Shown: piece by piece, positions 1-64,000 of the stretch
Position numbering within the stretch: the first letter of the stretch is position 1
Layout of the letters: each line of letters begins with the position of its first letter
Source of the DNA: Burkholderia ubonensis
GTDB lineage: Bacteria; Pseudomonadota; Gammaproteobacteria; Burkholderiales; Burkholderiaceae
NCBI RefSeq assembly: GCF_001718695.1
Contig: NZ_CP013420.1
Location: 1,302,001-1,366,000 of the forward strand
Direction of reading: 5' to 3'
Length of the DNA: 64,000 nucleotides
The notes under the pieces: generated by a model
Databases searched by the model: none
The model's input: the letters and a program-made list of their open reading frames with translations, nothing else
Told to the model about the DNA's origin: nothing
Translations under genes and position numbers: made by a program

Positions 1-1477
1 CAGCCGGATTGACTCCCAGGCCTGCACCCCCAAGCACGCCGGCCACGATGCCGCGTTCGGCCGTGTTCGACGTGCCCGGCTCGCGCAGGAACAACGAACC
101 AATGTCCGCCAGCTTGCCCAGCTCCCCGCCCTGGCCCATCGCCATCGCGCGCTTGCCATACGCGTTCGACGTAACCGCTCCCATCAGCGCCCTCGGGCTG
201 ATGTTGCCGCCCGGCGACTTCGCCACGAGCGGCTCGATCGTCTTCCCGATCGCATACTGCCGGCGCGCAGCCGCGTACCGAGCGGCTTCGTCTGGCGATA
301 GCTGCGGCAGGAACGAATCTTCGATTTCGCCCTGCAGGTCGCTCAGCGCATGCCGTAGGTCCCCGTTAGACGTGCTGCGGATCGTCGACTTCAGCTTCGT
401 CAGAAACGGCCGCAGCTTCGCGCCATCGAGTTGCCGGGCGGATGACGTCGCGCCACCACCTGCGAGCGTCTGGCGCGGGCCGGCGAGCGCTTCCAGATCG
501 TTGATGTACCCCTGCACGACACCCTGCACTTCCGGCAGCTGGTTGCCCTTCGCGCGCTGCAGGCGATTGAGGAACGCGTTGTCGATCGGAATGCTGTGCG
601 CGGCCGTGATCGCGTCGATCTCGGTCCCCGACTTCTTCATCGCGTTGGCGTACACCTGGCGCGTGAGCTTGTCGCCTTCGCCCCCAATCGACTGGATCAA
701 GCGCTGGTTGAACACGCGCTGATTCGCACCCGACGTCTCGCCGGAGAACGGCACGTCCGACGACAGCTGCCCGGCGATGCGCCCGAATTTGTTCTCGTAC
801 ATCTGGTCCGGCCGGAAGCGGAAGCCCATCTCATGCGCTTCGCGCGCGAGCCGTAGTGTCTCCGGATCGACTTCCGGAAGTGCGCGAGCAGCGGCGCGCA
901 CGGCGCCGCGGCCGACGGCGTTCGCACCAGCTCGGGCGGCGCCGGCCGCGCCTTCACCAGTCGCCAGCACGCCGCGCGGCACTTCCGGGATCCGAGCGAG
1001 CATCGGTGATTCAACCGGCAGCCCTTGCAGCGCGTGCATCAGCCCAGAATTGCCGAGCGCCTCGACGTCGGCCCGGCCGGCCTCGGTGCGCGGCTGGTAC
1101 GTCAGCTTGTCGGCCAACGCAGCGCCGGCGCGTTCGCCTTCGTCGATACCCTGCTGCGTGCCGTACTTGCCACTCGTGAGCGTCTTGCCGATACCGTATG
1201 CGGCGCCTACGGGCGCGGCCAGCGCGCCGGTTGCAGCCGACAGGCCGGCTTCACCGAGCCCGACCGCGCTCTTGCCCAATCCGAGCAGGCGCTCCGCTAT
1301 GGTATCGGCGTGCTTCGACGCCGGAGCCGGCGTCGGTTCATCAGGCGGCAAGCGATCGAGAGGCGCAACAGGGCCGCGCGGCTCTGCCGCAACCGGCGCC
1401 GAACTGCCATACTTGTCCCACGGTCCCGTCGTGGACGCGGCGGTATCCTGCGCGTATTTCTCCCACGGGCCGGCCAT
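1..1477 (-). CDS. Internal virion (ejection) protein, 3' part cut off by window edge
   Basis: Open reading frame from an ATG at 1477 that runs off the left edge without a stop (about 492 residues visible). The ATG overlaps the TAA of the upstream gene by one base. The N-terminus has two copies of a GPW(E/D)KY motif (residues 3-8 and 18-23), a short motif common near the ends of podovirus internal virion proteins. The rest is Ala/Gly-rich and mostly helical, with no catalytic motif seen. It is the last visible gene of the late operon, where ejection proteins usually lie. The role is inferred from position and the motif; I cannot assign a named family. Confidence 0.6.
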   Translation of the reverse strand, partial: MAGPWEKYAQDTAASTTGPWDKYGSSAPVAAEPRGPVAPLDRLPPDEPTPAPASKHADTIAERLLGLGKSAVGLGEAGLSAATGALAAPVGAAYGIGKTLTSGKYGTQQGIDEGERAGAALADKLTYQPRTEAGRADVEALGNSGLMHALQGLPVESPMLARIPEVPRGVLATGEGAAGAARAGANAVGRGAVRAAARALPEVDPETLRLAREAHEMGFRFRPDQMYENKFGRIAGQLSSDVPFSGETSGANQRVFNQRLIQSIGGEGDKLTRQVYANAMKKSGTEIDAITAAHSIPIDNAFLNRLQRAKGNQLPEVQGVVQGYINDLEALAGPRQTLAGGGATSSARQLDGAKLRPFLTKLKSTIRSTSNGDLRHALSDLQGEIEDSFLPQLSPDEAARYAAARRQYAIGKTIEPLVAKSPGGNISPRALMGAVTSNAYGKRAMAMGQGGELGKLADIGSLFLREPGTSNTAERGIVAGVLGGAGLGVNPA

Positions 1478-2952
1478 TACATCTTCTCCCAGTTGCTTTG
1501 CTTCGACGGGTCGCCGCCCTTGAACCGGTACCCGCCTTCAACTGTGCCGACCGCCGGCGCGCCTTCACCGCGCCCTGAAATGCGGGCTTTCTGCTGAGAT
1601 TGGACTTCGGCGGGGGCTTGGCGCGCCGCGGCCATCTCCTTTTCCATCATCGAAAGGACCGCGTTCAGCTGCTCAGGCGTACTGGCGGTGGACAGCAGTT
1701 CGCGCGCGTGCTCTTTGTCGGACACCGTCGGCACACCGGTCGGACTGATCGCACGAGCGTAGGCGTTCACCGACGTGTTCAGCGCCGTGCCGAGCGCAAC
1801 GACGCGCGGATCGCCAGTACCCGTTTGAGCAGCCTGCATCGCACGGTTCACGCCAGGGAACTCGGTGCGCGGCAGCGCGGCCGAGGCTTCACGTACGAGC
1901 GGGAAAGTCTTCTGTGCTTCGGCGACGGCCATGCCGATGTTCGCCGCGCGAGTGGCGCCTGTCCGGGCGGCTGCCTTCTCGCCCTGGAACCCGGCATTGG
2001 CGGCGGCGATGTCCGCCCCCGTGCCGCCTGCTTCGCGCTCCTGACGCATCACCTCGCGACGCAGCGCGATGATGTTCTTCGCGCCCTGTGCGCCACGGCC
2101 GAGGTTCTGGTAGACCGACGTATCGCCCGCGCGCGCCTGTTCTGCCAGAAACTTCAGGTCTTCCGGCGAGAATTTCGCGTCGTCACCGTTTGCCATCGCG
2201 ATCGCCTGCCGGCGAAGCGCGATCGATTCAGCACGCAGCTGATTCGATTCGGCGCGGGCTTGCCGACGGTCTTCGCGGTTCAGCGCATTGTCTTCCGCGC
2301 GTTGGCGCAGCGCGTCATAGCGCTCCTGCAGCTGTGCGATCTGCAGCTGATGCTGGAACTGCTGCTGAATCTGCGCGGCCTGCTGCTTCGCCTGCGAGTC
2401 GAGGATTGGCGTCAGTTGCTGCAGGCCGGCCATCAGGTCGGCACCGGACAGGCCCTGATCCTTCAGAACCTTGATCGCGCCATCGAGCGAAAGCGGTCCG
2501 GCTGATTGCTGCATCGGGCCGGGGGTATTCGAAGGCGGCGCTGGAATTTGTGCAGGTGTCGCCTGCGCCGGCGAGCCCGCAGTCGGCAGCGGCCGAAACG
2601 GGGCGATGGGCGGCTTCCCCGACATACCTGCGGGCATCCCAGGCGGCAACGGGGGCGTGTTTCCGGCCATCGGCGGGGGTTGAAGCATGCCTGCCGCTGG
2701 CTGTTGCGTCGGTACCGACGGCTGACCCGGATTCGGTGCCTGCGGCGGGGGCGGCATTTGCGCCGGCTGGCCAGCCAGAAGCTGCGGCAAAGCGTTGCCG
2801 GCCGCCTCGAGCGCAGCCTGTTTGCGCTGGCGGTCCTGCTGTTCCTGCTGAAACTGAGCGAGCTGCAGCGCACGCAGCTGACGCTGCGCAGCTTGCTGCT
2901 CGGCAGCCTGCTGATACTGGAGGAAGTAAGGAAGTCCCGCGAGTCCGGCCAT
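1477..2952 (-). CDS. Internal virion structural protein, Gln/Pro-rich
   Basis: 491 aa. Residues about 10-50 are a Gln-rich predicted coiled coil, 60-150 are Pro/Gln/Met-rich and probably disordered, and 185-260 is a long Gln/Arg/Ala-rich helical region. The C-terminus contains GGDPSKQSNWEKM, a tail seen on some podovirus internal proteins, and its WEK resembles the GPWEKY repeats that open the next gene. Lies 3 bp after the upstream gene in the late operon. Probably packaged inside the capsid or ejected with the DNA. That role is inferred from composition and order, not from a catalytic domain. Confidence 0.6.
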   Translation of the reverse strand: MAGLAGLPYFLQYQQAAEQQAAQRQLRALQLAQFQQEQQDRQRKQAALEAAGNALPQLLAGQPAQMPPPPQAPNPGQPSVPTQQPAAGMLQPPPMAGNTPPLPPGMPAGMSGKPPIAPFRPLPTAGSPAQATPAQIPAPPSNTPGPMQQSAGPLSLDGAIKVLKDQGLSGADLMAGLQQLTPILDSQAKQQAAQIQQQFQHQLQIAQLQERYDALRQRAEDNALNREDRRQARAESNQLRAESIALRRQAIAMANGDDAKFSPEDLKFLAEQARAGDTSVYQNLGRGAQGAKNIIALRREVMRQEREAGGTGADIAAANAGFQGEKAAARTGATRAANIGMAVAEAQKTFPLVREASAALPRTEFPGVNRAMQAAQTGTGDPRVVALGTALNTSVNAYARAISPTGVPTVSDKEHARELLSTASTPEQLNAVLSMMEKEMAAARQAPAEVQSQQKARISGRGEGAPAVGTVEGGYRFKGGDPSKQSNWEKM

Positions 2953-2955
2953 GGC

Positions 2956-3990
2956 TTACCCCATCGTGAAACCGTACTGGTTCCCGCCGCCCGAGTAGTA
3001 CGGACTGGACGTGAACGCGCCGCTGAAGTCGCCCCCGCCGAACGATCCCGTGGTGCCGTTGAAGAAATTGCCGAAACCGCCTGCGTTTTGCACGGCGTTC
3101 CCAAGGCCCGAAATTCCCTGAGCCACACTGCTGCCCAGCGCGCCGGCGCCCTGCGCCTGGCTCTGGAACGGCACCGACTGAGCGCCAGCGCCGTAGTTCA
3201 TGTACGGGATGATTCCGCTCATGATCCCTTCGGCGGGGCCGTACACGTTCGAGTTCAGGAACGAACCGTACGTATTCGCCAACGATCCCGGCACGCCGGC
3301 GATCGTCTGCGCAGTGTTGTATGGCGTTGAGCCGGCCGCCAGTGTGTACCCGGGCGCTGCCTGCAGCTGCGACGTGCCGAGCTCGCCGTATCGTCCAGCG
3401 GTGCCGGCTGCTCCCGTATAGCCCTGCAGACCCTGAAGCGCGCGCGACAGCTGGTTGTTCTGCCAGTCGATGTTGAAGTTCGACATGGCCTGGTTCGCGA
3501 CTCCTGCACCGGCTGCCGACGAGCCGAGCCCGTACATCGAATTGTTCGCGTTGACTTGATCCTGCACCTGCTGCTGCGTCCGAGCATACAGCGCGCTCTG
3601 CGGATCAAGGCCCATGCCGAACACCTGCTTCCCGGCACCAAGCAGATCGTTCTGCGTGTTCAGGTTCTGGGTGCCCTCGTAGTTCATCAAGGAACCGAGA
3701 TAGCCGTACTGGTTGCCGGCGACGTTCGCGGCATTCTGGTATGCACCGCCGTACGCGTTGTTCGCGTTCAGACCGCCATACAGCGACTGCAGACCGTATT
3801 GCCCCAGGTCGTTCCCGCTATAGATCTGGTTGATGTTCGACAGCAGGTTCTGCCAGGTGGTGTCGGCGGTGCCGAGCCCGGTCGGGGTGTAATAGGACGC
3901 GCCGCCCCCGCTCGTGCTGGGCGACATGGCTCCCGAAATTGCGGAGCCGGCGACGCTCCCGACTACCCCAGCGACTGCTCCCCACGGCAT
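2956..3990 (-). CDS. Virion-associated Gly/Asn/Tyr-rich protein
   Basis: 344 aa. The N-terminal 22 residues form a small-residue hydrophobic helix (MPWGAVAGVVGSVAGS...). The remainder is rich in Gly, Asn, Ser, Ala and Tyr (YGG, GQYG, GAGA patches), a low-complexity composition typical of virion structural or ejection proteins. It starts 3 bp after the cupin gene and is followed by the two internal protein genes. No enzymatic motif seen. The N-terminal helix could be a membrane-interacting segment used during DNA ejection; that is a guess. Confidence 0.55.
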   Translation of the reverse strand: MPWGAVAGVVGSVAGSAISGAMSPSTSGGGASYYTPTGLGTADTTWQNLLSNINQIYSGNDLGQYGLQSLYGGLNANNAYGGAYQNAANVAGNQYGYLGSLMNYEGTQNLNTQNDLLGAGKQVFGMGLDPQSALYARTQQQVQDQVNANNSMYGLGSSAAGAGVANQAMSNFNIDWQNNQLSRALQGLQGYTGAAGTAGRYGELGTSQLQAAPGYTLAAGSTPYNTAQTIAGVPGSLANTYGSFLNSNVYGPAEGIMSGIIPYMNYGAGAQSVPFQSQAQGAGALGSSVAQGISGLGNAVQNAGGFGNFFNGTTGSFGGGDFSGAFTSSPYYSGGGNQYGFTMG

Positions 3991-3993
3991 GGC

Positions 3994-4281
3994 TTACCCC
4001 TTCATCAACGTTTCCGGATCCGCCACGCTTTCGGCGTGGATACAGAGCCATGTCAGGTTTGTCAGCGCGGTAATGCGATGCACGCGGCCAGCCTTCACTT
4101 CGAGCATGCACGGACCGTGCAGCACGCTCAGCTCCCCGTCGACGTCGAGCATCGCGGTGCCGTGCGCCAGATAGCTGAGGTGGTCGTAGTCGTGCACGTG
4201 CTTCTGCACTTCCTCGCCGGCATGCAGCGTCTGCTCGCGCGCGTACACGCCGCCGGCGGAGAAGTGGTGCTTGATGGTCAT
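3994..4281 (-). CDS. Small cupin-domain protein
   Basis: 95 aa when started at the ATG at 4281, which overlaps the TGA of the oxygenase gene (ATGA); the longer frame back to a GTG at 4290 is less likely. A single beta-barrel cupin is indicated by the metal-binding pattern H28-x-H30 with H34, and a second motif G65-x-x-H68. Substrate unknown. The tight coupling to an Asp/Asn-hydroxylase-like gene, between lysis genes and internal virion protein genes, suggests the two work together or on the same target. Cupins range from enzymes to sensors, so no reaction is assigned. Confidence 0.7.
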   Translation of the reverse strand: MTIKHHFSAGGVYAREQTLHAGEEVQKHVHDYDHLSYLAHGTAMLDVDGELSVLHGPCMLEVKAGRVHRITALTNLTWLCIHAESVADPETLMKG

Positions 4282-4841
4282 TTCTCGCACCTGATCGACA
4301 CGATCAGCGTGATCCGATCGTCGTCGCCTTCGTTGACCACTTCATGCTCCTTCGTGTTATCGAAGTACCAGACCTCCCCCGGCGCCATCGCAACCGTCTC
4401 GTTCTCGACGCGGTTCCAGCACTTCGGGTTCGACTGCAGCGGGACGTACAGCTTCGTGTTGTAGTGCCGTACGTGCCAGTTGTCGTCGGCGTGCGGCAAG
4501 ACGCGCTTGCCGGCGGGGACCTTCGTGATGAGGATGCCGCCCAGCCGCGTTCCCTCGACGCGCGCCATCAGGCCAAACACGATCGGGCGAACCTGCGGTA
4601 GCGCGTACCACTCCGGATAGAAGACGGCGTCATGGGCGTCGTTGAACCCGGTGTAGTCTCCGGCCGCCTTGTACGGCTTCTCGTCGTTGTACCGAAGCCA
4701 GATATCCGACACGTCGGCGTGCGGGCCGCCTTCCGGGTCGGTGCGCGCGGTATGCCGATTCCACAGCCCCGGTTGCCGCGCAATCGCGAGCAGCAGTGGG
4801 GCCGTGTCAATACCACCACCGATTCGGATCAGGTTGTTCAT
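4278..4841 (-). CDS. Aspartyl/asparaginyl beta-hydroxylase-like 2-oxoglutarate oxygenase
   Basis: 187 aa from the ATG at 4841, overlapping the holin stop (ATGA). The C-terminal half has the double-stranded beta-helix layout of the AspH family: PHADD with iron-ligand candidates H117 and D119, a distal H166 (KEHEVVNEG), and R176 (DDRITL) placed to bind 2-oxoglutarate. Such enzymes hydroxylate Asp or Asn side chains, or small molecules, using Fe(II), O2 and 2-oxoglutarate. Lies in the late operon next to lysis genes and is followed by a cupin. The target could be a host protein or a virion protein; nothing in the sequence decides this. Confidence 0.8.
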   Translation of the reverse strand: MNNLIRIGGGIDTAPLLLAIARQPGLWNRHTARTDPEGGPHADVSDIWLRYNDEKPYKAAGDYTGFNDAHDAVFYPEWYALPQVRPIVFGLMARVEGTRLGGILITKVPAGKRVLPHADDNWHVRHYNTKLYVPLQSNPKCWNRVENETVAMAPGEVWYFDNTKEHEVVNEGDDDRITLIVSIRCEK

Positions 4842-5236
4842 TTGCCTTTGACCTGTTGATAGACGTGCATCCCGCCGAGCCCGAGCATGCCGATCGTGAT
4901 CGTCGCGAGTTGCGTGAGATCCATTTCCGTCAAGACGATGTGGTGCCCGAAAAGCGCGGAGATGTCGCTCATCGCCGGCCGGAGTACGAAGTTCCAGGCG
5001 TACCCGGTCACGCACACCCACCCCATGCCGCCACGCCAGTGCTGCAACGGGTCGCTGCTCTGCGCCTCGGCCTGGTTGATCTGCATTTGGCCAGTGATCT
5101 GCGCGAGCTCGCCCGTCTGCTGCAGCTGGAGCAACTGCAACTTTGCTGCGGCCGCCTGCGCCGGATCCGGCCATACGCGATCGATGACCTTCCCGACAAC
5201 GTCGGAAACTGCGGAAATCGGGTCGAGGAATCCCAT
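4838..5236 (-). CDS. Holin, GTA-type three-TM family-like
   Basis: 132 aa from the ATG at 5236, which shares one base with the endolysin stop (TGATG). Starts MGFLDPISAVSDVVGKV; has an amphipathic Gln/Leu-rich middle, then a membrane segment GMGWVCVTGYAWNFVLRP and a second near ITIGMLGLGGMHVYQQV. The W-x-x-x-x-x-x-x-WN-x-x-LRP pattern resembles the three-TM holin family known from gene transfer agents and many proteobacterial phages. It would form inner-membrane pores that release or trigger the endolysin encoded just upstream. Confidence 0.7.
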   Translation of the reverse strand: MGFLDPISAVSDVVGKVIDRVWPDPAQAAAAKLQLLQLQQTGELAQITGQMQINQAEAQSSDPLQHWRGGMGWVCVTGYAWNFVLRPAMSDISALFGHHIVLTEMDLTQLATITIGMLGLGGMHVYQQVKGK

Positions 5237-5718
5237 CACGCGGCCCCCTTCAAAAGGTTGTTGGCGATGCGGTTCGCCCACCCGTGGCTGAACGACGGCC
5301 AGTTGTGCAGGTCGGCCAGATATTTCAGCCGGTATGCGAGGAACCGCGCGACGATGCGCAGCGGGTCCGCTGCGTTCACCGCGGCGATCGTCACCGGTCC
5401 GATCCGGCCGTCAACTTCCACGCCCGCAGCCTTCTGCAACCAGGTCACCGGTAGCCCGCCGTTATACGCGGCATCGAAGACCTGGAACGCCACGCGCGGA
5501 TCGAACTGGTCGCAGTAGTACGGATCCCAGTAGACCGTTTTCGCGATCAACCTCGCCGTAGCCTGCGGAAGCTGGCGCATATCACCGCCGTACCCATGCG
5601 CACGCGCGACGCGAGCAGTGACGCCCCACATCGTTTCGCCGCCAGGGTCGGCCGAGTTGTTCGAATACCCGCCCTCGTTGCCCATCAGGGACGCGAAGGC
5701 GTCGTCGAAGCTGCTCAC
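5236..5718 (-). CDS. Endolysin, GH108-type N-acetylmuramidase
   Basis: 160 aa. The N-terminus FASLMGNEGGYSNNSADPGGETMWGVT matches the glycosyl hydrolase 108 signature; E15 of the EGGY motif is the expected catalytic acid. The C-terminal part (DGRIGPVT...A) looks like the peptidoglycan-binding segment usually fused to GH108. No signal peptide, so it should need the adjacent holin to reach the cell wall. The start overlaps the stop of the 74-aa gene. Length is normal for the family. Confidence 0.88.
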   Translation of the reverse strand: MSSFDDAFASLMGNEGGYSNNSADPGGETMWGVTARVARAHGYGGDMRQLPQATARLIAKTVYWDPYYCDQFDPRVAFQVFDAAYNGGLPVTWLQKAAGVEVDGRIGPVTIAAVNAADPLRIVARFLAYRLKYLADLHNWPSFSHGWANRIANNLLKGAA

Positions 5719-5939
5719 AGCTTGCCCACCGCATGCAGGATCTGCTCGACCTTCTGCTCCGGGGTGGCGAGTACGTCGGTGACGATCGACGTCAAATTCG
5801 ACTCCAGGTCAGTGAGTTCCTTCGCCGCGTTGCCGAGGCCAACGATTTCCTCGACCTTGTCGACGAAGGCGCGGCCGTCATTCGCCAGCGCCTGGAAACG
5901 CGCCTCGATGGCGGATTTGATCGATTCGAGCATGTCCAT
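5715..5939 (-). CDS. Small helical phage protein
   Basis: 74 aa, acidic and fully helical in appearance (IKSAIEARFQALANDGRAFVDKVEEIVGL...), with no membrane segment. It sits 3 bp after a small membrane protein gene and overlaps the endolysin start by 4 bp, so it belongs to the lysis cassette. It could be a cytoplasmic partner of the lysis genes, but I do not recognise a family. Confidence 0.55.
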   Translation of the reverse strand: MDMLESIKSAIEARFQALANDGRAFVDKVEEIVGLGNAAKELTDLESNLTSIVTDVLATPEQKVEQILHAVGKL

Positions 5940-5942
5940 CTC

Positions 5943-6131
5943 CTAGAGGAACTTCTTGAAGCCGCCGCCCGCGCCGTAAGCGGCGAGCGCGACCAGGGCG
6001 TACATGAAAACGCGCCACGCCAGTCCGAGGACACCCCGGCCGACGTTGAGCTGGAAACGCTGGGTGATGCCGCTTTCGATCTGCTCGGCGATCGCCTTGA
6101 CGTCGTCTTCGGTGAGAGTCCGGTTTCCCAT
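5943..6131 (-). CDS. Small single-TM protein in lysis cassette
   Basis: 62 aa. The N-terminal half is charged and amphipathic (LTEDDVKAIAEQIESGI). One C-terminal membrane helix (about residues 33-56, GLAWRVFMYALVALAAYGAG) ends in a basic tail GGFKKFL. It precedes the helical 74-aa gene, endolysin and holin. Placement and topology would suit an accessory holin, pinholin or spanin-like part, but no signature separates these. Confidence 0.55.
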   Translation of the reverse strand: MGNRTLTEDDVKAIAEQIESGITQRFQLNVGRGVLGLAWRVFMYALVALAAYGAGGGFKKFL

Positions 6132-6143
6132 GGTTTCCCCGAT

Positions 6144-6494
6144 TTACTGGTGAGATTGTGGTTTTGTTTCCCGCCCGTCGGAAATCTGGTCCGACGGCGG
6201 CGTTTCGACGTCCCGGATCTGCTGCGGGCGCCGTGCTGCCTGCGAAATCAGGTTGTTCAACGTGTCCTGCCGGCCCACCACTTCGTTTCGCATCGACTCG
6301 ACCGCGGCCTGAGCGCCGCGCGCTTGCCGCGCGTTCTCGACGAGCAGCATCGGCAGCCAGCGCACCGAGCAATCCCACTGATCCACCGAGTGGCCGGTCT
6401 GCGGGTTCTGCCCGAGCATGTGCACCCAGAACATGCATGCGTCGCCGACGCACGGCTTGCCGAGCAGTGGGCAAACTGGTTCCTTTTTCTTCAC
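6144..6494 (-). CDS. Cys-rich N-terminal phage protein of unknown function
   Basis: 116 aa. The N-terminus holds CPLLGKPCVGDACMFW with a further Cys near residue 42, a spacing that suggests a metal or Fe-S site. The C-terminal half is helical with many Arg, Gln and Glu residues. The start overlaps the end of the collar-like gene by 4 bp (ATGA). Sits between tail genes and the lysis cassette. Function not known to me. Confidence 0.6.
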   Translation of the reverse strand: MKKKEPVCPLLGKPCVGDACMFWVHMLGQNPQTGHSVDQWDCSVRWLPMLLVENARQARGAQAAVESMRNEVVGRQDTLNNLISQAARRPQQIRDVETPPSDQISDGRETKPQSHQ

Positions 6495-7117
6495 GATTTC
6501 ACCGCCACGATCTGGTCGACGTATTTGCAGTTCGCCGTCAGCGTGTGGCTGTGCGCCCCACCACCGCCGGTGTTCTGCAGGTTCGCCGTGCTGGAATTGA
6601 CCGTCAGGCTCGTGGTCGCGCCGCCGGTCGCCGCGGCAATTGCGAACGATGTCCCGCCGCCACCATAGTTCGCTCCGCTCGCCGCATTCGTATAGAACGA
6701 CGCGCCACCCGGCCCCGGATGCGTGTGGGGGTTCTCCGTCGTACCGTGCACGTGCCCCGAATCCGTGTGTGCGTGCGCCGGCATCTCGGCGACAGACAGC
6801 ACGTGTCCGTCTCCGGAAATCGGCCCGAGAATCAGATTCCCCGCACCGACCGTGCCGCCCGACCCCGAGAACGCGGAGGGCGTCACGCTACGCATGAACG
6901 CGTCGAGGTAGATCGCGTTCGTCTGTGCCGTCCAACCGAGCGGCGCGGACGCCTGCTGAAATGCCATCGTCGTGCCGCTCGGCGCGGTCAACGTACCGGT
7001 AGGGTTCGCGTTCGCATTGACCTGATTCACGATGAAATTGAAGTCGGCCATCACCTGCGACGCGTCGGCGGTCGTCCCGTTCTGCAGGTTGTTAGGCAGG
7101 TTGCCGATAATGGGCAT
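6491..7117 (-). CDS. Tail collar / short fibre-like protein
   Basis: 208 aa. Ser/Thr/Gly/Ala-rich with several His-x-His motifs (AHAHTD, GHVHG, HTHPG, GAHSH). This is the pattern of metal-coordinating trimeric fibre tips such as T4 gp12-like collar domains. A short APSGTTMAFQQASAPLGW segment near residue 45 matches the start of a tail-collar domain. It follows the gp10-like hub gene by 3 bp. Likely part of the tail or receptor-binding apparatus. Confidence 0.7.
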   Translation of the reverse strand: MPIIGNLPNNLQNGTTADASQVMADFNFIVNQVNANANPTGTLTAPSGTTMAFQQASAPLGWTAQTNAIYLDAFMRSVTPSAFSGSGGTVGAGNLILGPISGDGHVLSVAEMPAHAHTDSGHVHGTTENPHTHPGPGGASFYTNAASGANYGGGGTSFAIAAATGGATTSLTVNSSTANLQNTGGGGAHSHTLTANCKYVDQIVAVKS

Positions 7118-7120
7118 AGC

Positions 7121-8740
7121 TCACCTCTGGTTCGTATAGCCGGCGTCCTGGTACCGGGCGAAGAAGGTTCCGATCTGGATCTCGTTGACCGGTGTCACCA
7201 GCACGTCGATGGCCATCTTCTGGAAGACGAGAGCGATCGGCCACGGGATCGTGTACACGTGCGGAATGGACGTGTCGCTCGACCAGTTCGCCAGCCCCCA
7301 CGTGAAGGCCCCCCAAACCGATCCGCTCGGCTGCGTCGTCACGAACGTCGTGCCGAGCGTGCTGTCCTGATCGTCCAGGGCCGTGAGATTGAAATTCACG
7401 CCGTTGCCGGTCGACGAAAGCTCGATCGTCGACTCGACCACCTGGATCTGTTGCATGTGGCCAGTCTTCGGGAAGCTGGCGGAGCGCAGATGCGCGGTCA
7501 GCGCGACGCCGGCGTCCGCGTAGGAGCTGCTCGAGGTGGGGATCGTCGTACTGATGAACAGCGCGGCACCGCGCGCGGCACTCGACAGCACGAAGACGTT
7601 CCCGTACTGAGCGGCGCAGTCGTACGGAAAGCTGTGCGGACCAGTCCAACGCTTCCGGCGGATGTCGTACCAGTAGTCGTTCGTCTGCGCCTGCCCCTGG
7701 ATCAACGTCGGTACGCAGACCCGGTAGATGTTCCCCGAGAACGAAGCACTGATGCGCGACGGCTGGGTGGCGTTCTGGAACGGCACCTGGAGATCGGCGG
7801 GGAAATCCGTTCCCGGCCGACTCGACAGCGGCACCAGCATGCCGAGAAAGTTCAGGATGTAAGGCGCATCGGGGCCTGCGAAGAAGATCCCGAACGGTCC
7901 CTGCACGACGCTGCGCGGCGCGATGCACCCGGTCGTGAGCGAGATGTAATTGAGCGCCAGATTGTTCGTGGTCGGATCGCCCGTCACCTGCCAGACCTGG
8001 GATTGCTTGAACACCACCAGCGCCCCGATCACGCCGCCCGACGTGGTCTGGATTGGCAGGCCCGACTGCGCAGTGACCGGTGTCGTATCGCCGACGGTTA
8101 CCGCCTGCGTCGCGTTCGTACGCGTGGTCGGCGCGAGCGTATCGCTGAAATTGAGCGTGTTCCCGACGGCGAACCAGGCGCGGTTGTTGAAGTTCGCGAC
8201 CGACGTCGGCACTCCCGTGAGGGGGTTCGTGGCCAGGTTCGCCGACGACCAAGCCGGCGCGGCCGGGTTCGAGATGTCGAGAACCCCGAAGAAGTTCGAC
8301 CCCACCCCGCTGAATCCCGGGTGAGTCACGAGGATCTTTGTGCTGACGACCGCCATCGTAGGGGGTGTCCACGGCCCGCTGGTCGAGGGCGACGACGGGA
8401 CGTTCCCCGCCGTGACGCCAGTGATCGTGACAAACGAATTCGTCAGCAGGTTGTATGCGAACGGCTCGTCGAACCCCGGATTGCGCGCGGTCGACACCAT
8501 TCCATACGCGATCGTTCCGATGACAATGAACACCGACACGAACGTCGGCGTGGTGAAGCTGCCGAACGACGTAGCAGCGCTGCCGACGCCCGGGCGTGCC
8601 ACGACGATTTCCGGGTTGCCCTGGTCGAATACGAGATTGGTCAGCAGCTGGCAGGCGCCCGGGAACGCGTCCGTTGCGTCGAACGCATCGCATAGCCCCT
8701 TCGGGGTGAAGCGGACCGGCTTCGCATTGCGGATCGCCAT
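7121..8740 (-). CDS. P22 gp10-like tail hub / DNA-stabilisation protein
   Basis: 539 aa, almost all beta, with repeated blade-like segments (for example NNRAWFAVGNTLNFSD, VVFKQSQVWQVTGD, GNIYRVCVPT, YWYDIRRKRWTGP). These recall podovirus hub proteins that close the portal channel after packaging. It follows the adaptor gene in the usual adaptor-then-hub order. The ATG at 8740 has a GAGAGG-type ribosome site. Assignment rests on blade repeats and gene order. Confidence 0.68.
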   Translation of the reverse strand: MAIRNAKPVRFTPKGLCDAFDATDAFPGACQLLTNLVFDQGNPEIVVARPGVGSAATSFGSFTTPTFVSVFIVIGTIAYGMVSTARNPGFDEPFAYNLLTNSFVTITGVTAGNVPSSPSTSGPWTPPTMAVVSTKILVTHPGFSGVGSNFFGVLDISNPAAPAWSSANLATNPLTGVPTSVANFNNRAWFAVGNTLNFSDTLAPTTRTNATQAVTVGDTTPVTAQSGLPIQTTSGGVIGALVVFKQSQVWQVTGDPTTNNLALNYISLTTGCIAPRSVVQGPFGIFFAGPDAPYILNFLGMLVPLSSRPGTDFPADLQVPFQNATQPSRISASFSGNIYRVCVPTLIQGQAQTNDYWYDIRRKRWTGPHSFPYDCAAQYGNVFVLSSAARGAALFISTTIPTSSSSYADAGVALTAHLRSASFPKTGHMQQIQVVESTIELSSTGNGVNFNLTALDDQDSTLGTTFVTTQPSGSVWGAFTWGLANWSSDTSIPHVYTIPWPIALVFQKMAIDVLVTPVNEIQIGTFFARYQDAGYTNQR

Positions 8741-8750
8741 GTCGCGCCTC

Positions 8751-9455
8751 TCAATCCGTGATCTTCGTCGGCTTCAGCGTGCGGTTCGTGTGGAAGCGCC
8801 GCGGATCGAGCCGCACCGACTTGACCACCTGCTGCTCGTCGCCTTCCATGATCAGGTGGGTGCGCAGCATTGCCTCGCACTGCGCGCGCCACGATTCCTG
8901 ACGGGTATCGTCCGTCTCCCCCATCAGCTCGACGGCCGTTGCCTTGATGAGGTACTGCTGATCCGGGAACCACGGAATGATCGACGACGTTTCCGGCGCG
9001 GCAATGTCCGGCTGCTTCACCATATAACGGTGCGTCAAGGTGATCTGCCCGGACGATTGCGGATAGATGAAGAGCTGCCCGGCCGACTGCTTCGCCTGCG
9101 CAGTTGTTTCGTCGTACAGCAGCGTCATGAACTCGTACGGATAGTTCGCGATCGACGGATCCTTGAATTCCTGGTCCCACTCTTCTGGCGAAATCGGGTG
9201 CAGGAAGTACGGCAGGTTGTTCTGCTGGAAAAACAGGTCGTACGGGCGCAGGTAATTGAGCGGCAACATGAACGGACCGTAGTTGTTGGCCTGCACGTTA
9301 ATGAATTCGGTGACCCGGTTGATCTTCAGGTCACGATGCAGCCAGAGGTCCTCCAGGACCATGTTCAGATAGATGCCGCCCTGCGACAGCCATCCCGGCG
9401 CCTTCGCGATCGCGCAGGCGCGCGCGACGATCTGCTGGGCCTGGAGGTAGGCCAT
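8751..9455 (-). CDS. Head-tail adaptor protein
   Basis: 234 aa. Starts with a helical region (LQAQQIVARACAIAKAPGW) and contains YLNMVLEDLWLHRDL, then mixed alpha/beta with a PDQQYLIKATAVELMGE segment. This is the build of podovirus adaptor proteins of the P22 gp4 kind that sit under the portal. Lies directly upstream (in transcription) of the gp10-like hub. Starts 2 bp after the preceding gene. Confidence 0.68.
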   Translation of the reverse strand: MAYLQAQQIVARACAIAKAPGWLSQGGIYLNMVLEDLWLHRDLKINRVTEFINVQANNYGPFMLPLNYLRPYDLFFQQNNLPYFLHPISPEEWDQEFKDPSIANYPYEFMTLLYDETTAQAKQSAGQLFIYPQSSGQITLTHRYMVKQPDIAAPETSSIIPWFPDQQYLIKATAVELMGETDDTRQESWRAQCEAMLRTHLIMEGDEQQVVKSVRLDPRRFHTNRTLKPTKITD

Positions 9456-9456
9456 T

Positions 9457-9882
9457 TCACTTCCCTGCGCGGGCGTCCGCGATCTTCTTGCGCGCCTTCT
9501 CGAGCTCGGCTTCGATGCCCTTCAGCTGCTGCGGCGCGTTCTTCAGGTTTGCTTGCTCCTGGCTCGACAATGCCTTCGAGCCGGCCTTACCGGCGGTCTT
9601 CGCGTTCTGGCGCTCGAGCAGATCCGCATACGCGCGTGCGACGTCGGCGTGGGCCTTTTCCCACTGCTCGATATGGGCTTCGAGGACCGGGATTTCCAGC
9701 ATGCGTTGCTGGCGCTGAAGCGCTTCGCGCACGGTGTCCATGCGGGCATCGAGCGAGGCTTTGTCCTCGCCCTCGACCAGATAACCGCTGGCCGAGAGTT
9801 GCGCCTGATTCGGCGCCGGGAGAGTGATCGAGAAGTTGCCGATCACCGTTGCAGCCGTGACTTCCTGGGAGGCTTGCGACAT
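9457..9882 (-). CDS. Coiled-coil virion protein of unknown function
   Basis: 141 aa. The N-terminal 40 residues are polar with a short beta-like stretch; residues 40-140 are a long heptad-like helical region rich in Glu, Lys, Gln and Ala (AHIEQWEKAHADVARAYADLLERQ, KGIEAELEKARKKIADA). Lies between capsid and adaptor genes, so a head-completion or minor structural role is likely. No family recognised. Confidence 0.55.
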   Translation of the reverse strand: MSQASQEVTAATVIGNFSITLPAPNQAQLSASGYLVEGEDKASLDARMDTVREALQRQQRMLEIPVLEAHIEQWEKAHADVARAYADLLERQNAKTAGKAGSKALSSQEQANLKNAPQQLKGIEAELEKARKKIADARAGK

Positions 9883-9906
9883 GGTCTTCCTTTCGGGGGT
9901 GAGGGA

Positions 9907-10422
9907 TTACGATCGCGCCCAGGCCGGCACGGGGCCGCCGCCGAGCACTTTGTTCTGCGCCTGCTTGTACGGGTTGAATGCGTGCCCGTTGATGTCGTTT
10001 TCGTGCACCCACGTGCGCGCGACCATTTCCTTGATCGAGCGGAGCGTGTCCGTATCGAACTTGTACGTATGGCCGTGCAGGTACGGGGTGCCGTTGATCT
10101 TCAGGTGCTCACCACCGCACGGCGCGAGGTCGATGCGGTACCACCAGAGATCCGTCTTGCCGTCCTCGGCCTTGCCGGCGAAGCGCTCGACGACGCCCGA
10201 CGTCAGCAATGCCGATTGCGCCTGTGCGGACAGCCGCGCCGATTCTTCCTCGGCGATGTCCTTCGCGGCGCCCAGCTTCGCGTTTTCGGCTTCGAGCGCC
10301 TTAATGCGCTCGAGCAGCGCTTCGCGGCTTTCTTCGACGGGTGCGGCGCCGCCGAGCAATTCGTCGGCGTCAGCCGACTCGGGAGCCGGCTTACCCGGCT
10401 CCTGCGAGTTACGTGCGGCCAT
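9907..10422 (-). CDS. Head-region structural protein of unknown function
   Basis: 171 aa. Residues 1-35 are acidic and flexible, 30-75 form a coiled coil (REALLERIKALEAENAKLGAAK), and 85-171 form a compact domain with DLWWYRIDLAPCGG and ARTWVHENDINGHAFNPY. Follows the major capsid gene by 10 bp. May be a head-completion protein. Function not determined from sequence. Confidence 0.55.
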   Translation of the reverse strand: MAARNSQEPGKPAPESADADELLGGAAPVEESREALLERIKALEAENAKLGAAKDIAEEESARLSAQAQSALLTSGVVERFAGKAEDGKTDLWWYRIDLAPCGGEHLKINGTPYLHGHTYKFDTDTLRSIKEMVARTWVHENDINGHAFNPYKQAQNKVLGGGPVPAWARS

Positions 10423-10432
10423 CAGTTACTCC

Positions 10433-11848
10433 TTACGGGGTGGTCACGGTACCGCCCTGATAGCCCGGCGCGAACGCGGAGCCGCATTCGACGCGAGCCA
10501 GGAAGGCCGTGTTGAGCAGGATCGAGCCGTAGAACACTTTCCACGACACGACCCGGGTCTGGTTCAGCGGATCCGACTTGTCGGCGCCGGTCAGGTAGTG
10601 GAACTCGGGGTTCTCGAGCAGCACCTGGCCGTAACTGTGGTTGCCGATGAAGATCACCGGGAACACCGACACGCCGTTCGCCGGCGCGGCCGGCGGCGTT
10701 TGCGTGACGCCGATACCGGTCAGCGTGACCGTCTGGTTCGGTTGCAGCTGCGTTGCCTGACCAGCGAGCACACCGGTGACCGGAACACCGTTGCCGATCG
10801 CCGTGGCGAGGTTGGCCGGGCTCGTGGTCGTGCCGATGTACACGTTGAACACGTAGTTCGGGAACGACGGCAGTGTGACCGAGATCGAGCCGGTCGGGCC
10901 CGTCACGCTGATCGACGACGACACCTGGTAGATCGTCTGTTCGACCGACGTAAGCGCCGGCGCGGCCGTCACCTGGATGTAGTACGTGCCGGTTGCGAGC
11001 TGGCCGCCCGACGCGGACGCGGTGCCGTTGATCGCGGCCGCACCGGTCCAGTACGGCATCATGTTCGTTTCGCAGAAACGGATGCCTCCGAAGTCGCCGA
11101 GCTCGTTGTTGTAGAGCCGGTTCACGTCGCTGTACGCCCAGGCTTGCTGCACGGACGAGTTCTCGCGCATGTCCTGCGCGGAGAACGGGCTGATCAGGGC
11201 GACGTAGTGCTGCTTGACGCGCGGCGTCATGGACGGATCGCGATACGCGCCGGCCTCGATCATCATGTCTTCGCGCTCGTCGCCATTGAAGCGCGGCACG
11301 CCGTAGGCCGCCATCGATGCGAACAGGCGGTTCGATTCGTGCGGCGACATCACGTTCGACGCGGTCAGCGCAGCACGGTTTGCTGCGCCCCCGGCGTAGT
11401 TCACCTGCGGCGCGGACAGCAGCGTGTTCAGCGTGTTGCGCTCGAGCGTTTCGGGCATCTGGATCGACACCAGCTCGCAGGCTTGCTGGAACAGCGGGTG
11501 CTTGATGGTGAGGTTCGCGACATCGGTGATGATGACGCGATCGCCCCATTGCTGAGCAGTGGCGCTGACCTGTTGCAGCGTCATCGCTTCGCCCGGAGGC
11601 GCAACACCTTCCTGCAGCGGCGCGTACGGCAGCGGCAGGCGCTGGTAGCGCGACGCGGTGTACGTCGTGCCGCGGTTCGTGTCGAGCTTCAGCGGCTTGC
11701 CGAACTGGTACGCGACCAGTTGCCGGCGTGCGAGCGGCTCGACTTCTTCCTGGATGTACGCTTCGACGTCAGCCGTAAAACTCGTCGACTGGTTCGTCAC
11801 CCCGGGGAACATGAGGCCCGTCAGGAGGGCCAGAATTTTTGTCAGCAT
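10433..11848 (-). CDS. Major capsid protein, N4 gp56-like, with Ig-like insertion
   Basis: 471 aa. Residues 20-265 carry a capsid core typical of the N4-gp56 family (ADVEAYIQEEVEPLARRQLVAYQFG, VKQHYVALISPFSAQDM, NELGDFGGIRFCET). About residues 270-375 are Thr/Ser/Gly/Val-rich beta sequence (SGGQLATGTYYIQV, LPSFPNYVFNVYIG, AGQATQLQPNQTVTLTG) that reads like an Ig or FN3-type domain inserted before the C-terminal core (FIGNHSYGQVLLENPEFHYLTG). The first 18 residues (MLTKILALLTGLMFPGV) resemble the N-termini of the two genes upstream. Forms the capsid shell with the scaffold encoded just before it. Confidence 0.82.
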   Translation of the reverse strand: MLTKILALLTGLMFPGVTNQSTSFTADVEAYIQEEVEPLARRQLVAYQFGKPLKLDTNRGTTYTASRYQRLPLPYAPLQEGVAPPGEAMTLQQVSATAQQWGDRVIITDVANLTIKHPLFQQACELVSIQMPETLERNTLNTLLSAPQVNYAGGAANRAALTASNVMSPHESNRLFASMAAYGVPRFNGDEREDMMIEAGAYRDPSMTPRVKQHYVALISPFSAQDMRENSSVQQAWAYSDVNRLYNNELGDFGGIRFCETNMMPYWTGAAAINGTASASGGQLATGTYYIQVTAAPALTSVEQTIYQVSSSISVTGPTGSISVTLPSFPNYVFNVYIGTTTSPANLATAIGNGVPVTGVLAGQATQLQPNQTVTLTGIGVTQTPPAAPANGVSVFPVIFIGNHSYGQVLLENPEFHYLTGADKSDPLNQTRVVSWKVFYGSILLNTAFLARVECGSAFAPGYQGGTVTTP

Positions 11849-11864
11849 GGTGTCCTCGTGCTGG

Positions 11865-12629
11865 TCAGATGTTCACGTCGGCCAGACGCGCGGTGCGCTT
11901 CTGGTGTTCGGTTTGCCCGCGGGCCGGCGGTACGTTTGAGCGCACGCCCGGCGTCTTGCCGCGCGGAACGTCGGCAGCGGGCGCCTTGGCTTTCGCCTTC
12001 GGCTTCAGCTTGCCGTCCGCGATGTCCTTGCCGAGCATGTAGTAGTAGACCGCCTCGCGCGACGCGTTGCGGCCTGCGCGGCGTTCGTCCTGCACGGCCT
12101 GCTCGACGCGATCGCGATATCGTGCGCGGTGCGGGTCGCTGGCGATCTTCGCTTCGAACAGTGTCTGGTCCCGCAGATCCTGCGCCTGGAACAACGCCGC
12201 CTGCGCCGCCTGTTGGCTTTGGCGCAGCGTACGGTTCGATTGGATCTGCCAGCGCTCGATGTCCGTCGTATTCGGATCGCGCAGGCGAGCTTCTTCCGCT
12301 TCGTAATCGCGATCCGCAATCGGCGCCGGCGTCGTGGGCGCGCGCGACGTATCGACCGCGCGGCCGCGGCGTTCTACCTCGGCTTCGAGCGCCGCGAGGC
12401 GGTCCGCGTCCGAAGTCGCGCGTCGGGAAGGCGTTGCCGGCTCGACGAAATCGAAGTCGAAATCATCTTCCGGAATATCAGCAGCGGGATCGCCAGCGCC
12501 AGGATCGCCGCCACCAGCACCATCATCGCCAGGGTCACCGCCCCCAGCATCGCCACCAGGGTCCGCCGGATCAGCACCGTCGACACCGGGAAAGAGAAGA
12601 CCGAGAAGTCGCTGCAGGAGCTTGCTCAT
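11865..12629 (-). CDS. Probable scaffolding protein
   Basis: 254 aa, highly charged. Residues 18-60 are Asp/Gly/Ala/Pro-rich (GDPGDDGAGGGDPGAGDPA), 60-190 helical, and the C-terminus basic (KLKPKAKAKAPAADVPRG). The position directly before the major capsid gene and the acidic helical composition fit a head scaffold. The N-terminus MSKLLQRLLGLLFPGVDG shares the hydrophobic leader motif with the capsid protein and the preceding protein. Confidence 0.65.
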   Translation of the reverse strand: MSKLLQRLLGLLFPGVDGADPADPGGDAGGGDPGDDGAGGGDPGAGDPAADIPEDDFDFDFVEPATPSRRATSDADRLAALEAEVERRGRAVDTSRAPTTPAPIADRDYEAEEARLRDPNTTDIERWQIQSNRTLRQSQQAAQAALFQAQDLRDQTLFEAKIASDPHRARYRDRVEQAVQDERRAGRNASREAVYYYMLGKDIADGKLKPKAKAKAPAADVPRGKTPGVRSNVPPARGQTEHQKRTARLADVNI

Positions 12630-12637
12630 GGCGGCCC

Positions 12638-13156
12638 TTACGATTGCGTGCCCGTACCGACCGACTGGATCGTGGCGGTCGTCGCGCTGGTGATGGTGAC
12701 CACGAAGTCACGGAACGTGTTTTGTGCAACCGACTGCGTTCCGCTCAGCGTCCAGCCGGTGTTCGTCGTGACCGTCCAGGCAAACGCGCCGCTCGAGCTG
12801 TTGATGACGCGCAGCTGCCATGTCATCCCGACGGGGTTTTGCTGCACCACCGACGGAAGCGATGCGATGAGGTTCGCGACGGTCGGAAGGGTCAGCGCCT
12901 GGCCTGCGGCGAGCGTGCCGGTCAGGTTGAAGAACACCTGAGCAGCACCCGAAATCTGGCTGCCGGCCGCAGTGAACGCCGTCGTGTTCGTTGCGGCGTT
13001 GTAGATCGCTTCCTGCAGCGGATTGACACCGAGGATCGCATTGCTCAGCCCCGTCTGGTCGGGCAACGCGCCCAGCATCGGGATGTTGGGGGTCTGCCCG
13101 GGGCCGATCGCCGGGAACAGCATGCCGATCAAAGCGGCGATTCGGGTTTTCTGCAC
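12638..13156 (-). CDS. Beta-rich head-region protein with shared N-terminal leader
   Basis: 172 aa from the GTG at 13156, chosen because AGGAG lies 6 bp upstream; a longer frame to a GTG at 13183 lacks a comparable site. The N-terminus MQKTRIAALIGMLFPAIGPGQ matches the leader seen in the scaffold and capsid genes. The rest is Thr/Ser/Ala-rich beta sequence (FNLTGTLAAGQALTLP, SSGAFAWTVTTNTGWTLSG), typical of a capsid decoration or fibre domain. Lies immediately before the scaffold gene. Possibly a head decoration protein. Confidence 0.6.
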   Translation of the reverse strand: MQKTRIAALIGMLFPAIGPGQTPNIPMLGALPDQTGLSNAILGVNPLQEAIYNAATNTTAFTAAGSQISGAAQVFFNLTGTLAAGQALTLPTVANLIASLPSVVQQNPVGMTWQLRVINSSSGAFAWTVTTNTGWTLSGTQSVAQNTFRDFVVTITSATTATIQSVGTGTQS

Positions 13157-13208
13157 GATGATCTCCTGATCAGGGTTCCGCACTTTTTATTCCGGTTTCC
13201 CGCCTCGT

Positions 13209-13400
13209 TCAAACGGCGGTCTTCGCCGGCTCCTGTTTCCGAGAGGATTTCCTCGCGGCTGCGGCGAGCTGGGCTTCAAGCTTCGCGACTTCGGCGGTCA
13301 ACTCACCGAGTCGAATAGCAAGCAGTTGTCCCTTCAGGTGGATGTTTTCCATTTCCAGCCGGGCGGACCGGATCTTTTCCTGAACGAGTTGCGAATCCAT
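13209..13400 (-). CDS. Small coiled-coil protein
   Basis: 63 aa from the ATG at 13400 with AGGAG about 7 bp upstream. Almost entirely a heptad helix (EKIRSARLEMENIHLKGQLLAIRLGELTAEVAKLEAQLA) with a basic tail KSSRKQEPAK. Starts 8 bp after the fibre gene stop. Size and heptads suggest a small oligomerising structural or assembly chaperone protein; its position after the fibre gene fits an assembly helper, but that is inference. Confidence 0.6.
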   Translation of the reverse strand: MDSQLVQEKIRSARLEMENIHLKGQLLAIRLGELTAEVAKLEAQLAAAARKSSRKQEPAKTAV

Positions 13401-13408
13401 CGTTTCTC

Positions 13409-15208
13409 CTAGCGCACACGCCGCGCGCGGATGAAACCGTTCGCGGTCATCGTGCTGGTCGTGAAGGTCGACGCGCCGACCAGATACACCGTCGTGGTCG
13501 ACGCAATGCTGATGCGCTGCGACGGGGCCGCAAGGCCCTGAGCAACACCTGCGGGAAAGCTGGCGCCGAGGAACGTCTGCGTGCCCAGACCTCCGAGCGT
13601 TGCGGACGTCGTACTGGCGCCGCAGTTGAATGCGGATGGAACTGTCGTTCCGGCAGGGACGAAGCTGATCGTCCCGGACACGTCCCAATCACCGGCGGTG
13701 AGAGAAACGGACGTGATGTTCGCCGAGGTGCCGCTCGTCAGCGATACGCCGGTCGCCGAGTTGGTGACATACTCGCCCACGGTCCCGGCCGACGCGTTGC
13801 TGCCATCCGTGAACCCGCCAAGCGTCACGCCAGACGTGCCCTTGCCGACGATATACGTCGTGACGTTCGTGTCGGATCCAGCGGCGGCGAGCTGCGGGGC
13901 CGCGCCGGCGTTGGCGGGATTCACCAGCAGGAAATTCGCGCCGCTGTTGTTGTTCGTTACCTGAAGGGCCGACACACCGTTGCTGTTCTTGACGCTCGAG
14001 AAGCCCTCGTCGAACTGCAGGGACATCGCTTTTGCGGTCGTTTTCGCGAAACAGATGATGCGGCTCGTCCCGACATTCGACGCTCCGTACCACTGCCATG
14101 CGTGGCCGTAGGCGGTCGCGATCGCAACGCCCTGCCCGGTCGATCCGTCATCGCCAGTCAGCGCGGTGGCACCGATATTGATCCCGATGTTCCACTTCGC
14201 GTTGTTGTTCTGGATATTGATGGCGGCTGAGTTGTCCGCCTGCGTACCCGTGAACCCGGCGCCGGACGCAACCTGCAAGCCTACGGTTTGCGTCGGCTGC
14301 GGCGTGTACGGATCGATCACGGTCAACGTCGTGATGTTGCGGGTGTCCAGTTCGGCCGCGTACGTGGCGCCGGCTTGCGTCGTCAGACGGTGCGCTTCGC
14401 CGTAAATGCCCCACGCATTCGTGGCGAACGATGCGGAATTGTTCAGAGCGTATCCGCCTACCCCCCAGAAATCGCGCACCTGGTTAGCGTTGAGCGTCTG
14501 CGCTGCGACAGTCAGCCCGATCAGGGCGTTCGTGTTCTGGTTGGTGAGGATGGCGGCCTGCGAGAACTCGCTCACGCCGAACCCCAGGCCGCCCGTACCT
14601 TTTTGAAAAGTCGACAGCCAGTCAAACGGCGCGGTGCCGGCCGTGCCACTGCCGGCCGTCGCATCGCCGACAAACATCCGGTCGTTGCCGCGATTGACGA
14701 TCCCACCGCTGTTCTGGAAGAAATTCTGCGTCGCCGACTGCGAATAGGATCCGGTCGCCGTCACGGAGGCGAGCGAAGTCGTGCCGTTCGCGGAAAGCGT
14801 AGTGAACGATCCGGCGGCGCGGGACGTGCCGCCGATGACGGTATTGTCGATCGTCGCACCGGTGTACGCGCCGCCGGTGAATGTCCCGGTCAACGTTCCA
14901 CCAGCGCTGAAATTCGTCGCGCCATTGGCGCTCAGCGTCGTAAAGGACGCCGCGCCGCGCGTCGTCGCTCCAATCGTGACGCCGTCGAGCGTGCCGGACG
15001 TCGCGTGCACCGCGATCACGCTCGGGCTAGGGTAGTTCCCGTTCAGGTCACCCGTGGCCGGGCCCTGCGGGCCTTGCGAGATGATCAGGTTGAGCGCCTG
15101 GGTGCACTGCTGCGCAAGCGAGTTCAGCGCCGCCTGGATCTGTTCCGGCGGTACGTCTTTGCCCTCGGCGCGCACGAAAGGCGGAACGATGCGGAATTCA
15201 TCGGACAT
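13409..15208 (-). CDS. Tail fibre-like protein with beta-strand repeats
   Basis: 599 aa. Residues about 50-60 contain GDLNGNYPSPSV, a motif common at the start of tail fibre shafts. Then come near-repeats such as ATTRGAASFTTLSANGATNFSA, GGTSRAAGSFTTLSANGTTS and ATGSYSQSATQNF, consistent with a trimeric beta shaft. The C-terminal half is a larger beta domain ending TFTTSTMTANGFIRARRVR. No depolymerase motif recognised. It lies in the head gene block rather than with the other tail genes. Probably host recognition or adhesion. Confidence 0.65.
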   Translation of the reverse strand: MSDEFRIVPPFVRAEGKDVPPEQIQAALNSLAQQCTQALNLIISQGPQGPATGDLNGNYPSPSVIAVHATSGTLDGVTIGATTRGAASFTTLSANGATNFSAGGTLTGTFTGGAYTGATIDNTVIGGTSRAAGSFTTLSANGTTSLASVTATGSYSQSATQNFFQNSGGIVNRGNDRMFVGDATAGSGTAGTAPFDWLSTFQKGTGGLGFGVSEFSQAAILTNQNTNALIGLTVAAQTLNANQVRDFWGVGGYALNNSASFATNAWGIYGEAHRLTTQAGATYAAELDTRNITTLTVIDPYTPQPTQTVGLQVASGAGFTGTQADNSAAINIQNNNAKWNIGINIGATALTGDDGSTGQGVAIATAYGHAWQWYGASNVGTSRIICFAKTTAKAMSLQFDEGFSSVKNSNGVSALQVTNNNSGANFLLVNPANAGAAPQLAAAGSDTNVTTYIVGKGTSGVTLGGFTDGSNASAGTVGEYVTNSATGVSLTSGTSANITSVSLTAGDWDVSGTISFVPAGTTVPSAFNCGASTTSATLGGLGTQTFLGASFPAGVAQGLAAPSQRISIASTTTVYLVGASTFTTSTMTANGFIRARRVR

Positions 15209-15548
15209 CGAGCGCCTCCAGCCGCTTGTGCAAGCACGGATAACCGAGGTGCTTGCGCCGGCTGCCGTGCTTGATCAGGAACATGCGCAAGCCGCGACCG
15301 TGCCCGCAGGAGATCGCGTATCCGTCCGCTTCGAGTTCCTGGCGTTCGCACATCTTCAGGAAGCCGTGCCAGTTCCAGAACACGGCCAGCGTGAGGAACC
15401 ACATCAGGCGCTTCTCCGCATGCCAGTGCGCCAGGTGTCCGCGCTCGTGCGCGATGACCGCGGCCTGCTCCGAAGACGTCAGGTGCCCCATCAGGTCACC
15501 GGTTTGGACCGTATGCCACGGCGTCGCGCGCGCGAAGAAGTTTTTCAT
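15198..15548 (-). CDS. Small M48-like zinc metalloprotease-fold membrane protein
   Basis: 116 aa, start overlapping the portal stop (ATGA). HERGH at residues 34-38 gives a zinc-binding HExxH motif, followed by a hydrophobic segment MWFLTLAVFWNWHGFL (about 49-64) and QELEADGYAI, whose ELEAD matches the third zinc ligand of M48 peptidases. The order HExxH, membrane helix, E-x-x-D copies M48 in miniature (full M48 proteins are about 290 aa). Placed between portal and fibre genes. A processing protease or host-interaction protein is possible. All catalytic residues are present, so a decayed gene seems less likely. Confidence 0.6.
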   Translation of the reverse strand: MKNFFARATPWHTVQTGDLMGHLTSSEQAAVIAHERGHLAHWHAEKRLMWFLTLAVFWNWHGFLKMCERQELEADGYAISCGHGRGLRMFLIKHGSRRKHLGYPCLHKRLEALDVR

Positions 15549-17734
15549 CGCGGCCCCGCCATCGGTGACGCAATCTGGTCCGGATGGATCATGCCGGCCG
15601 GCCCCTGCGGCCGCGGCTGCCCAGGCTGCGCGCCCGCGCGCGGCGTTCCTGCAACACCCGGCCCCGCGCCGCCCGGCACGCCGGGTTGCCCCTGCGGCTG
15701 CTTCGGCGCCTGTTGCGCCTGGAGCTTCGCCTGCATGGCCTGCTGATGCTGCTGAACGTGCGCGCGGAACAGGCCCTGAGGATCGCCCGTGAGCTGCGCC
15801 GCCTGCAGATGCGCGGCGATGTGCGCGCGGTCGTCGTCGGCCTGATGGATCTCAGCCGGCAGGCCGTTGTGCATCATCAGGTTTTCGTCCTGCGGATCGA
15901 GGTGGAACAGATTCCGCTCGTCGATCAGGATGCGCGGCGCCACCTCGGGCCCGAAGATCTGCTCCGTGCCATATTCGAGGATCGGGCCGATGTTCAGCCG
16001 CCGGCCGTCAAGCTGCTGCGGCGGGATGCCGCGCAGGACGTTCATCCACGCGATCATCTGCTGCATACGCTGCAGGTTCTGCTGATACGACGTGCCGCAC
16101 CACCGGAAGAAGTAGCGCTCACCGAACGCCTGCGGCGGGATCTTCTGCAGGTTCGCGCGCGCGCCTAGCTCGCCCAGCACCTCGACGGTCAGTTCCTCGG
16201 TACGGAACTGCCGGTCGAGCTCGAACATCCATTCGAGCAGCGGGTTGAGGACCACCTCCTCGTACCGCTTGGCGTTGTCGATGATGTTCGATTCCTGCTG
16301 CTGCGCCATAGCGGCCATCTGCGCCTGATTCTTCCGGCCGGTCGGCATCTTTCCGAGCATGGCGTCGTTGACGTCCATCGACTCGTTGATCTCCTGCTTG
16401 ATGCCCTGGCAGAGCATCATCGCGTCCTTGTAGATCGCCGGGAAGTTTGCGAATTTCGTCTTGGTCGGGTCGGTCAACCACACCGCGGCAAGCCCGACCA
16501 CCATCGACTGATAATTCGGGTTCGAGAGCGGATCGACCATGGTGATCGGCAGCAGGCTGTACTGCGCCGAGTCCTGCCCCATGTTCCAGTAGTCGTTCAG
16601 GTTCCACTGCAGGAACTTGACCGGCTCGATCTTCGAAATCCCGAAGAACGAGCCCGTGATGCGCTCGATCGGCGCTGAGATGATCGGCCGTTTGCCCGAC
16701 CAGAACGGGTTGCGGATGATCCCCAGGATTACATCCTGACCGGCGAAATACACGAAGCACGGCTCTTTGCCGTTACCGAGATCCAGGTTCGTGTGGACTT
16801 CGTAGATCAGCGCGTACTTGAACGTGCCTTCCGTGCGAATCCCGGCGTCGCCGGTACGCTTCTTCGGTGGGACGTACTTCTCGCGCCCGCCGTCCGGCTT
16901 CGCAAGGTTGTCGACCAGTTCCTTCGCCTCGACGCCGACGAAAACGCCCTCGTCGATAAACTGCTGAACGGCGTCGACAGTCAGGCGCAGCCGGATTGCC
17001 GTCGCGGTGGCCTTCTCGATGTCGTTGCAGGTCGGCGGATAGACCGCCAGGTCCTCGGTAGCGAACGGGACGACGTCCGGGCCCTCGGTCGTGACCTCCT
17101 TCGATTCCTTCTCCCAGTCCCAGTCGTCCTCATCCGCGGCGAGGTCTTCGACTTCCCCGCCCAGCTCGTGGTCTTCCAGGATGGGCGGCTTCTTGATCAG
17201 CTCGGTGATGCGTCGCTGCGTGCGCGACCAGTCGATGTAGAGGTTCCACTGCCCCGTCACGTCGCCGGCAATCAGGTCCGCGCGCACGACGTCCTTCACC
17301 GCGGCCGACCGGATGTAATGCTCGAGCAGGCTGATCTGCGCGAACGGCATATTGCCGTCCGGGCCGGTGGCACCGACGTGCTTATGGTTCACGGGGAACA
17401 ACTGCGCCAGCGTGCGCTTCATGCGCGCGTTGACGGCGTTGCGCACGGCCGGGATGTAGCACTGGGAGTTGCCGGAGTACTGCTGATTCTCGTCCGGCTG
17501 AGCGTTGTAGATGGACCAGTACTCCTCGCAGCGGTCCATCTGCTCCTGCTTGTTCTGGTAGCACTTCGCGATCTTCGGATACAGCTTCGCCGCTTCGGTA
17601 TAGGCGTCGGAATCGGGCTGGTCGGCCCAGTTCTCGATCTCTTCGCCCGTCTTCTCAGCGTCAAGCGCCCGCGCGTCCAGTGTTTCGACCGCGGGCTTAT
17701 CGTCCTGCTTCTTCGGCTTCTTCGAGCGGGCCAT
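15545..17734 (-). CDS. Portal protein
   Basis: 729 aa, the usual podovirus portal size. The N-terminus is charged; the middle has QYSGNSQCYIPAVRNAVNARMKRTLAQLFPVN and a long helical section with WNLNDYWNMGQDSAQYSLLP. The C-terminal 90 residues are Gln/Pro/Gly-rich (KLQAQQAPKQPQGQPG). Follows terminase and two tiny genes and precedes capsid genes, the standard packaging order. Forms the dodecameric DNA entry ring and binds terminase. Confidence 0.78.
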   Translation of the reverse strand: MARSKKPKKQDDKPAVETLDARALDAEKTGEEIENWADQPDSDAYTEAAKLYPKIAKCYQNKQEQMDRCEEYWSIYNAQPDENQQYSGNSQCYIPAVRNAVNARMKRTLAQLFPVNHKHVGATGPDGNMPFAQISLLEHYIRSAAVKDVVRADLIAGDVTGQWNLYIDWSRTQRRITELIKKPPILEDHELGGEVEDLAADEDDWDWEKESKEVTTEGPDVVPFATEDLAVYPPTCNDIEKATATAIRLRLTVDAVQQFIDEGVFVGVEAKELVDNLAKPDGGREKYVPPKKRTGDAGIRTEGTFKYALIYEVHTNLDLGNGKEPCFVYFAGQDVILGIIRNPFWSGKRPIISAPIERITGSFFGISKIEPVKFLQWNLNDYWNMGQDSAQYSLLPITMVDPLSNPNYQSMVVGLAAVWLTDPTKTKFANFPAIYKDAMMLCQGIKQEINESMDVNDAMLGKMPTGRKNQAQMAAMAQQQESNIIDNAKRYEEVVLNPLLEWMFELDRQFRTEELTVEVLGELGARANLQKIPPQAFGERYFFRWCGTSYQQNLQRMQQMIAWMNVLRGIPPQQLDGRRLNIGPILEYGTEQIFGPEVAPRILIDERNLFHLDPQDENLMMHNGLPAEIHQADDDRAHIAAHLQAAQLTGDPQGLFRAHVQQHQQAMQAKLQAQQAPKQPQGQPGVPGGAGPGVAGTPRAGAQPGQPRPQGPAGMIHPDQIASPMAGPR

Positions 17735-17741
17735 GGAAGGA

Positions 17742-17921
17742 TCAGCCGATCACCTTGCCGGCGAGCTTCTTCGCCAGCGAAGAGCCGGTGCCACGATCGC
17801 GCGGCGTACGCTTCGGACGATCGTCGTCATTCGGTTTCTTCGAGCTCTTACCAAAGAACTCGCGCACATCGCGCGACTCGGAGCGCGTGCCCTGGAATTC
17901 GCGGGGCTTCTTCACGATCAC
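17742..17921 (-). CDS. Tiny basic protein with GTG start
   Basis: 59 aa, too short and GTG-initiated to be called easily. The GTG at 17921-17919 overlaps the TGA of the 53-aa gene (GTGA). Very rich in Lys, Arg, Asp and Ser (KKPREFQGTRSESRDVREFFG, KKPNDDDRPKRTPRDRGTG). Ends 7 bp before the portal start. Unstructured and basic; could bind DNA or the terminase-portal interface. No family recognised. Confidence 0.55.
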   Translation of the reverse strand: MIVKKPREFQGTRSESRDVREFFGKSSKKPNDDDRPKRTPRDRGTGSSLAKKLAGKVIG

Positions 17922-18079
17922 AGACCCGGCTTCGACATTTTTTCGCGCATCGGGCCGCCCGACATGCGTTCGCCGACCTTCTCCGGCTTGCCATACGCGC
18001 CGCCCTGCTGCTTGCCCTTGTAGAAGTCCGACGGGCGCTGCGACGGCGCCTTGGGCGTAATTTTGCGATCGACTGCCAT
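17918..18079 (-). CDS. Tiny basic protein between terminase and portal
   Basis: 53 aa from the ATG at 18079, two bases after the terminase stop, with GGAG upstream. Lys/Gly/Ser/Pro-rich (MAVDRKITPKAPSQRPSDF, KGKQQGGAYGKPEKVGERM). Likely disordered, DNA- or protein-binding. Sits between large terminase and portal, so a packaging-accessory role is plausible. Confidence 0.6.
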   Translation of the reverse strand: MAVDRKITPKAPSQRPSDFYKGKQQGGAYGKPEKVGERMSGGPMREKMSKPGL

Positions 18080-18081
18080 GT

Positions 18082-20085
18082 TCATCTCCGCGGCAAAGTG
18101 GTCAGATAGCTCACACCCTGCGGGTTCACGCCCGTGTTCACGCCTTCCGGCAGGACGTCCGCTTGCTGCGAGCAGATCACGTACACGGCCGCTTCGAGTC
18201 CCTCGACGAGGGTACGGTGCGGACCAGTCTCGGGGAGCGTATTCCGGTTTCCCGCGCGGTCGACCGGGTAGTTGTAGCCGCCGGCCATCGCATTGAGCGT
18301 ATGCGTGGCGCCTTCCGTATCGACCTGGAACAGGCGGCGCGCCTTGGCCTCGGTGCGGATCAGCGGCGACAGCGCGCCGCGCGCGACGTTCACGTACGCG
18401 CCGCGCATCGGGTACATACCCGCGGCGCGCAGCGCCGGCACGATCGGCATGCGGTCGGCCTGGTCGAGCACGTCGGCCGGCAGCCACGCCGTCACGCGTG
18501 CGCGCGGGAACGCGGCGCGCACGAGCTGCGCAATGTCCGGCACGGCCTCCTTCGGAGGGACGGGCGAGATCCAGTCCGCGACGACCACGACGCGCTGCCC
18601 CTCGATGCACAGCAGCGCCGCGGTCGTCTCCGTACCGGTGGCGTTGAACGCGAGCGCGAGCGGATGCTGCTGACTGGGCTCGTACTCGCTCACCAGGTTC
18701 CACTGTCCGAAGTCTTCGTACACGGGCGCCCCCGAGAACACGCGTTGGAAGTACGCGAGCGCGTTCAGGATGTCGCGCCGCCCGCTGGGGAAGTTCAGGA
18801 TCTCGGCAACGAGCTTCGGATGCGCGCCCTGCCCGCCGACCAGCACGATGTCGCCGGCCTCGAAAAAGGGCTGCATGCCCATGATGAACTGCGTCTTGTC
18901 CCGGTCCTGCGGCGCCGAAAGCGGGCGCAGGGCGAGCGTCACGCCGCGGCGGAGCATCTCCGCGCGCATCGGCTGCAGCAGCCATTCGTCGAGGGAGTTC
19001 TTCTCGATCGCAACGGCCGCGTCGCCGTACCGAGCCGACGTCTTGAACGCGTCTTCGATGACCTCGTCCGGCTTCCAGAATTCACCGGACGAGGTATGTA
19101 CGTAGATCTTCGTGCCAAGGCGGCTGACCACGACTCGCCCGGTACGGTCGCTCTTCTTCACGTCCGTCGTCCGTGCGGGATCGGTAATCACGACCTTCGG
19201 CAGCCAAGGCGCCGGGTCGACCGCGCATTCCCGGATATGCTCACTCTCGAACGGCTTGTCCTGCGAGCCGATCGCCATGAGCATGTACTCCTGCATGAAG
19301 CCCCGGAGTTGCCCCGCCCGCTCCATCTCGTCGCGCTTCCGGCGGACCCAGTCCATCGGGTAGCGCTCCGGCCACAACGCCCGCGTCTCAGGATCGTCGA
19401 TGTCGCCGTTGCAGATCGGATAGCGTCGGCTCGTCCAGTCCGGATTCTCGCGAAGCCGGGTGATCATGCAGTCCTCGGCCAGCGGCGTGCCGGTAACCCT
19501 GATCTTGCCCTTGACCTTGTCCATCGCCGGAATCAGCTCGAGGTAGAGCTTGCGCATCGAGGCGTCGACCGCAGCCTTGTCCTTGACCCGCTCCTTGTTC
19601 TCGATGTCGTCGAGGTACGCCCGATCCGGCCGGATGTCCCGCCACTTGAAGCCGCGGAATTCTTCCTCCCAGCCGTGAGCCTCGAGCAGGACGCCGTTCG
19701 AAAGCTCCATCTGGTGCTCGTTCCAGACCCGCCCCGACTCCTTCAGTCGGCCGAAAAGGCCCTGCAGCTTCGTGTTTCGGGTCGCCTCGAACTTAATCGC
19801 CTCGAGACGCTGGCAAGCCTTCGTGTACGTCTCACCGATGATCAGGCAGTACCCGAAGTTGCCGAAGCACGCCTCGATCAACAGGTGCTCTTCCGAGAGC
19901 GTCGATTTGGCACCCTCGCGAAACGCTTCGATCAGCACCCACTCGTCCGCACATCGCCAGAGGTCCATGACCTCGACGTGGAACGCCGGCGACGCCTGCG
20001 GATGCCGATGCGGAAACAGCATCGCGGAACCGAGCGCGCGATCGTCCGAGATCGCCTTCAGCAACACTCCATTGGTCAGGGCCAT
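18082..20085 (-). CDS. terL: Terminase large subunit
   Basis: 667 aa, longer than the usual 450-550. The ATPase has a Walker A-like REGAKST at 56-62 and Walker B YLDDIE at 157-162. The RNase H-like nuclease shows D302 (ITDPA), E361 and D438 (RRDILNALAY). An extra C-terminal region, about 455-630, again resembles an RNase H-like fold (PLALAFNATGTETTAALL, then ATHTLNAMAGGY) but with Asn where the first catalytic Asp would be. The motor packages DNA into the prohead through the portal. First gene of the leftward late block; no clear small terminase gene lies next to it. Confidence 0.85.
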   Translation of the reverse strand: MALTNGVLLKAISDDRALGSAMLFPHRHPQASPAFHVEVMDLWRCADEWVLIEAFREGAKSTLSEEHLLIEACFGNFGYCLIIGETYTKACQRLEAIKFEATRNTKLQGLFGRLKESGRVWNEHQMELSNGVLLEAHGWEEEFRGFKWRDIRPDRAYLDDIENKERVKDKAAVDASMRKLYLELIPAMDKVKGKIRVTGTPLAEDCMITRLRENPDWTSRRYPICNGDIDDPETRALWPERYPMDWVRRKRDEMERAGQLRGFMQEYMLMAIGSQDKPFESEHIRECAVDPAPWLPKVVITDPARTTDVKKSDRTGRVVVSRLGTKIYVHTSSGEFWKPDEVIEDAFKTSARYGDAAVAIEKNSLDEWLLQPMRAEMLRRGVTLALRPLSAPQDRDKTQFIMGMQPFFEAGDIVLVGGQGAHPKLVAEILNFPSGRRDILNALAYFQRVFSGAPVYEDFGQWNLVSEYEPSQQHPLALAFNATGTETTAALLCIEGQRVVVVADWISPVPPKEAVPDIAQLVRAAFPRARVTAWLPADVLDQADRMPIVPALRAAGMYPMRGAYVNVARGALSPLIRTEAKARRLFQVDTEGATHTLNAMAGGYNYPVDRAGNRNTLPETGPHRTLVEGLEAAVYVICSQQADVLPEGVNTGVNPQGVSYLTTLPRR

Positions 20086-20686
20086 GACTTTCCTCCTCGC
20101 GGAGGATCATCAATGTTTTTCCCGTGCGCAGATTGGAGAGAGGGTTCGCGAAATTTCGTCACCCCCGTCCGGTGGGCCTCGGGTGGTCCCAGAGTTAGGT
20201 TTTCGTAAGACTCAGACGAGAATCGATCTCATTATGATCTGATAACGCCCCGTTTCGACCGATAGCGACCATTATGTCAAATCGAGATGCACCGCACCAA
20301 TTCAATAAAATCAATTACTTGCGATATTTCCGCAGTTGGTCGATACGCTGATCTCGGCGAACGCACTGCAACATGTAAGCCTTTGAATGTGACAGAAAGG
20401 TATTTGAATGGAATGAGGCAGAGCGGGAAACGCGTGTTTTTGAGGCACGCAGGACACCCTCATCCTCCATTTCTCATCCCTTTCTGCCGTATCCGCCTGA
20501 GCCTTTCCACGCGCGTACGTGCGCGCACGCGAGGAGGTCGACCTGCGAAAGCTACGAGGACTCTCGATCGCTGCGGATGTGATTAAATGCCAGCGCGCCA
20601 TGAGCGACGGATCAATCTCAGCGCGCAAACGAACAACGATCGCGAGCAGTCGATCACTACACAAGACCATGGGCCACGGGGCATAG
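20086..20686. other. Intergenic gap upstream of terminase
   Basis: About 600 bp without a gene I can support. It is less GC-rich than its surroundings. It may hold the late promoter reading left into terminase and the packaging start (pac/cos) site, but no motif proves either. A minus-strand frame (about 20311-20601, 96 aa) has a Cys/His-rich end (CVPQKHAFPALPHS, PFCHIQRLTCC) and no good ribosome site; I list it only as a possibility. Confidence 0.4.
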
Positions 20687-21193
20687 ATGAAAAGGTATAG
20701 CGAGCTGCTGCAGGAGAAGCTTGAGCGTGAGAAAGCGCAATTCCAGGAGTATCGAAACTCGGAATCCGCACGAAACAGGAGAGCTATGATCAATCGAGTC
20801 GCGTTCGATGACTTGATGCGCGAATTGCGGCCGGAATTCCGTGGCTTCGTGGAACAAATCGTCGAGTGCAAGTTCGAGGCCGTCTACTCCGAGAAGACGG
20901 AAGAACCGTACAAGGCGCAAGCCGAAGTGATTTTCAGGCTTCATCGCGACAAGCCTGGTGCTCCACTCGATCGTGACAAAGACTGCCGCTTTTGGATCGA
21001 ACTCGATGCGGAGAACGGGGTTGTTTTCTGGGACTATCACGGCGATCTTCCGGAATATCACGGGAACCGAATCAAGACCGGAAAGCTTGGCAGTATCGGC
21101 CCGGAATGCGTCACTGCGCTACCGCTTCGTCTCGAAGATTGCCTCCGAGCCTGCCTCCACGGTCGTCGCCTGAGCGAGCTCCGTTACCGCTAG
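20687..21193 (+). CDS. Rightward protein of unknown function
   Basis: 168 aa on the plus strand within an otherwise leftward block. The first 30 residues are a charged helix (MKRYSELLQEKLEREKAQFQEY). The rest is mixed alpha/beta with a WIELDAENGVVFWDYHGDLPEYHGN stretch. Its last codons overlap the stop of the small minus-strand gene at 21190. Orientation against the phage operons suggests an independently expressed accessory gene, but no family is recognised. Confidence 0.5.
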   Translation: MKRYSELLQEKLEREKAQFQEYRNSESARNRRAMINRVAFDDLMRELRPEFRGFVEQIVECKFEAVYSEKTEEPYKAQAEVIFRLHRDKPGAPLDRDKDCRFWIELDAENGVVFWDYHGDLPEYHGNRIKTGKLGSIGPECVTALPLRLEDCLRACLHGRRLSELRYR

Positions 21194-21369
21194 TGAACAG
21201 GCGCGTACGCGATGCCTTCGATGCGCGCCTCGTACATCCATTCGTCGCGATCGGCAAACCCGTTGATTTCCGCGCAGTAGTCCGCCATCAGCTCGAGCGT
21301 CGGCGGACTCGATGTCGAGATCGTGGCAAGTAGTGTGCCGTCAGACGTGAAGATGGCGTACGCGATCAT
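21190..21369 (-). CDS. Small hypothetical protein
   Basis: 59 aa from the ATG at 21369 with GGAG 8 bp upstream. Sequence MIAYAIFTSDGTLLATISTS, with acidic middle (ELMADYCAEINGFADRDEW). Compact alpha/beta; no motif. Last gene of the leftward early operon before the gap. Confidence 0.5.
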   Translation of the reverse strand: MIAYAIFTSDGTLLATISTSSPPTLELMADYCAEINGFADRDEWMYEARIEGIAYAPVH

Positions 21370-21532
21370 GTTCAACTCCGGACCGATGGAACGGGCGCAA
21401 CCTCCCACCCGCTTTTTTTAGAAGCGTTGCTAGGCCGAGGCGGGTATATCCGGCTTGGTCGACCTGCTGCGCCTTGGTGCGTTCAGCCATTCCGGTCGGT
21501 CCTGGCGGTGCGACTCCGCCATTCAGCCACGT

Positions 21533-21751
21533 TTATCGAGCTGGCTCGGCACCAGTTGTTCGGGCCTGGGCTAATGGGCCCCCGTCGGCGATTTCTTCTG
21601 AGTCGCGCTGCCTATTTGCGACGTCCGCTTCGTTGGCGATCTGGCAGACGCGACACACCCATCTCCTGCCCTTCGCTTCACGCAGCATGGCGACGATGTC
21701 CAGTCGCCAGAGGCGCTTGCATTGCGGGCAGATCGAGGATTCGAGGCGCAT
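21533..21751 (-). CDS. Small zinc-ribbon protein
   Basis: 72 aa. CPQC near residue 8 and CRVC near residue 33 (CPQCKRLWRLDIVAMLREAK, WVCRVCQIANE) give a CxxC-x(21)-CxxC zinc ribbon. The remaining half is polar and probably disordered. The ribosome site before the ATG at 21751 is weak. Likely a nucleic-acid-binding or anti-host protein of the early operon; no specific role. Confidence 0.5.
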   Translation of the reverse strand: MRLESSICPQCKRLWRLDIVAMLREAKGRRWVCRVCQIANEADVANRQRDSEEIADGGPLAQARTTGAEPAR

Positions 21752-21812
21752 TCCAGAAAAAGACGCCCGGACGTGCCGGGCAAATCACCGTAGTGAAGGA
21801 GACGCGATCACG

Positions 21813-22166
21813 TTAAAGCTGTTTCCCTCGCTGAACGATGCCGCACATGATCTGGTGTAGTTCGGCCGGCGTGACCTCGTCGCGATCCCCGGTGATCATG
21901 GGCAGCGGCTTTTTCGTCCGAGCGTAGAGCAGGATTACGCCGCGTCTGATACCTCGAGCCCCGCTCGATTTGGCGTAGGAGATGGAGTTGGCGATGTACG
22001 TGTAGCCTTCGTCAGTCAGCGCCGTCAGGTACTTCGAAATCGTCCCCCGCGGCACGCCGATCTGCAAACCGAGACTCGCTTGGGTCAGCATGCCCTGCTG
22101 CTCGAGCAACTCGCAGATTCGGTGGCCGACGAGATCCGGATTGGACAGGTTACGCAGCGAGATCAT
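21813..22166 (-). CDS. Winged-helix DNA-binding protein, paralogue 2
   Basis: 117 aa. Winged helix in residues 10-65 (HRICELLEQQGMLTQASLGLQIGVPRGTISKYLTALTDEGY). The C-terminal half carries LYARTKKPLPMIT and AELHQIMCGIV, which align with RYTRTKKPIPAIV and TELDRVMLSWV of the gene just upstream. The ATG at 22166 overlaps the upstream stop. Two tandem paralogues of this kind probably bind related or divergent operators. Confidence 0.7.
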   Translation of the reverse strand: MISLRNLSNPDLVGHRICELLEQQGMLTQASLGLQIGVPRGTISKYLTALTDEGYTYIANSISYAKSSGARGIRRGVILLYARTKKPLPMITGDRDEVTPAELHQIMCGIVQRGKQL

Positions 22167-22516
22167 GCTTCAGCTCCGACCCAGGACAGCATCACGCGAT
22201 CGAGTTCCGTCGGCGCCGGAATCCGGAACGGTGTCGAAACACGCTCCGCGTCGCGCCGCCTGCTCTCCGCGATACGCGCGGACTTGGGCGCGAGCGGCAC
22301 GATGGCCGGGATCGGCTTCTTGGTACGCGTATAGCGCTTTGGGATGCCGGCCGCGGAAACGAATCCTGCCTCGGCCAATGCATCGAGCTGGCGAGCCGTC
22401 GCCCGCGGATGGATGCCCCGCGCCTCGGCGATTTCGTTGATAGTCATCGGACTGCGGCGCGCGAGCAGTTCGCAGATGCAGCGCTGCGCGGATCCTTCTC
22501 GCTCGATCTGCTTCAC
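22163..22516 (-). CDS. Winged-helix DNA-binding protein, paralogue 1 (GTG start)
   Basis: 117 aa. A GTG start at 22516 overlaps the preceding TGA (GTGA). Winged helix in residues 8-60 (RCICELLARRSPMTINEIAEARGIHPRATARQLDALAEAGFV), then a linker with RYTRTKKPIPAIV and a C-terminal TELDRVMLSWVGAEA. Same length and shared C-terminal blocks as the following gene, so a tandem duplication. A role in early-gene control is likely but unproven. Confidence 0.7.
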   Translation of the reverse strand: MKQIEREGSAQRCICELLARRSPMTINEIAEARGIHPRATARQLDALAEAGFVSAAGIPKRYTRTKKPIPAIVPLAPKSARIAESRRRDAERVSTPFRIPAPTELDRVMLSWVGAEA

Positions 22517-22707
22517 ATCCCGGCCTTTTCGGACAGCCAGAAATCACGCTGCGCGCGGAGTTTATCGATCACTTCGTCGAGTCGATCGACAGGAAACGAA
22601 GCGCAACAAATAATCCGGCCGTCGACGTCCCTAAACGAAATCTCGACATCCAGCTTCTTCTGCTGCCGCTGAACTCGGCCGTACTTGGACCAATCGATGT
22701 CGTTCAT
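22513..22707 (-). CDS. Small phage protein
   Basis: 64 aa from the ATG at 22707 with AGGAG about 9 bp upstream. Sequence MNDIDWSKYGRVQRQQKKLD followed by a beta strand and a C-terminal helix (DRLDEVIDKLRAQRDFWLSE). Overlaps both neighbours. No known domain seen. Confidence 0.55.
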   Translation of the reverse strand: MNDIDWSKYGRVQRQQKKLDVEISFRDVDGRIICCASFPVDRLDEVIDKLRAQRDFWLSEKAGM

Positions 22708-22928
22708 GCAGCTTGCTCCTGCACAAAAATTGCCGGGACAGAATTGCACTCCGCCCACCACTGAACCCCGCTAAGTTGCTTACCGATCTGGTGGTCGAAG
22801 AAAACGCCGAACTCGATGGCAGCAATCTGAATTTGATCGCCGATGACCACGAATACGCGGTCGAGGAAATTCGGAACGCCGAGCGGAGGCTTCCGCCAAA
22901 TCAACGTCTGCACCCACGTTTCGTACAT
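22704..22928 (-). CDS. Small phage protein
   Basis: 74 aa from the ATG at 22928, sharing a base with the helicase stop (TGATG). MYETWVQTLIWRKPPLGVPN, then a mostly beta segment (DRVFVVIGDQIQIAAIEFGVFFD). Mixed hydrophobic without clear membrane helix. Co-transcribed with the primase-helicase; function unknown. Confidence 0.5.
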   Translation of the reverse strand: MYETWVQTLIWRKPPLGVPNFLDRVFVVIGDQIQIAAIEFGVFFDHQIGKQLSGVQWWAECNSVPAIFVQEQAA

Positions 22929-24667
22929 CACTCTTCTCCCGTTTCATGATGAGGTTTTGCCGGCGGTGTGCGCGGTACATCAGCCACGTAGTTCGACTCG
23001 CACGAGTACTGCCCAACGACCGCGTTGTAACGAAGCTCGACCATGCCGATCCGGCCGTTTTGCTTTTTTCGGACCTTCTGGACATGGACCTCAACCAACG
23101 CATCGCTGCCAACCTGGTCTCGGTGCACGGTGATGCAGTTGTCCGCTTTGTTGCGCCAGTGCGCGCTGCCCGCGATGTCGTACGGGGTCGGCACCGGATA
23201 GCGGCCGTCGGTGCCCTTCTGCAGCTTCGTTGGGTGCGCCACGATCCAGACATGCACGCCGTTTTCGCGAGCAAACTTCCGAATCCGTGTCAGCGACTGC
23301 GAGATGTACTCGGTCTCAGTAAGTGCCGGCGGTCGTTTGTGATCGATCTCGTTCCACGGGTCGAGCAGTAAGCCGCGGATGCCGTGGCGGCGCACCAGCG
23401 ACCGGCCAATGTCGAGCAGACCATCGACCGTCGGCTCTTCCGGCAAGACGAATGTGAAGTGCGCCTCGAGCCAGTCCATCGCGTCTTCATGCTCGGCGAC
23501 CGTCATCCGTTCCGTCGGCCCGAACTCAGCTGGCTTGCCGACATACTTCTCGATCAACTTGTCGGCGTGATATTCGAGCGGCTGGTTCTCCGGTGAGAAG
23601 ACGCCGAAAGTCCAGCCGTGATCGCGCGCGAGATTGACCGTGAGCGCGTCGAGCCATTCGCTCTTGCCAGCGCCCGGGATACCGGTTATCAGCGTGATCT
23701 CCCCCGGCATGACGCGGTAGTGCGGGTCGATCGATTTCCAGCCCGTCGTGATGCCACGCGGCGCGCCGTGCTCGAACCGATCTCGCATCGCCTGCCGAAA
23801 ATCCTCGACGGTGTACGTCCCCTCGACAGGCAGCGCGCGCGCCGCCGCGATGCAGTCGCCGATTACCTCGGCACCGTGCTTCAGCAGCACGTCATTCGCG
23901 TCCTTGCAACCGTCCGGCCACGTGACGACCAGACACTTGTCTCGCCCGAGGCGACGTACAAGTTCCTCCTGCAGACGCACACCAGCCGCGTCGTTGTCGA
24001 CCGCGATGATGTGCGTCGCGACCGCTTCAATCGCCGGATCGAGCAGGAAGTCGAACTTGTGCGCGTAATCACGCGAATCCGGTGCCGGCGCGCCGTCCGG
24101 GACGGATACGCAGCTCTTGACGCCGGCCATTTCGACCGAGAGCTTGTCCATCTCTCCCTCAACCCATACGAGGCAGCCAGGATCGACGTCGTTCAGGCCG
24201 TACAGCACGCGCTCAGCGCCGGCCGCCATACGGAACAGCTTGTCACGCGTACGGTACTTGACGTTGACGACATCCTCGCCGCGGAAGTACGGGAACAGGA
24301 CGCACCCGCGCTCTTCCTCGGCCTGCGGGAAGTACTCGTGGCCGAGCGTGATCTGGTTGCGCTCGACGACCGCGGCAGAGATGCCGCGTGCATCGAACCA
24401 CGCCTGGAGCTCGTCGACGTGCTTCTCCGCCTTCACGAATTTGGGCTTCGCATACACGCGGCGCACTTCTGGCTTTTGCCATTCGCCGCTCTTGAGCGTG
24501 CCGCTCCAGCCGCAGTGCCAGCAATTCCAGACGCCCTTTTCCGTGTTGACGTTCAAGCACGGATAGTTCTTCTTTTTCCGGCTCGGCGAACATTGCGGAC
24601 AAGTCACCTTGACTTCGACGCCGTTCTTCGAGCCGAGCTGGATACCGAAATCGCCAAAGGTCTTCAT
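22928..24667 (-). CDS. Primase-helicase (T7 gp4-like)
   Basis: 579 aa. N-terminal zinc finger (CPQC at about 24-27, CWHC at about 49-52), a TOPRIM domain with GEMDKLSVEMAG and DNDAAG, then a RecA-like hexameric helicase with Walker A GIPGAGKS and a Walker B/H3 region (RGLLLDPWNEID), and a later IVAHPTKLQK. This domain order is that of T7 gp4-type proteins that prime and unwind at the phage fork. Lies 3 bp after the initiator gene that holds the iterons, forming a replication unit. Confidence 0.85.
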   Translation of the reverse strand: MKTFGDFGIQLGSKNGVEVKVTCPQCSPSRKKKNYPCLNVNTEKGVWNCWHCGWSGTLKSGEWQKPEVRRVYAKPKFVKAEKHVDELQAWFDARGISAAVVERNQITLGHEYFPQAEEERGCVLFPYFRGEDVVNVKYRTRDKLFRMAAGAERVLYGLNDVDPGCLVWVEGEMDKLSVEMAGVKSCVSVPDGAPAPDSRDYAHKFDFLLDPAIEAVATHIIAVDNDAAGVRLQEELVRRLGRDKCLVVTWPDGCKDANDVLLKHGAEVIGDCIAAARALPVEGTYTVEDFRQAMRDRFEHGAPRGITTGWKSIDPHYRVMPGEITLITGIPGAGKSEWLDALTVNLARDHGWTFGVFSPENQPLEYHADKLIEKYVGKPAEFGPTERMTVAEHEDAMDWLEAHFTFVLPEEPTVDGLLDIGRSLVRRHGIRGLLLDPWNEIDHKRPPALTETEYISQSLTRIRKFARENGVHVWIVAHPTKLQKGTDGRYPVPTPYDIAGSAHWRNKADNCITVHRDQVGSDALVEVHVQKVRKKQNGRIGMVELRYNAVVGQYSCESNYVADVPRTPPAKPHHETGEE

Positions 24668-24670
24668 CGA

Positions 24671-25381
24671 TCACCACGCCAACGCAGGTTGCTTTTTCGG
24701 CGCCGCATCGTTTCCGAGCTTCGCCCAGTCGTCTCGAATTGCGTTCATAAACGCCTGATCCCAGTCGACGTATCGATAGCCTTTTGCCTTCGCCGTACCG
24801 ACGAAATGGTCGAGTCGCTCCTGAAGCCTCGCATGACCTTTTTCCTCTGCCCACTGCCGAATGCGGTCGCTGATGGCGAAGTTCTCGGACAATGGCGTTT
24901 TGCGATCAGCCGACTTTTTCGCCCTAGGCACAGATCGTCCGGACTCTTCGGACGATGTATTTGGTTTACTTCCTGGTTTAACTTCCTGTTTTGTGGTGCT
25001 GTCAGCACCTACCCCTCCCTGCTGTGAGCACCTACCCTCGGTGCTGTCAGCACCCACCGTAGGTGCTGTGGGCACATACCCGTCGGTGCTATCAGCACCC
25101 ACTCCCCCTACGGATGACCCCACCCTCAGGAGATACTGATTCGGAAGATTGACGCCGTTTTGAGTCTGACGTCGAATCTCGATTAGGCCGCACTTCTCGA
25201 GTTCCGCAATTGCACGTCGCACGGAGTCACGGCTCATTCCGCACTCTTTCGCCAGCCGGTCGTGCGATGGGTCGCAACGTCCCGTGTGCGCGTTGCAGCA
25301 GTTCGCCAGCATCAGCAGGACGAGCTTCTGGAGGGCCGGCAAGTCCTGCTCGACGGCCCATGTCATGGCTTGGAAGCTCAT
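24671..25381 (-). CDS. Phage replication initiator, lambda O-like winged helix
   Basis: 236 aa. N-terminal winged helix (MLANCCNAHTGRCDPSHDRLAK then CGMSRDSVRRAIAELEKCGLIEIRR) followed by a repetitive linker (VGADSTDG, VGADSTEG, VGADSTTK) and a charged C-terminal part. The linker is encoded by tandem iterons, as in lambda O where the origin lies inside the gene. Overlaps the upstream gene stop (ATGA). It would bind the iterons and load the primase-helicase encoded next. Confidence 0.75.
   Translation of the reverse strand: MSFQAMTWAVEQDLPALQKLVLLMLANCCNAHTGRCDPSHDRLAKECGMSRDSVRRAIAELEKCGLIEIRRQTQNGVNLPNQYLLRVGSSVGGVGADSTDGYVPTAPTVGADSTEGRCSQQGGVGADSTTKQEVKPGSKPNTSSEESGRSVPRAKKSADRKTPLSENFAISDRIRQWAEEKGHARLQERLDHFVGTAKAKGYRYVDWDQAFMNAIRDDWAKLGNDAAPKKQPALAW
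24995..25103 (-). repeat. Five origin iterons inside the initiator gene
   Basis: Five related 18-19 bp units at 24995-25013, 25019-25036, 25040-25058, 25062-25080 and 25085-25103, spaced about 22-23 bp apart (two helical turns). Each has a dyad of the type GGTGCTGTCAGCACC followed by a CCTACC/CCCACC-like tail. Units two and four are the least conserved. A T-rich stretch (24957-24994) follows to the left. This is the layout of a lambda-type origin: iterons bound by the initiator beside an AT-richer melting region. Confidence 0.75.
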
Positions 25382-25701
25382 CGCATCGACTCCTGGATGG
25401 CCAGTTCCATGACGAGTCGCTGGTCGGCGCTGCGCCCGCGGATCTCGCTGTACATCGCGTGCTTGCAGACGCGCCGCCAGAGAGGCGTTGCGGCAGGCGA
25501 TTCGAGCAGCTTGCCGATCGCGCTGATGCGAAGCTCGCGCTCGTAATCGGCGCGGGCCTGGCCGGTCACCGGCGCTGCTTCAGCCTGCTCGATAGACCAC
25601 GATCCGAGTGCCGGGCGATTAAACCGCCGGCGCCGCAAAACGGATCGATAGTCCTGACACGGGGGATTGCCGAACACGACGTCGGATTGAATGCGATTCA
25701 T
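25378..25701 (-). CDS. Early phage protein of unknown function
   Basis: 107 aa from the ATG at 25701 with an AGGTGG-type ribosome site; the longer frame to the GTG at 25710 is less likely. MNRIQSDVVFGNPPCQDYRS, then an Arg-rich and helical C-terminal half (RVCKHAMYSEIRGRSADQRL). First gene after the structured RNA at 25749-25845 and overlapping the initiator start. May help replication, but no family recognised. Confidence 0.55.
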   Translation of the reverse strand: MNRIQSDVVFGNPPCQDYRSVLRRRRFNRPALGSWSIEQAEAAPVTGQARADYERELRISAIGKLLESPAATPLWRRVCKHAMYSEIRGRSADQRLVMELAIQESMR

Positions 25702-25748
25702 GCTTACCACCTCTGCCCAAAATCCAATAAGGATTCCTAACCTGCAAT

Positions 25749-25845
25749 AAAAAAGCCCCGCCTTTGGGGAAAGCTGCCGGCGGCCAAGCCGGTTCGGTTC
25801 GCCGGAGGGTTCGGCTTACCTCAACTCTCCCCAAAAACGGGGCTT
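25749..25845 (-). ncRNA. Structured RNA / terminator ahead of replication genes
   Basis: On the minus strand, a 21-nt arm (25845-25825) pairs with a matching arm (25773-25753) with only a few G.U wobbles, followed by a run of six U (25754-25749) as in an intrinsic terminator. The loop holds a smaller AAGCCG/CGGCTT stem. Loop bases 25795-25803 (plus CGGTTCGCC) are complementary to the c4-like RNA at 28666-28674. It lies between the AlpA-like gene and the replication operon, so it could gate read-through into replication genes. Confidence 0.55.
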
Positions 25846-25954
25846 CCCTCTTTCTCCGTCGATTGGCGGTCGACGTCCATAGGCTATTTCGGTTTCCCGG
25901 CCAAGCCGCGCCCATCAATGCACGCCGGTGACGCAGTGGGACCGAGCTGTGATT

Positions 25955-26221
25955 TCACGCCGCCTCCTGCTGTTCCTGAGGCGCCGCAGCGTACCCGAGC
26001 GGATCCGCCAGCCACCGGTGCACTTCGGCGTTGCTGTAGCAGGAATGCGTGCGGCTCATGCGGATCGGCGGAGGCGCCTTTCCGGCGATCCCCAGCTTCC
26101 GCCAGGACTCGCGGCACATCGGAATAAAGGGCGCGATCTGGGCCCATTTGGAGAGCCCGACCCGCGGGAGGATCGGCTCGGTCGGCTTGCCGGAACCGGC
26201 TGGCGCTGCTGTCTTTTTCAC
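25955..26221 (-). CDS. AlpA-like phage regulatory protein
   Basis: 88 aa. Residues 30-75 have the AlpA/excisionase-type helix-turn-helix layout (PMCRESWRKLGIAGKAPPPIRMS, then CYSNAEVHRWLADP). AlpA-type proteins act as activators or excisionases in phages such as P4-like elements. It sits between the early small genes and the structured RNA/replication genes, a good place to activate replication or excision. Start at the ATG at 26221; upstream Ala/Pro/Lys-rich leader. Confidence 0.7.
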   Translation of the reverse strand: MKKTAAPAGSGKPTEPILPRVGLSKWAQIAPFIPMCRESWRKLGIAGKAPPPIRMSRTHSCYSNAEVHRWLADPLGYAAAPQEQQEAA

Positions 26222-26310
26222 GTTGGCTCACGTTGGGAAGTCATTGTGAGCTAATGCTATGGGGCATAAGGATTTTTTGCTATTGCGTGTAGGAGGCACA
26301 CAATAATGCA

Positions 26311-26359
26311 AACCCCCTTCGCGATATTTCCAAGGGGGTTCGCGTTAGCGCGAACCCCC
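26311..26359 (-). terminator. Hairpin(s) at the end of the AT-rich gene
   Basis: A perfect 11-bp stem GGGGGTTCGCG (26334-26344) / CGCGAACCCCC (26349-26359) with loop TTAG sits right at the stop of the 26359 gene. A second arm AACCCCCTT (26311-26319) can pair with AAGGGGGTT (26332-26340), so two mutually exclusive hairpins are possible. No strong U tract follows in the minus sense. Confidence 0.45.
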
Positions 26360-27054
26360 TATTCACTGTTACGCGGAACTTGAAACTGAATCCCTTCCTT
26401 TCGAATCCAGTTGCCAATAGTCTGAACAGCGCTAGCACTGGAAAGTCCGATCGCTTTCGCCTCCGGCATACTCAGAATAAGAGGGGCAATGTGAGTCGCT
26501 GCATGATGCGCACTAGAGAAACTTCCATCACGTGCAAGCGCAAATACTCTATCCTTTAGTGGCGCAAATTTATCAGCCCTCTTCCTACCACCACTGGCAC
26601 CATGGCGAATCGCGGACATTTTAGCTTCCGCCTTTACCGAGTTCGCCAAAAGTGCATTAATTTCTTGAAAATTATTCTCAGCATTCTCCCGGATCATCGC
26701 AAATACCTTCGGACCAAATAGTTGAACAACTTCCTCAGCACCCATTCCGTCATTCAGTCCCGACGACATCAAATTATCAGTAAGATAAGGCACAACAGAA
26801 AGCAAAAACTCCTCAACAGTTTTAGGAACAGCCTTCTGGAAAGCATCATGAAGAACCGACAGACGCGACGCATACTCGAGCAATGCATCATATGTCGGAT
26901 AACGCTCCCTGAGCTGATTAGACTCCGCCTTTATATTGAATTCCGCCACATCCTGAAATTTTGAAGAAATTAAATCATTAGCCATCTTCTCATTAAAGAC
27001 AGACATACCCGAAATGAGATCGCTAAACGTCTCGAATATTTTTTTTGCACTCAT
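26359..27054 (-). CDS. AT-rich accessory (moron) gene, unknown function
   Basis: 231 aa from the ATG at 27054 (weak ribosome site GGGTGG). The gene is far less GC-rich than its neighbours (some 60-bp stretches near 35-45 percent), a sign of recent transfer. Residues 1-150 are helical; the C-terminal 80 contain GASGGRKRADKFAPLKDRV and SSASAVQTIGNWIRKEG, a helix-turn-helix-like end. It may be a lysogenic accessory or defence gene; no known family recognised. Confidence 0.6.
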   Translation of the reverse strand: MSAKKIFETFSDLISGMSVFNEKMANDLISSKFQDVAEFNIKAESNQLRERYPTYDALLEYASRLSVLHDAFQKAVPKTVEEFLLSVVPYLTDNLMSSGLNDGMGAEEVVQLFGPKVFAMIRENAENNFQEINALLANSVKAEAKMSAIRHGASGGRKRADKFAPLKDRVFALARDGSFSSAHHAATHIAPLILSMPEAKAIGLSSASAVQTIGNWIRKEGIQFQVPRNSE

Positions 27055-27214
27055 AATTCCACCCGTCAAAAATTATTGATGGCAGATCGTCGCCATTTCA
27101 CCATCGCACGACGCGACGATCCCCATCGACTCCGAATGCAGTTCTGGCGCCTTAGTCATGTTTCCGCCAATTACGCGGCGGCTGCCCCTATTGGGCTAGA
27201 CGAGGTTGCAACTA

Positions 27215-27661
27215 TCAATATCCTTCTGCTTCGTGCTTTGTCAGATCCAGCGCCGTATTAGGTGCCAACGCAAAGATTTCAGTGAATCTAGACGCGTGCT
27301 GACACGGGGCCGTTCTATCGACCAATTGGACATCGCGCTCCAGGATGAAGATCCGGTCCACCCTTTCAATCGCCTTCCACACGTGCTCTCGGACCAGCCC
27401 ATGCTCTACCTGATATCCAATCAGCAGCGGTCTTCCCCCGGCAGTCAAGCCATACACCCGGCCCTCCATCACATGAGTTCTGTCCAACTCGTCGATATAC
27501 GCTACTACGCATCCACCTGGTAAAAACGCTCTAAGCTCTGCGTCGGCTGTAGCGGGATTTTGAGTGCGTGATGCCAGACTCCGATATGGAAACGCATCGA
27601 TCCATGGGCGTTCAAATGCCGGCGTCGGCTTTTTCTGCGACTTCCTGGACTTCGTCATCAT
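27215..27661 (-). CDS. Early phage protein of unknown function
   Basis: 148 aa from the double ATG at 27661/27658 with a G-rich ribosome site upstream. N-terminus basic (MMTKSRKSQKKPTPAFERPW), then alpha/beta with CVVAYIDELDRTHVMEGRVY and PLLIGYQVEHGLVREHVW. Overlaps the upstream stop. No motif recognised. Confidence 0.55.
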   Translation of the reverse strand: MMTKSRKSQKKPTPAFERPWIDAFPYRSLASRTQNPATADAELRAFLPGGCVVAYIDELDRTHVMEGRVYGLTAGGRPLLIGYQVEHGLVREHVWKAIERVDRIFILERDVQLVDRTAPCQHASRFTEIFALAPNTALDLTKHEAEGY

Positions 27662-27951
27662 TCCCCCCGCTGTGCAGTCGATAGTGAAAGAACGCGCGTG
27701 CGCTCGGTCTCCCAAGCGTCGCGGTCCTCGTTAGCAAGCATATTGTGCTGCAAGCCGTACTCGAGCGCCGACACGATCCGGCTACGGCCGTATGGGTCGA
27801 TCCGATCAGCGACCGCGAGGCACTCGCGCAGCGGCATCGTGTCGATTCGCCCGTCACAGCGCATGAGTTGAAAAATTGCCGGCTCTCCGTCACAAAGCAG
27901 TGAGTCACCGAGCCATTTGAGTGTGCCGGCCGGTACGCGAACGTCAGTCAT
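27658..27951 (-). CDS. Small early phage protein
   Basis: 97 aa from the ATG at 27951. MTDVRVPAGTLKWLGDSLLCD, then a helical C-terminal half. Its start is embedded in the end of the previous gene (8-bp overlap, ribosome site inside that coding sequence). It shares this start layout with the gene at 28231. Function unknown. Confidence 0.55.
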   Translation of the reverse strand: MTDVRVPAGTLKWLGDSLLCDGEPAIFQLMRCDGRIDTMPLRECLAVADRIDPYGRSRIVSALEYGLQHNMLANEDRDAWETERTRVLSLSTAQRGE

Positions 27952-28231
27952 GACGCACCTCCTTGCCATCGCGCGCAATAGCCGTGACAGCGGCATCGAG
28001 CAAGCCCTTGGCTATTTCAACAGCCGTGAGAACAGCATACAAATGACTCGAGCTTACGCCGCTATTGGAGGCAGTCTCGTTCAACACGTCGCGTGCAATC
28101 GCCAGATGGCAGGACGAGGCTTCCAGGGCATCCACCAGCGGCAAGCCTGCAGTGATCGACAGAAAACTGGTCACTACACTGCTGCCGGAAAGCAACTCGG
28201 GAGCGGTCTTCAGCGCACGAATGTCAGTCAT
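27944..28231 (-). CDS. Small early phage protein
   Basis: 95 aa from the ATG at 28231. MTDIRALKTAPELLSGSSVV, then helical with SSHLYAVLTAVEIAKGLLDA. Ends EVRHD, the same kind of end as the gene before it (EVSHD), because each carries the next gene's ribosome site. Function unknown. Confidence 0.55.
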   Translation of the reverse strand: MTDIRALKTAPELLSGSSVVTSFLSITAGLPLVDALEASSCHLAIARDVLNETASNSGVSSSHLYAVLTAVEIAKGLLDAAVTAIARDGKEVRHD

Positions 28232-28592
28232 GGCTAACCTCCGCAGAGTCGCGCGCGCGCTTGGCCAGTTGCAGGCCTTCCACCATTCGATCCGCAACTT
28301 CGGTCAGGTACTGGCCGATGAGCTCGGCCGCGTTCAGCAGGCCCAAGTGAGCGGCTTGCCCGAGAGGTTCAGCGTTCGACATTTCCGGCTCGCAGCTGCT
28401 GTTATGAACCAGCCGAGAGATTGTCGCGATCGCATCAGATGCGCGGTACACGTCCGCGATGAGGGTCGCCGGAACCATGGCGAACGCGTCGTCGTCGGCG
28501 ACCCAATGGTCACTCGTCAGCGCGCCGCGAAACGTCGGATCGGTGTAGTCAGGTGTGGAGGAGGAAACAGACTGGGACTGAACGGTAGACAT
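28224..28592 (-). CDS. First gene of the c4-led early operon
   Basis: 122 aa from the ATG at 28592 with AAGGAG 7 bp upstream. Acidic; N-terminal 25 residues Ser/Thr-rich, then a helical region (NAAELIGQYLTEVADRMVEGLQLAKRARD). Its Shine-Dalgarno region (28596-28607) is complementary over 12 nt to the c4-like RNA just upstream. In P1/P7 the gene in this place is icd, upstream of the antirepressor. I see no icd similarity, only the same position and logic. Confidence 0.6.
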   Translation of the reverse strand: MSTVQSQSVSSSTPDYTDPTFRGALTSDHWVADDDAFAMVPATLIADVYRASDAIATISRLVHNSSCEPEMSNAEPLGQAAHLGLLNAAELIGQYLTEVADRMVEGLQLAKRARDSAEVSHD

Positions 28593-28612
28593 GACGGCTC
28601 CTTCGTTTGAGG

Positions 28613-28725
28613 AACCTGCCCTATCCGTCGCCAAACGGAGGGGTGGGCAGGCATACAGCGAGGTTGGCGAACCGGAACGAAGGAACCGGCAGACCCGAAG
28701 GTCTCCCCACTGCTGCCCGCCCATA
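28613..28725 (-). ncRNA. c4-type antisense RNA (phage immunity RNA)
   Basis: On the minus strand the leader of the 28592 operon contains AGACC-TTCG-GGTCT, then GGTTCGCCAACCTCGCTGTA, then a CCTGCCC...GGGCAGG stem around TCCGT-TTGGCG-ACGGA. This matches my memory of the C4 antisense RNA family of P1/P7 and P4-like phages. A segment GGTTCCTTCGTT (28687-28676) can pair with the Shine-Dalgarno region AACGAAGGAGCC (28607-28596) over 12 nt with one G.U, the expected mode of c4 action. Boundaries are approximate. Confidence 0.68.
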
Positions 28726-28753
28726 AAAGGAGGACGCAATGATACAACGGACG

Positions 28754-28778
28754 AAAAAATACCGCCTAGGGCGGCGGT
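28754..28778 (-). terminator. Terminator insulating the c4 region
   Basis: Minus-strand stem ACCGCC/GGCGGT (28778-28773 with 28766-28761) with a six-base loop, followed by a U run (28759-28754). It would stop leftward transcription entering from the right and so isolate c4 transcription. Confidence 0.5.
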
Positions 28779-28987
28779 CTCATCCGCCTTCGTTCCAGGT
28801 CGCCAAACCCGGCGCTTGTTGTTTCAAGCGCAATACAACTGTAGTTCCACGGCTTGCGAACGTCAAGTCACATTTCGACGATGCGAGCCATTTCATGGCC
28901 CTACATCTACAATCGCCACAACGATTTACTTCAGGTCTACATAACAACCCATCAAAAATAGTAGCGGTGCTATTGCTCCATCACGAC

Positions 28988-29033
28988 GCCTGAGACATCA
29001 ATGTCTCAGGCTCGACGGTCAAGTGCATTTGAC
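28988..29033. promoter_or_regulatory. Candidate operators: perfect 24-bp dyad and a second dyad
   Basis: 28988-29011 is a perfect palindrome (GCCTGAGACAT, 2-base spacer, ATGTCTCAGGC). 29018-29033 has a weaker dyad GTCAA...TTGAC. No U tract follows, so this reads as a protein-binding site more than a terminator. It lies between the leftward c4 operon and the rightward regulator at 29219, the place for divergent control. Confidence 0.45.
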
Positions 29034-29218
29034 GGAACGAGTACAGCGCACTGAACTCCGCGCTGCGAGACCACCCGCCACTCGACACGCGTCGCTTCAA
29101 ATTGATTCTTCTGATGAAAAACTTGAGCCGGTCGTTCAAATCCATCACGGCCGCCTCGACCAAAAAATATCCTGTTGGCCCCTGCGTCACGAGAGCGCAG
29201 GCTCACATAGGAGCATTG

Positions 29219-29791
29219 ATGATGAAGTCGAAGAAGGAGCAGATTAGCCGTCGCGCGCAAGTTGTCGATTTGATCAAACGCCAACCCGGCATCACGTCCG
29301 CAGAAATTGCAGACAAGCTCGGATTGGAAAGTTCCACCAAGGTCTCAACCTCCGTATGGCCGGCTGTAAGAGCCGGCCATGTACTCGTCGAGCGTATTAA
29401 CCGAAACGGTCAGACCATGAATGCGCACTACATGTCTGATGACGTGCCGCCCGACGCCGTAGAACGTATCCAACAGAAAATCGTCGACGCAAAGAACGTC
29501 ATTCCGATCGCGAAATCAGATGATGCACGTACCAGCGTGTTCGACACTAAGCGACTGAAAACGAAAAGCAAGTCCAGCGTCGCGAAGACTGCCCCGGCAG
29601 CAGCCCATACTACGACTCCGATCCAGAAGATGGGGCCTACGGGATTCGCCTGCGCGGTGACAAACGACGGCAGCCTGGTATTGATGCGCGAAGGGACGAT
29701 CCAGTTTTCCCTCTCAAGCGTCGAGGCGACGACGTTGCAAAGCTATCTGGTGAAGCGGGCAGCCGCCAGCCTCTTCGCGAATATGGCTTGA
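29219..29791 (+). CDS. Rightward winged-helix regulator
   Basis: 190 aa from the ATG at 29219 with AGGAGC upstream; the longer open frame to 29102 lacks a ribosome site. Residues 8-60 are a winged helix (RRAQVVDLIKRQPGITSAEIADKLGLESS), linker about 75-125 rich in Lys, Ser and Ala, and C-terminal domain from about 130 (TGFACAVTNDGSLVLMREGT). Divergent from the c4 operon and likely a regulator of it, but no CI-type cleavage site or oligomerisation domain is visible. Confidence 0.65.
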   Translation: MMKSKKEQISRRAQVVDLIKRQPGITSAEIADKLGLESSTKVSTSVWPAVRAGHVLVERINRNGQTMNAHYMSDDVPPDAVERIQQKIVDAKNVIPIAKSDDARTSVFDTKRLKTKSKSSVAKTAPAAAHTTTPIQKMGPTGFACAVTNDGSLVLMREGTIQFSLSSVEATTLQSYLVKRAAASLFANMA

Positions 29792-29838
29792 GGATGCCGG
29801 CGACACTGCAGGCGTAATCATTTGATTCGCTCGGAGCG

Positions 29839-29860
29839 TCGAGCCACAACAGTGGCTCGA
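29839..29860. terminator. Bidirectional terminator hairpin
   Basis: Perfect 9-bp stem TCGAGCCAC-AACA-GTGGCTCGA between the converging regulator (ends 29791) and lipoprotein (ends 29874) genes. Confidence 0.5.
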
Positions 29861-29873
29861 GTTCCAGTTGCAC

Positions 29874-30512
29874 TTAGTTCCCTGTCGCCGACTTGGGCGC
29901 CCCGTTCGACGCAACGGCAGGCGATTGTGGCTTATCAGGCTGCTTGCCAGGCTGCACCTGCCCCTCGGTTAGCCGGTGGCTGTCGGCTTGTGCCTGCGCT
30001 TGCTTCGTGCCAAGCTTCACAGCGTTGTCGATCGAGTATTTGATCAATTCGATCAAGTCTTCGCGCTTCAGTACCGTCCCGTCAACCTTGTGGTTCAGTT
30101 GATTCATCGCGATGATGCAGATGTTGGATAGTGCCGTGTCCAAGAACGTCACCGCATTGTCCTTATCACTGAGCAGTTTGACGTTTTCCAGTACGCGATT
30201 TACCGCATTGATGTCTCCGCTCTCGCCGAGCAGCTTTGGGAGCGTTGCTGACAACCCTGTCTCGTGATCTTGACTCTTGAATGCTGCGGCAGCTTCAAAG
30301 CATCCTTGCCCGTGCCCATCGAACAGCGCAACGTTGTTGTTCGCGTTCCAGGCAACAATTGTCGTGTTGCGATCACCAGTGTCTTTCCCACCTCCGTCAG
30401 TAGTAACAAAACCTCTGTCCGTAACCATAAGACCAGAAACTAGCGGACGATCCGATGTACATGCTGTTAGTGCCAGCACTACCCCCAATGTAGCGATTGC
30501 GGTGCGGTTCAT
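29874..30512 (-). CDS. Prophage lipoprotein
   Basis: 212 aa from the ATG at 30512 with AAAGGAC upstream. Signal peptide with lipobox LTAC (MNRTAIATLGVVLALTACTS), so it should be a lipid-anchored surface or periplasmic protein. The mature part is helical with DNAVTFLDTALSNICIIAMN and a Gln/Pro-rich C-terminus. Lies with the O-acyltransferase, so probably a lysogenic conversion gene that alters the cell surface. No named family seen. Confidence 0.65.
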   Translation of the reverse strand: MNRTAIATLGVVLALTACTSDRPLVSGLMVTDRGFVTTDGGGKDTGDRNTTIVAWNANNNVALFDGHGQGCFEAAAAFKSQDHETGLSATLPKLLGESGDINAVNRVLENVKLLSDKDNAVTFLDTALSNICIIAMNQLNHKVDGTVLKREDLIELIKYSIDNAVKLGTKQAQAQADSHRLTEGQVQPGKQPDKPQSPAVASNGAPKSATGN

Positions 30513-30941
30513 CACTTGTCCTTTTTCGTTTTTGACTCATCGATCCCCATACAGCACGGTCTCCCAGCAGTTCTTCCTGGGCCTATCAAGCATATACATG
30601 GATCAGGTCATCGCAACCGTGGAGGCCTAGTGCTTTCCCGACAACACCTAGTGCGGAAGACGATCGTGGGTGCGCACGCTTTGTCTGCAAACCCACGCGT
30701 GCTTGCGGACGCGATATTCCACCGAGTGCACAAATAGAACACAAGCCGCGCGCCGCTCACGAATCCGTCTTGTCGGCCAAAGTTCCTTGATATGGTCCGA
30801 CCACCATATCGTCAGCGGGCAAACCTGCAGCATCGCCCGCATCACCTCGACGCGCGACGTCGTCAACCATTCTGTCCCACCGATCGATGACGACTGGTCT
30901 AGAATCGCGATCATTTACCGACAGCACGCAAACACCACCTC
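30513..30941. promoter_or_regulatory. Divergent intergenic region with a 22-bp dyad
   Basis: 429 bp between divergent lipoprotein and acyltransferase genes. A dyad GATATGGT-CCGACC-ACCATATC (30789-30810) could be an operator for either gene. No clear -10/-35 pair identified. Confidence 0.35.
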
Positions 30942-32045
30942 ATGCAGCCCATCAGTCACCGAGAACGATACACCGCCCTGGACGGCCTTCGAGGAATGTT
31001 CGCGATACTCGTCATGGCTTTGCACTTCTTCGGGTCCGGGGCCGGATGGAGCAACTTCCCGTTCGCCAACGCGAACCTCGCCGTCGACTTCTTCTTCATG
31101 CTGTCTGGCTTTGTGCTGTGTCACGTGTACGAGCACGGGATGAAAACCAGGACGATCTCGACGGCCAAATTCATCAGCCATCGATTCGTGCGCATGTACC
31201 CCTTGCACATCGCAAGCATGATCGCGATGGGCGTGGTGGATCATCTCTACTGGGGCAAACTGCCCTACGTTGACGGCCCAGTATGGACCGGGGTTTTGAA
31301 CGTCCTGTTGTTGCAAAGCATGGGCTTCACATCGCAGTGGAGTTGGAACGCCGCAAGCTGGTCCATCTCCAATGAGTTCTGGATCGGCGCGCTCATCCTG
31401 CCTGTCGTGTTTCAGAAGGTTCGGACGGAAGCCATCGTACTGGCCGCCTATGCGGGCTACTTCTTCCTGTACAACTCGGCACACACGATTCACGCTGCGT
31501 ACCAGGCGCTCCCTGCCGGACTGTCGACGGGCATGGTGCGCTCGTTCAGCGGCATCCTGCTCGGCGTCGCCATCTATCGCATTGCTGCCGCTACCGCGCA
31601 AACGCCGGCGAACCCCTCGCGATGGAAGAACCTTTCTGCCTTGGTGGAAGCGCTACTGCTCGGCGGGATCGTCTACGTCGTCTATGGCGACGCACGCGGC
31701 AACATCGAATTTGAGGCACTCGCCGCCATGCCCTTCCTCATCTTCAGCGTGTCGCAGTCTGGAAGCGTGGTCGCTCGCATCCTCTCATGCCGCCCCATGA
31801 AATGGCTGGGCGAGATCAGTTACTCGGTCTACCTCGTTCATTTTCCGATGATCACGCTGGGCGTCTACCTGGGGATGATGAAAATCACCAACCCGTACAT
31901 CCGCTTTGCGGCCTTTGCCGCGGTCGTGTTGACCTTGTCGACGCTTGTATATCGCTACTTTGAACGCCCGATCTACAAACGCTATCGCGACTTGTTTGTG
32001 CCCGTAGGTTATCGGGAGGAAGTCTCAGAGCGCGTCAAGGTCTAG
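30942..32045 (+). CDS. Acyltransferase 3 family O-acetyltransferase
   Basis: 367 aa with about ten membrane segments. The N-terminus YTALDGLRGMFAILVMALHFF is the acyltransferase-3 signature, and the catalytic His of this family lies in it (H near residue 28). The C-terminus has WLGEISYSVYLVHFP. Such proteins transfer acetyl or acyl groups to O-antigen or other surface glycans. In prophages they cause serotype conversion and block superinfection. Encoded on the plus strand, opposite to the phage operons, as expected for a lysogenic gene. Confidence 0.85.
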   Translation: MQPISHRERYTALDGLRGMFAILVMALHFFGSGAGWSNFPFANANLAVDFFFMLSGFVLCHVYEHGMKTRTISTAKFISHRFVRMYPLHIASMIAMGVVDHLYWGKLPYVDGPVWTGVLNVLLLQSMGFTSQWSWNAASWSISNEFWIGALILPVVFQKVRTEAIVLAAYAGYFFLYNSAHTIHAAYQALPAGLSTGMVRSFSGILLGVAIYRIAAATAQTPANPSRWKNLSALVEALLLGGIVYVVYGDARGNIEFEALAAMPFLIFSVSQSGSVVARILSCRPMKWLGEISYSVYLVHFPMITLGVYLGMMKITNPYIRFAAFAAVVLTLSTLVYRYFERPIYKRYRDLFVPVGYREEVSERVKV

Positions 32046-32273
32046 CGCTTGCGAACTACTCATCCCAATCGGCCGGCCGCAGGATCACTGATGACCGCTT
32101 GTCTTCGCCGAAGTAATGCATTGTGCGATGCTTAACCATTCGCATGATAGATAAAAGCATTAGAACCACAGGCCGGAGCTAGGCCACAGATCAGAAGAAC
32201 ATCTACAAGTACTGTGAGACGGCTGAGGCGCCCCGGCGTATTCTGGCCGCAACGCATCGTTAAGGGAGGCCAC

Positions 32274-32492
32274 ATGCAAGATCACGTCGAATACTCGTAT
32301 AGAAATCACTGGATATCGATTGACATGCTCGACATGAAACGAGGTCGATGGCGCTGGGCCTATTCTGTCGATGGTGCCGGCTACTACGAATCGCATGATC
32401 GGCCACTTGGGTATGCAGCAATGCTGCATGAAGCAAAGCGATCGGCCGAACGACGAGTCGATGAAATGGTCACGAAACCGGATGCTGGTTGA
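32274..32492 (+). CDS. Small conserved-looking protein
   Basis: 72 aa from the ATG at 32274 with GGGAGG 4 bp upstream; the longer frame from 32214 has no ribosome site. MQDHVEYSYRNHWISIDMLD, then a Trp/Tyr-rich strand (RWRWAYSVDGAGYYE) and a C-terminal helix (EAKRSAERRVDEMV). Family not recognised. Confidence 0.55.
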   Translation: MQDHVEYSYRNHWISIDMLDMKRGRWRWAYSVDGAGYYESHDRPLGYAAMLHEAKRSAERRVDEMVTKPDAG

Positions 32493-32567
32493 GAAATTCA
32501 GGGGCGGCGTCGCAGATCCGAAGTGTGATGCCAACGTGGCTGATCGACACCGTCGGCTCCGATGTGA

Positions 32568-32592
32568 AAAGCCCCGCTCGGGGCGGGGCTTT
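32568..32592. terminator. Bidirectional terminator
   Basis: Stem AAAGCCCCGC (32568-32577) / GCGGGGCTTT (32583-32592) with a five-base loop between converging genes; overlaps the toxin stop. Confidence 0.6.
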
Positions 32593-32872
32593 AAGGAGCG
32601 CGGTCGATTTCTCGATGGGTTGCCACACGTCGGAGCGTCGCACACGTACCGTCAATCTCGACCGATATTTTGTACGCTTTGTTCGATGTGACGTCGATCG
32701 TATAAATCTTAGGGTTCTTGAAGCCATTGAGGGAATGGAACCGCCGCCCCGCAGGTATAGGATCAGACATCAAATCCCGCAGAGCGTCGTCAACCTGCCC
32801 CCTCAATTCGTCGGTCAGCCCATCGTACTCCTTTTGGAAGCGCGCCTTCCGACGTATCGACTTGATCGCCAA
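32591..32872 (-). CDS. RelE/ParE-superfamily toxin-like protein, TTG start
   Basis: 93 aa. The start is a TTG at 32872 with GAGG 5 bp upstream, inside the end of the partner gene. Pattern matches the RelE/ParE fold: N-terminal helices (RRKARFQKEYDGLTDELRGQV), then PIPAGRRFHSLNGFKNPKIYTIDVTSNKAYKISVEID and C-terminal TLRRVATHREID. Such proteins are mRNA interferases or gyrase inhibitors. The weak start and coupling to the upstream gene suit a toxin kept below its antidote. Activity cannot be judged from sequence. Confidence 0.65.
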   Translation of the reverse strand: MAIKSIRRKARFQKEYDGLTDELRGQVDDALRDLMSDPIPAGRRFHSLNGFKNPKIYTIDVTSNKAYKISVEIDGTCATLRRVATHREIDRAP

Positions 32873-32873
32873 T

Positions 32874-33356
32874 CTAACCTCGGAGCGCTTTGATCAGGTC
32901 TTCTGCCGATGAGTACTCGCCATCCATGACTTCGTCGAGTTCTGCTTCGTGTTCGCCAAGAGTCCAACACAGTTCGTTCACAATGTTGTGGGCCGCAGAC
33001 ACCGAATCGAGAAGGACCTCGTACGCTTCCACCAATCCGTCTTCCGATTTCAGTTCCGGTGCGCGCGACGCTGCGTCCTTCTTCCTGAGAAGGCTCTCGT
33101 AGGATGTGTGAAGAGCGTCTCGGCCGTGCTCAAGCAGCCGAAGAATCTCTCCATCAGCGTCGATGGATCCTTCCGCACGCTTGATCGATTGGATCAGCTC
33201 TGCCGCTTCTCCGGCCAACGTATCTGCTTGGTCTCGGAGCTTGCAAACAGCATAGATCGTATCGTCGATCGCCTTTATGAGATCAACGCTACGACTGGCC
33301 TCAAACTCCACAAGTTGCCCGAAGGAGCGCAGACGCGAAACTTCCATGCGTATCAT
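32874..33356 (-). CDS. Partner protein of the RelE-like toxin (candidate antitoxin)
   Basis: 160 aa from the ATG at 33356 with GGAG 7 bp upstream. Helical throughout, with a C-terminal segment GEYSSAEDLIKALRG that looks like the toxin-binding tail of type II antitoxins. Ends 1 bp before the toxin start, carrying its ribosome site. It is longer than common antitoxins and shows no clear DNA-binding motif at the N-terminus, so a different regulatory mode is possible. Confidence 0.5.
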   Translation of the reverse strand: MIRMEVSRLRSFGQLVEFEASRSVDLIKAIDDTIYAVCKLRDQADTLAGEAAELIQSIKRAEGSIDADGEILRLLEHGRDALHTSYESLLRKKDAASRAPELKSEDGLVEAYEVLLDSVSAAHNIVNELCWTLGEHEAELDEVMDGEYSSAEDLIKALRG

Positions 33357-33660
33357 TGCAATCTCCATGGATATGATCATTACCGTACGCAATCAGGCAC
33401 GATCACATTTTGCTGCGGTGCCAAACCGCGTCGCCGGATTGTACCTACGAAAATTTGAACTTGCAGTTGACAGACGAAAAATTTCTGCTCCCGAGACAAA
33501 TTATCGGCCTCGGACGGCCGATTTCAAGGGGGTAACGGCACCTAGCCTTGAAATTTTTGTGACAAATCGACACAGCGAGATTTTTTGCTCCGCTCAGACC
33601 AGAGCTATTCTCACGATCTGCGGACGCTATGCCGATCGTGACGAGCGTCCCCATAGATCG
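33357..33660. promoter_or_regulatory. Intergenic region between toxin partner and integrase
   Basis: Holds GAAAATTT-type repeats and an inverted repeat CGTGACGA (33637-33644) / TCGTCACG (33658-33665), which overlaps the integrase stop and may act as a terminator. A promoter for the toxin-partner pair is expected here but none is clear. Confidence 0.35.
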
Positions 33661-34863
33661 TCACGCAGCCTCCTTCTCAGTGGGCCTGGTGGTCGCCCAG
33701 GTTCTCCAAATAGTCCCCCACCACTGCATCATTTTCCGGCGCTCCGGCAGGTACTCCGCATGGTTGTACGCAGCCCGGACGCCGTCGCGCTCGCTGTGCG
33801 CCAGTTGGCGCTCAATCCAGTCCCGGTTGAAATTGTGCTCATTCAGGATAGTCGACGCGAGGCCCCGGAAGCCGTGCCCCGTCATCCGTGAGTGGTAGCC
33901 CATCCGGTACAAGGCGTACAGGATCGTGTTCTCGCTCATCGGCTTCTTGGAGCTCGACCGACTCGGGAACAGGAACTGGCTGCGGCCGTTCAGTTCGCGG
34001 AGTTTCGCGATCACCTCGAGGGTCTGCTTCGACAGCGGCACGATATGCGGCGTGCGCATCTTCATCTTCTCGGCCGGGATGCGCCACTCCTTCTTCTTCT
34101 CGTCGATCTCAGTCCACTCAGCGAACCGCAGCTCGCTCGTACGAACAAATGTCAGCGCCATGAACTGCAGCGCCAGGCGCGTCTGCAAGTCGCCGTCGTA
34201 CGCGCTGATCTTCTGCATGAGTTCCGGCAGTTCAGCCTCGCTCACGCGTTTCATGTGCACGACGGAACGGGTCTTCAGCGCGCCGCGGAGATCGGGAGCG
34301 GGGTCGCGCTCTGCCCGGCCGGTGGCAATGGCGTATCGAAAGATCTGGCTCGTTGCCTGAATAGTCTTGTGTGCGAGCTCGATCGCACCGCGCGACTCTA
34401 TCTTTCGGATCACTGCAAGCAGCTCCGGCGCCGAGACATCGGCGATCGGTCGTGCACCGAGTCCCGGAAACAACTCGCGCTCGAGTAGCTTCATGATTCG
34501 TACAGCGTGGCCCTCACTCCACGACTGCTTTCGCTGTTCATGCCACTCCCTAGCGATGGGCTCGAACGAATTCACGCGGTCCAGGCTGCGCTGTGCCTTC
34601 ACACGCTTCTTTTCGTGCGATGGATCCAGACCGCCGCGCAACTGCTCCTTGATCTCATCTCGGGCCTTACGCGCAGCCAGCAAGGTCACGGCCGGATAGA
34701 CCCCGAGGGCCATCCGTTTCTCCTTACCGTCGATGCGATACTTCAACCGCCAGTACTTCGAGCCGTTCGGCATGACCTCGAGGTACATGCCTTGGCCGTC
34801 GGCCAGCTTGTAGGACTTTTCGAGAGGCTTGGCCGCACGGACGGCGACATCGGTAAGGGGCAT
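33661..34863 (-). CDS. int: Tyrosine site-specific integrase
   Basis: 400 aa. N-terminal DUF4102/arm domain (VRAAKPLEKSYKLADGQGMYLEV), core-binding region, then catalytic domain with RTSELRFAEW (first Arg, about 243), HGFRGLAST (His and Arg, about 330), LAHSERDGVRAAYNHAEY (His and nucleophile Tyr near the end). P4-type integrase. The 5' end faces the tRNA-Leu gene, as usual when int lies beside its attachment site. It catalyses integration into, and with an excisionase excision from, the 3' end of the tRNA. Confidence 0.92.
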   Translation of the reverse strand: MPLTDVAVRAAKPLEKSYKLADGQGMYLEVMPNGSKYWRLKYRIDGKEKRMALGVYPAVTLLAARKARDEIKEQLRGGLDPSHEKKRVKAQRSLDRVNSFEPIAREWHEQRKQSWSEGHAVRIMKLLERELFPGLGARPIADVSAPELLAVIRKIESRGAIELAHKTIQATSQIFRYAIATGRAERDPAPDLRGALKTRSVVHMKRVSEAELPELMQKISAYDGDLQTRLALQFMALTFVRTSELRFAEWTEIDEKKKEWRIPAEKMKMRTPHIVPLSKQTLEVIAKLRELNGRSQFLFPSRSSSKKPMSENTILYALYRMGYHSRMTGHGFRGLASTILNEHNFNRDWIERQLAHSERDGVRAAYNHAEYLPERRKMMQWWGTIWRTWATTRPTEKEAA

Positions 34864-34871
34864 TTGGGCAT

Positions 34872-34926
34872 GGGGGCATTGCGATGCCCCGGATCAGGAT
34901 AACTGCCCCCTACGATGCCCCCGGAT
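34872..34926. promoter_or_regulatory. Candidate integrase arm-type repeats
   Basis: Two direct repeats CGATGCCCC(C)GGAT at 34882-34894 and 34913-34926, an inverted copy GGGGGCAT at 34872-34879 and a partial TGCCCCCT at 34904-34911. They lie in the attachment region upstream of int and could be arm sites for Int or sites for an excisionase; they also overlap the int promoter zone. Confidence 0.45.
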
Positions 34927-34966
34927 TATGTGGGTGTCAATGGGAAACGATGGGCAACGCTGGTAA

Positions 34967-35004
34967 CAAAAAGCCCCGTAAGTGCTTGACTGACGGGGAT
35001 TTTT
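34967..35004 (-). terminator. Terminator downstream of tRNA-Leu
   Basis: On the minus strand ATCCCCGT...ACGGGGC stem flanked by A and U runs (AAAAA...TTTTT), placed about 30 bp after the tRNA 3' end. Would end tRNA transcription. Confidence 0.55.
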
Positions 35005-35035
35005 GGCAAACCATGGAAACACTTGGGAGTATGTG

Positions 35036-35372
35036 TGGTGCCGGGGACCGGACTCGAACCGGCAAGCCAGTTAAGGCGGCGGATTTTCGTCACACTGCTT
35101 CTTTCGAAGCCGGCCACGCCTGGGCGACGCCGTTCGTGCGCTGGACTATGCCTTCGCCATCGCGCGCGGGCTCGCTTGGTGGCCCGTGCGCCTTAGGCGC
35201 CCCCCGTCTAGTCTCTACACCTTCCTCGCGTGCGCCGCGAGGCTTGGCTCGGCGTTGCCTCGATGCCGTGCATCAGGGGTTTCGCCGAATTTGAAGGGTT
35301 CTGCACCGGCCGTTTCCGGCCGGGCACTCAATCTTTTAAGTCCGCTATGTTTACCAATTTCATCACCCCGGC
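35036..35372 (-). tRNA. tRNA-Leu(UAA) split by a group I intron; prophage attachment site
   Basis: 5' exon 35372-35338 (starts GCCGGGG) and 3' exon 35087-35036 (ends CCCCGGCACCA, CCA encoded). Acceptor GCCGGGG pairs with CCCCGGC; anticodon stem GCGGA/TCCGC; loop CTT|AAAA gives anticodon UAA, with the intron inserted between U34 and A35. A variable arm (GCCTTAACTGGC) fits tRNA-Leu. The 3' exon lies at the prophage border, so phage integration has left the tRNA intact. Mature length 87 nt. Confidence 0.9.
35088..35337 (-). other. Group I self-splicing intron in tRNA-Leu(UAA)
   Basis: 250 nt. The core R element (GTGTAGAGACTAGACGG, 35220-35204) and S element (AAGGCATAGTCC, 35154-35143) match group I introns, and the segment AGGAAGGTGTAGAGACTAGACGG resembles cyanobacterial tRNA-Leu introns. 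P1 is visible: exon CUU plus intron AA pairs with UUGAG (intron nt 7-11), with the conserved U34.G9 wobble at the 5' splice site. The last intron base is G. No open reading frame for a homing endonuclease fits. Confidence 0.88.
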
Positions 35373-35385
35373 AAGGGCGGACGGG

Positions 35386-35391
35386 ATTCTA
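35386..35391 (-). promoter_or_regulatory. tRNA-Leu -10 box
   Basis: TAGAAT on the minus strand about 13 bp upstream of the tRNA 5' end; no strong -35 seen. Confidence 0.4.
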
Positions 35392-35603
35392 CCATTGCTT
35401 CGCGCATCCGTTCCCCGATTCGGGTGCGGCGCATCGCACCGCGCCGCGCGCATGAGCGCCGCCGCCATCGCCACCGCTCGTTTCCCGCGTCGCAGCCTCC
35501 CGCCGCTACAATCGGATCGGCCACGCTCGTGCGCAACCGAACGCCCGCATCCCCGCCACGCGTTCTTGCGAAACCGCCTCGCCGCGCGTCATCGCGAAGT
35601 CAC

Positions 35604-35638
35604 AAACGTTCTCGATAATTTCCCCGCCGAAAACGTTT
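35604..35638. promoter_or_regulatory. LacI-type operator half-sites upstream of regulator
   Basis: AAACGTT at 35604-35610 and a palindrome AAACGTTT at 35631-35638, with a -10-like GATAAT (35614-35619) between them. Central CG dyads are typical LacI-family operators; likely autoregulation. Confidence 0.4.
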
Positions 35639-35654
35639 ACATCGCGCTTTCTTC

Positions 35655-36683
35655 ATGACCCCGACCATCAAGGATGTGGCCGCACTCGCCGGCTTCTCGA
35701 TCGCCACCGTGTCGCGCGCGCTCAACGCGCCGCATACGGTCAGCCCCGCGACGCTCGCCGCGATCCGCACGGCCATCGATACGCTGAAATTCCGCCCGAG
35801 CCCGCTCGGCCGCCAGTTGCGCGGCGAGCGCACGCGGCTCGTCGGCGTCGTGCTGCCGACGCTCGCGAACCCGGTGTTCGCCGACTGCCTGCAAGGCATC
35901 GACGAGCTCGCGACCGCGGCCGGCTTCAAGCTGATCCTGATGACGACCGAGTACGACGAGGCGCGCGAGCGCCACGCGATCGAAACGCTGCGCGAGCAGC
36001 GCGTCGAAGGGCTGATCCTGACCGTCGCCGATGCCGACACGCATCCGCTCCTCGACATGCTCGACCGCGACGGCCCGCATTACGTGCTGATGCACAACGA
36101 CACGCAGCGCCGCCCGTCGGTGTCGGTCGACAACCGCCGCGCCGCCTACGACGGCGTGCGCATGCTGACGGCGCGCGGCCATCGCCGCGTGCTGATGCTC
36201 GCCGGCTCGCTCGCCGCGTCGGACCGCGCGCGGCAGCGTCATCTCGGCTGTGCGCAGGCGCTCGAGGAAAGCGGCGTCGCGCCGCTGCCGCCCGTCGAGG
36301 TCGACTTCAACGCGCCCGAGCTGCCCGACGCGGTGCTCGCGCACCTGACCGCGCGCGCGACGCGTCCGACGGCGCTCTTCTGCAGCAATGACCTGCTCGC
36401 GATGGTCGTGATGCGCGGCCTCAGGCGCGCCGGCTTCTCGGTGCCCGACGACATCTCGGTGCTCGGCTTCGACGGCATCGCGATCGGCGAGCTGCTCGCG
36501 CCGCCGCTCGCGAGCGTCGCGACGCCGAACCGCGACATCGGCCGTCATGCATGGCTGCGCCTCGTCGAAAGCATCGGCGGCGCGGCCATCGAACGCACGT
36601 CGCGGATCCTGCCGCACGCGGTCCGCGAAGGCGCGACGGTCGCGACGATCACGCCGGCCGACCTGCGCGCACGCGAAGCCTGA
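35655..36683 (+). CDS. LacI-family transcriptional regulator
   Basis: 342 aa. N-terminal LacI helix-turn-helix (TIKDVAALAGFSIATVSRALN) and hinge, then a periplasmic-binding-protein-like ligand domain (RTRLVGVVLPTLANPVF, DDISVLGFDGIAIGELLAPPLASV). Precedes an ABC importer and a phosphodiesterase, so probably controls them in response to their substrate. Length normal. Confidence 0.9.
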   Translation: MTPTIKDVAALAGFSIATVSRALNAPHTVSPATLAAIRTAIDTLKFRPSPLGRQLRGERTRLVGVVLPTLANPVFADCLQGIDELATAAGFKLILMTTEYDEARERHAIETLREQRVEGLILTVADADTHPLLDMLDRDGPHYVLMHNDTQRRPSVSVDNRRAAYDGVRMLTARGHRRVLMLAGSLAASDRARQRHLGCAQALEESGVAPLPPVEVDFNAPELPDAVLAHLTARATRPTALFCSNDLLAMVVMRGLRRAGFSVPDDISVLGFDGIAIGELLAPPLASVATPNRDIGRHAWLRLVESIGGAAIERTSRILPHAVREGATVATITPADLRAREA

Positions 36684-36754
36684 TTGCACTGACCGCACCG
36701 ACCACACGACACGCGCCCCCGCCGCGCCCCACCCGCTCACCCGGAGACCACACC

Positions 36755-37792
36755 ATGACATTTCGACTGCCGTCCCTGCTGCGCGCGCTGATCAAACCGC
36801 TTGCGCCGCTCGCCTGCGCCGCGCTCCTCGCAGGCGCCTCCACCGCGCACGCGGAAGACACCGCGATCTGCTACAACTGCCCGCCCGAATGGGCCGACTG
36901 GGCCGCGCAGATCGCGGCGATCAAGCAGAAGACCGGCGTGCGCGTGCCGTTCGACAACAAGAACTCGGGCCAGGCGATCGCGCAGCTGATCGCCGAACAG
37001 AAGAGCCCGGTCGCGGACGTCGTCTATCTCGGCGTATCGTCGGCGTTCCAGGCGAAGGACAAGGGCGTGATCGCGCCGTACAAGCCCGCGCACTGGAACG
37101 ACGTCCCCGCGAACCTGAAGGACCCGCAGGGCTACTGGTTCGCGATCCACTCGGGCACGCTCGGCTTCTTCGTCAACAAGGACGCGCTCGAAGGCAAGCC
37201 GGTGCCGCGCTCGTGGGCGGACCTGCTGAAGCCCGAATACAAGGGGATGGTCGGCTATCTCGATCCGTCGAGCGCGTTCGTCGGCTACGCGGGCGCGGTC
37301 GCCGTCAACCAGGCGCTCGGCGGCAGCCTCGACAACTTCAAGCCGGGCCTCGACTGGTTCCGCAAGCTCAAGGCGAACGCGCCGATCGTGCCGAAGCAGA
37401 CCGCGTACGCGCGCGTGCTGTCGGGCGAGATTCCGATCCTGCTCTCCTACGACTTCGACGCCTATCGTGCGAAGTACAAGGATCACGCGAACGTCGAGTT
37501 CGTGATTCCGCAGGAAGGCACGATCGCGGTGCCATACGTGATGAGCCTCGTGAAGGGCGCGCCGCACGACGCGAACGGCCGGAAGGTGCTGGATTTCGTG
37601 CTGTCCGACGAAGGCCAGAAGCTGTGGGCGAACGCCTATCTGCGCCCGGTGCGCGCGCAGGCGATGAGCGCCGACGTCGCGTCGAAGTTCCTGCCGGCGA
37701 GCGACTATGCGCGCGCGAAGGCCGTCGACTTCGGCAAGATGGCCGCCGGCCAGCAGGCGTTCGGCCAGCAATACCTGCAGATCATGCAGTGA
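36755..37792 (+). CDS. ABC transporter substrate-binding protein
   Basis: 345 aa from the ATG at 36755 with GGAG upstream. Signal peptide to about residue 29 (ACAALLAGASTAHA), then a type 2 periplasmic binding fold (KTGVRVPFDNKNSGQAIAQL). Resembles Fe(III)/phosphonate/spermidine-type binders. With a GpdQ-like phosphodiesterase in the operon, glycerophosphodiesters or phosphonates are more likely ligands than iron, but this is inference. Confidence 0.8.
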   Translation: MTFRLPSLLRALIKPLAPLACAALLAGASTAHAEDTAICYNCPPEWADWAAQIAAIKQKTGVRVPFDNKNSGQAIAQLIAEQKSPVADVVYLGVSSAFQAKDKGVIAPYKPAHWNDVPANLKDPQGYWFAIHSGTLGFFVNKDALEGKPVPRSWADLLKPEYKGMVGYLDPSSAFVGYAGAVAVNQALGGSLDNFKPGLDWFRKLKANAPIVPKQTAYARVLSGEIPILLSYDFDAYRAKYKDHANVEFVIPQEGTIAVPYVMSLVKGAPHDANGRKVLDFVLSDEGQKLWANAYLRPVRAQAMSADVASKFLPASDYARAKAVDFGKMAAGQQAFGQQYLQIMQ

Positions 37793-37808
37793 CGGCGGGA
37801 CGCGACCG

Positions 37809-38633
37809 ATGCTCGACCTGACTTTTCCGCTGCGCTGGCGCATCGCGCTCGTCGCGCCCGCGCTCGCGGTGTTCGCCGCGTTCTGGCTGCTGCCGATGGC
37901 GTCGCTCGCGCGGGTGTCGGCCAACGGCGCGTTCTTCACGCAATACGCGGCGCTGCTCGGCAACGCGCGCTACATGAAGAGTCTCGGCGAGACGGTCGCG
38001 CTGTCGGCGGCCGTCACGCTCGCGACGCTCGCGCTGTCGACGATCTCCGGCTTGCTGCTCGCGCGCCGCGAGTTCGCCGGCAAGCGCGTGCTGCTCGCGC
38101 TGCTCACCTTCCCGCTCGCGTTTCCCGGCGTGGTCGTCGGCTTCATGGTGATCATGCTCGCGGGCCGGCAAGGGCTGATCGGCATGCTGTCCGCGAAGCT
38201 CGCCGGCGACAAGTGGGTGTTCGCGTATTCGGTCGCGGGCCTGTTCGCGGGCTACCTGTACTTCTCGATTCCGCGCGTGATCGTCACCGTGATCGCCGCG
38301 GCGTCGAAGCTCGATCCGTCGCTCGAGGAAGCGGCGCGCTCGCTCGGCGCGTCGCCGTGGCGCATCCTGTGCGACATCGTGCTGCCGGCGCTCGCGCCGG
38401 GCCTGATCGCGGCCGGCGCGATCTGCTTCGCGACCGCGATGGGCGCCTTCGGCACCGCGTTCACGCTCGCGACCGACCTGAACGTGCTGCCGATGACGAT
38501 CTATACCGAGTTCACGCTGAACGCGAACATCGCGACGGCCGCCGGCCTGTCGATCGTGCTCGGCGTCGTCACGTGGGCCGTGCTCGCGCTCGCGCGCCAA
38601 TTCACCGGCCACACCGCGGCCGCGGCCGCCTGA
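37809..38633 (+). CDS. ABC transporter permease 1
   Basis: 274 aa from the ATG at 37809, six membrane segments expected. The EAA loop reads EEAARSLGASPWRILCDIVLPAL. Pairs with the next permease. Starts 16 bp after the binding-protein stop. Confidence 0.85.
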   Translation: MLDLTFPLRWRIALVAPALAVFAAFWLLPMASLARVSANGAFFTQYAALLGNARYMKSLGETVALSAAVTLATLALSTISGLLLARREFAGKRVLLALLTFPLAFPGVVVGFMVIMLAGRQGLIGMLSAKLAGDKWVFAYSVAGLFAGYLYFSIPRVIVTVIAAASKLDPSLEEAARSLGASPWRILCDIVLPALAPGLIAAGAICFATAMGAFGTAFTLATDLNVLPMTIYTEFTLNANIATAAGLSIVLGVVTWAVLALARQFTGHTAAAAA

Positions 38634-38643
38634 GGTCCATTCG

Positions 38644-39534
38644 ATGCATTCGCTTTCCGATTCCTCCGCGCCGTCGCCGGCCCCCACCCGCGCGAACGGC
38701 GCCGCGCGACGCGCGCCGCGCGTGTCCGGCGCACGCGCGATCGCCGCGCTGCAATGGCTCGTCACGCTGCTGCTGGGCGCATTCCTGATCGTCCCCGTCG
38801 TGATGTCGGTGCTCGCGGGGCTGACCGTGAACTACTTCCGCGGCCTGTCGAGCGGCCTCACGCTGCGCTGGCTCGAACAGGTGTGGCAGCAGTATCACGG
38901 GTCGGTCATGCTGTCGCTCGTCGTCGCGTTCGCGACGCTCGCGATCGTGCTCGCCGTCGGCGTGCCGGCCGGCTACGCGCTCGCGCGCAGCAAGGGCCGC
39001 TTCGCACGCGTGATCGAGGAAGCGCTCGTGCTGCCGGTCGCGCTGCCGGGGCTCGCGTCCGCGCTCGCGCTGCTCGTCGTCTACGGCGGCTTCACCGCGT
39101 TCCGGATGAGCCTGTGGTTCATCGTCGCCGGCCACGTCGTGTTCACGCTGCCGTTCATGGTGCGCGCGGTCGCGGCCGTCGCGGCGGGCGCCGACCTGCG
39201 CACGCTCGAGGAAGGCGCGGCTAGCCTCGGCGCGTCGTTCGTCACGCGCTTCGTCACGATCGTGCTGCCGAACCTGCGGCCCGGCATCGTCGCGGGCGCG
39301 CTCGCGGTGCTCACGCTGTCGATCGGCGAGTTCAACCTCACGTGGATGCTGCACACGCCCGACACCAAGACGCTGCCGGTCGGGCTCGCCGACACCTACG
39401 CGTCGCTGCGCCTCGAAGTCGGCAGCGCGTACACGATCCTGTTCCTGCTGATGACGCTGCCGCTCCTCGTCGCGATGCAGTGGCTCGGCGTCGATCCGTC
39501 CGGCACGCGCGCGGTCAAGCGCGCGAAACGTTGA
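38644..39534 (+). CDS. ABC transporter permease 2
   Basis: 296 aa, membrane protein with EAA loop LEEGAASLGASFVTRFVTIVLPNL. Longer hydrophilic N-terminus (about 40 residues) than permease 1. Partners permease 1 in the heterodimeric channel. Confidence 0.85.
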   Translation: MHSLSDSSAPSPAPTRANGAARRAPRVSGARAIAALQWLVTLLLGAFLIVPVVMSVLAGLTVNYFRGLSSGLTLRWLEQVWQQYHGSVMLSLVVAFATLAIVLAVGVPAGYALARSKGRFARVIEEALVLPVALPGLASALALLVVYGGFTAFRMSLWFIVAGHVVFTLPFMVRAVAAVAAGADLRTLEEGAASLGASFVTRFVTIVLPNLRPGIVAGALAVLTLSIGEFNLTWMLHTPDTKTLPVGLADTYASLRLEVGSAYTILFLLMTLPLLVAMQWLGVDPSGTRAVKRAKR

Positions 39535-39556
39535 ACCGGCTGAACCCGTGGCTCAC

Positions 39557-40594
39557 ATGAAACTCGATTCGATCCCGATCACCCTGACCCGCTGCGCGAA
39601 GACCTTCCGCGGCACCCGCGTGCTCGAGCCGCTCGACCTGTCGATCGGCGCGGGCGAGACGCTCGTGCTGCTCGGGCCCTCCGGCTGCGGCAAAACCACG
39701 ACGCTGCGCCTGATCGCCGGCCTCGACACGCCGGACGCGGGCGGCGCGATCCTGTTCGGCGGCGACGACGTCACCCGGCTGCCGATCGAGCGCCGCCAGG
39801 TCGGCATGGTGTTCCAGAACTACGCGCTGTTTCCGAACCTGACGGTGCGCGGCAACGTCGGCTACGGACTCAGGATCCGCAATACCGAGCCGCGCGTGCT
39901 GCGCGAGCGCGTCGACGACCTGCTCGCGATGATGCGGCTCGACGCGCACGCGGAGAAGCCGATCGACCAGCTGTCCGGCGGCCAGCGCCAGCGGGTCGCG
40001 CTGGCGCGCGCGCTGGCGGTGCGGCCGAGGGTGCTGCTGCTCGACGAGCCGCTGACCGCGCTCGATGCGAAGCTGCGCGACGCGCTGCGCCGCGAGATGA
40101 ACGCGCTGCTGCGCGAGCTGGGCGTGACGACCGTCTACGTGACGCACGACCAGGCCGAGGCGATGGAGCTCGGCGACCGCATCGTCGTGATGAGCGCGGG
40201 CCGCATCGAGCAGATCGGCACGCCGCGCGACATCTACTACCGGCCCGCGAACCGCGCGGTCGCGCAGTTCATCGGCACGCTGAACCGTATTGCGGGAAAA
40301 TGGAAAAATGGTGCGCTCGTGACGACGGGCGGCGCGCTCGTCACGCCGCACGCCGCCGACGAATGGTTCTTCCGGCCGGAAGACGCGCAGCTCGCCGATC
40401 CCGCGCACGCGCCGCTGCGCGGCGCGGTCAGCGGCTGCGCGTTCCTCGGCGAGCGCACCCGGCTCACGATCGAGCACGCGGCGCCCGACGCGCTCGTGAT
40501 CGACGTGCCGGGCCGCATCGAGCTCGCGCGCGGCACGGCCGTCGGCATCACGATCGCGGCCGACGGGCTGATCGCGCTCGGCGCCGCCGCTTGA
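39557..40594 (+). CDS. ABC transporter ATP-binding protein
   Basis: 345 aa from the ATG at 39557 (a GTG at 39548 is the alternative; neither has a strong ribosome site). Walker A GPSGCGKT, Q-loop VFQNYALFPNLTV, signature LSGGQRQRV, Walker B LLLDEPLTALD, and a C-terminal TOBE-like domain (about 265-345). PotA/UgpC-type ATPase that energises the two permeases. Confidence 0.9.
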   Translation: MKLDSIPITLTRCAKTFRGTRVLEPLDLSIGAGETLVLLGPSGCGKTTTLRLIAGLDTPDAGGAILFGGDDVTRLPIERRQVGMVFQNYALFPNLTVRGNVGYGLRIRNTEPRVLRERVDDLLAMMRLDAHAEKPIDQLSGGQRQRVALARALAVRPRVLLLDEPLTALDAKLRDALRREMNALLRELGVTTVYVTHDQAEAMELGDRIVVMSAGRIEQIGTPRDIYYRPANRAVAQFIGTLNRIAGKWKNGALVTTGGALVTPHAADEWFFRPEDAQLADPAHAPLRGAVSGCAFLGERTRLTIEHAAPDALVIDVPGRIELARGTAVGITIAADGLIALGAAA

Positions 40595-40648
40595 CGCACG
40601 TGCCGCACGTGACGTCCCCCATAATAAACCGATGATCCGAGGAACACG

Positions 40649-41473
40649 ATGCTGCTTGCACACATCAGCGATCTCCACATCAAGCGACCGGGCCAGCTCG
40701 CGTACCGGCGCGTCGACACGGCCGCCGCGCTCGCGCGCTGCATCGCGCGCCTGAACGCGCTCGAGCCGCGCCCCGATGCGGTGCTCGTCACGGGCGACCT
40801 GACCGATTTCGGCAACGACGACGAATACCGTCACCTGCGCGACCTGCTCGCGCCGCTCGAGATCCCGTACTACCTGATGGTCGGCAACCACGACGACCGC
40901 GCGGCCATGCGCCGCGCGTTCGCCGATCGCCCGGAATGGCAGGACGGCGAGTTCGTGCAGTACGCGCTCGACGTCGGCGCGGTGCGCGTGCTCGCGCTCG
41001 ATTCGCAGGTGCCCGGCACGAGCGCCGGCGACCTGTGCGACGCGCGCCTCGCATGGCTTGCCGGCCAACTCGACGCCGCGCGCGATCGGCCCGTGATCGT
41101 CGCGCTGCATCACCCGCCGTTCGCGTCGGGAATCGGCCATATGGATGCGCTGCGGCTCGCGCCCGCCGCCGCCGCGAAGCTCGACGCGCTGCTGCGCGGC
41201 TACCCGAACGTCGAGCGCGTGCTGTGCGGCCACGTGCACCGGACGATGTTCGCGCGCTTCGGCGGCACGATCGCGTCGGCCGTGCCGGCGCCCGCGCACC
41301 AGGTCGCGTTCGACCTGCGCGACAACGCGCCGTCGGCCTTCCGGCTCGAGCCGCCCGCGTTCGCCGTGCATCGCCATACGCCCGATGCCGGCGTGATCAC
41401 GCATCACGTGTACGTCGACGAAGGCGACGGCCCGTATCCGTTCTACGAGCCGACCGGCGAGCTCGTCGACTGA
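40649..41473 (+). CDS. GpdQ-like metallophosphodiesterase
   Basis: 274 aa, same size as GpdQ. Metallophosphatase motifs: D-x-H in HISDLHIK, GDLTDFG, GNHDD, HHPP, and GHVH. Starts after GAGG. GpdQ enzymes cleave glycerophosphodiesters using two metals. The gene follows an ABC importer, suggesting that imported phosphodiesters are cut in the cytoplasm. Other CpdA-type phosphodiesterases share these motifs, so the substrate is provisional. Confidence 0.82.
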   Translation: MLLAHISDLHIKRPGQLAYRRVDTAAALARCIARLNALEPRPDAVLVTGDLTDFGNDDEYRHLRDLLAPLEIPYYLMVGNHDDRAAMRRAFADRPEWQDGEFVQYALDVGAVRVLALDSQVPGTSAGDLCDARLAWLAGQLDAARDRPVIVALHHPPFASGIGHMDALRLAPAAAAKLDALLRGYPNVERVLCGHVHRTMFARFGGTIASAVPAPAHQVAFDLRDNAPSAFRLEPPAFAVHRHTPDAGVITHHVYVDEGDGPYPFYEPTGELVD

Positions 41474-41695
41474 GCGCGGCCGCGGCGGCGGTTCCGGCGC
41501 AGTGGCGGCCCTCGCCGCCGCTCGCACCGTCACTGCGCCGCCGGAATTGCGTGCGCACTCGGCCCGGCGAGGCCGCGACCGGCACGTTTCGCACGGCTCC
41601 GGTATCATCGGCTGCCCCGACCGATGCCCGGCGCGCGCCGGCGCCAGCCGCCGCGGCCGCACGGGTCACGTCACACCCGATCGCCCCGTATCGCC

Positions 41696-42901
41696 ATGTC
41701 TTCCATCGCCCCCGACCGTCCGACCGACGCCGCCTCGCCCCACTATTCGCGCAGCCTGTTGTTGCTGCTCGCGACGATCGCGGGCGTATCGGTCGCGAAC
41801 ATCTACTACAACCAGCCGCTGCTCGACAGCTTCCGCGCGGCGTTTCCGGACCACGCGTCGTGGATCGGCGCGATACCGACCGCGACGCAGCTCGGCTATG
41901 CGGCCGGGATGTTCCTGCTCGCGCCGCTCGGCGACCGCTTCGACCGCCGCCTGCTGATCCTGCTGCAGATCGCCGGCCTGTCGGTCGCGCTGGTCGCGGC
42001 GGCCGCCGCGGCGCCATCGCTCACGGTGCTCGCCGCGGCGAGCCTCGCGATCGGCGTGCTCGCGACCATCGCGCAGCAGGCGGTGCCGTTCGCCGCGGAA
42101 ATCGCGCCGCCCGCCGCGCGCGGGCAAGCGGTCGGCACCGTGATGAGCGGCCTCCTGATCGGGATCCTGCTCGCGCGCACGGCCGCCGGCTTCGTCGCCG
42201 AATACTTCGGCTGGCGCGCGGTGTTCGGCGCGTCGGTCGCCGCGCTCGTCGCGCTCGCCGCGGTGATCGTGCTGCGCCTGCCGAAGAGCTCGCCGACGTC
42301 GACGCTGCCGTACGGCAAGCTGCTCGGCTCGATGTGGCATCTCGCGGCCGAGTTGCGCGGGCTGCGCGAAGCATCGCTGACGGGCGCCGCGATCTTCGCG
42401 GCGTTCAGCGCGTTCTGGCCGGTGCTCACGCTGCTGCTCGCCGGCGCGCCGTTCCATCTCGGGCCGCAGGCGGCTGGCCTGTTCGGCATCGTCGGCGCGG
42501 CGGGCGCGCTCGCCGCGCCCTATGCGGGCCGCATTGCCGACAAGCGCGGGCCGCGCGCGATCATCTCGCTCGCGATTGCGCTGGTCGCGCTGTCGTTCGT
42601 GATCTTCGCGCTGTCCGGCGCGAGCATCGCCGGGCTCGTGACCGGCGTGATCGTGCTCGACGTCGGCGTTCAGGCCGCGCAGATCTCGAACCAGTCGCGC
42701 ATCTATGCGCTGAAGCCCGACGCGCGCAGCCGCGTCAACACGGTGTACATGGTGTGCTATTTCATCGGCGGCGCGCTCGGCTCGTCGGCCGGCGTCGCCG
42801 CGTGGCGCGCGTTCGGCTGGACCGGCATGTGCGCGGCGGGGCTGGCGTTCGCCGCGCTCGCCGGCGCGTGCCACCATCGGGGCGGCAAGCGCGGCGGCTA
42901 A
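41696..42901 (+). CDS. MFS transporter
   Basis: 401 aa with twelve expected membrane helices. The MFS motif A region reads LGDRFDRRLLILLQ. N-terminus from the ATG at 41696; the longer frame upstream (41624) has a different, Arg-rich start and is less likely. Drug or sugar exporter of unknown substrate. Confidence 0.82.
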   Translation: MSSIAPDRPTDAASPHYSRSLLLLLATIAGVSVANIYYNQPLLDSFRAAFPDHASWIGAIPTATQLGYAAGMFLLAPLGDRFDRRLLILLQIAGLSVALVAAAAAAPSLTVLAAASLAIGVLATIAQQAVPFAAEIAPPAARGQAVGTVMSGLLIGILLARTAAGFVAEYFGWRAVFGASVAALVALAAVIVLRLPKSSPTSTLPYGKLLGSMWHLAAELRGLREASLTGAAIFAAFSAFWPVLTLLLAGAPFHLGPQAAGLFGIVGAAGALAAPYAGRIADKRGPRAIISLAIALVALSFVIFALSGASIAGLVTGVIVLDVGVQAAQISNQSRIYALKPDARSRVNTVYMVCYFIGGALGSSAGVAAWRAFGWTGMCAAGLAFAALAGACHHRGGKRGG

Positions 42902-42923
42902 GCGGCGGTCGCGCGTGTCGCCG

Positions 42924-44098
42924 TCACGCGTCGGCCGCCGGAGCGCCGGGCACCGGCTTGACGCTCGACGCGGGCGCTGACGCATAGGTCGCCGCCTGCG
43001 TCGGCTCGGGTGCGGACGGCGGCGGCGTCGCCTGCGTCGGTGCAGACGCTGACGTCGATGTCGTTGCAGGCGCCGGCGCCGTGGCGGGCTCCGGCGCGGA
43101 TGCGGTGGACGCGGTCACGGGCGCCGAGACGCTCGCCGACGCCGTCTGCGACACGCGCCGCCGCGCCGGGTCGAACACGAACGACAGCCCGACGCTGCCG
43201 AGGATCGCGACCGTCGCGATCACGGTCGCCATCGTCACCGGCTCGCCGAGCATCAGCGCACCGATCGCGACCGCGACGATCGGGTTCACGTACATGCAGC
43301 TGCTCGCGATGATCGGGCTCGTGTGGCGGATCAGGTAGCCGTACGCGACGTACGCGGCCATCGTGCAGAACACCATCAGGTACAGGAACGCGAATACCGG
43401 CCCCGCCGCGAGGTGCTCGATGCGCTCGCCGAGCAGCCACGCGGCGAGCGTCGACATCAGGCCGCCGAGGCCGATCTGCAGCGACGTGGACAGGAACAGG
43501 TCGGACGGCAGCTTGAGCCGCGTCGACAGATGCGCGCCGCCCGCCCAGAACAGCGCGCCGGCCAGCACGCAGATCGTGCCGAGCGCCGAATTCGTCGCGG
43601 CCGCGCGCCGCCCGAATTCAGCACGACGATGCCGACCATCCCGAGCGCGACGGCCACCCATTCGCCCTTCGTCACGGGCCGCCCCGCGACGGCCGCGATC
43701 ACGGTCGCGAACAGCGGCACCGTGGCGACCATCACCGCGGCCGAGCCGCTGCTGACCGTGCGCATCCCGAGCGCGATCGTGCCGGACGACAGCGCGACGA
43801 GCATCGTGCCGACGATCGCCGTGTTGCGAATCTCGACGAGCGTCGGCCATTCCGGCTTGCGCCGCAGCGCGAAGATGAACAGGCCGATGCCGCCGAGCAG
43901 GTTGCGCAGCCCCGACAGCAGCAGCGGCGGGAACGACTGCAGCGCGAAGTGCAGGCCGCTGTAGGTCGAGCCCCACACGAAGTAGATGAACACGAGCGCG
44001 AGCGCGACGCGGCCGCCGCGGCTTTGCGGCAGGCGGATGCGCAATGGCAGTCGGGGCAGCCGGGCGAAGAAATCGAGGAGGCGGTCGAGCGGCGTCAT
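42924..44098 (-). pseudogene. EamA/DMT exporter with a frameshift
   Basis: The start at 44098 gives MTPLDRLLDFFARLP and the EamA fold (ALVFIYFVWGSTYSGLHFAL) down to VLNSGGA. The frame then changes at a GC tract (about 43599-43611), and a second frame continues with SALGTICVLAGALFWAGGAHLS to a long Ala/Pro/Thr/Ser tail ending at 42924. One base lost there restores a full ten-helix transporter. Either a real disruption or an assembly error. The C-terminal tail (about 80 residues) is unusual for DMT proteins. Confidence 0.75.
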
Positions 44099-44544
44099 CG
44101 TTCAGCCTGCCCGCACGGCAGGTGGCGCGCTCCGCTGCAAGACGCCGGAGCAACCGGCAAGCGGCCCAGACGGGACCGGGGAAGCGGGGACGAGCGTGCG
44201 GAACGACATGACAGTGCGAACGGCGACGAATAGGAACCGGCAAGCGGCGGCAGAGGGTCGGACAAGATGTGCGCGCACGGCATCGTGCGCGCATGCTCGG
44301 CATTATGGCATCAAGGATTCGAAAGGATCGCCCGGCCCGGCCGAAAGGATGTCGACTGACGTTTCGGCGCGACATTTGCGGGCGCGGCACGGGTGAGGTG
44401 GGACGCCGCGGGTACGTCGGGCGTGTGCCGACGGCCGGCTCGGGCGGCCGCCGCGCGACGCCGCCCACCATCACGCACCATCGCCCACCATCGCGCGCGG
44501 TGCGCCGCCGTGACGCACCGCCCCGCCCCGCACCGCCCCGCCGC
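44099..44544. other. Intergenic region
   Basis: 446 bp, very GC-rich, with short repeats such as CACCATCGCCCACCATCG near 44471-44493. No supported gene. Probably holds the transporter promoter on its left side. Confidence 0.5.
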
Positions 44545-45333
44545 TCACGATCCGCCGAACCAGTTGTACCCCTGGTCGACCCAGTACCCGCCCGGATACG
44601 TATTGGTCACGAAGATTTCCATGATGTGCTTCGGGTTCTTGTAGCCGAGCTTGGTCGGCATCCGCAGCTTCATCGGAAAGCCGAATTCGGGCGGCAGGCG
44701 ACGCCCGTCGTACTCGAACGTCAGCAGCGTCTGCGGATGCAGCGCGGTCGGCATGTCGATGCTCTCGTAGTAATCGTCCGCGCATTTGAAGCCGACGTAC
44801 TTCGCGCTCGTATCCGCGCCGACGCGCGCGAGGAACGCGCCGAACGGCGTGCCGCCCCAGCGCCCGATCGCGCTCCATCCCTCGACGCAGATGTGCCGCG
44901 TGATCTGCTCCGCATGCGGCAGCGCATACAGCTCGTCGAGCGTCCACACGCGCTTGCCGCTCACGCGGCCGGACAGCGCGAGCCGGTACGTCGCCGCATC
45001 GACGTGCGGCACCTCGTCGATCCCGTAGTACGCGTTGAACGGGAACGGCCGCGTCAGGTCCGCTTCGGTATAGGTCGGCGCAAGCCGGTCCGGGCTGAAC
45101 AGCCATGCCTGCACGCGGTCGTTCATCCGCGACACCTTCTCGAGAAACGCGTTGACCGACGCATCGTCCTGCAGCGTGCAGCCGGACAGCATCGCGAGGC
45201 CGCCGAGCGTCAGGATGCGGCGATTGAACAGGCGCCGCGACGGCATCGCGAGCTCGCGCCGCACGTCGAGCGCGAGCGATTGCCGGTCGAGCGTCCACGG
45301 CCGGCGCTCGCCGGGGGATTCGGATTCGGACAT
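44545..45333 (-). CDS. Sulfite-oxidase-like molybdopterin enzyme (Tat-exported)
   Basis: 262 aa from the ATG at 45333. N-terminal Tat-like signal (RRLFNRRILTLGGLAMLSGC). The sulfite oxidase/MsrP-like molybdopterin fold has HICVEGWSAIGRWGG, where the Cys is the likely Mo ligand, and PEFGFPMKLRMPTKLGYKNPK. Probably reduces or oxidises a sulfur compound or methionine sulfoxide in the periplasm, taking electrons from the adjacent cytochrome b561. Confidence 0.82.
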   Translation of the reverse strand: MSESESPGERRPWTLDRQSLALDVRRELAMPSRRLFNRRILTLGGLAMLSGCTLQDDASVNAFLEKVSRMNDRVQAWLFSPDRLAPTYTEADLTRPFPFNAYYGIDEVPHVDAATYRLALSGRVSGKRVWTLDELYALPHAEQITRHICVEGWSAIGRWGGTPFGAFLARVGADTSAKYVGFKCADDYYESIDMPTALHPQTLLTFEYDGRRLPPEFGFPMKLRMPTKLGYKNPKHIMEIFVTNTYPGGYWVDQGYNWFGGS

Positions 45334-45362
45334 GATGAGTTCCTCGATCGTGAGCAGACGAA

Positions 45363-45995
45363 TCAGCGGCCGCGCAGCATCGCGAGCAGCGAGCGCGGCA
45401 CCAGCAGCGCCATCGCGACGTGCACGACGAAGAACGCGACGAGCACCGACATCGCCCAGAAATGCACGACGCGCGCGCTGTCGTAGCCGCCGAGCAGCGT
45501 GCGCAGCAGCGGAAACTGCACCGACTTCCAGATCACGAGACCGGACAGCACCAGCACCACGAGATCGACGATCGCGGTCAGATAGGCCGCACGCTGCACC
45601 GCGTTGTAGACGCTCAGGTCGTCGTGCGACAGCTTGCCGTGCAGCGCGGCGCGCAAGTCGCGCCACACGGCGGCCGGCGTGACCGGCCAGAACTTGCGCG
45701 CGAGGCGTCCGGTCGCGATCGCCATCGTCAGGTAGAAGATCCCGTTGCCCGCGAGCAGCCACATCGCCGCGAAATGCCATTGCAACGCTCCGCCGAGCCA
45801 GCCGCCCAGCGTGATGCCGTGCGGGAACGCGAACGGCGGATAGATCGGCGACGCATCGTAGATGCGCCAGCCGGACAGCACCATCACGATCGCGGCGAGC
45901 GCGTTGAGCCAGTGGCACACGCGCACCCACGGCGGGTGGATCGAGCGCGCGGGCGGCGTCGCGGCCGCGGGCCCGGTGGCGTGAACGGTTTGCAT
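45363..45995 (-). CDS. Cytochrome b561-type membrane protein
   Basis: 210 aa from the ATG at 45995 with GGAGG upstream. Four expected membrane helices with heme-binding His in HWLNALAAIVMV, WHFAAMWL, VVHFWAM and VVHVAMAL. Electron carrier between quinones and the molybdopterin enzyme encoded next. Confidence 0.8.
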   Translation of the reverse strand: MQTVHATGPAAATPPARSIHPPWVRVCHWLNALAAIVMVLSGWRIYDASPIYPPFAFPHGITLGGWLGGALQWHFAAMWLLAGNGIFYLTMAIATGRLARKFWPVTPAAVWRDLRAALHGKLSHDDLSVYNAVQRAAYLTAIVDLVVLVLSGLVIWKSVQFPLLRTLLGGYDSARVVHFWAMSVLVAFFVVHVAMALLVPRSLLAMLRGR

Positions 45996-46100
45996 GATGA
46001 CGACTCCTCCAGTGGCGCGGCTGCCGCGCCGGCCGGGCGGCGCCCGCTGTCGCGAACGCATGACCGGGCCGGCGGCACGTGCCGCGCGCGAACCATCCCG

Positions 46101-46358
46101 TCAGTTGGACGGGCTCATCTTGTCGTCCTGCTTCGGCTTGCCCATCTCGTCGTGCGACATGGCGCCCTTCTTCATCGCGTGCTTCTGCTTCTTCATGCCG
46201 TCCTTCTGCATCCCTTCGTCCTTCGACATCGCTTCGTGGCCCATCGCGTCCTTCGACATCGGCGCCTGATCCTTCGACATCGCGTCGTTCTGCGCATAAG
46301 CGCCCGTCACCGCGAACGCAAGGCCGGCGACGCAGGCTGCCATCAGTGCTTTTTTCAT
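46101..46358 (-). CDS. Pentapeptide MxKDx-repeat protein
   Basis: 85 aa from the ATG at 46358 with GGAG upstream. Signal peptide (MKKALMAACVAGLAFAVTGA, cleaved after AYA) then repeats of the MxKDx type (AMSKDQAPMSKDAMGHEAMS). This pentapeptide family is known from Burkholderia and relatives. Opens the redox trio; likely a metal-binding or redox-buffering secreted protein. Confidence 0.85.
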   Translation of the reverse strand: MKKALMAACVAGLAFAVTGAYAQNDAMSKDQAPMSKDAMGHEAMSKDEGMQKDGMKKQKHAMKKGAMSHDEMGKPKQDDKMSPSN

Positions 46359-46531
46359 GACATCACTCCAGTACATGGGTTCAAGGAGCCGAATAGACGG
46401 ACGACGCGGCGCCATATGACAGGCCGTCGCGAAATTTTTTCGCGACGCGCGCAGCCGCGCGATGCTGCGGCCGTGCATCCGGCACGGATCTGTCCCCGGT
46501 TGAAACCGCCGCGAAGCCGGTGTATCGTGTG

Positions 46532-46640
46532 CGCTTGCTAACGCGGGGGTCCTGCAATGCGCCCGGTCAACAAACCGGCAATTGCGGGTGAGAAATACCC
46601 TTTGAACCTGATCTGGATAATGCCAGCGCAGGGAAGCGTA
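46532..46640 (+). promoter_or_regulatory. TPP (thiamine pyrophosphate) riboswitch
   Basis: THI-element signatures: GCGGGGGTCCTG, then GGGTGAGAAATACCC, TTTGAACCTGATCTGGATAA and CAGCGCAGGGAAGC. About 90 bp upstream of thiC; binds TPP and lowers thiC expression. Confidence 0.9.
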
Positions 46641-46664
46641 CGGGCTTCGCCGCCATCCCTCTGA

Positions 46665-48659
<1,995 letters not shown>

Positions 48660-48725
48660 GCGGACATGCGGAGGCCGCGGCTCGCACGGGCCGCGGCCCC
48701 GCACACGTCTGCCGACGCCTGCACG

Positions 48726-48752
48726 AGCCCGCTTTCGAGCGGGCTTTGTTTT
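48726..48752 (+). terminator. Terminator after thiC
   Basis: Stem AGCCCGCT/AGCGGGCT (48726-48733, 48738-48745) with UUCG loop, followed by TTTGTTTT. Confidence 0.85.
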
Positions 48753-48926
48753 GCGCGTTCGTCGCATCGCGCATGCCTGCCCGCGGGCGAGAAACAATTC
48801 ATTACGAAAGCGCCCGAGCCTTAACAAGTCCTTACAGCAGCATGACGGGACGGCGGGTAGATTGGCCATATGCACAGCCTCGATACGGTCGTGCGACCTC
48901 CCTCCACTACCACAAGGACAACGATC

Positions 48927-49139
48927 ATGAACTCGATCCGACGTATTGGGGTGTACGCACTGCTCGTCGCGACGATGGCCAGCCTGACGGCGTGCGACTC
49001 GATGACGAGACGTCAACGCGACACGGCCATCGGCGCGGGCGTCGGCGGCGTCGCCGGTGCGGCGATCGGCGGCAATGCGCTGTCGACCCTCGGCGGCGCA
49101 GCCGCCGGCGGCATCATCGGCAACCAGATCGGCAAGTAA
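48927..49139 (+). CDS. Glycine-zipper lipoprotein
   Basis: 70 aa from the ATG at 48927 with AAGGACA upstream. Lipobox LTAC in MNSIRRIGVYALLVATMASLTAC; then a glycine-zipper domain (GAGVGGVAGAAIGGNALSTLGG). OsmB/Slp-like outer membrane lipoprotein, probably stress-related. Confidence 0.8.
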   Translation: MNSIRRIGVYALLVATMASLTACDSMTRRQRDTAIGAGVGGVAGAAIGGNALSTLGGAAAGGIIGNQIGK

Positions 49140-49350
49140 GCGTACGCTCAGGCTCATTCCAGGTCGCCGCCGCGCGCGGCGGCTTGGGCAAAACGGCGTT
49201 TCCGCGGTGCGGAAACGCCGTTTCGCATTGGCGGGCACGCATTGGCACATTGCGCGGCGATGCCCCCGGAAACGCGCCGTTACCCTTTCGCTCGCCGATG
49301 CGTCGCCGTGCGGGCTAAGCTGAAGCATCGGCTCCCGCCGGAGAAACATC

Positions 49351-49599
49351 ATGACCAGGACCCTCGTCGCCACGGCGCTCGCATGCGCAGCCCTCGCCGG
49401 CTGCTACTACCCGTACGGCTACTATCCGTCCGGCTATTACGCGGCGGCGCCCGTCCAGACCGCGCCGGTGTATGTCGAGCCCGCGCCCGCCTACTATTAT
49501 CCGGCGCCCGCCTATGCGCCGGCCTGGGGCGGCTGGTGGGGGCCGGCGGTTTCGCTCAATTTCGGCTTCGGCGGGCGCGGCGGCTGGCGCCACCATTGA
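49351..49599 (+). CDS. Tyr/Pro/Ala-rich small lipoprotein
   Basis: 82 aa. Lipobox ALAGC in MTRTLVATALACAALAGCYY, then a Tyr-rich repeat (PYGYYPSGYYAAAP, PAPAYYYPAPAY) and Gly/Trp-rich end. Likely a surface-exposed or periplasmic lipoprotein; function unknown. Confidence 0.65.
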   Translation: MTRTLVATALACAALAGCYYPYGYYPSGYYAAAPVQTAPVYVEPAPAYYYPAPAYAPAWGGWWGPAVSLNFGFGGRGGWRHH

Positions 49600-49728
49600 T
49601 GCACCGGGGCGCGGCCGGGCGGGCGCGCGCGCCGAGGTCCCGTTTCTTGTCGTTTCATCCGATCGTGAAACGAACGCGCGATCCTGCGGTGTAACATCCA
49701 CCGCATTCCTCCTCTCGCCGGCCGCCCG

Positions 49729-50655
49729 ATGTCGCCCAAGAACGCCCTTCTGCTGACCGTGCTCGCCGCCCTGTGGGGCGCGTCGTTCCTGTTCATCCGA
49801 ATCGGCGTCGCCGAGTTCGGCGTCGCGCCGCTGATGGTGCTGCGCGTCGGCATCGGCGCGCTGTTCCTGCTCGGGCTCGCGCTGACGCGCATTGCGCCCG
49901 CCGCGCTCGGCGCGCAACTGCGCCGCCATGCATGGCCGCTGTTCGTCGTCGGCGCGCTCAATTCCGGCGTGCCGTTCTGCCTGTTCGCGTTCGCGGAACT
50001 CACGCTGTCGGCCGGCGTGACGTCGGTGATCAACGCGACGACGCCGCTGTGGGGCGCGCTCGTCGCGTACCTGTGGCTGAAGGACAAGCTGTCGCTGCCG
50101 CGCGCGCTCGGCCTCGTGATCGGCTTCGCCGGCGTGCTCACGCTCGTCTGGGACCAGGTTGCGAGCGCGCACGGCGGCGCGGGCGCGGGCGCGACCGCGC
50201 TCGCCGCGGCCGCGGCGCTCGGCGCGACGCTGCTGTACGGCATCGCGGCCAACTACACGAAGCGCAAGCTGAGCGGCGTCGACCCGCTCGTCAACGCGAC
50301 CGGCAGCATGATCGGCTCGACGGCGCTGCTGCTGCCGTTCGCGATCGCGACCTGGCCGGCCGCGCCGGTCGGCGCGCACGCGTGGGGCGCCGTCCTCGGC
50401 CTCGGCATCGCGTGCACGGGCATCGCGTATTTCATCTTCTTCTACCTGATCGCGCACGTCGGGCCGGCCCGCGCGATCACCGTGACGTTCGTGATCCCGG
50501 TGTTCGGCCTGTTGTGGGGCGCGCTGTTCCTCGGCGAACACGTGTCGGCCGTGATGCTCGAGGGCTGTGCGATCGTGCTCGCCGGCACGGCGCTCGCGAC
50601 CGGCGTGATCAGACGGATTCCGGGCTTCGGCCCGCGCGGCGGCGAGGCGGCCTGA
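49729..50655 (+). CDS. EamA/DMT-family exporter
   Basis: 308 aa with ten expected membrane helices. EamA start (MSPKNALLLTVLAALWGASFLFIRIGVAEF) and second repeat (LLYGIAANYTKRKLSG, YLIAHVGPARAITVTFVIPVFG). Exports amino acids or other small metabolites; substrate unknown. Confidence 0.85.
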   Translation: MSPKNALLLTVLAALWGASFLFIRIGVAEFGVAPLMVLRVGIGALFLLGLALTRIAPAALGAQLRRHAWPLFVVGALNSGVPFCLFAFAELTLSAGVTSVINATTPLWGALVAYLWLKDKLSLPRALGLVIGFAGVLTLVWDQVASAHGGAGAGATALAAAAALGATLLYGIAANYTKRKLSGVDPLVNATGSMIGSTALLLPFAIATWPAAPVGAHAWGAVLGLGIACTGIAYFIFFYLIAHVGPARAITVTFVIPVFGLLWGALFLGEHVSAVMLEGCAIVLAGTALATGVIRRIPGFGPRGGEAA

Positions 50656-50870
50656 GCGGCGTGCGGCTGACGCCTGCGCCGCGCGCCGGTGTAGCGTTTG
50701 CGTCTGGAGTTTCCCTGATACGCACGGCGCGCAGTTACCGTTACACTCGCAGCACTCATCCGCACAAGGCGGTTACGATGCACCGCGTTCTTTTGCGTCC
50801 ACCCGCGTGTGTGACGGTTTCGGCGCGGCGCGCACGAGACCGTCTCGCCGATCGCCGCAGGGCATCTTCG

Positions 50871-52163
50871 ACATGAAGCCCGCCCGCGACCTCCCCCGCG
50901 AACTCTCGCTCGAATCCCTGCTCGAACGCCTTACGCCGACGCCCAGCGGCTGGGTGACCGACTATCGCGGCGTGACGCTGCGCAGCGTGTTCCAGCCGGT
51001 GCTGTCGATCACGCACAAGCGCGTCGTCGGCTATGAAGCGCTGCTGCGCGCGACCGATGCGAACGGCGAGACGCTGTCGCCCGGCGCCCTGTTCGACAAG
51101 GCGCACGGCGGCCGACGCGCTGCTGCTCGACCGGCTCGCCCGCTGCCTGCATACCGCCAATTTCGTCGCGCAAGGCATCGGCGACGGCTGGCTGTTCCTG
51201 AACGTGACGCCGCGCGTGCTCGATTCGGGCCTCGTGCAGCGCGAGTTCGTCGAGTTGCTGTGCAAGCATTTCGCGTTGCCGCCGAACCGCGTCGTGCTCG
51301 AGGTCGTCGAGCAGCCGTCGCGCGACGAAGCCGCGCTCGCCCGCACGATCGACATGATCCAGCACCGCGACTTCCTGATCGCGATCGACGATTTCGGCAC
51401 CGGCTTCTCGAATTTCGACCGCGTGTGGCGCGCGAAGCCCGACATCGTCAAGCTCGACCGCTCGCTCGTCGAGCGCGCGACGTGGTCCGCCGAGGACCGC
51501 CGCATCATGCATCACCTCGTGTCGATGCTGCATCAGGCCGGCGCGATGGTGCTCGCGGAAGGCGTCGAGAGCGACGACGCGCTGCAGGCGCTGATGGAAG
51601 CGGACATCGATTTCGTGCAGGGCTTCCAGTTCGGCCGGCCCGACCCGTCGATCGCCCGCGCGAGCGCGGCGGCGCCCGCGCTGCTCGATGCCGCGTGGAA
51701 GCGCTTCATCGCCCGCCGCCACGCGCAGACGAGCGCCGCGCAGCCGGGCTTCGATGCAATCGAACGGCTCGTGCTCGCCGGCGCGGCCGCGTTCGCCGCG
51801 AGCGGCGACCTGCGCAACGCCGCGCAGCGCGTGCTCGTGATGCCGTCGGCGCGCCGCGTGTTCGTCACGAACGAGATCGGCGAACAGTTCCTGCCGTCGA
51901 TCAGCGCGCAGCCCGACGAGCGCAATCCGATCACCACACGCCTTGCGCCGCTGTTCCCGGAAACGCACAGCAACTGGTCGCGGCGGCCGTACTTCCAGCG
52001 CGCGATCGCCGCGCCGGGCCGCGTCGCGCTGATGGGGCCGCACTTCTCGCTGACCGAAGGCCGCGATTGCTATACGGCCGCCGTCGCGACCCGCGTGCAC
52101 GATCGGCTCGTCGTGTTCTGCGTCGACTTCGTGCTCGACAGCGCGGGCACGATCATGCGCTGA
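50871..52163 (+). pseudogene. EAL-domain phosphodiesterase with a frameshift
   Basis: Frame 1 reads MKPARDLPRELSLESLLERL through the EAL start (VVGYEALLRA) to KAHGG. The frame then shifts at a GGCGGCC tract (about 51107-51113), and frame 2 continues ADALLLDRLARCLH with intact EAL motifs: FLNVTPR, VLEVVEQ, AIDDFGTGF, KLDRSL, AEGVES, FQFGRP. An extra G explains it. If the frameshift is an error, this would be an active c-di-GMP phosphodiesterase with a C-terminal domain of unknown type. Confidence 0.8.
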
Positions 52164-52172
52164 CGACGCGCG

Positions 52173-52577
52173 TCAATCCACGATCTTCCCCCGCCCGGAC
52201 TTCACGACGCTGCGGCGCGCCTTGTGCTCCAGCCGCCGCTCTTTCGACGCGCGCGTCGGCCGGGTCGCGACACGTGCGCGCGGCGTGACGGCGACGCTGC
52301 GAATCAACGCGTCGAGCCGCGCCAGCGCGGCTTCGCGGTTCCGCTCCTGGGTCCGGTGCTCCTGCGACTTGATCACGACGACGCCGTCGCGCGTGACGCG
52401 CTGGTCCGACAGCGCGAGCAGCCGCTCCTTGAGCAGCGGCGGCAGTGACGACGCGCGGATGTCGAAGCGCAGGTGAATCGCGCTCGACACCTTGTTGACG
52501 TTCTGTCCGCCCGCGCCCTGCGCACGCACCGCGGTCCATTCGATCTCGGCCGGATCGAGCGTGTAGCGGATCATCAT
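52173..52577 (-). CDS. arfB: Alternative ribosome-rescue factor ArfB (YaeJ-type)
   Basis: 134 aa from the ATG at 52577 with GGAGG upstream. GGQ motif in [15 protein letters not shown] and a basic C-terminal tail ([19 protein letters not shown]) that enters the mRNA channel. Hydrolyses peptidyl-tRNA on stalled ribosomes. Overlaps the recD stop. Confidence 0.9.
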
Positions 52578-54796
52578 CGCGACGCCTCCGTGGCGCGCCG
52601 CGCAAGCGCCTCGGCGATGCGCGCCGACAGCCCCGAATCGCGCTGCGTGCGCGTCGCGATCGCCTGCGCGAGTACGCGGCGCCCGCCGATCACCTGCACG
52701 CGCGTGCGCGCCCGCGTCACCGCCGTGTAGACCAGCTCGCGCGTCAGCACGCGGCCGAACGTCGCCGGCAGCACGAGCGCGGCTTCGTCGAATTCCGAGC
52801 CCTGCGATTTGTGAACGGTCAGCGCGAACGCGGTCTCGTGCGGCGGCAGCGCGGCCGGCGACACGGCGCGCGCGGTGCCGTCCGCCCGCTTGAACCACAC
52901 GCGCAGCACGCCCTGCGCGTCGGGCAGCGCAATGCCGATGTCGCCGTTGAACAGCCCGAGCGCATAGTCGTTGCGCGTCACCATGATCGGCCGCCCGGTG
53001 AACCAGTGCGCGCCGACCGCGAGCGGCACGTGCGCGGCGCGGCGCACGTGCGCCGCGACGAGCGCATTGACGTGTTCGGCGCCGCGCGCCCCGCCACGCG
53101 TCGCGCACAGGATCCGGAAGCGGTTGAGCGCGTCGAACAGCGGCAACGGGTCCGGCACGGCGGCAGCGAGCGCATCCCGCAACGCGTCCAGATAGGCGGA
53201 AAAGCGCCGCGCGAGCCGTTCGACGGTCGTCGCGGCGAGCGTGTCGCCGGCATCCTCGTGGAACGACGCGGCGGCCGCGTCGCTCGCCGGCAGCGCGTCG
53301 AGCGCCTCCTGCACGTCGCCGCGGCGGATCGCCAGCGACAGGCGGCCGATTGGCGAATCGAGCCCGAAACGGTAATTGCGCTCGAGCCACACGACGCAAT
53401 CCGCGAGCGGCGCCGGGGTGGTCGCTTCAGCGGCCTCGACGTCCTCCGGAGCAACGGGGGGCATCGCCGCGACGCGCTGCGCGGCCCCGGCATCGAGCGG
53501 CGGCAATGCGGCCGCGTCGAGCCACGCCAGTTCGTCGGCCTCGATCCATGCGGGCCCATCGTCAGCGTCGTCGGCGTCGCCTGCGGCTTCGTCGTCCGTC
53601 GCCACGGCCGCAGGCGGCTCATCATCGAACAGCGACGCCTGGCGGGGATCGGCCGGGGGCGGCGCGACCGGCGTGCGCCCGATCGCAGCCGCCGCCGTGG
53701 CTGCGTCCGGCTCGGCATCGGCCGGCGTCGGCAGCGCCGCGACGAACGCCGCTTCGTCGATGCCGAGCGCCTGCGCGATGCGCGCGCAAGCTGCCGCACT
53801 GAACGACGGCCGCGCGCTCAGCTCGGCGAACACGGCGCCCGCCTCGACCGCGGCAAGCTGGTCCTTGTCGCCGAGCAGCACGAGCCGCGCGCCCGGCGCG
53901 AGCGCATCGAGCAGATGCGCGGCCAGCGCGACGTCGATCATCGACGCTTCGTCGACGACGATCAGGTCGTAGGGCAGCGGGTTGTCACGATGATGGCGGA
54001 ACCCCGCCGCCCCGCCGCCGCCCAGCAGGCGGTGCAGCGTGTACGACGTGTTCGGCAGGCGCGCGGCGAGTTCGGGCGGCAGGTCGCCGGCCCGCGCGTG
54101 CAGCGCTTCCTGCATCCGTTGCGCGGCCTTGCCGGTCGGCGCGGCCAGCGCGATGCGCAGGCCGGGATGCGCGTCGAGCAGGCACGCGAGCACGCCGACG
54201 ACGGTGGTCGTCTTGCCGGTGCCGGGACCGCCGCTGACGATCGTCACGCGGCCCGTCAGCGCAACGATCGCCGCGACGCGCTGCCAGTCGGTTTCGCCGG
54301 TCGCCGGCCCGAAGTAGCGGGCGAGGCGCTCGCGCAGCACGTCGGGCGCCGGCGCCGCATCGGCCGCGGCCGCCCCCGCGCCCGCCTGCGCGACGAGCGC
54401 TTCGGCGAGCCGCCGTTCGTATGCGAAATAGCGCGCGAGGTAGAGCCGGTCGTGCCGGTCGACGATCAGCGGCCGCTCCTCGCCGCGCTCGAGCACGCCG
54501 AACGCGGCGACGCCGCTCGCCGCGAGCGCCGCGCGCACGTCGGCGAGCGGTTCGTCGTAACGCTGCGCGAGCGCGCCGAGCGACACGCACACATGTCCGC
54601 CCGCGGTCGCGCGGCTGGCCGCGAACGCGGCGCGCGCGGCCCAGCGCGCCGCCGCGGCCGGCGCGCCCGCGCGGCGCGCAAGATCGCCGATCCGGCGCGC
54701 GAAGCCTTCCGCGAGCGCAATGCCGAAATCCGCGGGCTCGGGCAGGCGCGCGACGAGGCCGCCGGTGAACTCGAGCGTATCGTCGGGCGTGCTCAT
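52574..54796 (-). CDS. recD: RecD subunit of exonuclease V
   Basis: 740 aa. Walker [19 protein letters not shown], then a long Ala/Asp-rich insertion about 350-440, and C-terminal helicase motifs ([33 protein letters not shown]). 5'-3' helicase of RecBCD. Starts within the recB stop (ATGA). Confidence 0.9.
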
Positions 54797-57700
54797 GCGC
54801 GGCCCCCTTCCATCATCCGGTCGAGCGCGTCGACGAGCTCGCGCGCGGGCCGCCGCGCGTGCACGCCGGCCGGCGCGCCGCCGCTGCGCCAGCCGGGCCG
54901 CACGCCGCGCACGAACAGGTACAGGTAGCCCGCGATATGCGTGTCGTAGTCGTACTCGTGCAGCCGGCCGCGCAGGTAGCGATGCAGCGCGACCGTATAG
55001 AGCAGCGCCTGCAGGTGATACGCGTGATCGGCCATCGCCGCGTCGAGCGCGCGCGGGCCGTAGGCATCCGGCGTATTGCCGAGATGGTTCGACTTCCAGT
55101 CGACGATCCAGAATCGGCCGTCATGTTCGACGATCATGTCGATGAAACCCTTGATGTAGCCGGCAAGCACGCCCGCCTCCAGCGCGACGTCCGGATACCC
55201 GTGCGCGACCAGCAGCCGGCGCAGCGCGCTCAGGTCCAGCGACGGCGCCGCGAACAGGAAGCCCATTTCGTTGAGCCGCCTGGCCGGATCGAGCCCGGCC
55301 AGCCGCATGCCCGGCACGAGCTCGGTGCGCACGACGTCGTCGACGAGCCGCGCCATCATCGCGGGCAGCCGCTCGCCGAGCTCGGGCTCGGCCTCGACGG
55401 GCCGGTCGTGCAGCGCGCCGAGCGCGGCCGCGTGCCACGATCCCGGATCGGTGAAATCGCTCAGCTCGAACAGGCGGTGCAGGCACTCGCCGGCCGCCGC
55501 GCCGCGCGGAAACACGAGGATGTCGTCGTCGGGCGGCGCAGCCTCCAGCCACGCGTCGCCCGGATCGTCATCCGGCGCGAGCGCCGCGAGCGCATCGTGA
55601 TCGGGCCGCAGATCGTCTTCCGGCACGGCCGCGACGCCCGCCTCCTCGCGCGCCATCGACGCCGTCAGCGAACTGAAGCTCGCCATCCGCCACGCATCCC
55701 GCAGCAAGCGCGACGCCAGGCGCGCCGCCAGCGCCTCGTTCGCGTCGTGTCCGGCCGCAAGCCGCTCGCGGCGCGCGGGCACCGGCAGCGGCGCGACGCT
55801 CACGGAGCCGCCCGCGAGCGCGCGCCACGCCTGTTCGAGCGCCGCATCGTCGGGCGGCTCGTCGAGCCACGCGTCGAACGACCCGCCCGCCGGCCACGAG
55901 CCAGTTGAGCACGCTGCGCCGCGATTCGCGCGTCGAGCGCGACGACAGGTACGGCCCCGCGACGAGATAGCAGCGGTAGACCGCGCGCGTGAGCGCCACG
56001 TAGACGAGCCGCGCACGCTCCGCCGCCTGCTCGCGCAACGCCTGTCGCGCCGCATGCTCGGCGGCCTCGTCGTCGCAGCCGTAGTGCAGCACCGCATCGC
56101 CCGCTTCGTCGTGATATTCGCGCGCGTCCGGCAACCCGGACGCGAACGGTTCGCGCAGCGCGCCGTCGTTCAGGAACGGGCAGAACACGATCGCGTATTC
56201 GAGCCCCTTCGATTTGTGCACGGTCACGATCTGGACGAGGTTGCGGTCGGATTCGAGGCGCAGCTGCGCGTCCTCGCCGCCGCCGTCGAGCCGTTGCGCG
56301 GCCAGCCAGCGCAGCGTCGGCGCGATGCCCGGCTGCGCCGACGCGCGCGCCTGCGTCAGCTCGGCCAGATGGTTGACGTCCGTCACGCGGCGCTCGCCGT
56401 CGGCGCCCGCCATCAGCCGCTCGGCGATCCGCAGCTCGCGCGTGAACGTGCGCCACATCACCGCGAAGCCGCGCTCGCGCCACACCAGCCGGTAGCGCGA
56501 AAAGCGCTCGACCCAGCTCATCGCATCGGCGCCGTTGGCGGCGCCGATAGCGGCGGCGTCCGCGCCGGGCGCATCATCGCCGCCCTGCTCCATCCGCCAC
56601 AGCGCGTGCGCGTCGAGGCCGAACCAGTCCGACGCCAGCGCCGCGCGCAGCCGCCGCAGGTCGCCCGGCGCATCGATCGCCGCGAGCACGCGCTCGAGCT
56701 GCTCGGCGTCGCCGGTCGAGAACACCGATGCCTGCGCGAGCTCGACGCTGCCGATCCCCCATCGCGCGAGCTCGCGCTTCACGAGGCTGCCCTGCTTGTG
56801 CGTCTGCACGAGCACCGCGACGTCGCCCGGCGACAGCGGCGTGTCGCCGAGCCGCACGCGGCCGTCGCGCGCGCCGCGCATCAACCGGGCGATCTCGGCC
56901 GCGCACGCCTGCGCGGCATACGCTTGCGCGTCGCGCTTGAGCCACACGCCGTCGCCGTCCGGCAGCGTCCAGATCCGGAAGTCGCCCGCCGGGCCCGCAT
57001 CCGTCTCGTCGGCCAGCGGCGCGCGCACGCGCGTGCCCGCGCGCACCGGGTAGTAGTCGAGCCCGTCGAGCACGAACGCGCGCGGGTTCGACTGGAAGAA
57101 GCGGTTGCACGCATCGACGATCGCCGGCGTCGAGCGCTGGTTGACCGCGAGCGTGTAGCATGCGCTCGCCCGCGCGCGCGCGGCCAGGTACGTATGCAGA
57201 TCCGCCGCGCGGAAGCTGTAGATCGCCTGCTTCGGATCGCCGACCAGGAACAGCGGCCCGCCTGGCGCGAAGATCCGGTCGAAGATCGCGAACTGCAGCG
57301 GATCGGTATCCTGGAACTCGTCGATCAGCGCGGCCGGATAGCGCGCGCGCAGCGTGTCGGCGAGCCACGGATGCTCGTGCAGCGCGTGATACAGGTTCGC
57401 GAGCAGATCGTCGAACGACACGATGCGCCGCGTGCGCTTGCGTTCGGCCAGCTCGCGCGGCGCGTCGTCGAGCCACGCGGCGATCAGCGCGAGCCAGCGC
57501 GCGCGCTGCACGGCCTCGGCCGCGGCGACCGCCGCGTCGAGCGCGTCCGCGATCTCGAAGAACGGATGCACGGGCGTCGCGCCGCCCTTCTTCGTCGCCT
57601 TGACGAGCGCCGTATGCGTCAGCTTCAGCGCGGCCTTCGGCAGCGCGGCCGTCGCATCGGCTTGCGCGAAATGCGCGGCCCACGCGTCGAGCGCATCGGC

Positions 57701-58510
57701 GATCGCCTCCGGCTTGTGCGAGCGCTGGTTGAGCGCCGGCTGCGCGGCGCGCAGCAATGCGTCGAGCGCGTCGCGCTCGGCCGCCCATATCCGGGCCGCC
57801 TCCGCGAAACATTCCGCCGCGGCCGCTTCCGCCGTTTCGTCCGGCTCCGCGACGCCGTCCCAGCGCAACGCGGCGAGCGGCTTCTTCAGCCGGCGCGCGA
57901 GCTGCGCGTCGAGCGCGGCCGGGCCCGCGCCGGATTCGACGAGCCACGCGGCGAAGCCCGGCCAGCGCGCCGCCATCGGTTCGACGCGGGTGCGCCAGAA
58001 ATCCACCGCGAGTTCGAAGCGCAGCGCCGCATCGTCGGCCTGCATCTCGAACGCGAACGGCATTGCGGCGGCGAACGGCGCTTCCTGCAGCGCGCGCTGG
58101 CAAAACGCGTGGATCGTGTGAATCGCCGCCTGGTCGAATGCGCGCAGCGCGCGCCGGATCCGTTTCGCCGCCGTCTCGGGATCGAGCACGCCGCCGTCGC
58201 CGAGCGTCGTGTCGACGAGCCGCGCGATGAACGGATCGCCGCCGTCGTCGCCGGTGTCGAGCGCGTGCGCGAGCTGCGCGAGCCGGCCGCGGATGCGCTC
58301 GTGCAGCTCCGCGGTCGCGGCCTTCGTGAAGGTCACGACGAGAATCTGGTCCGCGCCGAGATCCTTCTCGAGCAGCAGGCGCACGTACAGCGCGCAGATG
58401 TTCCAGGTCTTGCCGGTGCCCGCCGACGCCTCGATCTGATTGACGCCGTCCAGCGGACACGCGAACACGTCGAGCTCGAGCGCCGCCGGCGATCTGGATG
58501 CGGCGTTCAT
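54793..58510 (-). pseudogene. recB: RecB subunit, disrupted by a frameshift
   Basis: ATG at 58510 overlapping the recC stop. Walker A EASAGTGKTWNI, VVTFTKAATAELHERI and UvrD-like motifs lie in frame 1 down to LNWLVAGG. The frame shifts at a G/C tract (55881-55895), and the C-terminal part continues in another frame with the nuclease motif VDWKSNHLG and IDMIVEHDGRFWIVDWKSN. One base removes the defect, giving a normal-length RecB of about 1240 aa. Real inactivation of RecBCD would be striking, so an assembly error is plausible. Confidence 0.88.
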
Positions 58511-61500
58511 TCGAGCTCCTTCAGATGTTCGAGCATCGGCTCGAACACGAGCCGCGCGAGCGTGCCGAACGGCTCGTCGAGCGACGGATTCGCGCCGCGC
58601 CACGCGATCGCGAGCGCGGGATCGTCGGCTTCGCTCACGACCCGGTCGTTGATCCACACGCTTGCCGCCTTCGCTTCGCTATCGGTCACCCGGGCCCACG
58701 CGCTGCGCGGAAAGAAGCGCAGCGGCATGCGCCGGCCGGCCCTGAACAGCGCCGCGAGCGGCGCGAGGCGCTCGAGCGGCGCCGCGACGGGCGTCAGCTC
58801 GAACGCGCCGCCGCTGCCGAACCACAGCGTGCGGCGCGGCCCGTCGGGCACGGCCGCGCAGTAGACGAGATGCGCGAGCCATGCGGACAGGTAGTCCCGC
58901 GCGCTCGGGCGTGCGTAGCGATAGATCACCTGACCGGCCGGCGTGAGCCTGTTCAGCGTGCCGTGCAGCGCGAGCGGCGCGCTCACCGCATCGGCCGACA
59001 GCATCGCGTCGTGCACGCCGAACAGTTCATCGGCGGTTTCGGGCCATGCAGGCGCGATCGTGAGCGTGAACGGCCGCCGCGCGACGCCTTCGGCGAGCGC
59101 ACGACGCACGTTCGTCGCCAGTTGCGTCAGCGAACCGAGCGCCTGGTCGCGCCACACGGCCCCGGTCGCGCCGCCCGGCAGCTCCGGGCTCGCGTCCGCG
59201 ATCCGCAGCGCATGGTCGCGCGCGCGCGCGTCGCCCGATTCGATCAGGAGCGGCAGCACGCGCTCGGCGAGCGCGTCGCTGCCCGCGTAGTCGAGCGCGA
59301 ACGGCTCGGTGTCGAGCAGTTCGGCCTGCGCGTCCGCGAGCACGATGCCGAGGCGCTCGCGCAGCAGCGCGCGCGCCGGGTGACGCCAGAAGCGCTCGAA
59401 GTCCGCGAACGCGACCGGCTCGACGGGCTCGGCCGGCAGCGGCTGCGCAAAGAACGGCTGCTCCCGCGACGCATCGCGTGTGGCTTCGGCCGCGAGCAGC
59501 GACGCCAGCGTCGCGCGCTCGGCGTCGTAAGATGCGAGTTCGCTGCCGGGCCGGAAATACGCGGCGGCGAACGGCTGCAGCGGATGCTCGACGAGGAATG
59601 CGCGACGCGCGGCGTCGACCGCGTCCGGCGCGGCGTCGGGACCGGCCGCGACGAGTGCGAGATGGTCGAGCAGCTCGTCGACGAGCGCGGCCGGCGGCAA
59701 CGGCGCGTTGTCGCGGATGCTGCGCCCCGTGTAGGCGATCATCAGCCGGTCGCGCGCGCCGAGCACCAGGTCGAGGAACAGGTTGCGCTCGTCGTCGCGC
59801 CGCTGCCGGTCGCCGAGCTTCGGCAGCACCCCCATCAGGTCGAACTCGTCCGCGCGCGCGAGGCTCGGCAACACGCCGTCGTCCATCCCGAGCAGGCACA
59901 CGATCCGGTACGGCAGCCCGCGCAGGCTCGTCAGCGACGAGAACGTCACGCCGCCCCACGGCACCCCGCCGCGGGCGGGATCGTCGAGCGCGGCGGCCAG
60001 CCCCGCGCGCACGACGGCGGCGGGCAGCCGTTGCTCGGGCGCGCCCTCCGCCATCGCGGCGAGCATCGCGTCGAGCGCGTCGCGCACGCCCGCGAGCGCG
60101 TCGGCGTAAGCGGCGCCGGAATCGAAGAAGCGCGCGAGCGTGTCGGCGAACAGCTCGCTCCACGCGCGCGGCGCGTGCGGCTCCGACACCCGCCGCGCGA
60201 ATCCGTCGAGATCGTCGGTGAAGCGCGCGAGACGGCCGAGCAGTTCGGCCTCGCTGCCGGTCGCGGCTTCGATCGGCAGCCAGCCGCCGACCGGCGCCGC
60301 GCCGTCCGGCATCGCGTAGCCGAGAAACAGCCGTGCGAGCGCGTCCGAGAACGTATGGCGCGGTGACGGCACCAGCGCGTCGTCGCTGGCTTGCGGCGCG
60401 AGCCCGCGGCGCGCGCCGGCGGCCGCGAGCCAGGTCTGCACGGTTTCGAGCGCGGCCGCGTCGATGCCGTAGCGCGCGGCCACCGCATCGACGCGCAGCC
60501 ATTCGACCAGCTCCGGCGCGCCCACCTGCCGTTCGGGCAGCGCGAGCCAATCGAGCAGCACGCGCGCGACCGGGTTCGCCTGCGACGGCGGCAGGCCGGA
60601 AATCCGGTACGGGATGCGCGCGCTGCCGGCGCCGGACGTGCCGAACACCGCGTCGATCAGCGGCCCCGCCGCGGCGAGATCGGCCACCGCGACCAGCACG
60701 TCGGACGGCCGCAGGCTGTCGTCCGCGTCGAACCATGCGAGCAGGCGGTCGTGCAGCACCTCGAGCTGGCGCGCGAGACTGTGGCACACGTGCACCTCGA
60801 TGCCATGCTCGGCCGGCGGCTCGCCGAGCTCCGCCTCGGGCTGCAGGTCGAGGATCGCGTTCTGGATCCGCGCGAGCCACGTCGGCGCGGGATTCCCGAC
60901 GTAGCGCGACGCATCGCTCGACGCCGCGCTTTCGGTCAGCTCGTGCAGCATGTGCAGCTGCGCCTGCGTCTGGCGGCCCCATTCGGCGAGCAGCGGGTGG
61001 CCGACTTCCTGGTAGTCGAGCCGCCCCGCCGCGTCGAGCGCCTCGGCGTGCGCGGCGGTGACGATGTCGAACCAGAATTCGCGGCACGGATTGAGCGCGT
61101 AGATGCGCACGTCGATCCACCGCGACAGCTCGCGCAGCAGCGCGACGTGCAGCGGCGGCATCGTCGGCAATGCGAACACGCTGACCGATTCCGGCCAGTC
61201 CGCGCGCGCGACGGTGTCGAGATCGAGATGCCGCGCGTCGCCGAGGAAGCGGTGCGCGGGCGGCGTGCCGCTGTCGCTCAGCTCCGCGAGCAGCGCGCGC
61301 CACAGCGCCGCCTGCCAGCGCTCGTCGTCGCGCGCCGCGTCGCCGATCCCGCGCGGCGCGCCGTCGCCCGCGAGCACCGACTCGCCCGCCTGCCACGCGG
61401 CGAGCCATTCGGGACGATAGGTCAGGTAGTGATCGAGGACCGTCGCGACGCGCTGCGCGAGCTCGTAGCGCATCGCGTCGTCGGACGCGGACAGATACCC

Positions 61501-61845
61501 GGCGAGCCGCGGCGACGCAAGCCAAGGCGCATCGCCGCTCGCCTGCGCGAGCAGCCGGTAGCAGCGCCACACGAGGCGGTCGGGCGCGAACGGCGAACGC
61601 GCCGGCACCGTCATCACGCGGCCGATCTGCGCCCACAGCCACTGCGCGAGATAGGTGAACTCGACGTTCGCGCACACGCCGTGGCGCTCGGCGATGTCGA
61701 GCTCGAGACGGCGGCGCAGCGCCGCGCTCGGCACGATGATCTGCTGAGGCGCCCACGGCGCGTTGCGGGCCGGGAACGCGGCCAGGTCGTCGAGCAGCGC
61801 GTCGGCCAGCGTTTCGTGACGGTTCGAATAGAAGAGATGGAGCAT
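58507..61845 (-). CDS. recC: RecC subunit of exonuclease V
   Basis: 1112 aa from the ATG at 61845 (E. coli RecC is about 1122). Starts MLHLFYSNRHETLADALLDDL, with VPSAALRRRLELDIAE, and a C-terminal LPPAALVDELLDHLAL region. Inactive helicase-like subunit that recognises chi. First gene of recC-recB-recD-arfB. Confidence 0.9.
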   Translation of the reverse strand: MLHLFYSNRHETLADALLDDLAAFPARNAPWAPQQIIVPSAALRRRLELDIAERHGVCANVEFTYLAQWLWAQIGRVMTVPARSPFAPDRLVWRCYRLLAQASGDAPWLASPRLAGYLSASDDAMRYELAQRVATVLDHYLTYRPEWLAAWQAGESVLAGDGAPRGIGDAARDDERWQAALWRALLAELSDSGTPPAHRFLGDARHLDLDTVARADWPESVSVFALPTMPPLHVALLRELSRWIDVRIYALNPCREFWFDIVTAAHAEALDAAGRLDYQEVGHPLLAEWGRQTQAQLHMLHELTESAASSDASRYVGNPAPTWLARIQNAILDLQPEAELGEPPAEHGIEVHVCHSLARQLEVLHDRLLAWFDADDSLRPSDVLVAVADLAAAGPLIDAVFGTSGAGSARIPYRISGLPPSQANPVARVLLDWLALPERQVGAPELVEWLRVDAVAARYGIDAAALETVQTWLAAAGARRGLAPQASDDALVPSPRHTFSDALARLFLGYAMPDGAAPVGGWLPIEAATGSEAELLGRLARFTDDLDGFARRVSEPHAPRAWSELFADTLARFFDSGAAYADALAGVRDALDAMLAAMAEGAPEQRLPAAVVRAGLAAALDDPARGGVPWGGVTFSSLTSLRGLPYRIVCLLGMDDGVLPSLARADEFDLMGVLPKLGDRQRRDDERNLFLDLVLGARDRLMIAYTGRSIRDNAPLPPAALVDELLDHLALVAAGPDAAPDAVDAARRAFLVEHPLQPFAAAYFRPGSELASYDAERATLASLLAAEATRDASREQPFFAQPLPAEPVEPVAFADFERFWRHPARALLRERLGIVLADAQAELLDTEPFALDYAGSDALAERVLPLLIESGDARARDHALRIADASPELPGGATGAVWRDQALGSLTQLATNVRRALAEGVARRPFTLTIAPAWPETADELFGVHDAMLSADAVSAPLALHGTLNRLTPAGQVIYRYARPSARDYLSAWLAHLVYCAAVPDGPRRTLWFGSGGAFELTPVAAPLERLAPLAALFRAGRRMPLRFFPRSAWARVTDSEAKAASVWINDRVVSEADDPALAIAWRGANPSLDEPFGTLARLVFEPMLEHLKELE

Positions 61846-62025
61846 GAAACAAGCGTCGGGACGTCGCGCCGGCCGGGCCGGGCGAACGGAAGCACCAAGG
61901 ATAGCAAAGGGCCGCCGCAAAGCGTATCTGTCGAACGGCCAGGGGCTTGGGCCCCGCGAAATACGATAGACTCGTCGCCAGTCTCGATGCCGCCCTGGCG
62001 TCGTCGTCAGCCATTCCGACCATCG

Positions 62026-64000
62026 ATGCGCTACTCCGTCGAAATCAGAAAGTTTCTTTACAGCCAGTATTTTTTCGGCGGCCTGCGCATCGCGATCGGC
62101 GTATCGCTGCCGGCCGTGCTGTGCCTGATCGTGTTCAACAACCGCGAGATCGGCTTCACGATCTCGACCGGCGCGCTCGGCGCCTGCGTCGTCGACATGC
62201 CGGGCCCGCTCAAGCACAAGCACAACGAAATGCTCGCGTGCAGCGTGATCGGCTTTCTCGCCGCGCTCGCGACGGGCCTCGCGACGCCCAACATCTTCGC
62301 GCTGTGGCTGACGATCGTGCCACTCACGTTCGTGCTGTCGCTGATCGTCGTGTACGGCAACCGCTGGCCGCAGATCAGCTTCGCGACGCTGTTCATGATG
62401 GTGATGACGCTCGAGGAGAAGCTCACGCCGCTGCAGGCGTTCGTCAACGCGGGCTGGATTCTCGCGGGCGGCCTCTGGTACACGTACTGGGCCACCGTCG
62501 TGTCGAGCTGGCAGGCGCGCCGGATCGAGCAGCAGGCGCTCGCCGAGAGCCTGTTCGCGTGCGCCGACTACCTGCTCGCGCGCGCCGCGTTCTACGACCT
62601 CGACGCCGATCTCGACGAGTGCTATCGCAACCTGGTCGCGAAGCAGATCACCGCGGTCGAGACGCAGGAAACCGCGCGCGACATCGTGCTGCGCAACCTG
62701 CCGAAGCTGCGGCGCGGCAAGCTCGACCCGGGCCGCGTGACGATGTACAACCTGTTCATCAACAGCGTCGACCTGCACGAGCTGTTCGTCGGCGCGCACA
62801 CCGACTACCCGCTCGTGCGCAACACGTTCGGCGGCTCGGACCTGATCATCTTCTACCGCGACCTGATCCGCAAGGCGGCCATCGACCTCGAGCAGATCGG
62901 CCTCGCCGTGCTCGAGAACCGCGCGCCGCATTCGCGGATCAGCGTGAAGGCCGAACTGCGCGCGATCGAGTACGAGATCGAGCTGATGCGCAAGAAGAAC
63001 TTCCCGACCACCAACGCGGAAGCGTACGCGGCGGTGCTCGCAACGTTCCGGCGCATCTGGAGCGCGACGCGCCTGATCGACCGGATGCGCCGCAACCTGT
63101 CGGGCCGCGCCGATCCGCAGCAGACCGAACTGCGGATCGACAAGGCGCTCACGCGCTTCCTGCAGCGCCGCAGCGTGTCGCCGCTGCTGATCTTCTCGAA
63201 CCTGAACATGCGCTCGCCGAGCTTCCGCCATGCGCTGCGCGTGACGATCGCGGTCGCGGTCGGCTTCTGGCTCGGACGGCTCCTGCCGCTCACCAACGCA
63301 TACTGGATCGTGATGACGACCATCATCATCCTGAAGCCCGGCTACTCGCTGACCAAGCAGCGCAACACGGCGCGTATCGTCGGCACGCTGATCGGCTGCG
63401 CGGCGAGCGTCGCGCTGATCTACACGGTCAAGGATGCGCACCTGCTGATCGCGATCATGTTCGGCTCGATGGTGATGAGCTACAGCCTGCTGCTGTTCAA
63501 CTACGCGGCGAGCGTCGTGTTCACGTCGGCATACGTGCTGCTGATGTTCCATCTGCTCGCGCCGGGCAACATGGCGATCATCGGCGAGCGCGCGATCGAC
63601 ACCGTGGTCGGCTGCATGATCGCGATCGCCGCGAGCCGGCTGTTCCCGTACTGGGAATACCGGCTGATGGGCAAGCAGGTCGCCGACATGCTGACGGCCA
63701 CCCGCAAGTACTTCCAGGCCGCGTGGCGCGCCGGGCGCGGCACGTCCGCGCCGGCGGTGCCGACCGCCGACGGCGCGGCCGTCGTGCCGGTCGTCGCCGC
63801 GGCGGTCGAGACGCCGGCCGCCGGCCTCGACGACGATTATCCGTACCGCCTCGCCCGCAAGAACGTGCACATCGCGTTCGCGAACCTCGGCCAGGCGTTC
63901 CAGCGGATGATGATCGAGCCGAAGGCGCACCAGCGCTTCGTGCCGGAGCTGAACGACCTGCTCGTGCAGACGCACGTGCTCGGCGCGCAGATCACGGCCG
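62026..64000 (+). CDS. FUSC-family inner membrane protein, 3' part cut off by window edge
   Basis: Open frame from the ATG at 62026 with no stop before 64000 (about 658 residues). Two membrane clusters: N-terminal (FFGGLRIAIGVSLPAVLCLIV and GFLAALATGLATP) and a second after about residue 400 (ALRVTIAVAVGFWLGRLLPL), separated by a soluble middle. FUSC/YccS-type protein, perhaps an aromatic-compound efflux component. Confidence 0.8.
   Translation, partial: MRYSVEIRKFLYSQYFFGGLRIAIGVSLPAVLCLIVFNNREIGFTISTGALGACVVDMPGPLKHKHNEMLACSVIGFLAALATGLATPNIFALWLTIVPLTFVLSLIVVYGNRWPQISFATLFMMVMTLEEKLTPLQAFVNAGWILAGGLWYTYWATVVSSWQARRIEQQALAESLFACADYLLARAAFYDLDADLDECYRNLVAKQITAVETQETARDIVLRNLPKLRRGKLDPGRVTMYNLFINSVDLHELFVGAHTDYPLVRNTFGGSDLIIFYRDLIRKAAIDLEQIGLAVLENRAPHSRISVKAELRAIEYEIELMRKKNFPTTNAEAYAAVLATFRRIWSATRLIDRMRRNLSGRADPQQTELRIDKALTRFLQRRSVSPLLIFSNLNMRSPSFRHALRVTIAVAVGFWLGRLLPLTNAYWIVMTTIIILKPGYSLTKQRNTARIVGTLIGCAASVALIYTVKDAHLLIAIMFGSMVMSYSLLLFNYAASVVFTSAYVLLMFHLLAPGNMAIIGERAIDTVVGCMIAIAASRLFPYWEYRLMGKQVADMLTATRKYFQAAWRAGRGTSAPAVPTADGAAVVPVVAAAVETPAAGLDDDYPYRLARKNVHIAFANLGQAFQRMMIEPKAHQRFVPELNDLLVQTHVLGAQITA

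Follow-up and report, generated by a model that had tools for sequence, protein, structure and literature searches.

A tRNA-Leu(UAA) gene of Burkholderia ubonensis that holds both a group I intron and a prophage attachment site, and its counterparts in other bacteria, phages and plasmids

Can a single tRNA gene be split in its anticodon loop by a group I intron, serve at its 3′ end as the attachment site of a prophage, and still provide a tRNA on which the cell depends? The question is raised by a locus in the window analysed here, a stretch of 64,000 nucleotides from the genome of Burkholderia ubonensis (6.68 Mb in 3 contigs). The answer that we favour, with a probability of about 94%, is that the split gene and its group I intron supply the UUA-decoding tRNA of the cell and that a temperate phage has integrated independently at the last 14 nt of the gene. 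A preliminary description of this DNA had proposed that a prophage and a group I intron share one tRNA locus, and both elements are located there.

When introns are allowed, ARAGORN reports a tRNA-Leu(taa) at 35036-35372 on the minus strand, consisting of 87 nt of tRNA including CCA and a 250-nt intron; this is exactly the extent of the intron-split gene that had been proposed. The same program run without introns over the 64-kb window reports no tRNA anywhere, and an intron-free search is likewise blank at all ten of the related loci tried. Because such a search reports nothing, an apparently essential tRNA looks absent and the attachment site is missed. A splice finder, introduced below, sets the 5′ splice site after nt 34 in a loop reading CTTAAAA, which puts the intron between U34 and A35. 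At the other end the junction of intron and 3′ exon reads ...GUGUGACG/AAAAUCC, so that the intron terminates in G. The predicted spliced product is a cloverleaf with a UAA anticodon, a long variable arm and CCA, as expected of tRNA-Leu(UAA). The intron is small and contains no ORF. Scans for a consensus promoter or terminator around the gene, which are weak by nature, found none. The positions of the features are given in Table 1.

Table 1. Positions in the window of the tRNA exons, the intron with its core helices, and the prophage features.
Feature	Position	Strand	Basis
5′ exon of tRNA-Leu(UAA), 35 nt, ending ...GGACUU, last U = U34	35338-35372	-	ARAGORN with introns; splice finder agrees
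Group I intron, 250 nt, starts AAAAG, last base G	35088-35337	-	ARAGORN; Rfam Intron_gpI 33.2 bits, below gathering score; covariation
P3 5′ strand CCCUUC, pairing with GGGGGG at 35205-35200	35293-35298	-	cells 100% paired; 4/6 pairs change both sides
P3 3′ strand GGGGGG	35200-35205	-	pair counts over 40 relatives
P4 5′ strand UCGGC, pairing with GCCGA at 35253-35249	35284-35288	-	cells 98.5% paired; 4/5 pairs invariant, 1 changes both sides
P4 3′ strand GCCGA	35249-35253	-	pair counts over 40 relatives
P7 5′ strand GACUA, pairing with UAGUC at 35148-35144; pseudoknot with P3	35209-35213	-	cells 100% paired; 3/5 pairs change both sides
P7 3′ strand UAGUC	35144-35148	-	pair counts over 40 relatives
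P8 5′ strand CGCC, pairing with GGCG at 35158-35155	35196-35199	-	cells 99.4% paired; 3/4 pairs change both sides
P8 3′ strand GGCG	35155-35158	-	pair counts over 40 relatives
P9 5′ strand CGCAC, pairing with GUGUG at 35095-35091	35136-35140	-	cells 96.5% paired; 4/5 pairs change both sides
P9 3′ strand GUGUG	35091-35095	-	pair counts over 40 relatives
3′ exon of tRNA-Leu(UAA) with encoded CCA, 52 nt	35036-35087	-	ARAGORN
attR, attachment core at the tRNA end, TGGTGCCGGGGACC, 14 nt	35036-35049		exact repeat; unoccupied junction in G064
Part of the 38.1-kb prophage within the window	1-35035		PHROGs; borders from att repeats
Tyrosine integrase, 400 aa, adjoining the tRNA 3′ end	33661-34863	-	Pfam Phage_integrase, Phage_int_M, Arm-DNA-bind_3; PHROG integrase

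The Rfam family Intron_gpI (RF00028) matches the gene at 35347-35192 with 33.2 bits (E 1e-6), below the gathering score of 50, which is a database threshold and was not treated as defining for group I introns. No other match of this family in the genome reaches E ≤0.001; in 14 control genomes, Intron_gpI was found in four and exceeded the cut-off in two. A structure of 49 pairs (P1, P2, P3, P4, P5, P6, P6a, P7, P8, P9, P9a) was placed by hand on the window's intron and counted over 40 aligned sequences from Burkholderiaceae, other bacteria, viral contigs, one phage record and one resistance plasmid. Pairs are formed in 96.0% of 1,958 cells, as compared to 78.7% in shuffled alignments and at most 42.2% in slid versions of the structure, and the covariation score, 0.472, compares with 0.150 after shuffling and with no more than 0.087 after sliding; the slid control favours the structure, since this was drawn on one of the 40 sequences. 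Both sides change in 30 of the 49 pairs (shuffled mean 22.7), an example being P7, which reads GACUA/UAGUC in some sequences and GAGCA/UGCUC in others. The absence of the P3-P8 helices had been named beforehand as one observation that would speak against a group I intron; P3 and P7 are paired in 100% of cells, with double changes in 4/6 and 3/5 of their pairs, respectively. P1 is weaker, its outermost pair being broken in 16/40 sequences. The pair at the 5′ splice site is U.G in the window, as first noticed, and in 37/40 of the aligned sequences; the remaining three have C-G and are Leu(CAA) introns. By its structure, with a P3-P8 core, a P3/P7 pseudoknot and strong covariation, the window's intron is a group I intron. 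It may belong to subgroup IC3, which it resembles, and it is presumably self-splicing.

The dependence of the cell on this gene can be judged from the rest of the genome, which holds 66 Rfam tRNA matches. Thirteen of these reach 80 nt or more, namely Leu(CAG) (three), Leu(UAG), Leu(GAG) (two), Leu(CAA), Ser (four), Tyr and SeC; none of the thirteen is an unsplit Leu(UAA), and a pattern for the anticodon arm of an unsplit Leu(UAA), with up to one mismatch, found nothing in the genome. Since the split gene is the only tRNA-Leu(UAA) found, the reading of UUA should need splicing. The full 337-nt gene is present in 65/65 Burkholderia genomes searched (own genome included) at 83-100% identity, and all 39 genus loci that were fetched are resolved by the splice finder to Leu(UAA) with the same splice site. 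In the mechanism proposed here, a chromosomal tRNA-Leu(UAA), split between U34 and A35 by a small ORF-less group I intron that occupies this place throughout the genus as searched, would become the UUA-decoding tRNA of the cell through self-splicing. In the host genes that flank the insertions, UUA accounts for 0.72 (left) and 0.64 (right) per 1000 codons, counted over ORFs chosen heuristically by length and codon-position GC; given this rarity, slow splicing may be tolerated.

The other half of the locus is the prophage. The preliminary description held that the 3′ end of the tRNA is an attachment site and that integration keeps the 3′ exon intact, and it advised comparison with a prophage-free strain. 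The core TGGTGCCGGGGACC is exactly the last 14 nt of the tRNA (attR), and a second copy, attL, lies 38,098 bp away at C1:1298938-1298951 of the genome, about 3 kb before the first base of the window; no second site was found inside the window, and a genome search with an 18-nt pattern was too long to find the partner of a 14-nt core. The relative G064 has the stretch to the left of attL with 99.7% identity across 1,517 nt; this stretch runs as far as the core and is joined there directly to the tRNA in an unoccupied junction; the inserted length is thereby 38,098 bp. The two att sites and the G064 junction have exactly the core in common and diverge on either side of it as integration predicts. 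The proposed attachment site is thereby confirmed. The phage core replaces the last 14 nt by identical ones, so that tRNA and intron stay intact in sequence, as had been expected of the 3′ exon, and presumably in expression. The core belongs to the acceptor end and is clear of the intron; an integrase directed at the anticodon loop would find its target split. Between about 10.4 and 34.9 kb, PHROGs identifies genes for an integrase, a primase/helicase, a terminase, a portal or head-tail adaptor, a major head protein and a tail fibre. The temperate phage integrated at the last 14 nt of the tRNA-Leu(UAA) gene, presumably through its tyrosine integrase. Rfam also reports, above gathering, a C4 antisense RNA and an isrK-like RNA adjacent to each other in the prophage (28639-28831, minus strand), perhaps a phage immunity region. 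An Rfam match elsewhere in the window is a TPP riboswitch (46535-46652, plus strand).

To judge from neighbouring sequences, the tRNA-Leu site is used by other integrating elements too. Searched with the window's integrase, 3/38 genus loci show integrase-like sequence no more than 1.5 kb from the tRNA, and integrase queries in five genomes looked at place an integrase beside the tRNA in G014 and G053. In 4/5 viral contigs with the GAGCA-type P7 motif, a tyrosine integrase lies at most about 160 nt downstream of an intron-split tRNA-Leu on the same strand. G014, G015, G016 and G028 have further copies of the tRNA 3′ end close to the gene, but these were rejected as attachment sites, being inverted and without the exact core.

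That both elements occupy one gene, and that phages elsewhere carry an intron-split tRNA-Leu(UAA), could point to a functional link, in which, for instance, splicing limits the decoding of UUA in the prophage or the phage delivered the intron. We consider this very improbable. UUA use in the prophage is not raised (0.52 per 1000 codons vs 0.64-0.72 in host genes), and regulation of the prophage by splicing through UUA codons was rejected on this count. The intron occurs in every one of the 65 genus genomes and groups with betaproteobacterial introns, and G064 has it without this prophage at the site; the genus-wide presence and G064 together make the shared locus no evidence of a link, and neither UUA use nor genus distribution nor the G064 comparison revealed one. 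Beyond the prophage, a stretch of about 12 kb has 3.02 UUA per 1000 codons, a value from five ORFs only.

A chance origin of the 14-nt repeat, with the border of the prophage elsewhere, is slightly less credible still than a functional link. The repeat is short, another 14-nt repeat off any boundary appeared in the same comparison, and the extra 12 kb or so between the prophage and the conserved host flank means that host synteny alone does not fix the border. However, the repeat begins exactly at the CCA end, and in G064 the sequence left of attL runs straight into the tRNA at the core. The intervening stretch (C1:1286891-1298938, L004) is of lower GC and holds porin, TssF, VgrG-like, DUF4123 and VasX-N-type genes, with genes of type VI secretion type among its content; its right end adjoins the tRNA in G064. 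The host flank beyond it is found at most 1.5 kb downstream of the tRNA in 7/29 relatives (L013, L017, L019, L020, L023, L029, L030).

The least credible alternative treats the intron as a degenerate relic and the tRNA as a pseudogene, with UUA read by another tRNA. It would agree with the Rfam score below gathering and with the great rarity of UUA in host genes, but it is contradicted by the compensatory changes in P3, P7, P8 and P9, by exons that still form a tRNA in 39/39 fetched genus loci (with CCA in the 30 inspected for it), by the retention of a split tRNA-Leu(UAA) in the insect symbiont Candidatus Vallotia, whose genome is small, and by the lack of an unsplit copy in the own genome.

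The split gene resembles several known systems. The tRNA-Leu(UAA) (trnL) intron of cyanobacteria and plastids interrupts the same tRNA and is likewise a small group I intron of the anticodon loop without an ORF; it belongs to different host lineages, and our tree contains no cyanobacterial sequence. Its insertion site is U34/A35, as in the window's gene. The tRNA-Ile(CAU) intron of Azoarcus is, like ours, a betaproteobacterial anticodon-loop intron, with a core sequence that presumably resembles that of the window, but it lies in another tRNA, and the loci resolved here as CAU are mostly split after nt 36 and some after nt 33. Introns of alphaproteobacterial tRNA-Arg(CCU) (Agrobacterium; BbgpI in Bartonella) are also cases of an unannotated intron-split tRNA, in a different tRNA and at a different site; BbgpI is reported to splice in vivo and in vitro (PMC7717549). 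Within the genus itself, the tRNAscan-SE 2.0 paper mentions group I introns of tRNA-Ile2 in Acidovorax and Burkholderia that are missed by tRNA software (PMC8450103); these are in Ile2 and not in Leu(UAA). As to the attachment site, Cluster J mycobacteriophages are described as temperate, with an integration cassette and an attB in tRNA-Leu (PMC3706429); their core measures 44 bp and their attB reaches the anticodon loop, whereas the core of the window's prophage is 14 nt long, belongs to the acceptor end and does not touch the intron. Among the titles and abstract openings listed from the open-licence literature, a scope outside which most subscription journals lie, none concerned Leu(UAA) introns beyond cyanobacteria and plastids. 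The background of the preliminary description, with Leu introns in cyanobacteria and plastids and Ile and Arg introns in proteobacteria, proves too narrow, as Leu(UAA) introns occur in all Burkholderia genomes searched, in other phyla, in phages and in plasmids.

In the family Burkholderiaceae, 299 genomes were searched; among the matches listed, full-length ones occur by our own count in at least 15 of 25 genera, some being Leu(CAA). Many genomes match in the 3′ exon only, the result expected of an unsplit tRNA-Leu. When the end of the 5′ exon was modelled together with the first 145 nt or so of the intron, the model, used with filters that lose weak matches, hit 47/300 genomes in the order, 45/274 in the class and 27/299 in the phylum; these hits include other tRNAs, i.e., Leu(CAA), Ile2/Met(CAU), Arg(CCU) and Ser(UGA). 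According to ARAGORN, group I introns are present in tRNA-Ser(UGA) in other genomes of the order (L084, L087, L091), and a Thr(UGU) intron locus was met at genus level (L058).

A motif scan of named species genomes, which is not a census, gave at least 120 stretches. The isotypes called by ARAGORN on distant loci (Tyr, Phe, Ser, Gln) are unreliable, and a splice finder was written for this reason; it solved 96 of the 120 listed stretches, 75 as Leu(UAA) split after U34 and 21 otherwise, leaving 24 unsolved. Its labels other than Leu are doubtful, L085 being Arg(CCU) by ARAGORN and another isotype by the splice finder. The 75 real Leu(UAA) solutions score 19-20; 600 random positions in the same loci yielded 26 solutions with scores of 15-20, of which five were Leu(UAA), a control that overstates chance because a part of the random positions must fall close to the true gene. 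By phylum the 75 comprise Pseudomonadota (55), Acidobacteriota (5), Planctomycetota (4), Bacteroidota (4), Bdellovibrionota (2), Binatota (1), Bacillota (1) and Chloroflexota (1), with two without phylum. Three loci filed as bacterial fall beside viral introns and may be of phage origin (L351 on a 9.2-kb contig, L383 on a 6.5-kb contig, and L395, 98.8 kb, the sole Bacillota); this doubt applies to the Bacillota stretch, to one of the Bacteroidota and to one of the Bdellovibrionota.

The window's locus as query gave no match in named phages; viral copies were reached by the motif scan, and named-phage copies from these. The 20-base core motif occurs in at least 120 viral contigs, which are predicted viruses, and 47 of the 120 listed resolve to a split Leu(UAA), many of them beside other tRNA genes. 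Neighbouring ORFs were checked in ten contigs, including L203, which does not hold a tRNA-Leu. Hallmark genes of phages adjoin the split gene in L175 (rIIA/rIIB) and L215 (portal), a tRNA-His guanylyltransferase and a LAGLIDADG-type ORF lie near it in L225, and several neighbours on these contigs have no informative match. Atu_ph07, an isolated 490-kb Agrobacterium phage, carries a split tRNA-Leu(UAA) at L407:1495-1856, where its record annotates no tRNA. Two huge-phage records also carry a split tRNA-Leu(UAA) (L408, L412), and in one of them, of 595 kb, the intron of the gene at L412:868-1654 encloses an ORF of 189 aa (L412:940-1509) that matches HNH in Pfam. At the matches in pYD6-A, AD45-P1, Kolpuevirus and cr116_1, no tRNA could be recognised. 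The word "intron" is absent from the main text of both the Atu_ph07 paper (PMC6102473) and the huge-phage paper (PMC7162821), and a 2014 review states that phage introns were then known in protein genes only (PMC3984707). Split tRNA genes in phages make the spread of ORF-less tRNA introns a directly testable question.

Plasmids carry the gene too. In plasmid p6Inc a split tRNA-Leu(UAA) lies at L037:2886-3186 beside an AAA ATPase gene and aac(3)-IId, such gene neighbours having been looked at in two plasmid records only. Among 72,556 plasmid records, 1,299 match its 301-nt split gene, 1,266 of these at ≥99%. So do 635 of 5,426 genomes of E. coli; in the five of these records that were listed, no feature is annotated at the split tRNA. 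In Candidatus Vallotia and in Mycetohabitans, the split gene is on a plasmid or megaplasmid (L039, L040).

The relationships of these introns were approached with a tree of 176 introns, built by a quick method without bootstrap and with no cyanobacterial row, in which long branches meet; of the 39 genus loci, 35 were set aside, as were a few other Burkholderia loci, all duplicates, and loci whose tRNA was of another type or could not be solved. The window's intron falls in a set of 24 rows (SH-aLRT 95) whose named hosts, where an order is given, belong to the Burkholderiales, Rhodocyclales or Nitrosomonadales, together with one viral row on a long branch. The viral Leu(UAA) rows entail nine label changes, at least four of them forced by well supported branches, and 31 of these rows form one viral clade. 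Being a quick tree without cyanobacteria and with several long-branch joins, it allows but does not show transfer from phage to host. That phages and plasmids were the vehicles which brought the ORF-less tRNA-Leu(UAA) group I intron into many bacterial phyla is a tentative reading, to which we give somewhat poorer than even odds. Phage tRNA arrays, with a split tRNA-Leu(UAA) and in one case a putative HNH endonuclease ORF inside the intron, would be the source; by recombination between the conserved exons of the tRNA, the intron would enter the tRNA genes of hosts; after its fixation and the loss of its endonuclease, it would persist, as it may have done in the window's gene; and it could even have moved to tRNA-Leu(CAA), which would need C-G in place of U.G at the 5′ splice site. 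Such a possible spread by phages is a larger lead than the window's intron itself.

The tRNA-Leu(CAA) genes with a group I intron have C34 before the intron (L050-L055, L057, L061, L066 and L118, with L057 and L061 by ARAGORN only), and in the three that were aligned C34 stands opposite the same G. A full-length or nearly full-length Leu(UAA)-type match is also present in G108, G114, G130, G139, G148, G156 and G238. Eight cellular Leu(CAA) rows make up one side of a branch in the tree (95), consistent with a single origin of these introns; L249, a viral row that bears the label Leu(CAA), is placed elsewhere, on a very long branch. To our knowledge, U.G at the 5′ splice site is otherwise nearly universal among group I introns, and the Leu(CAA) branch offers natural C-G splice sites that are useful for asking why.
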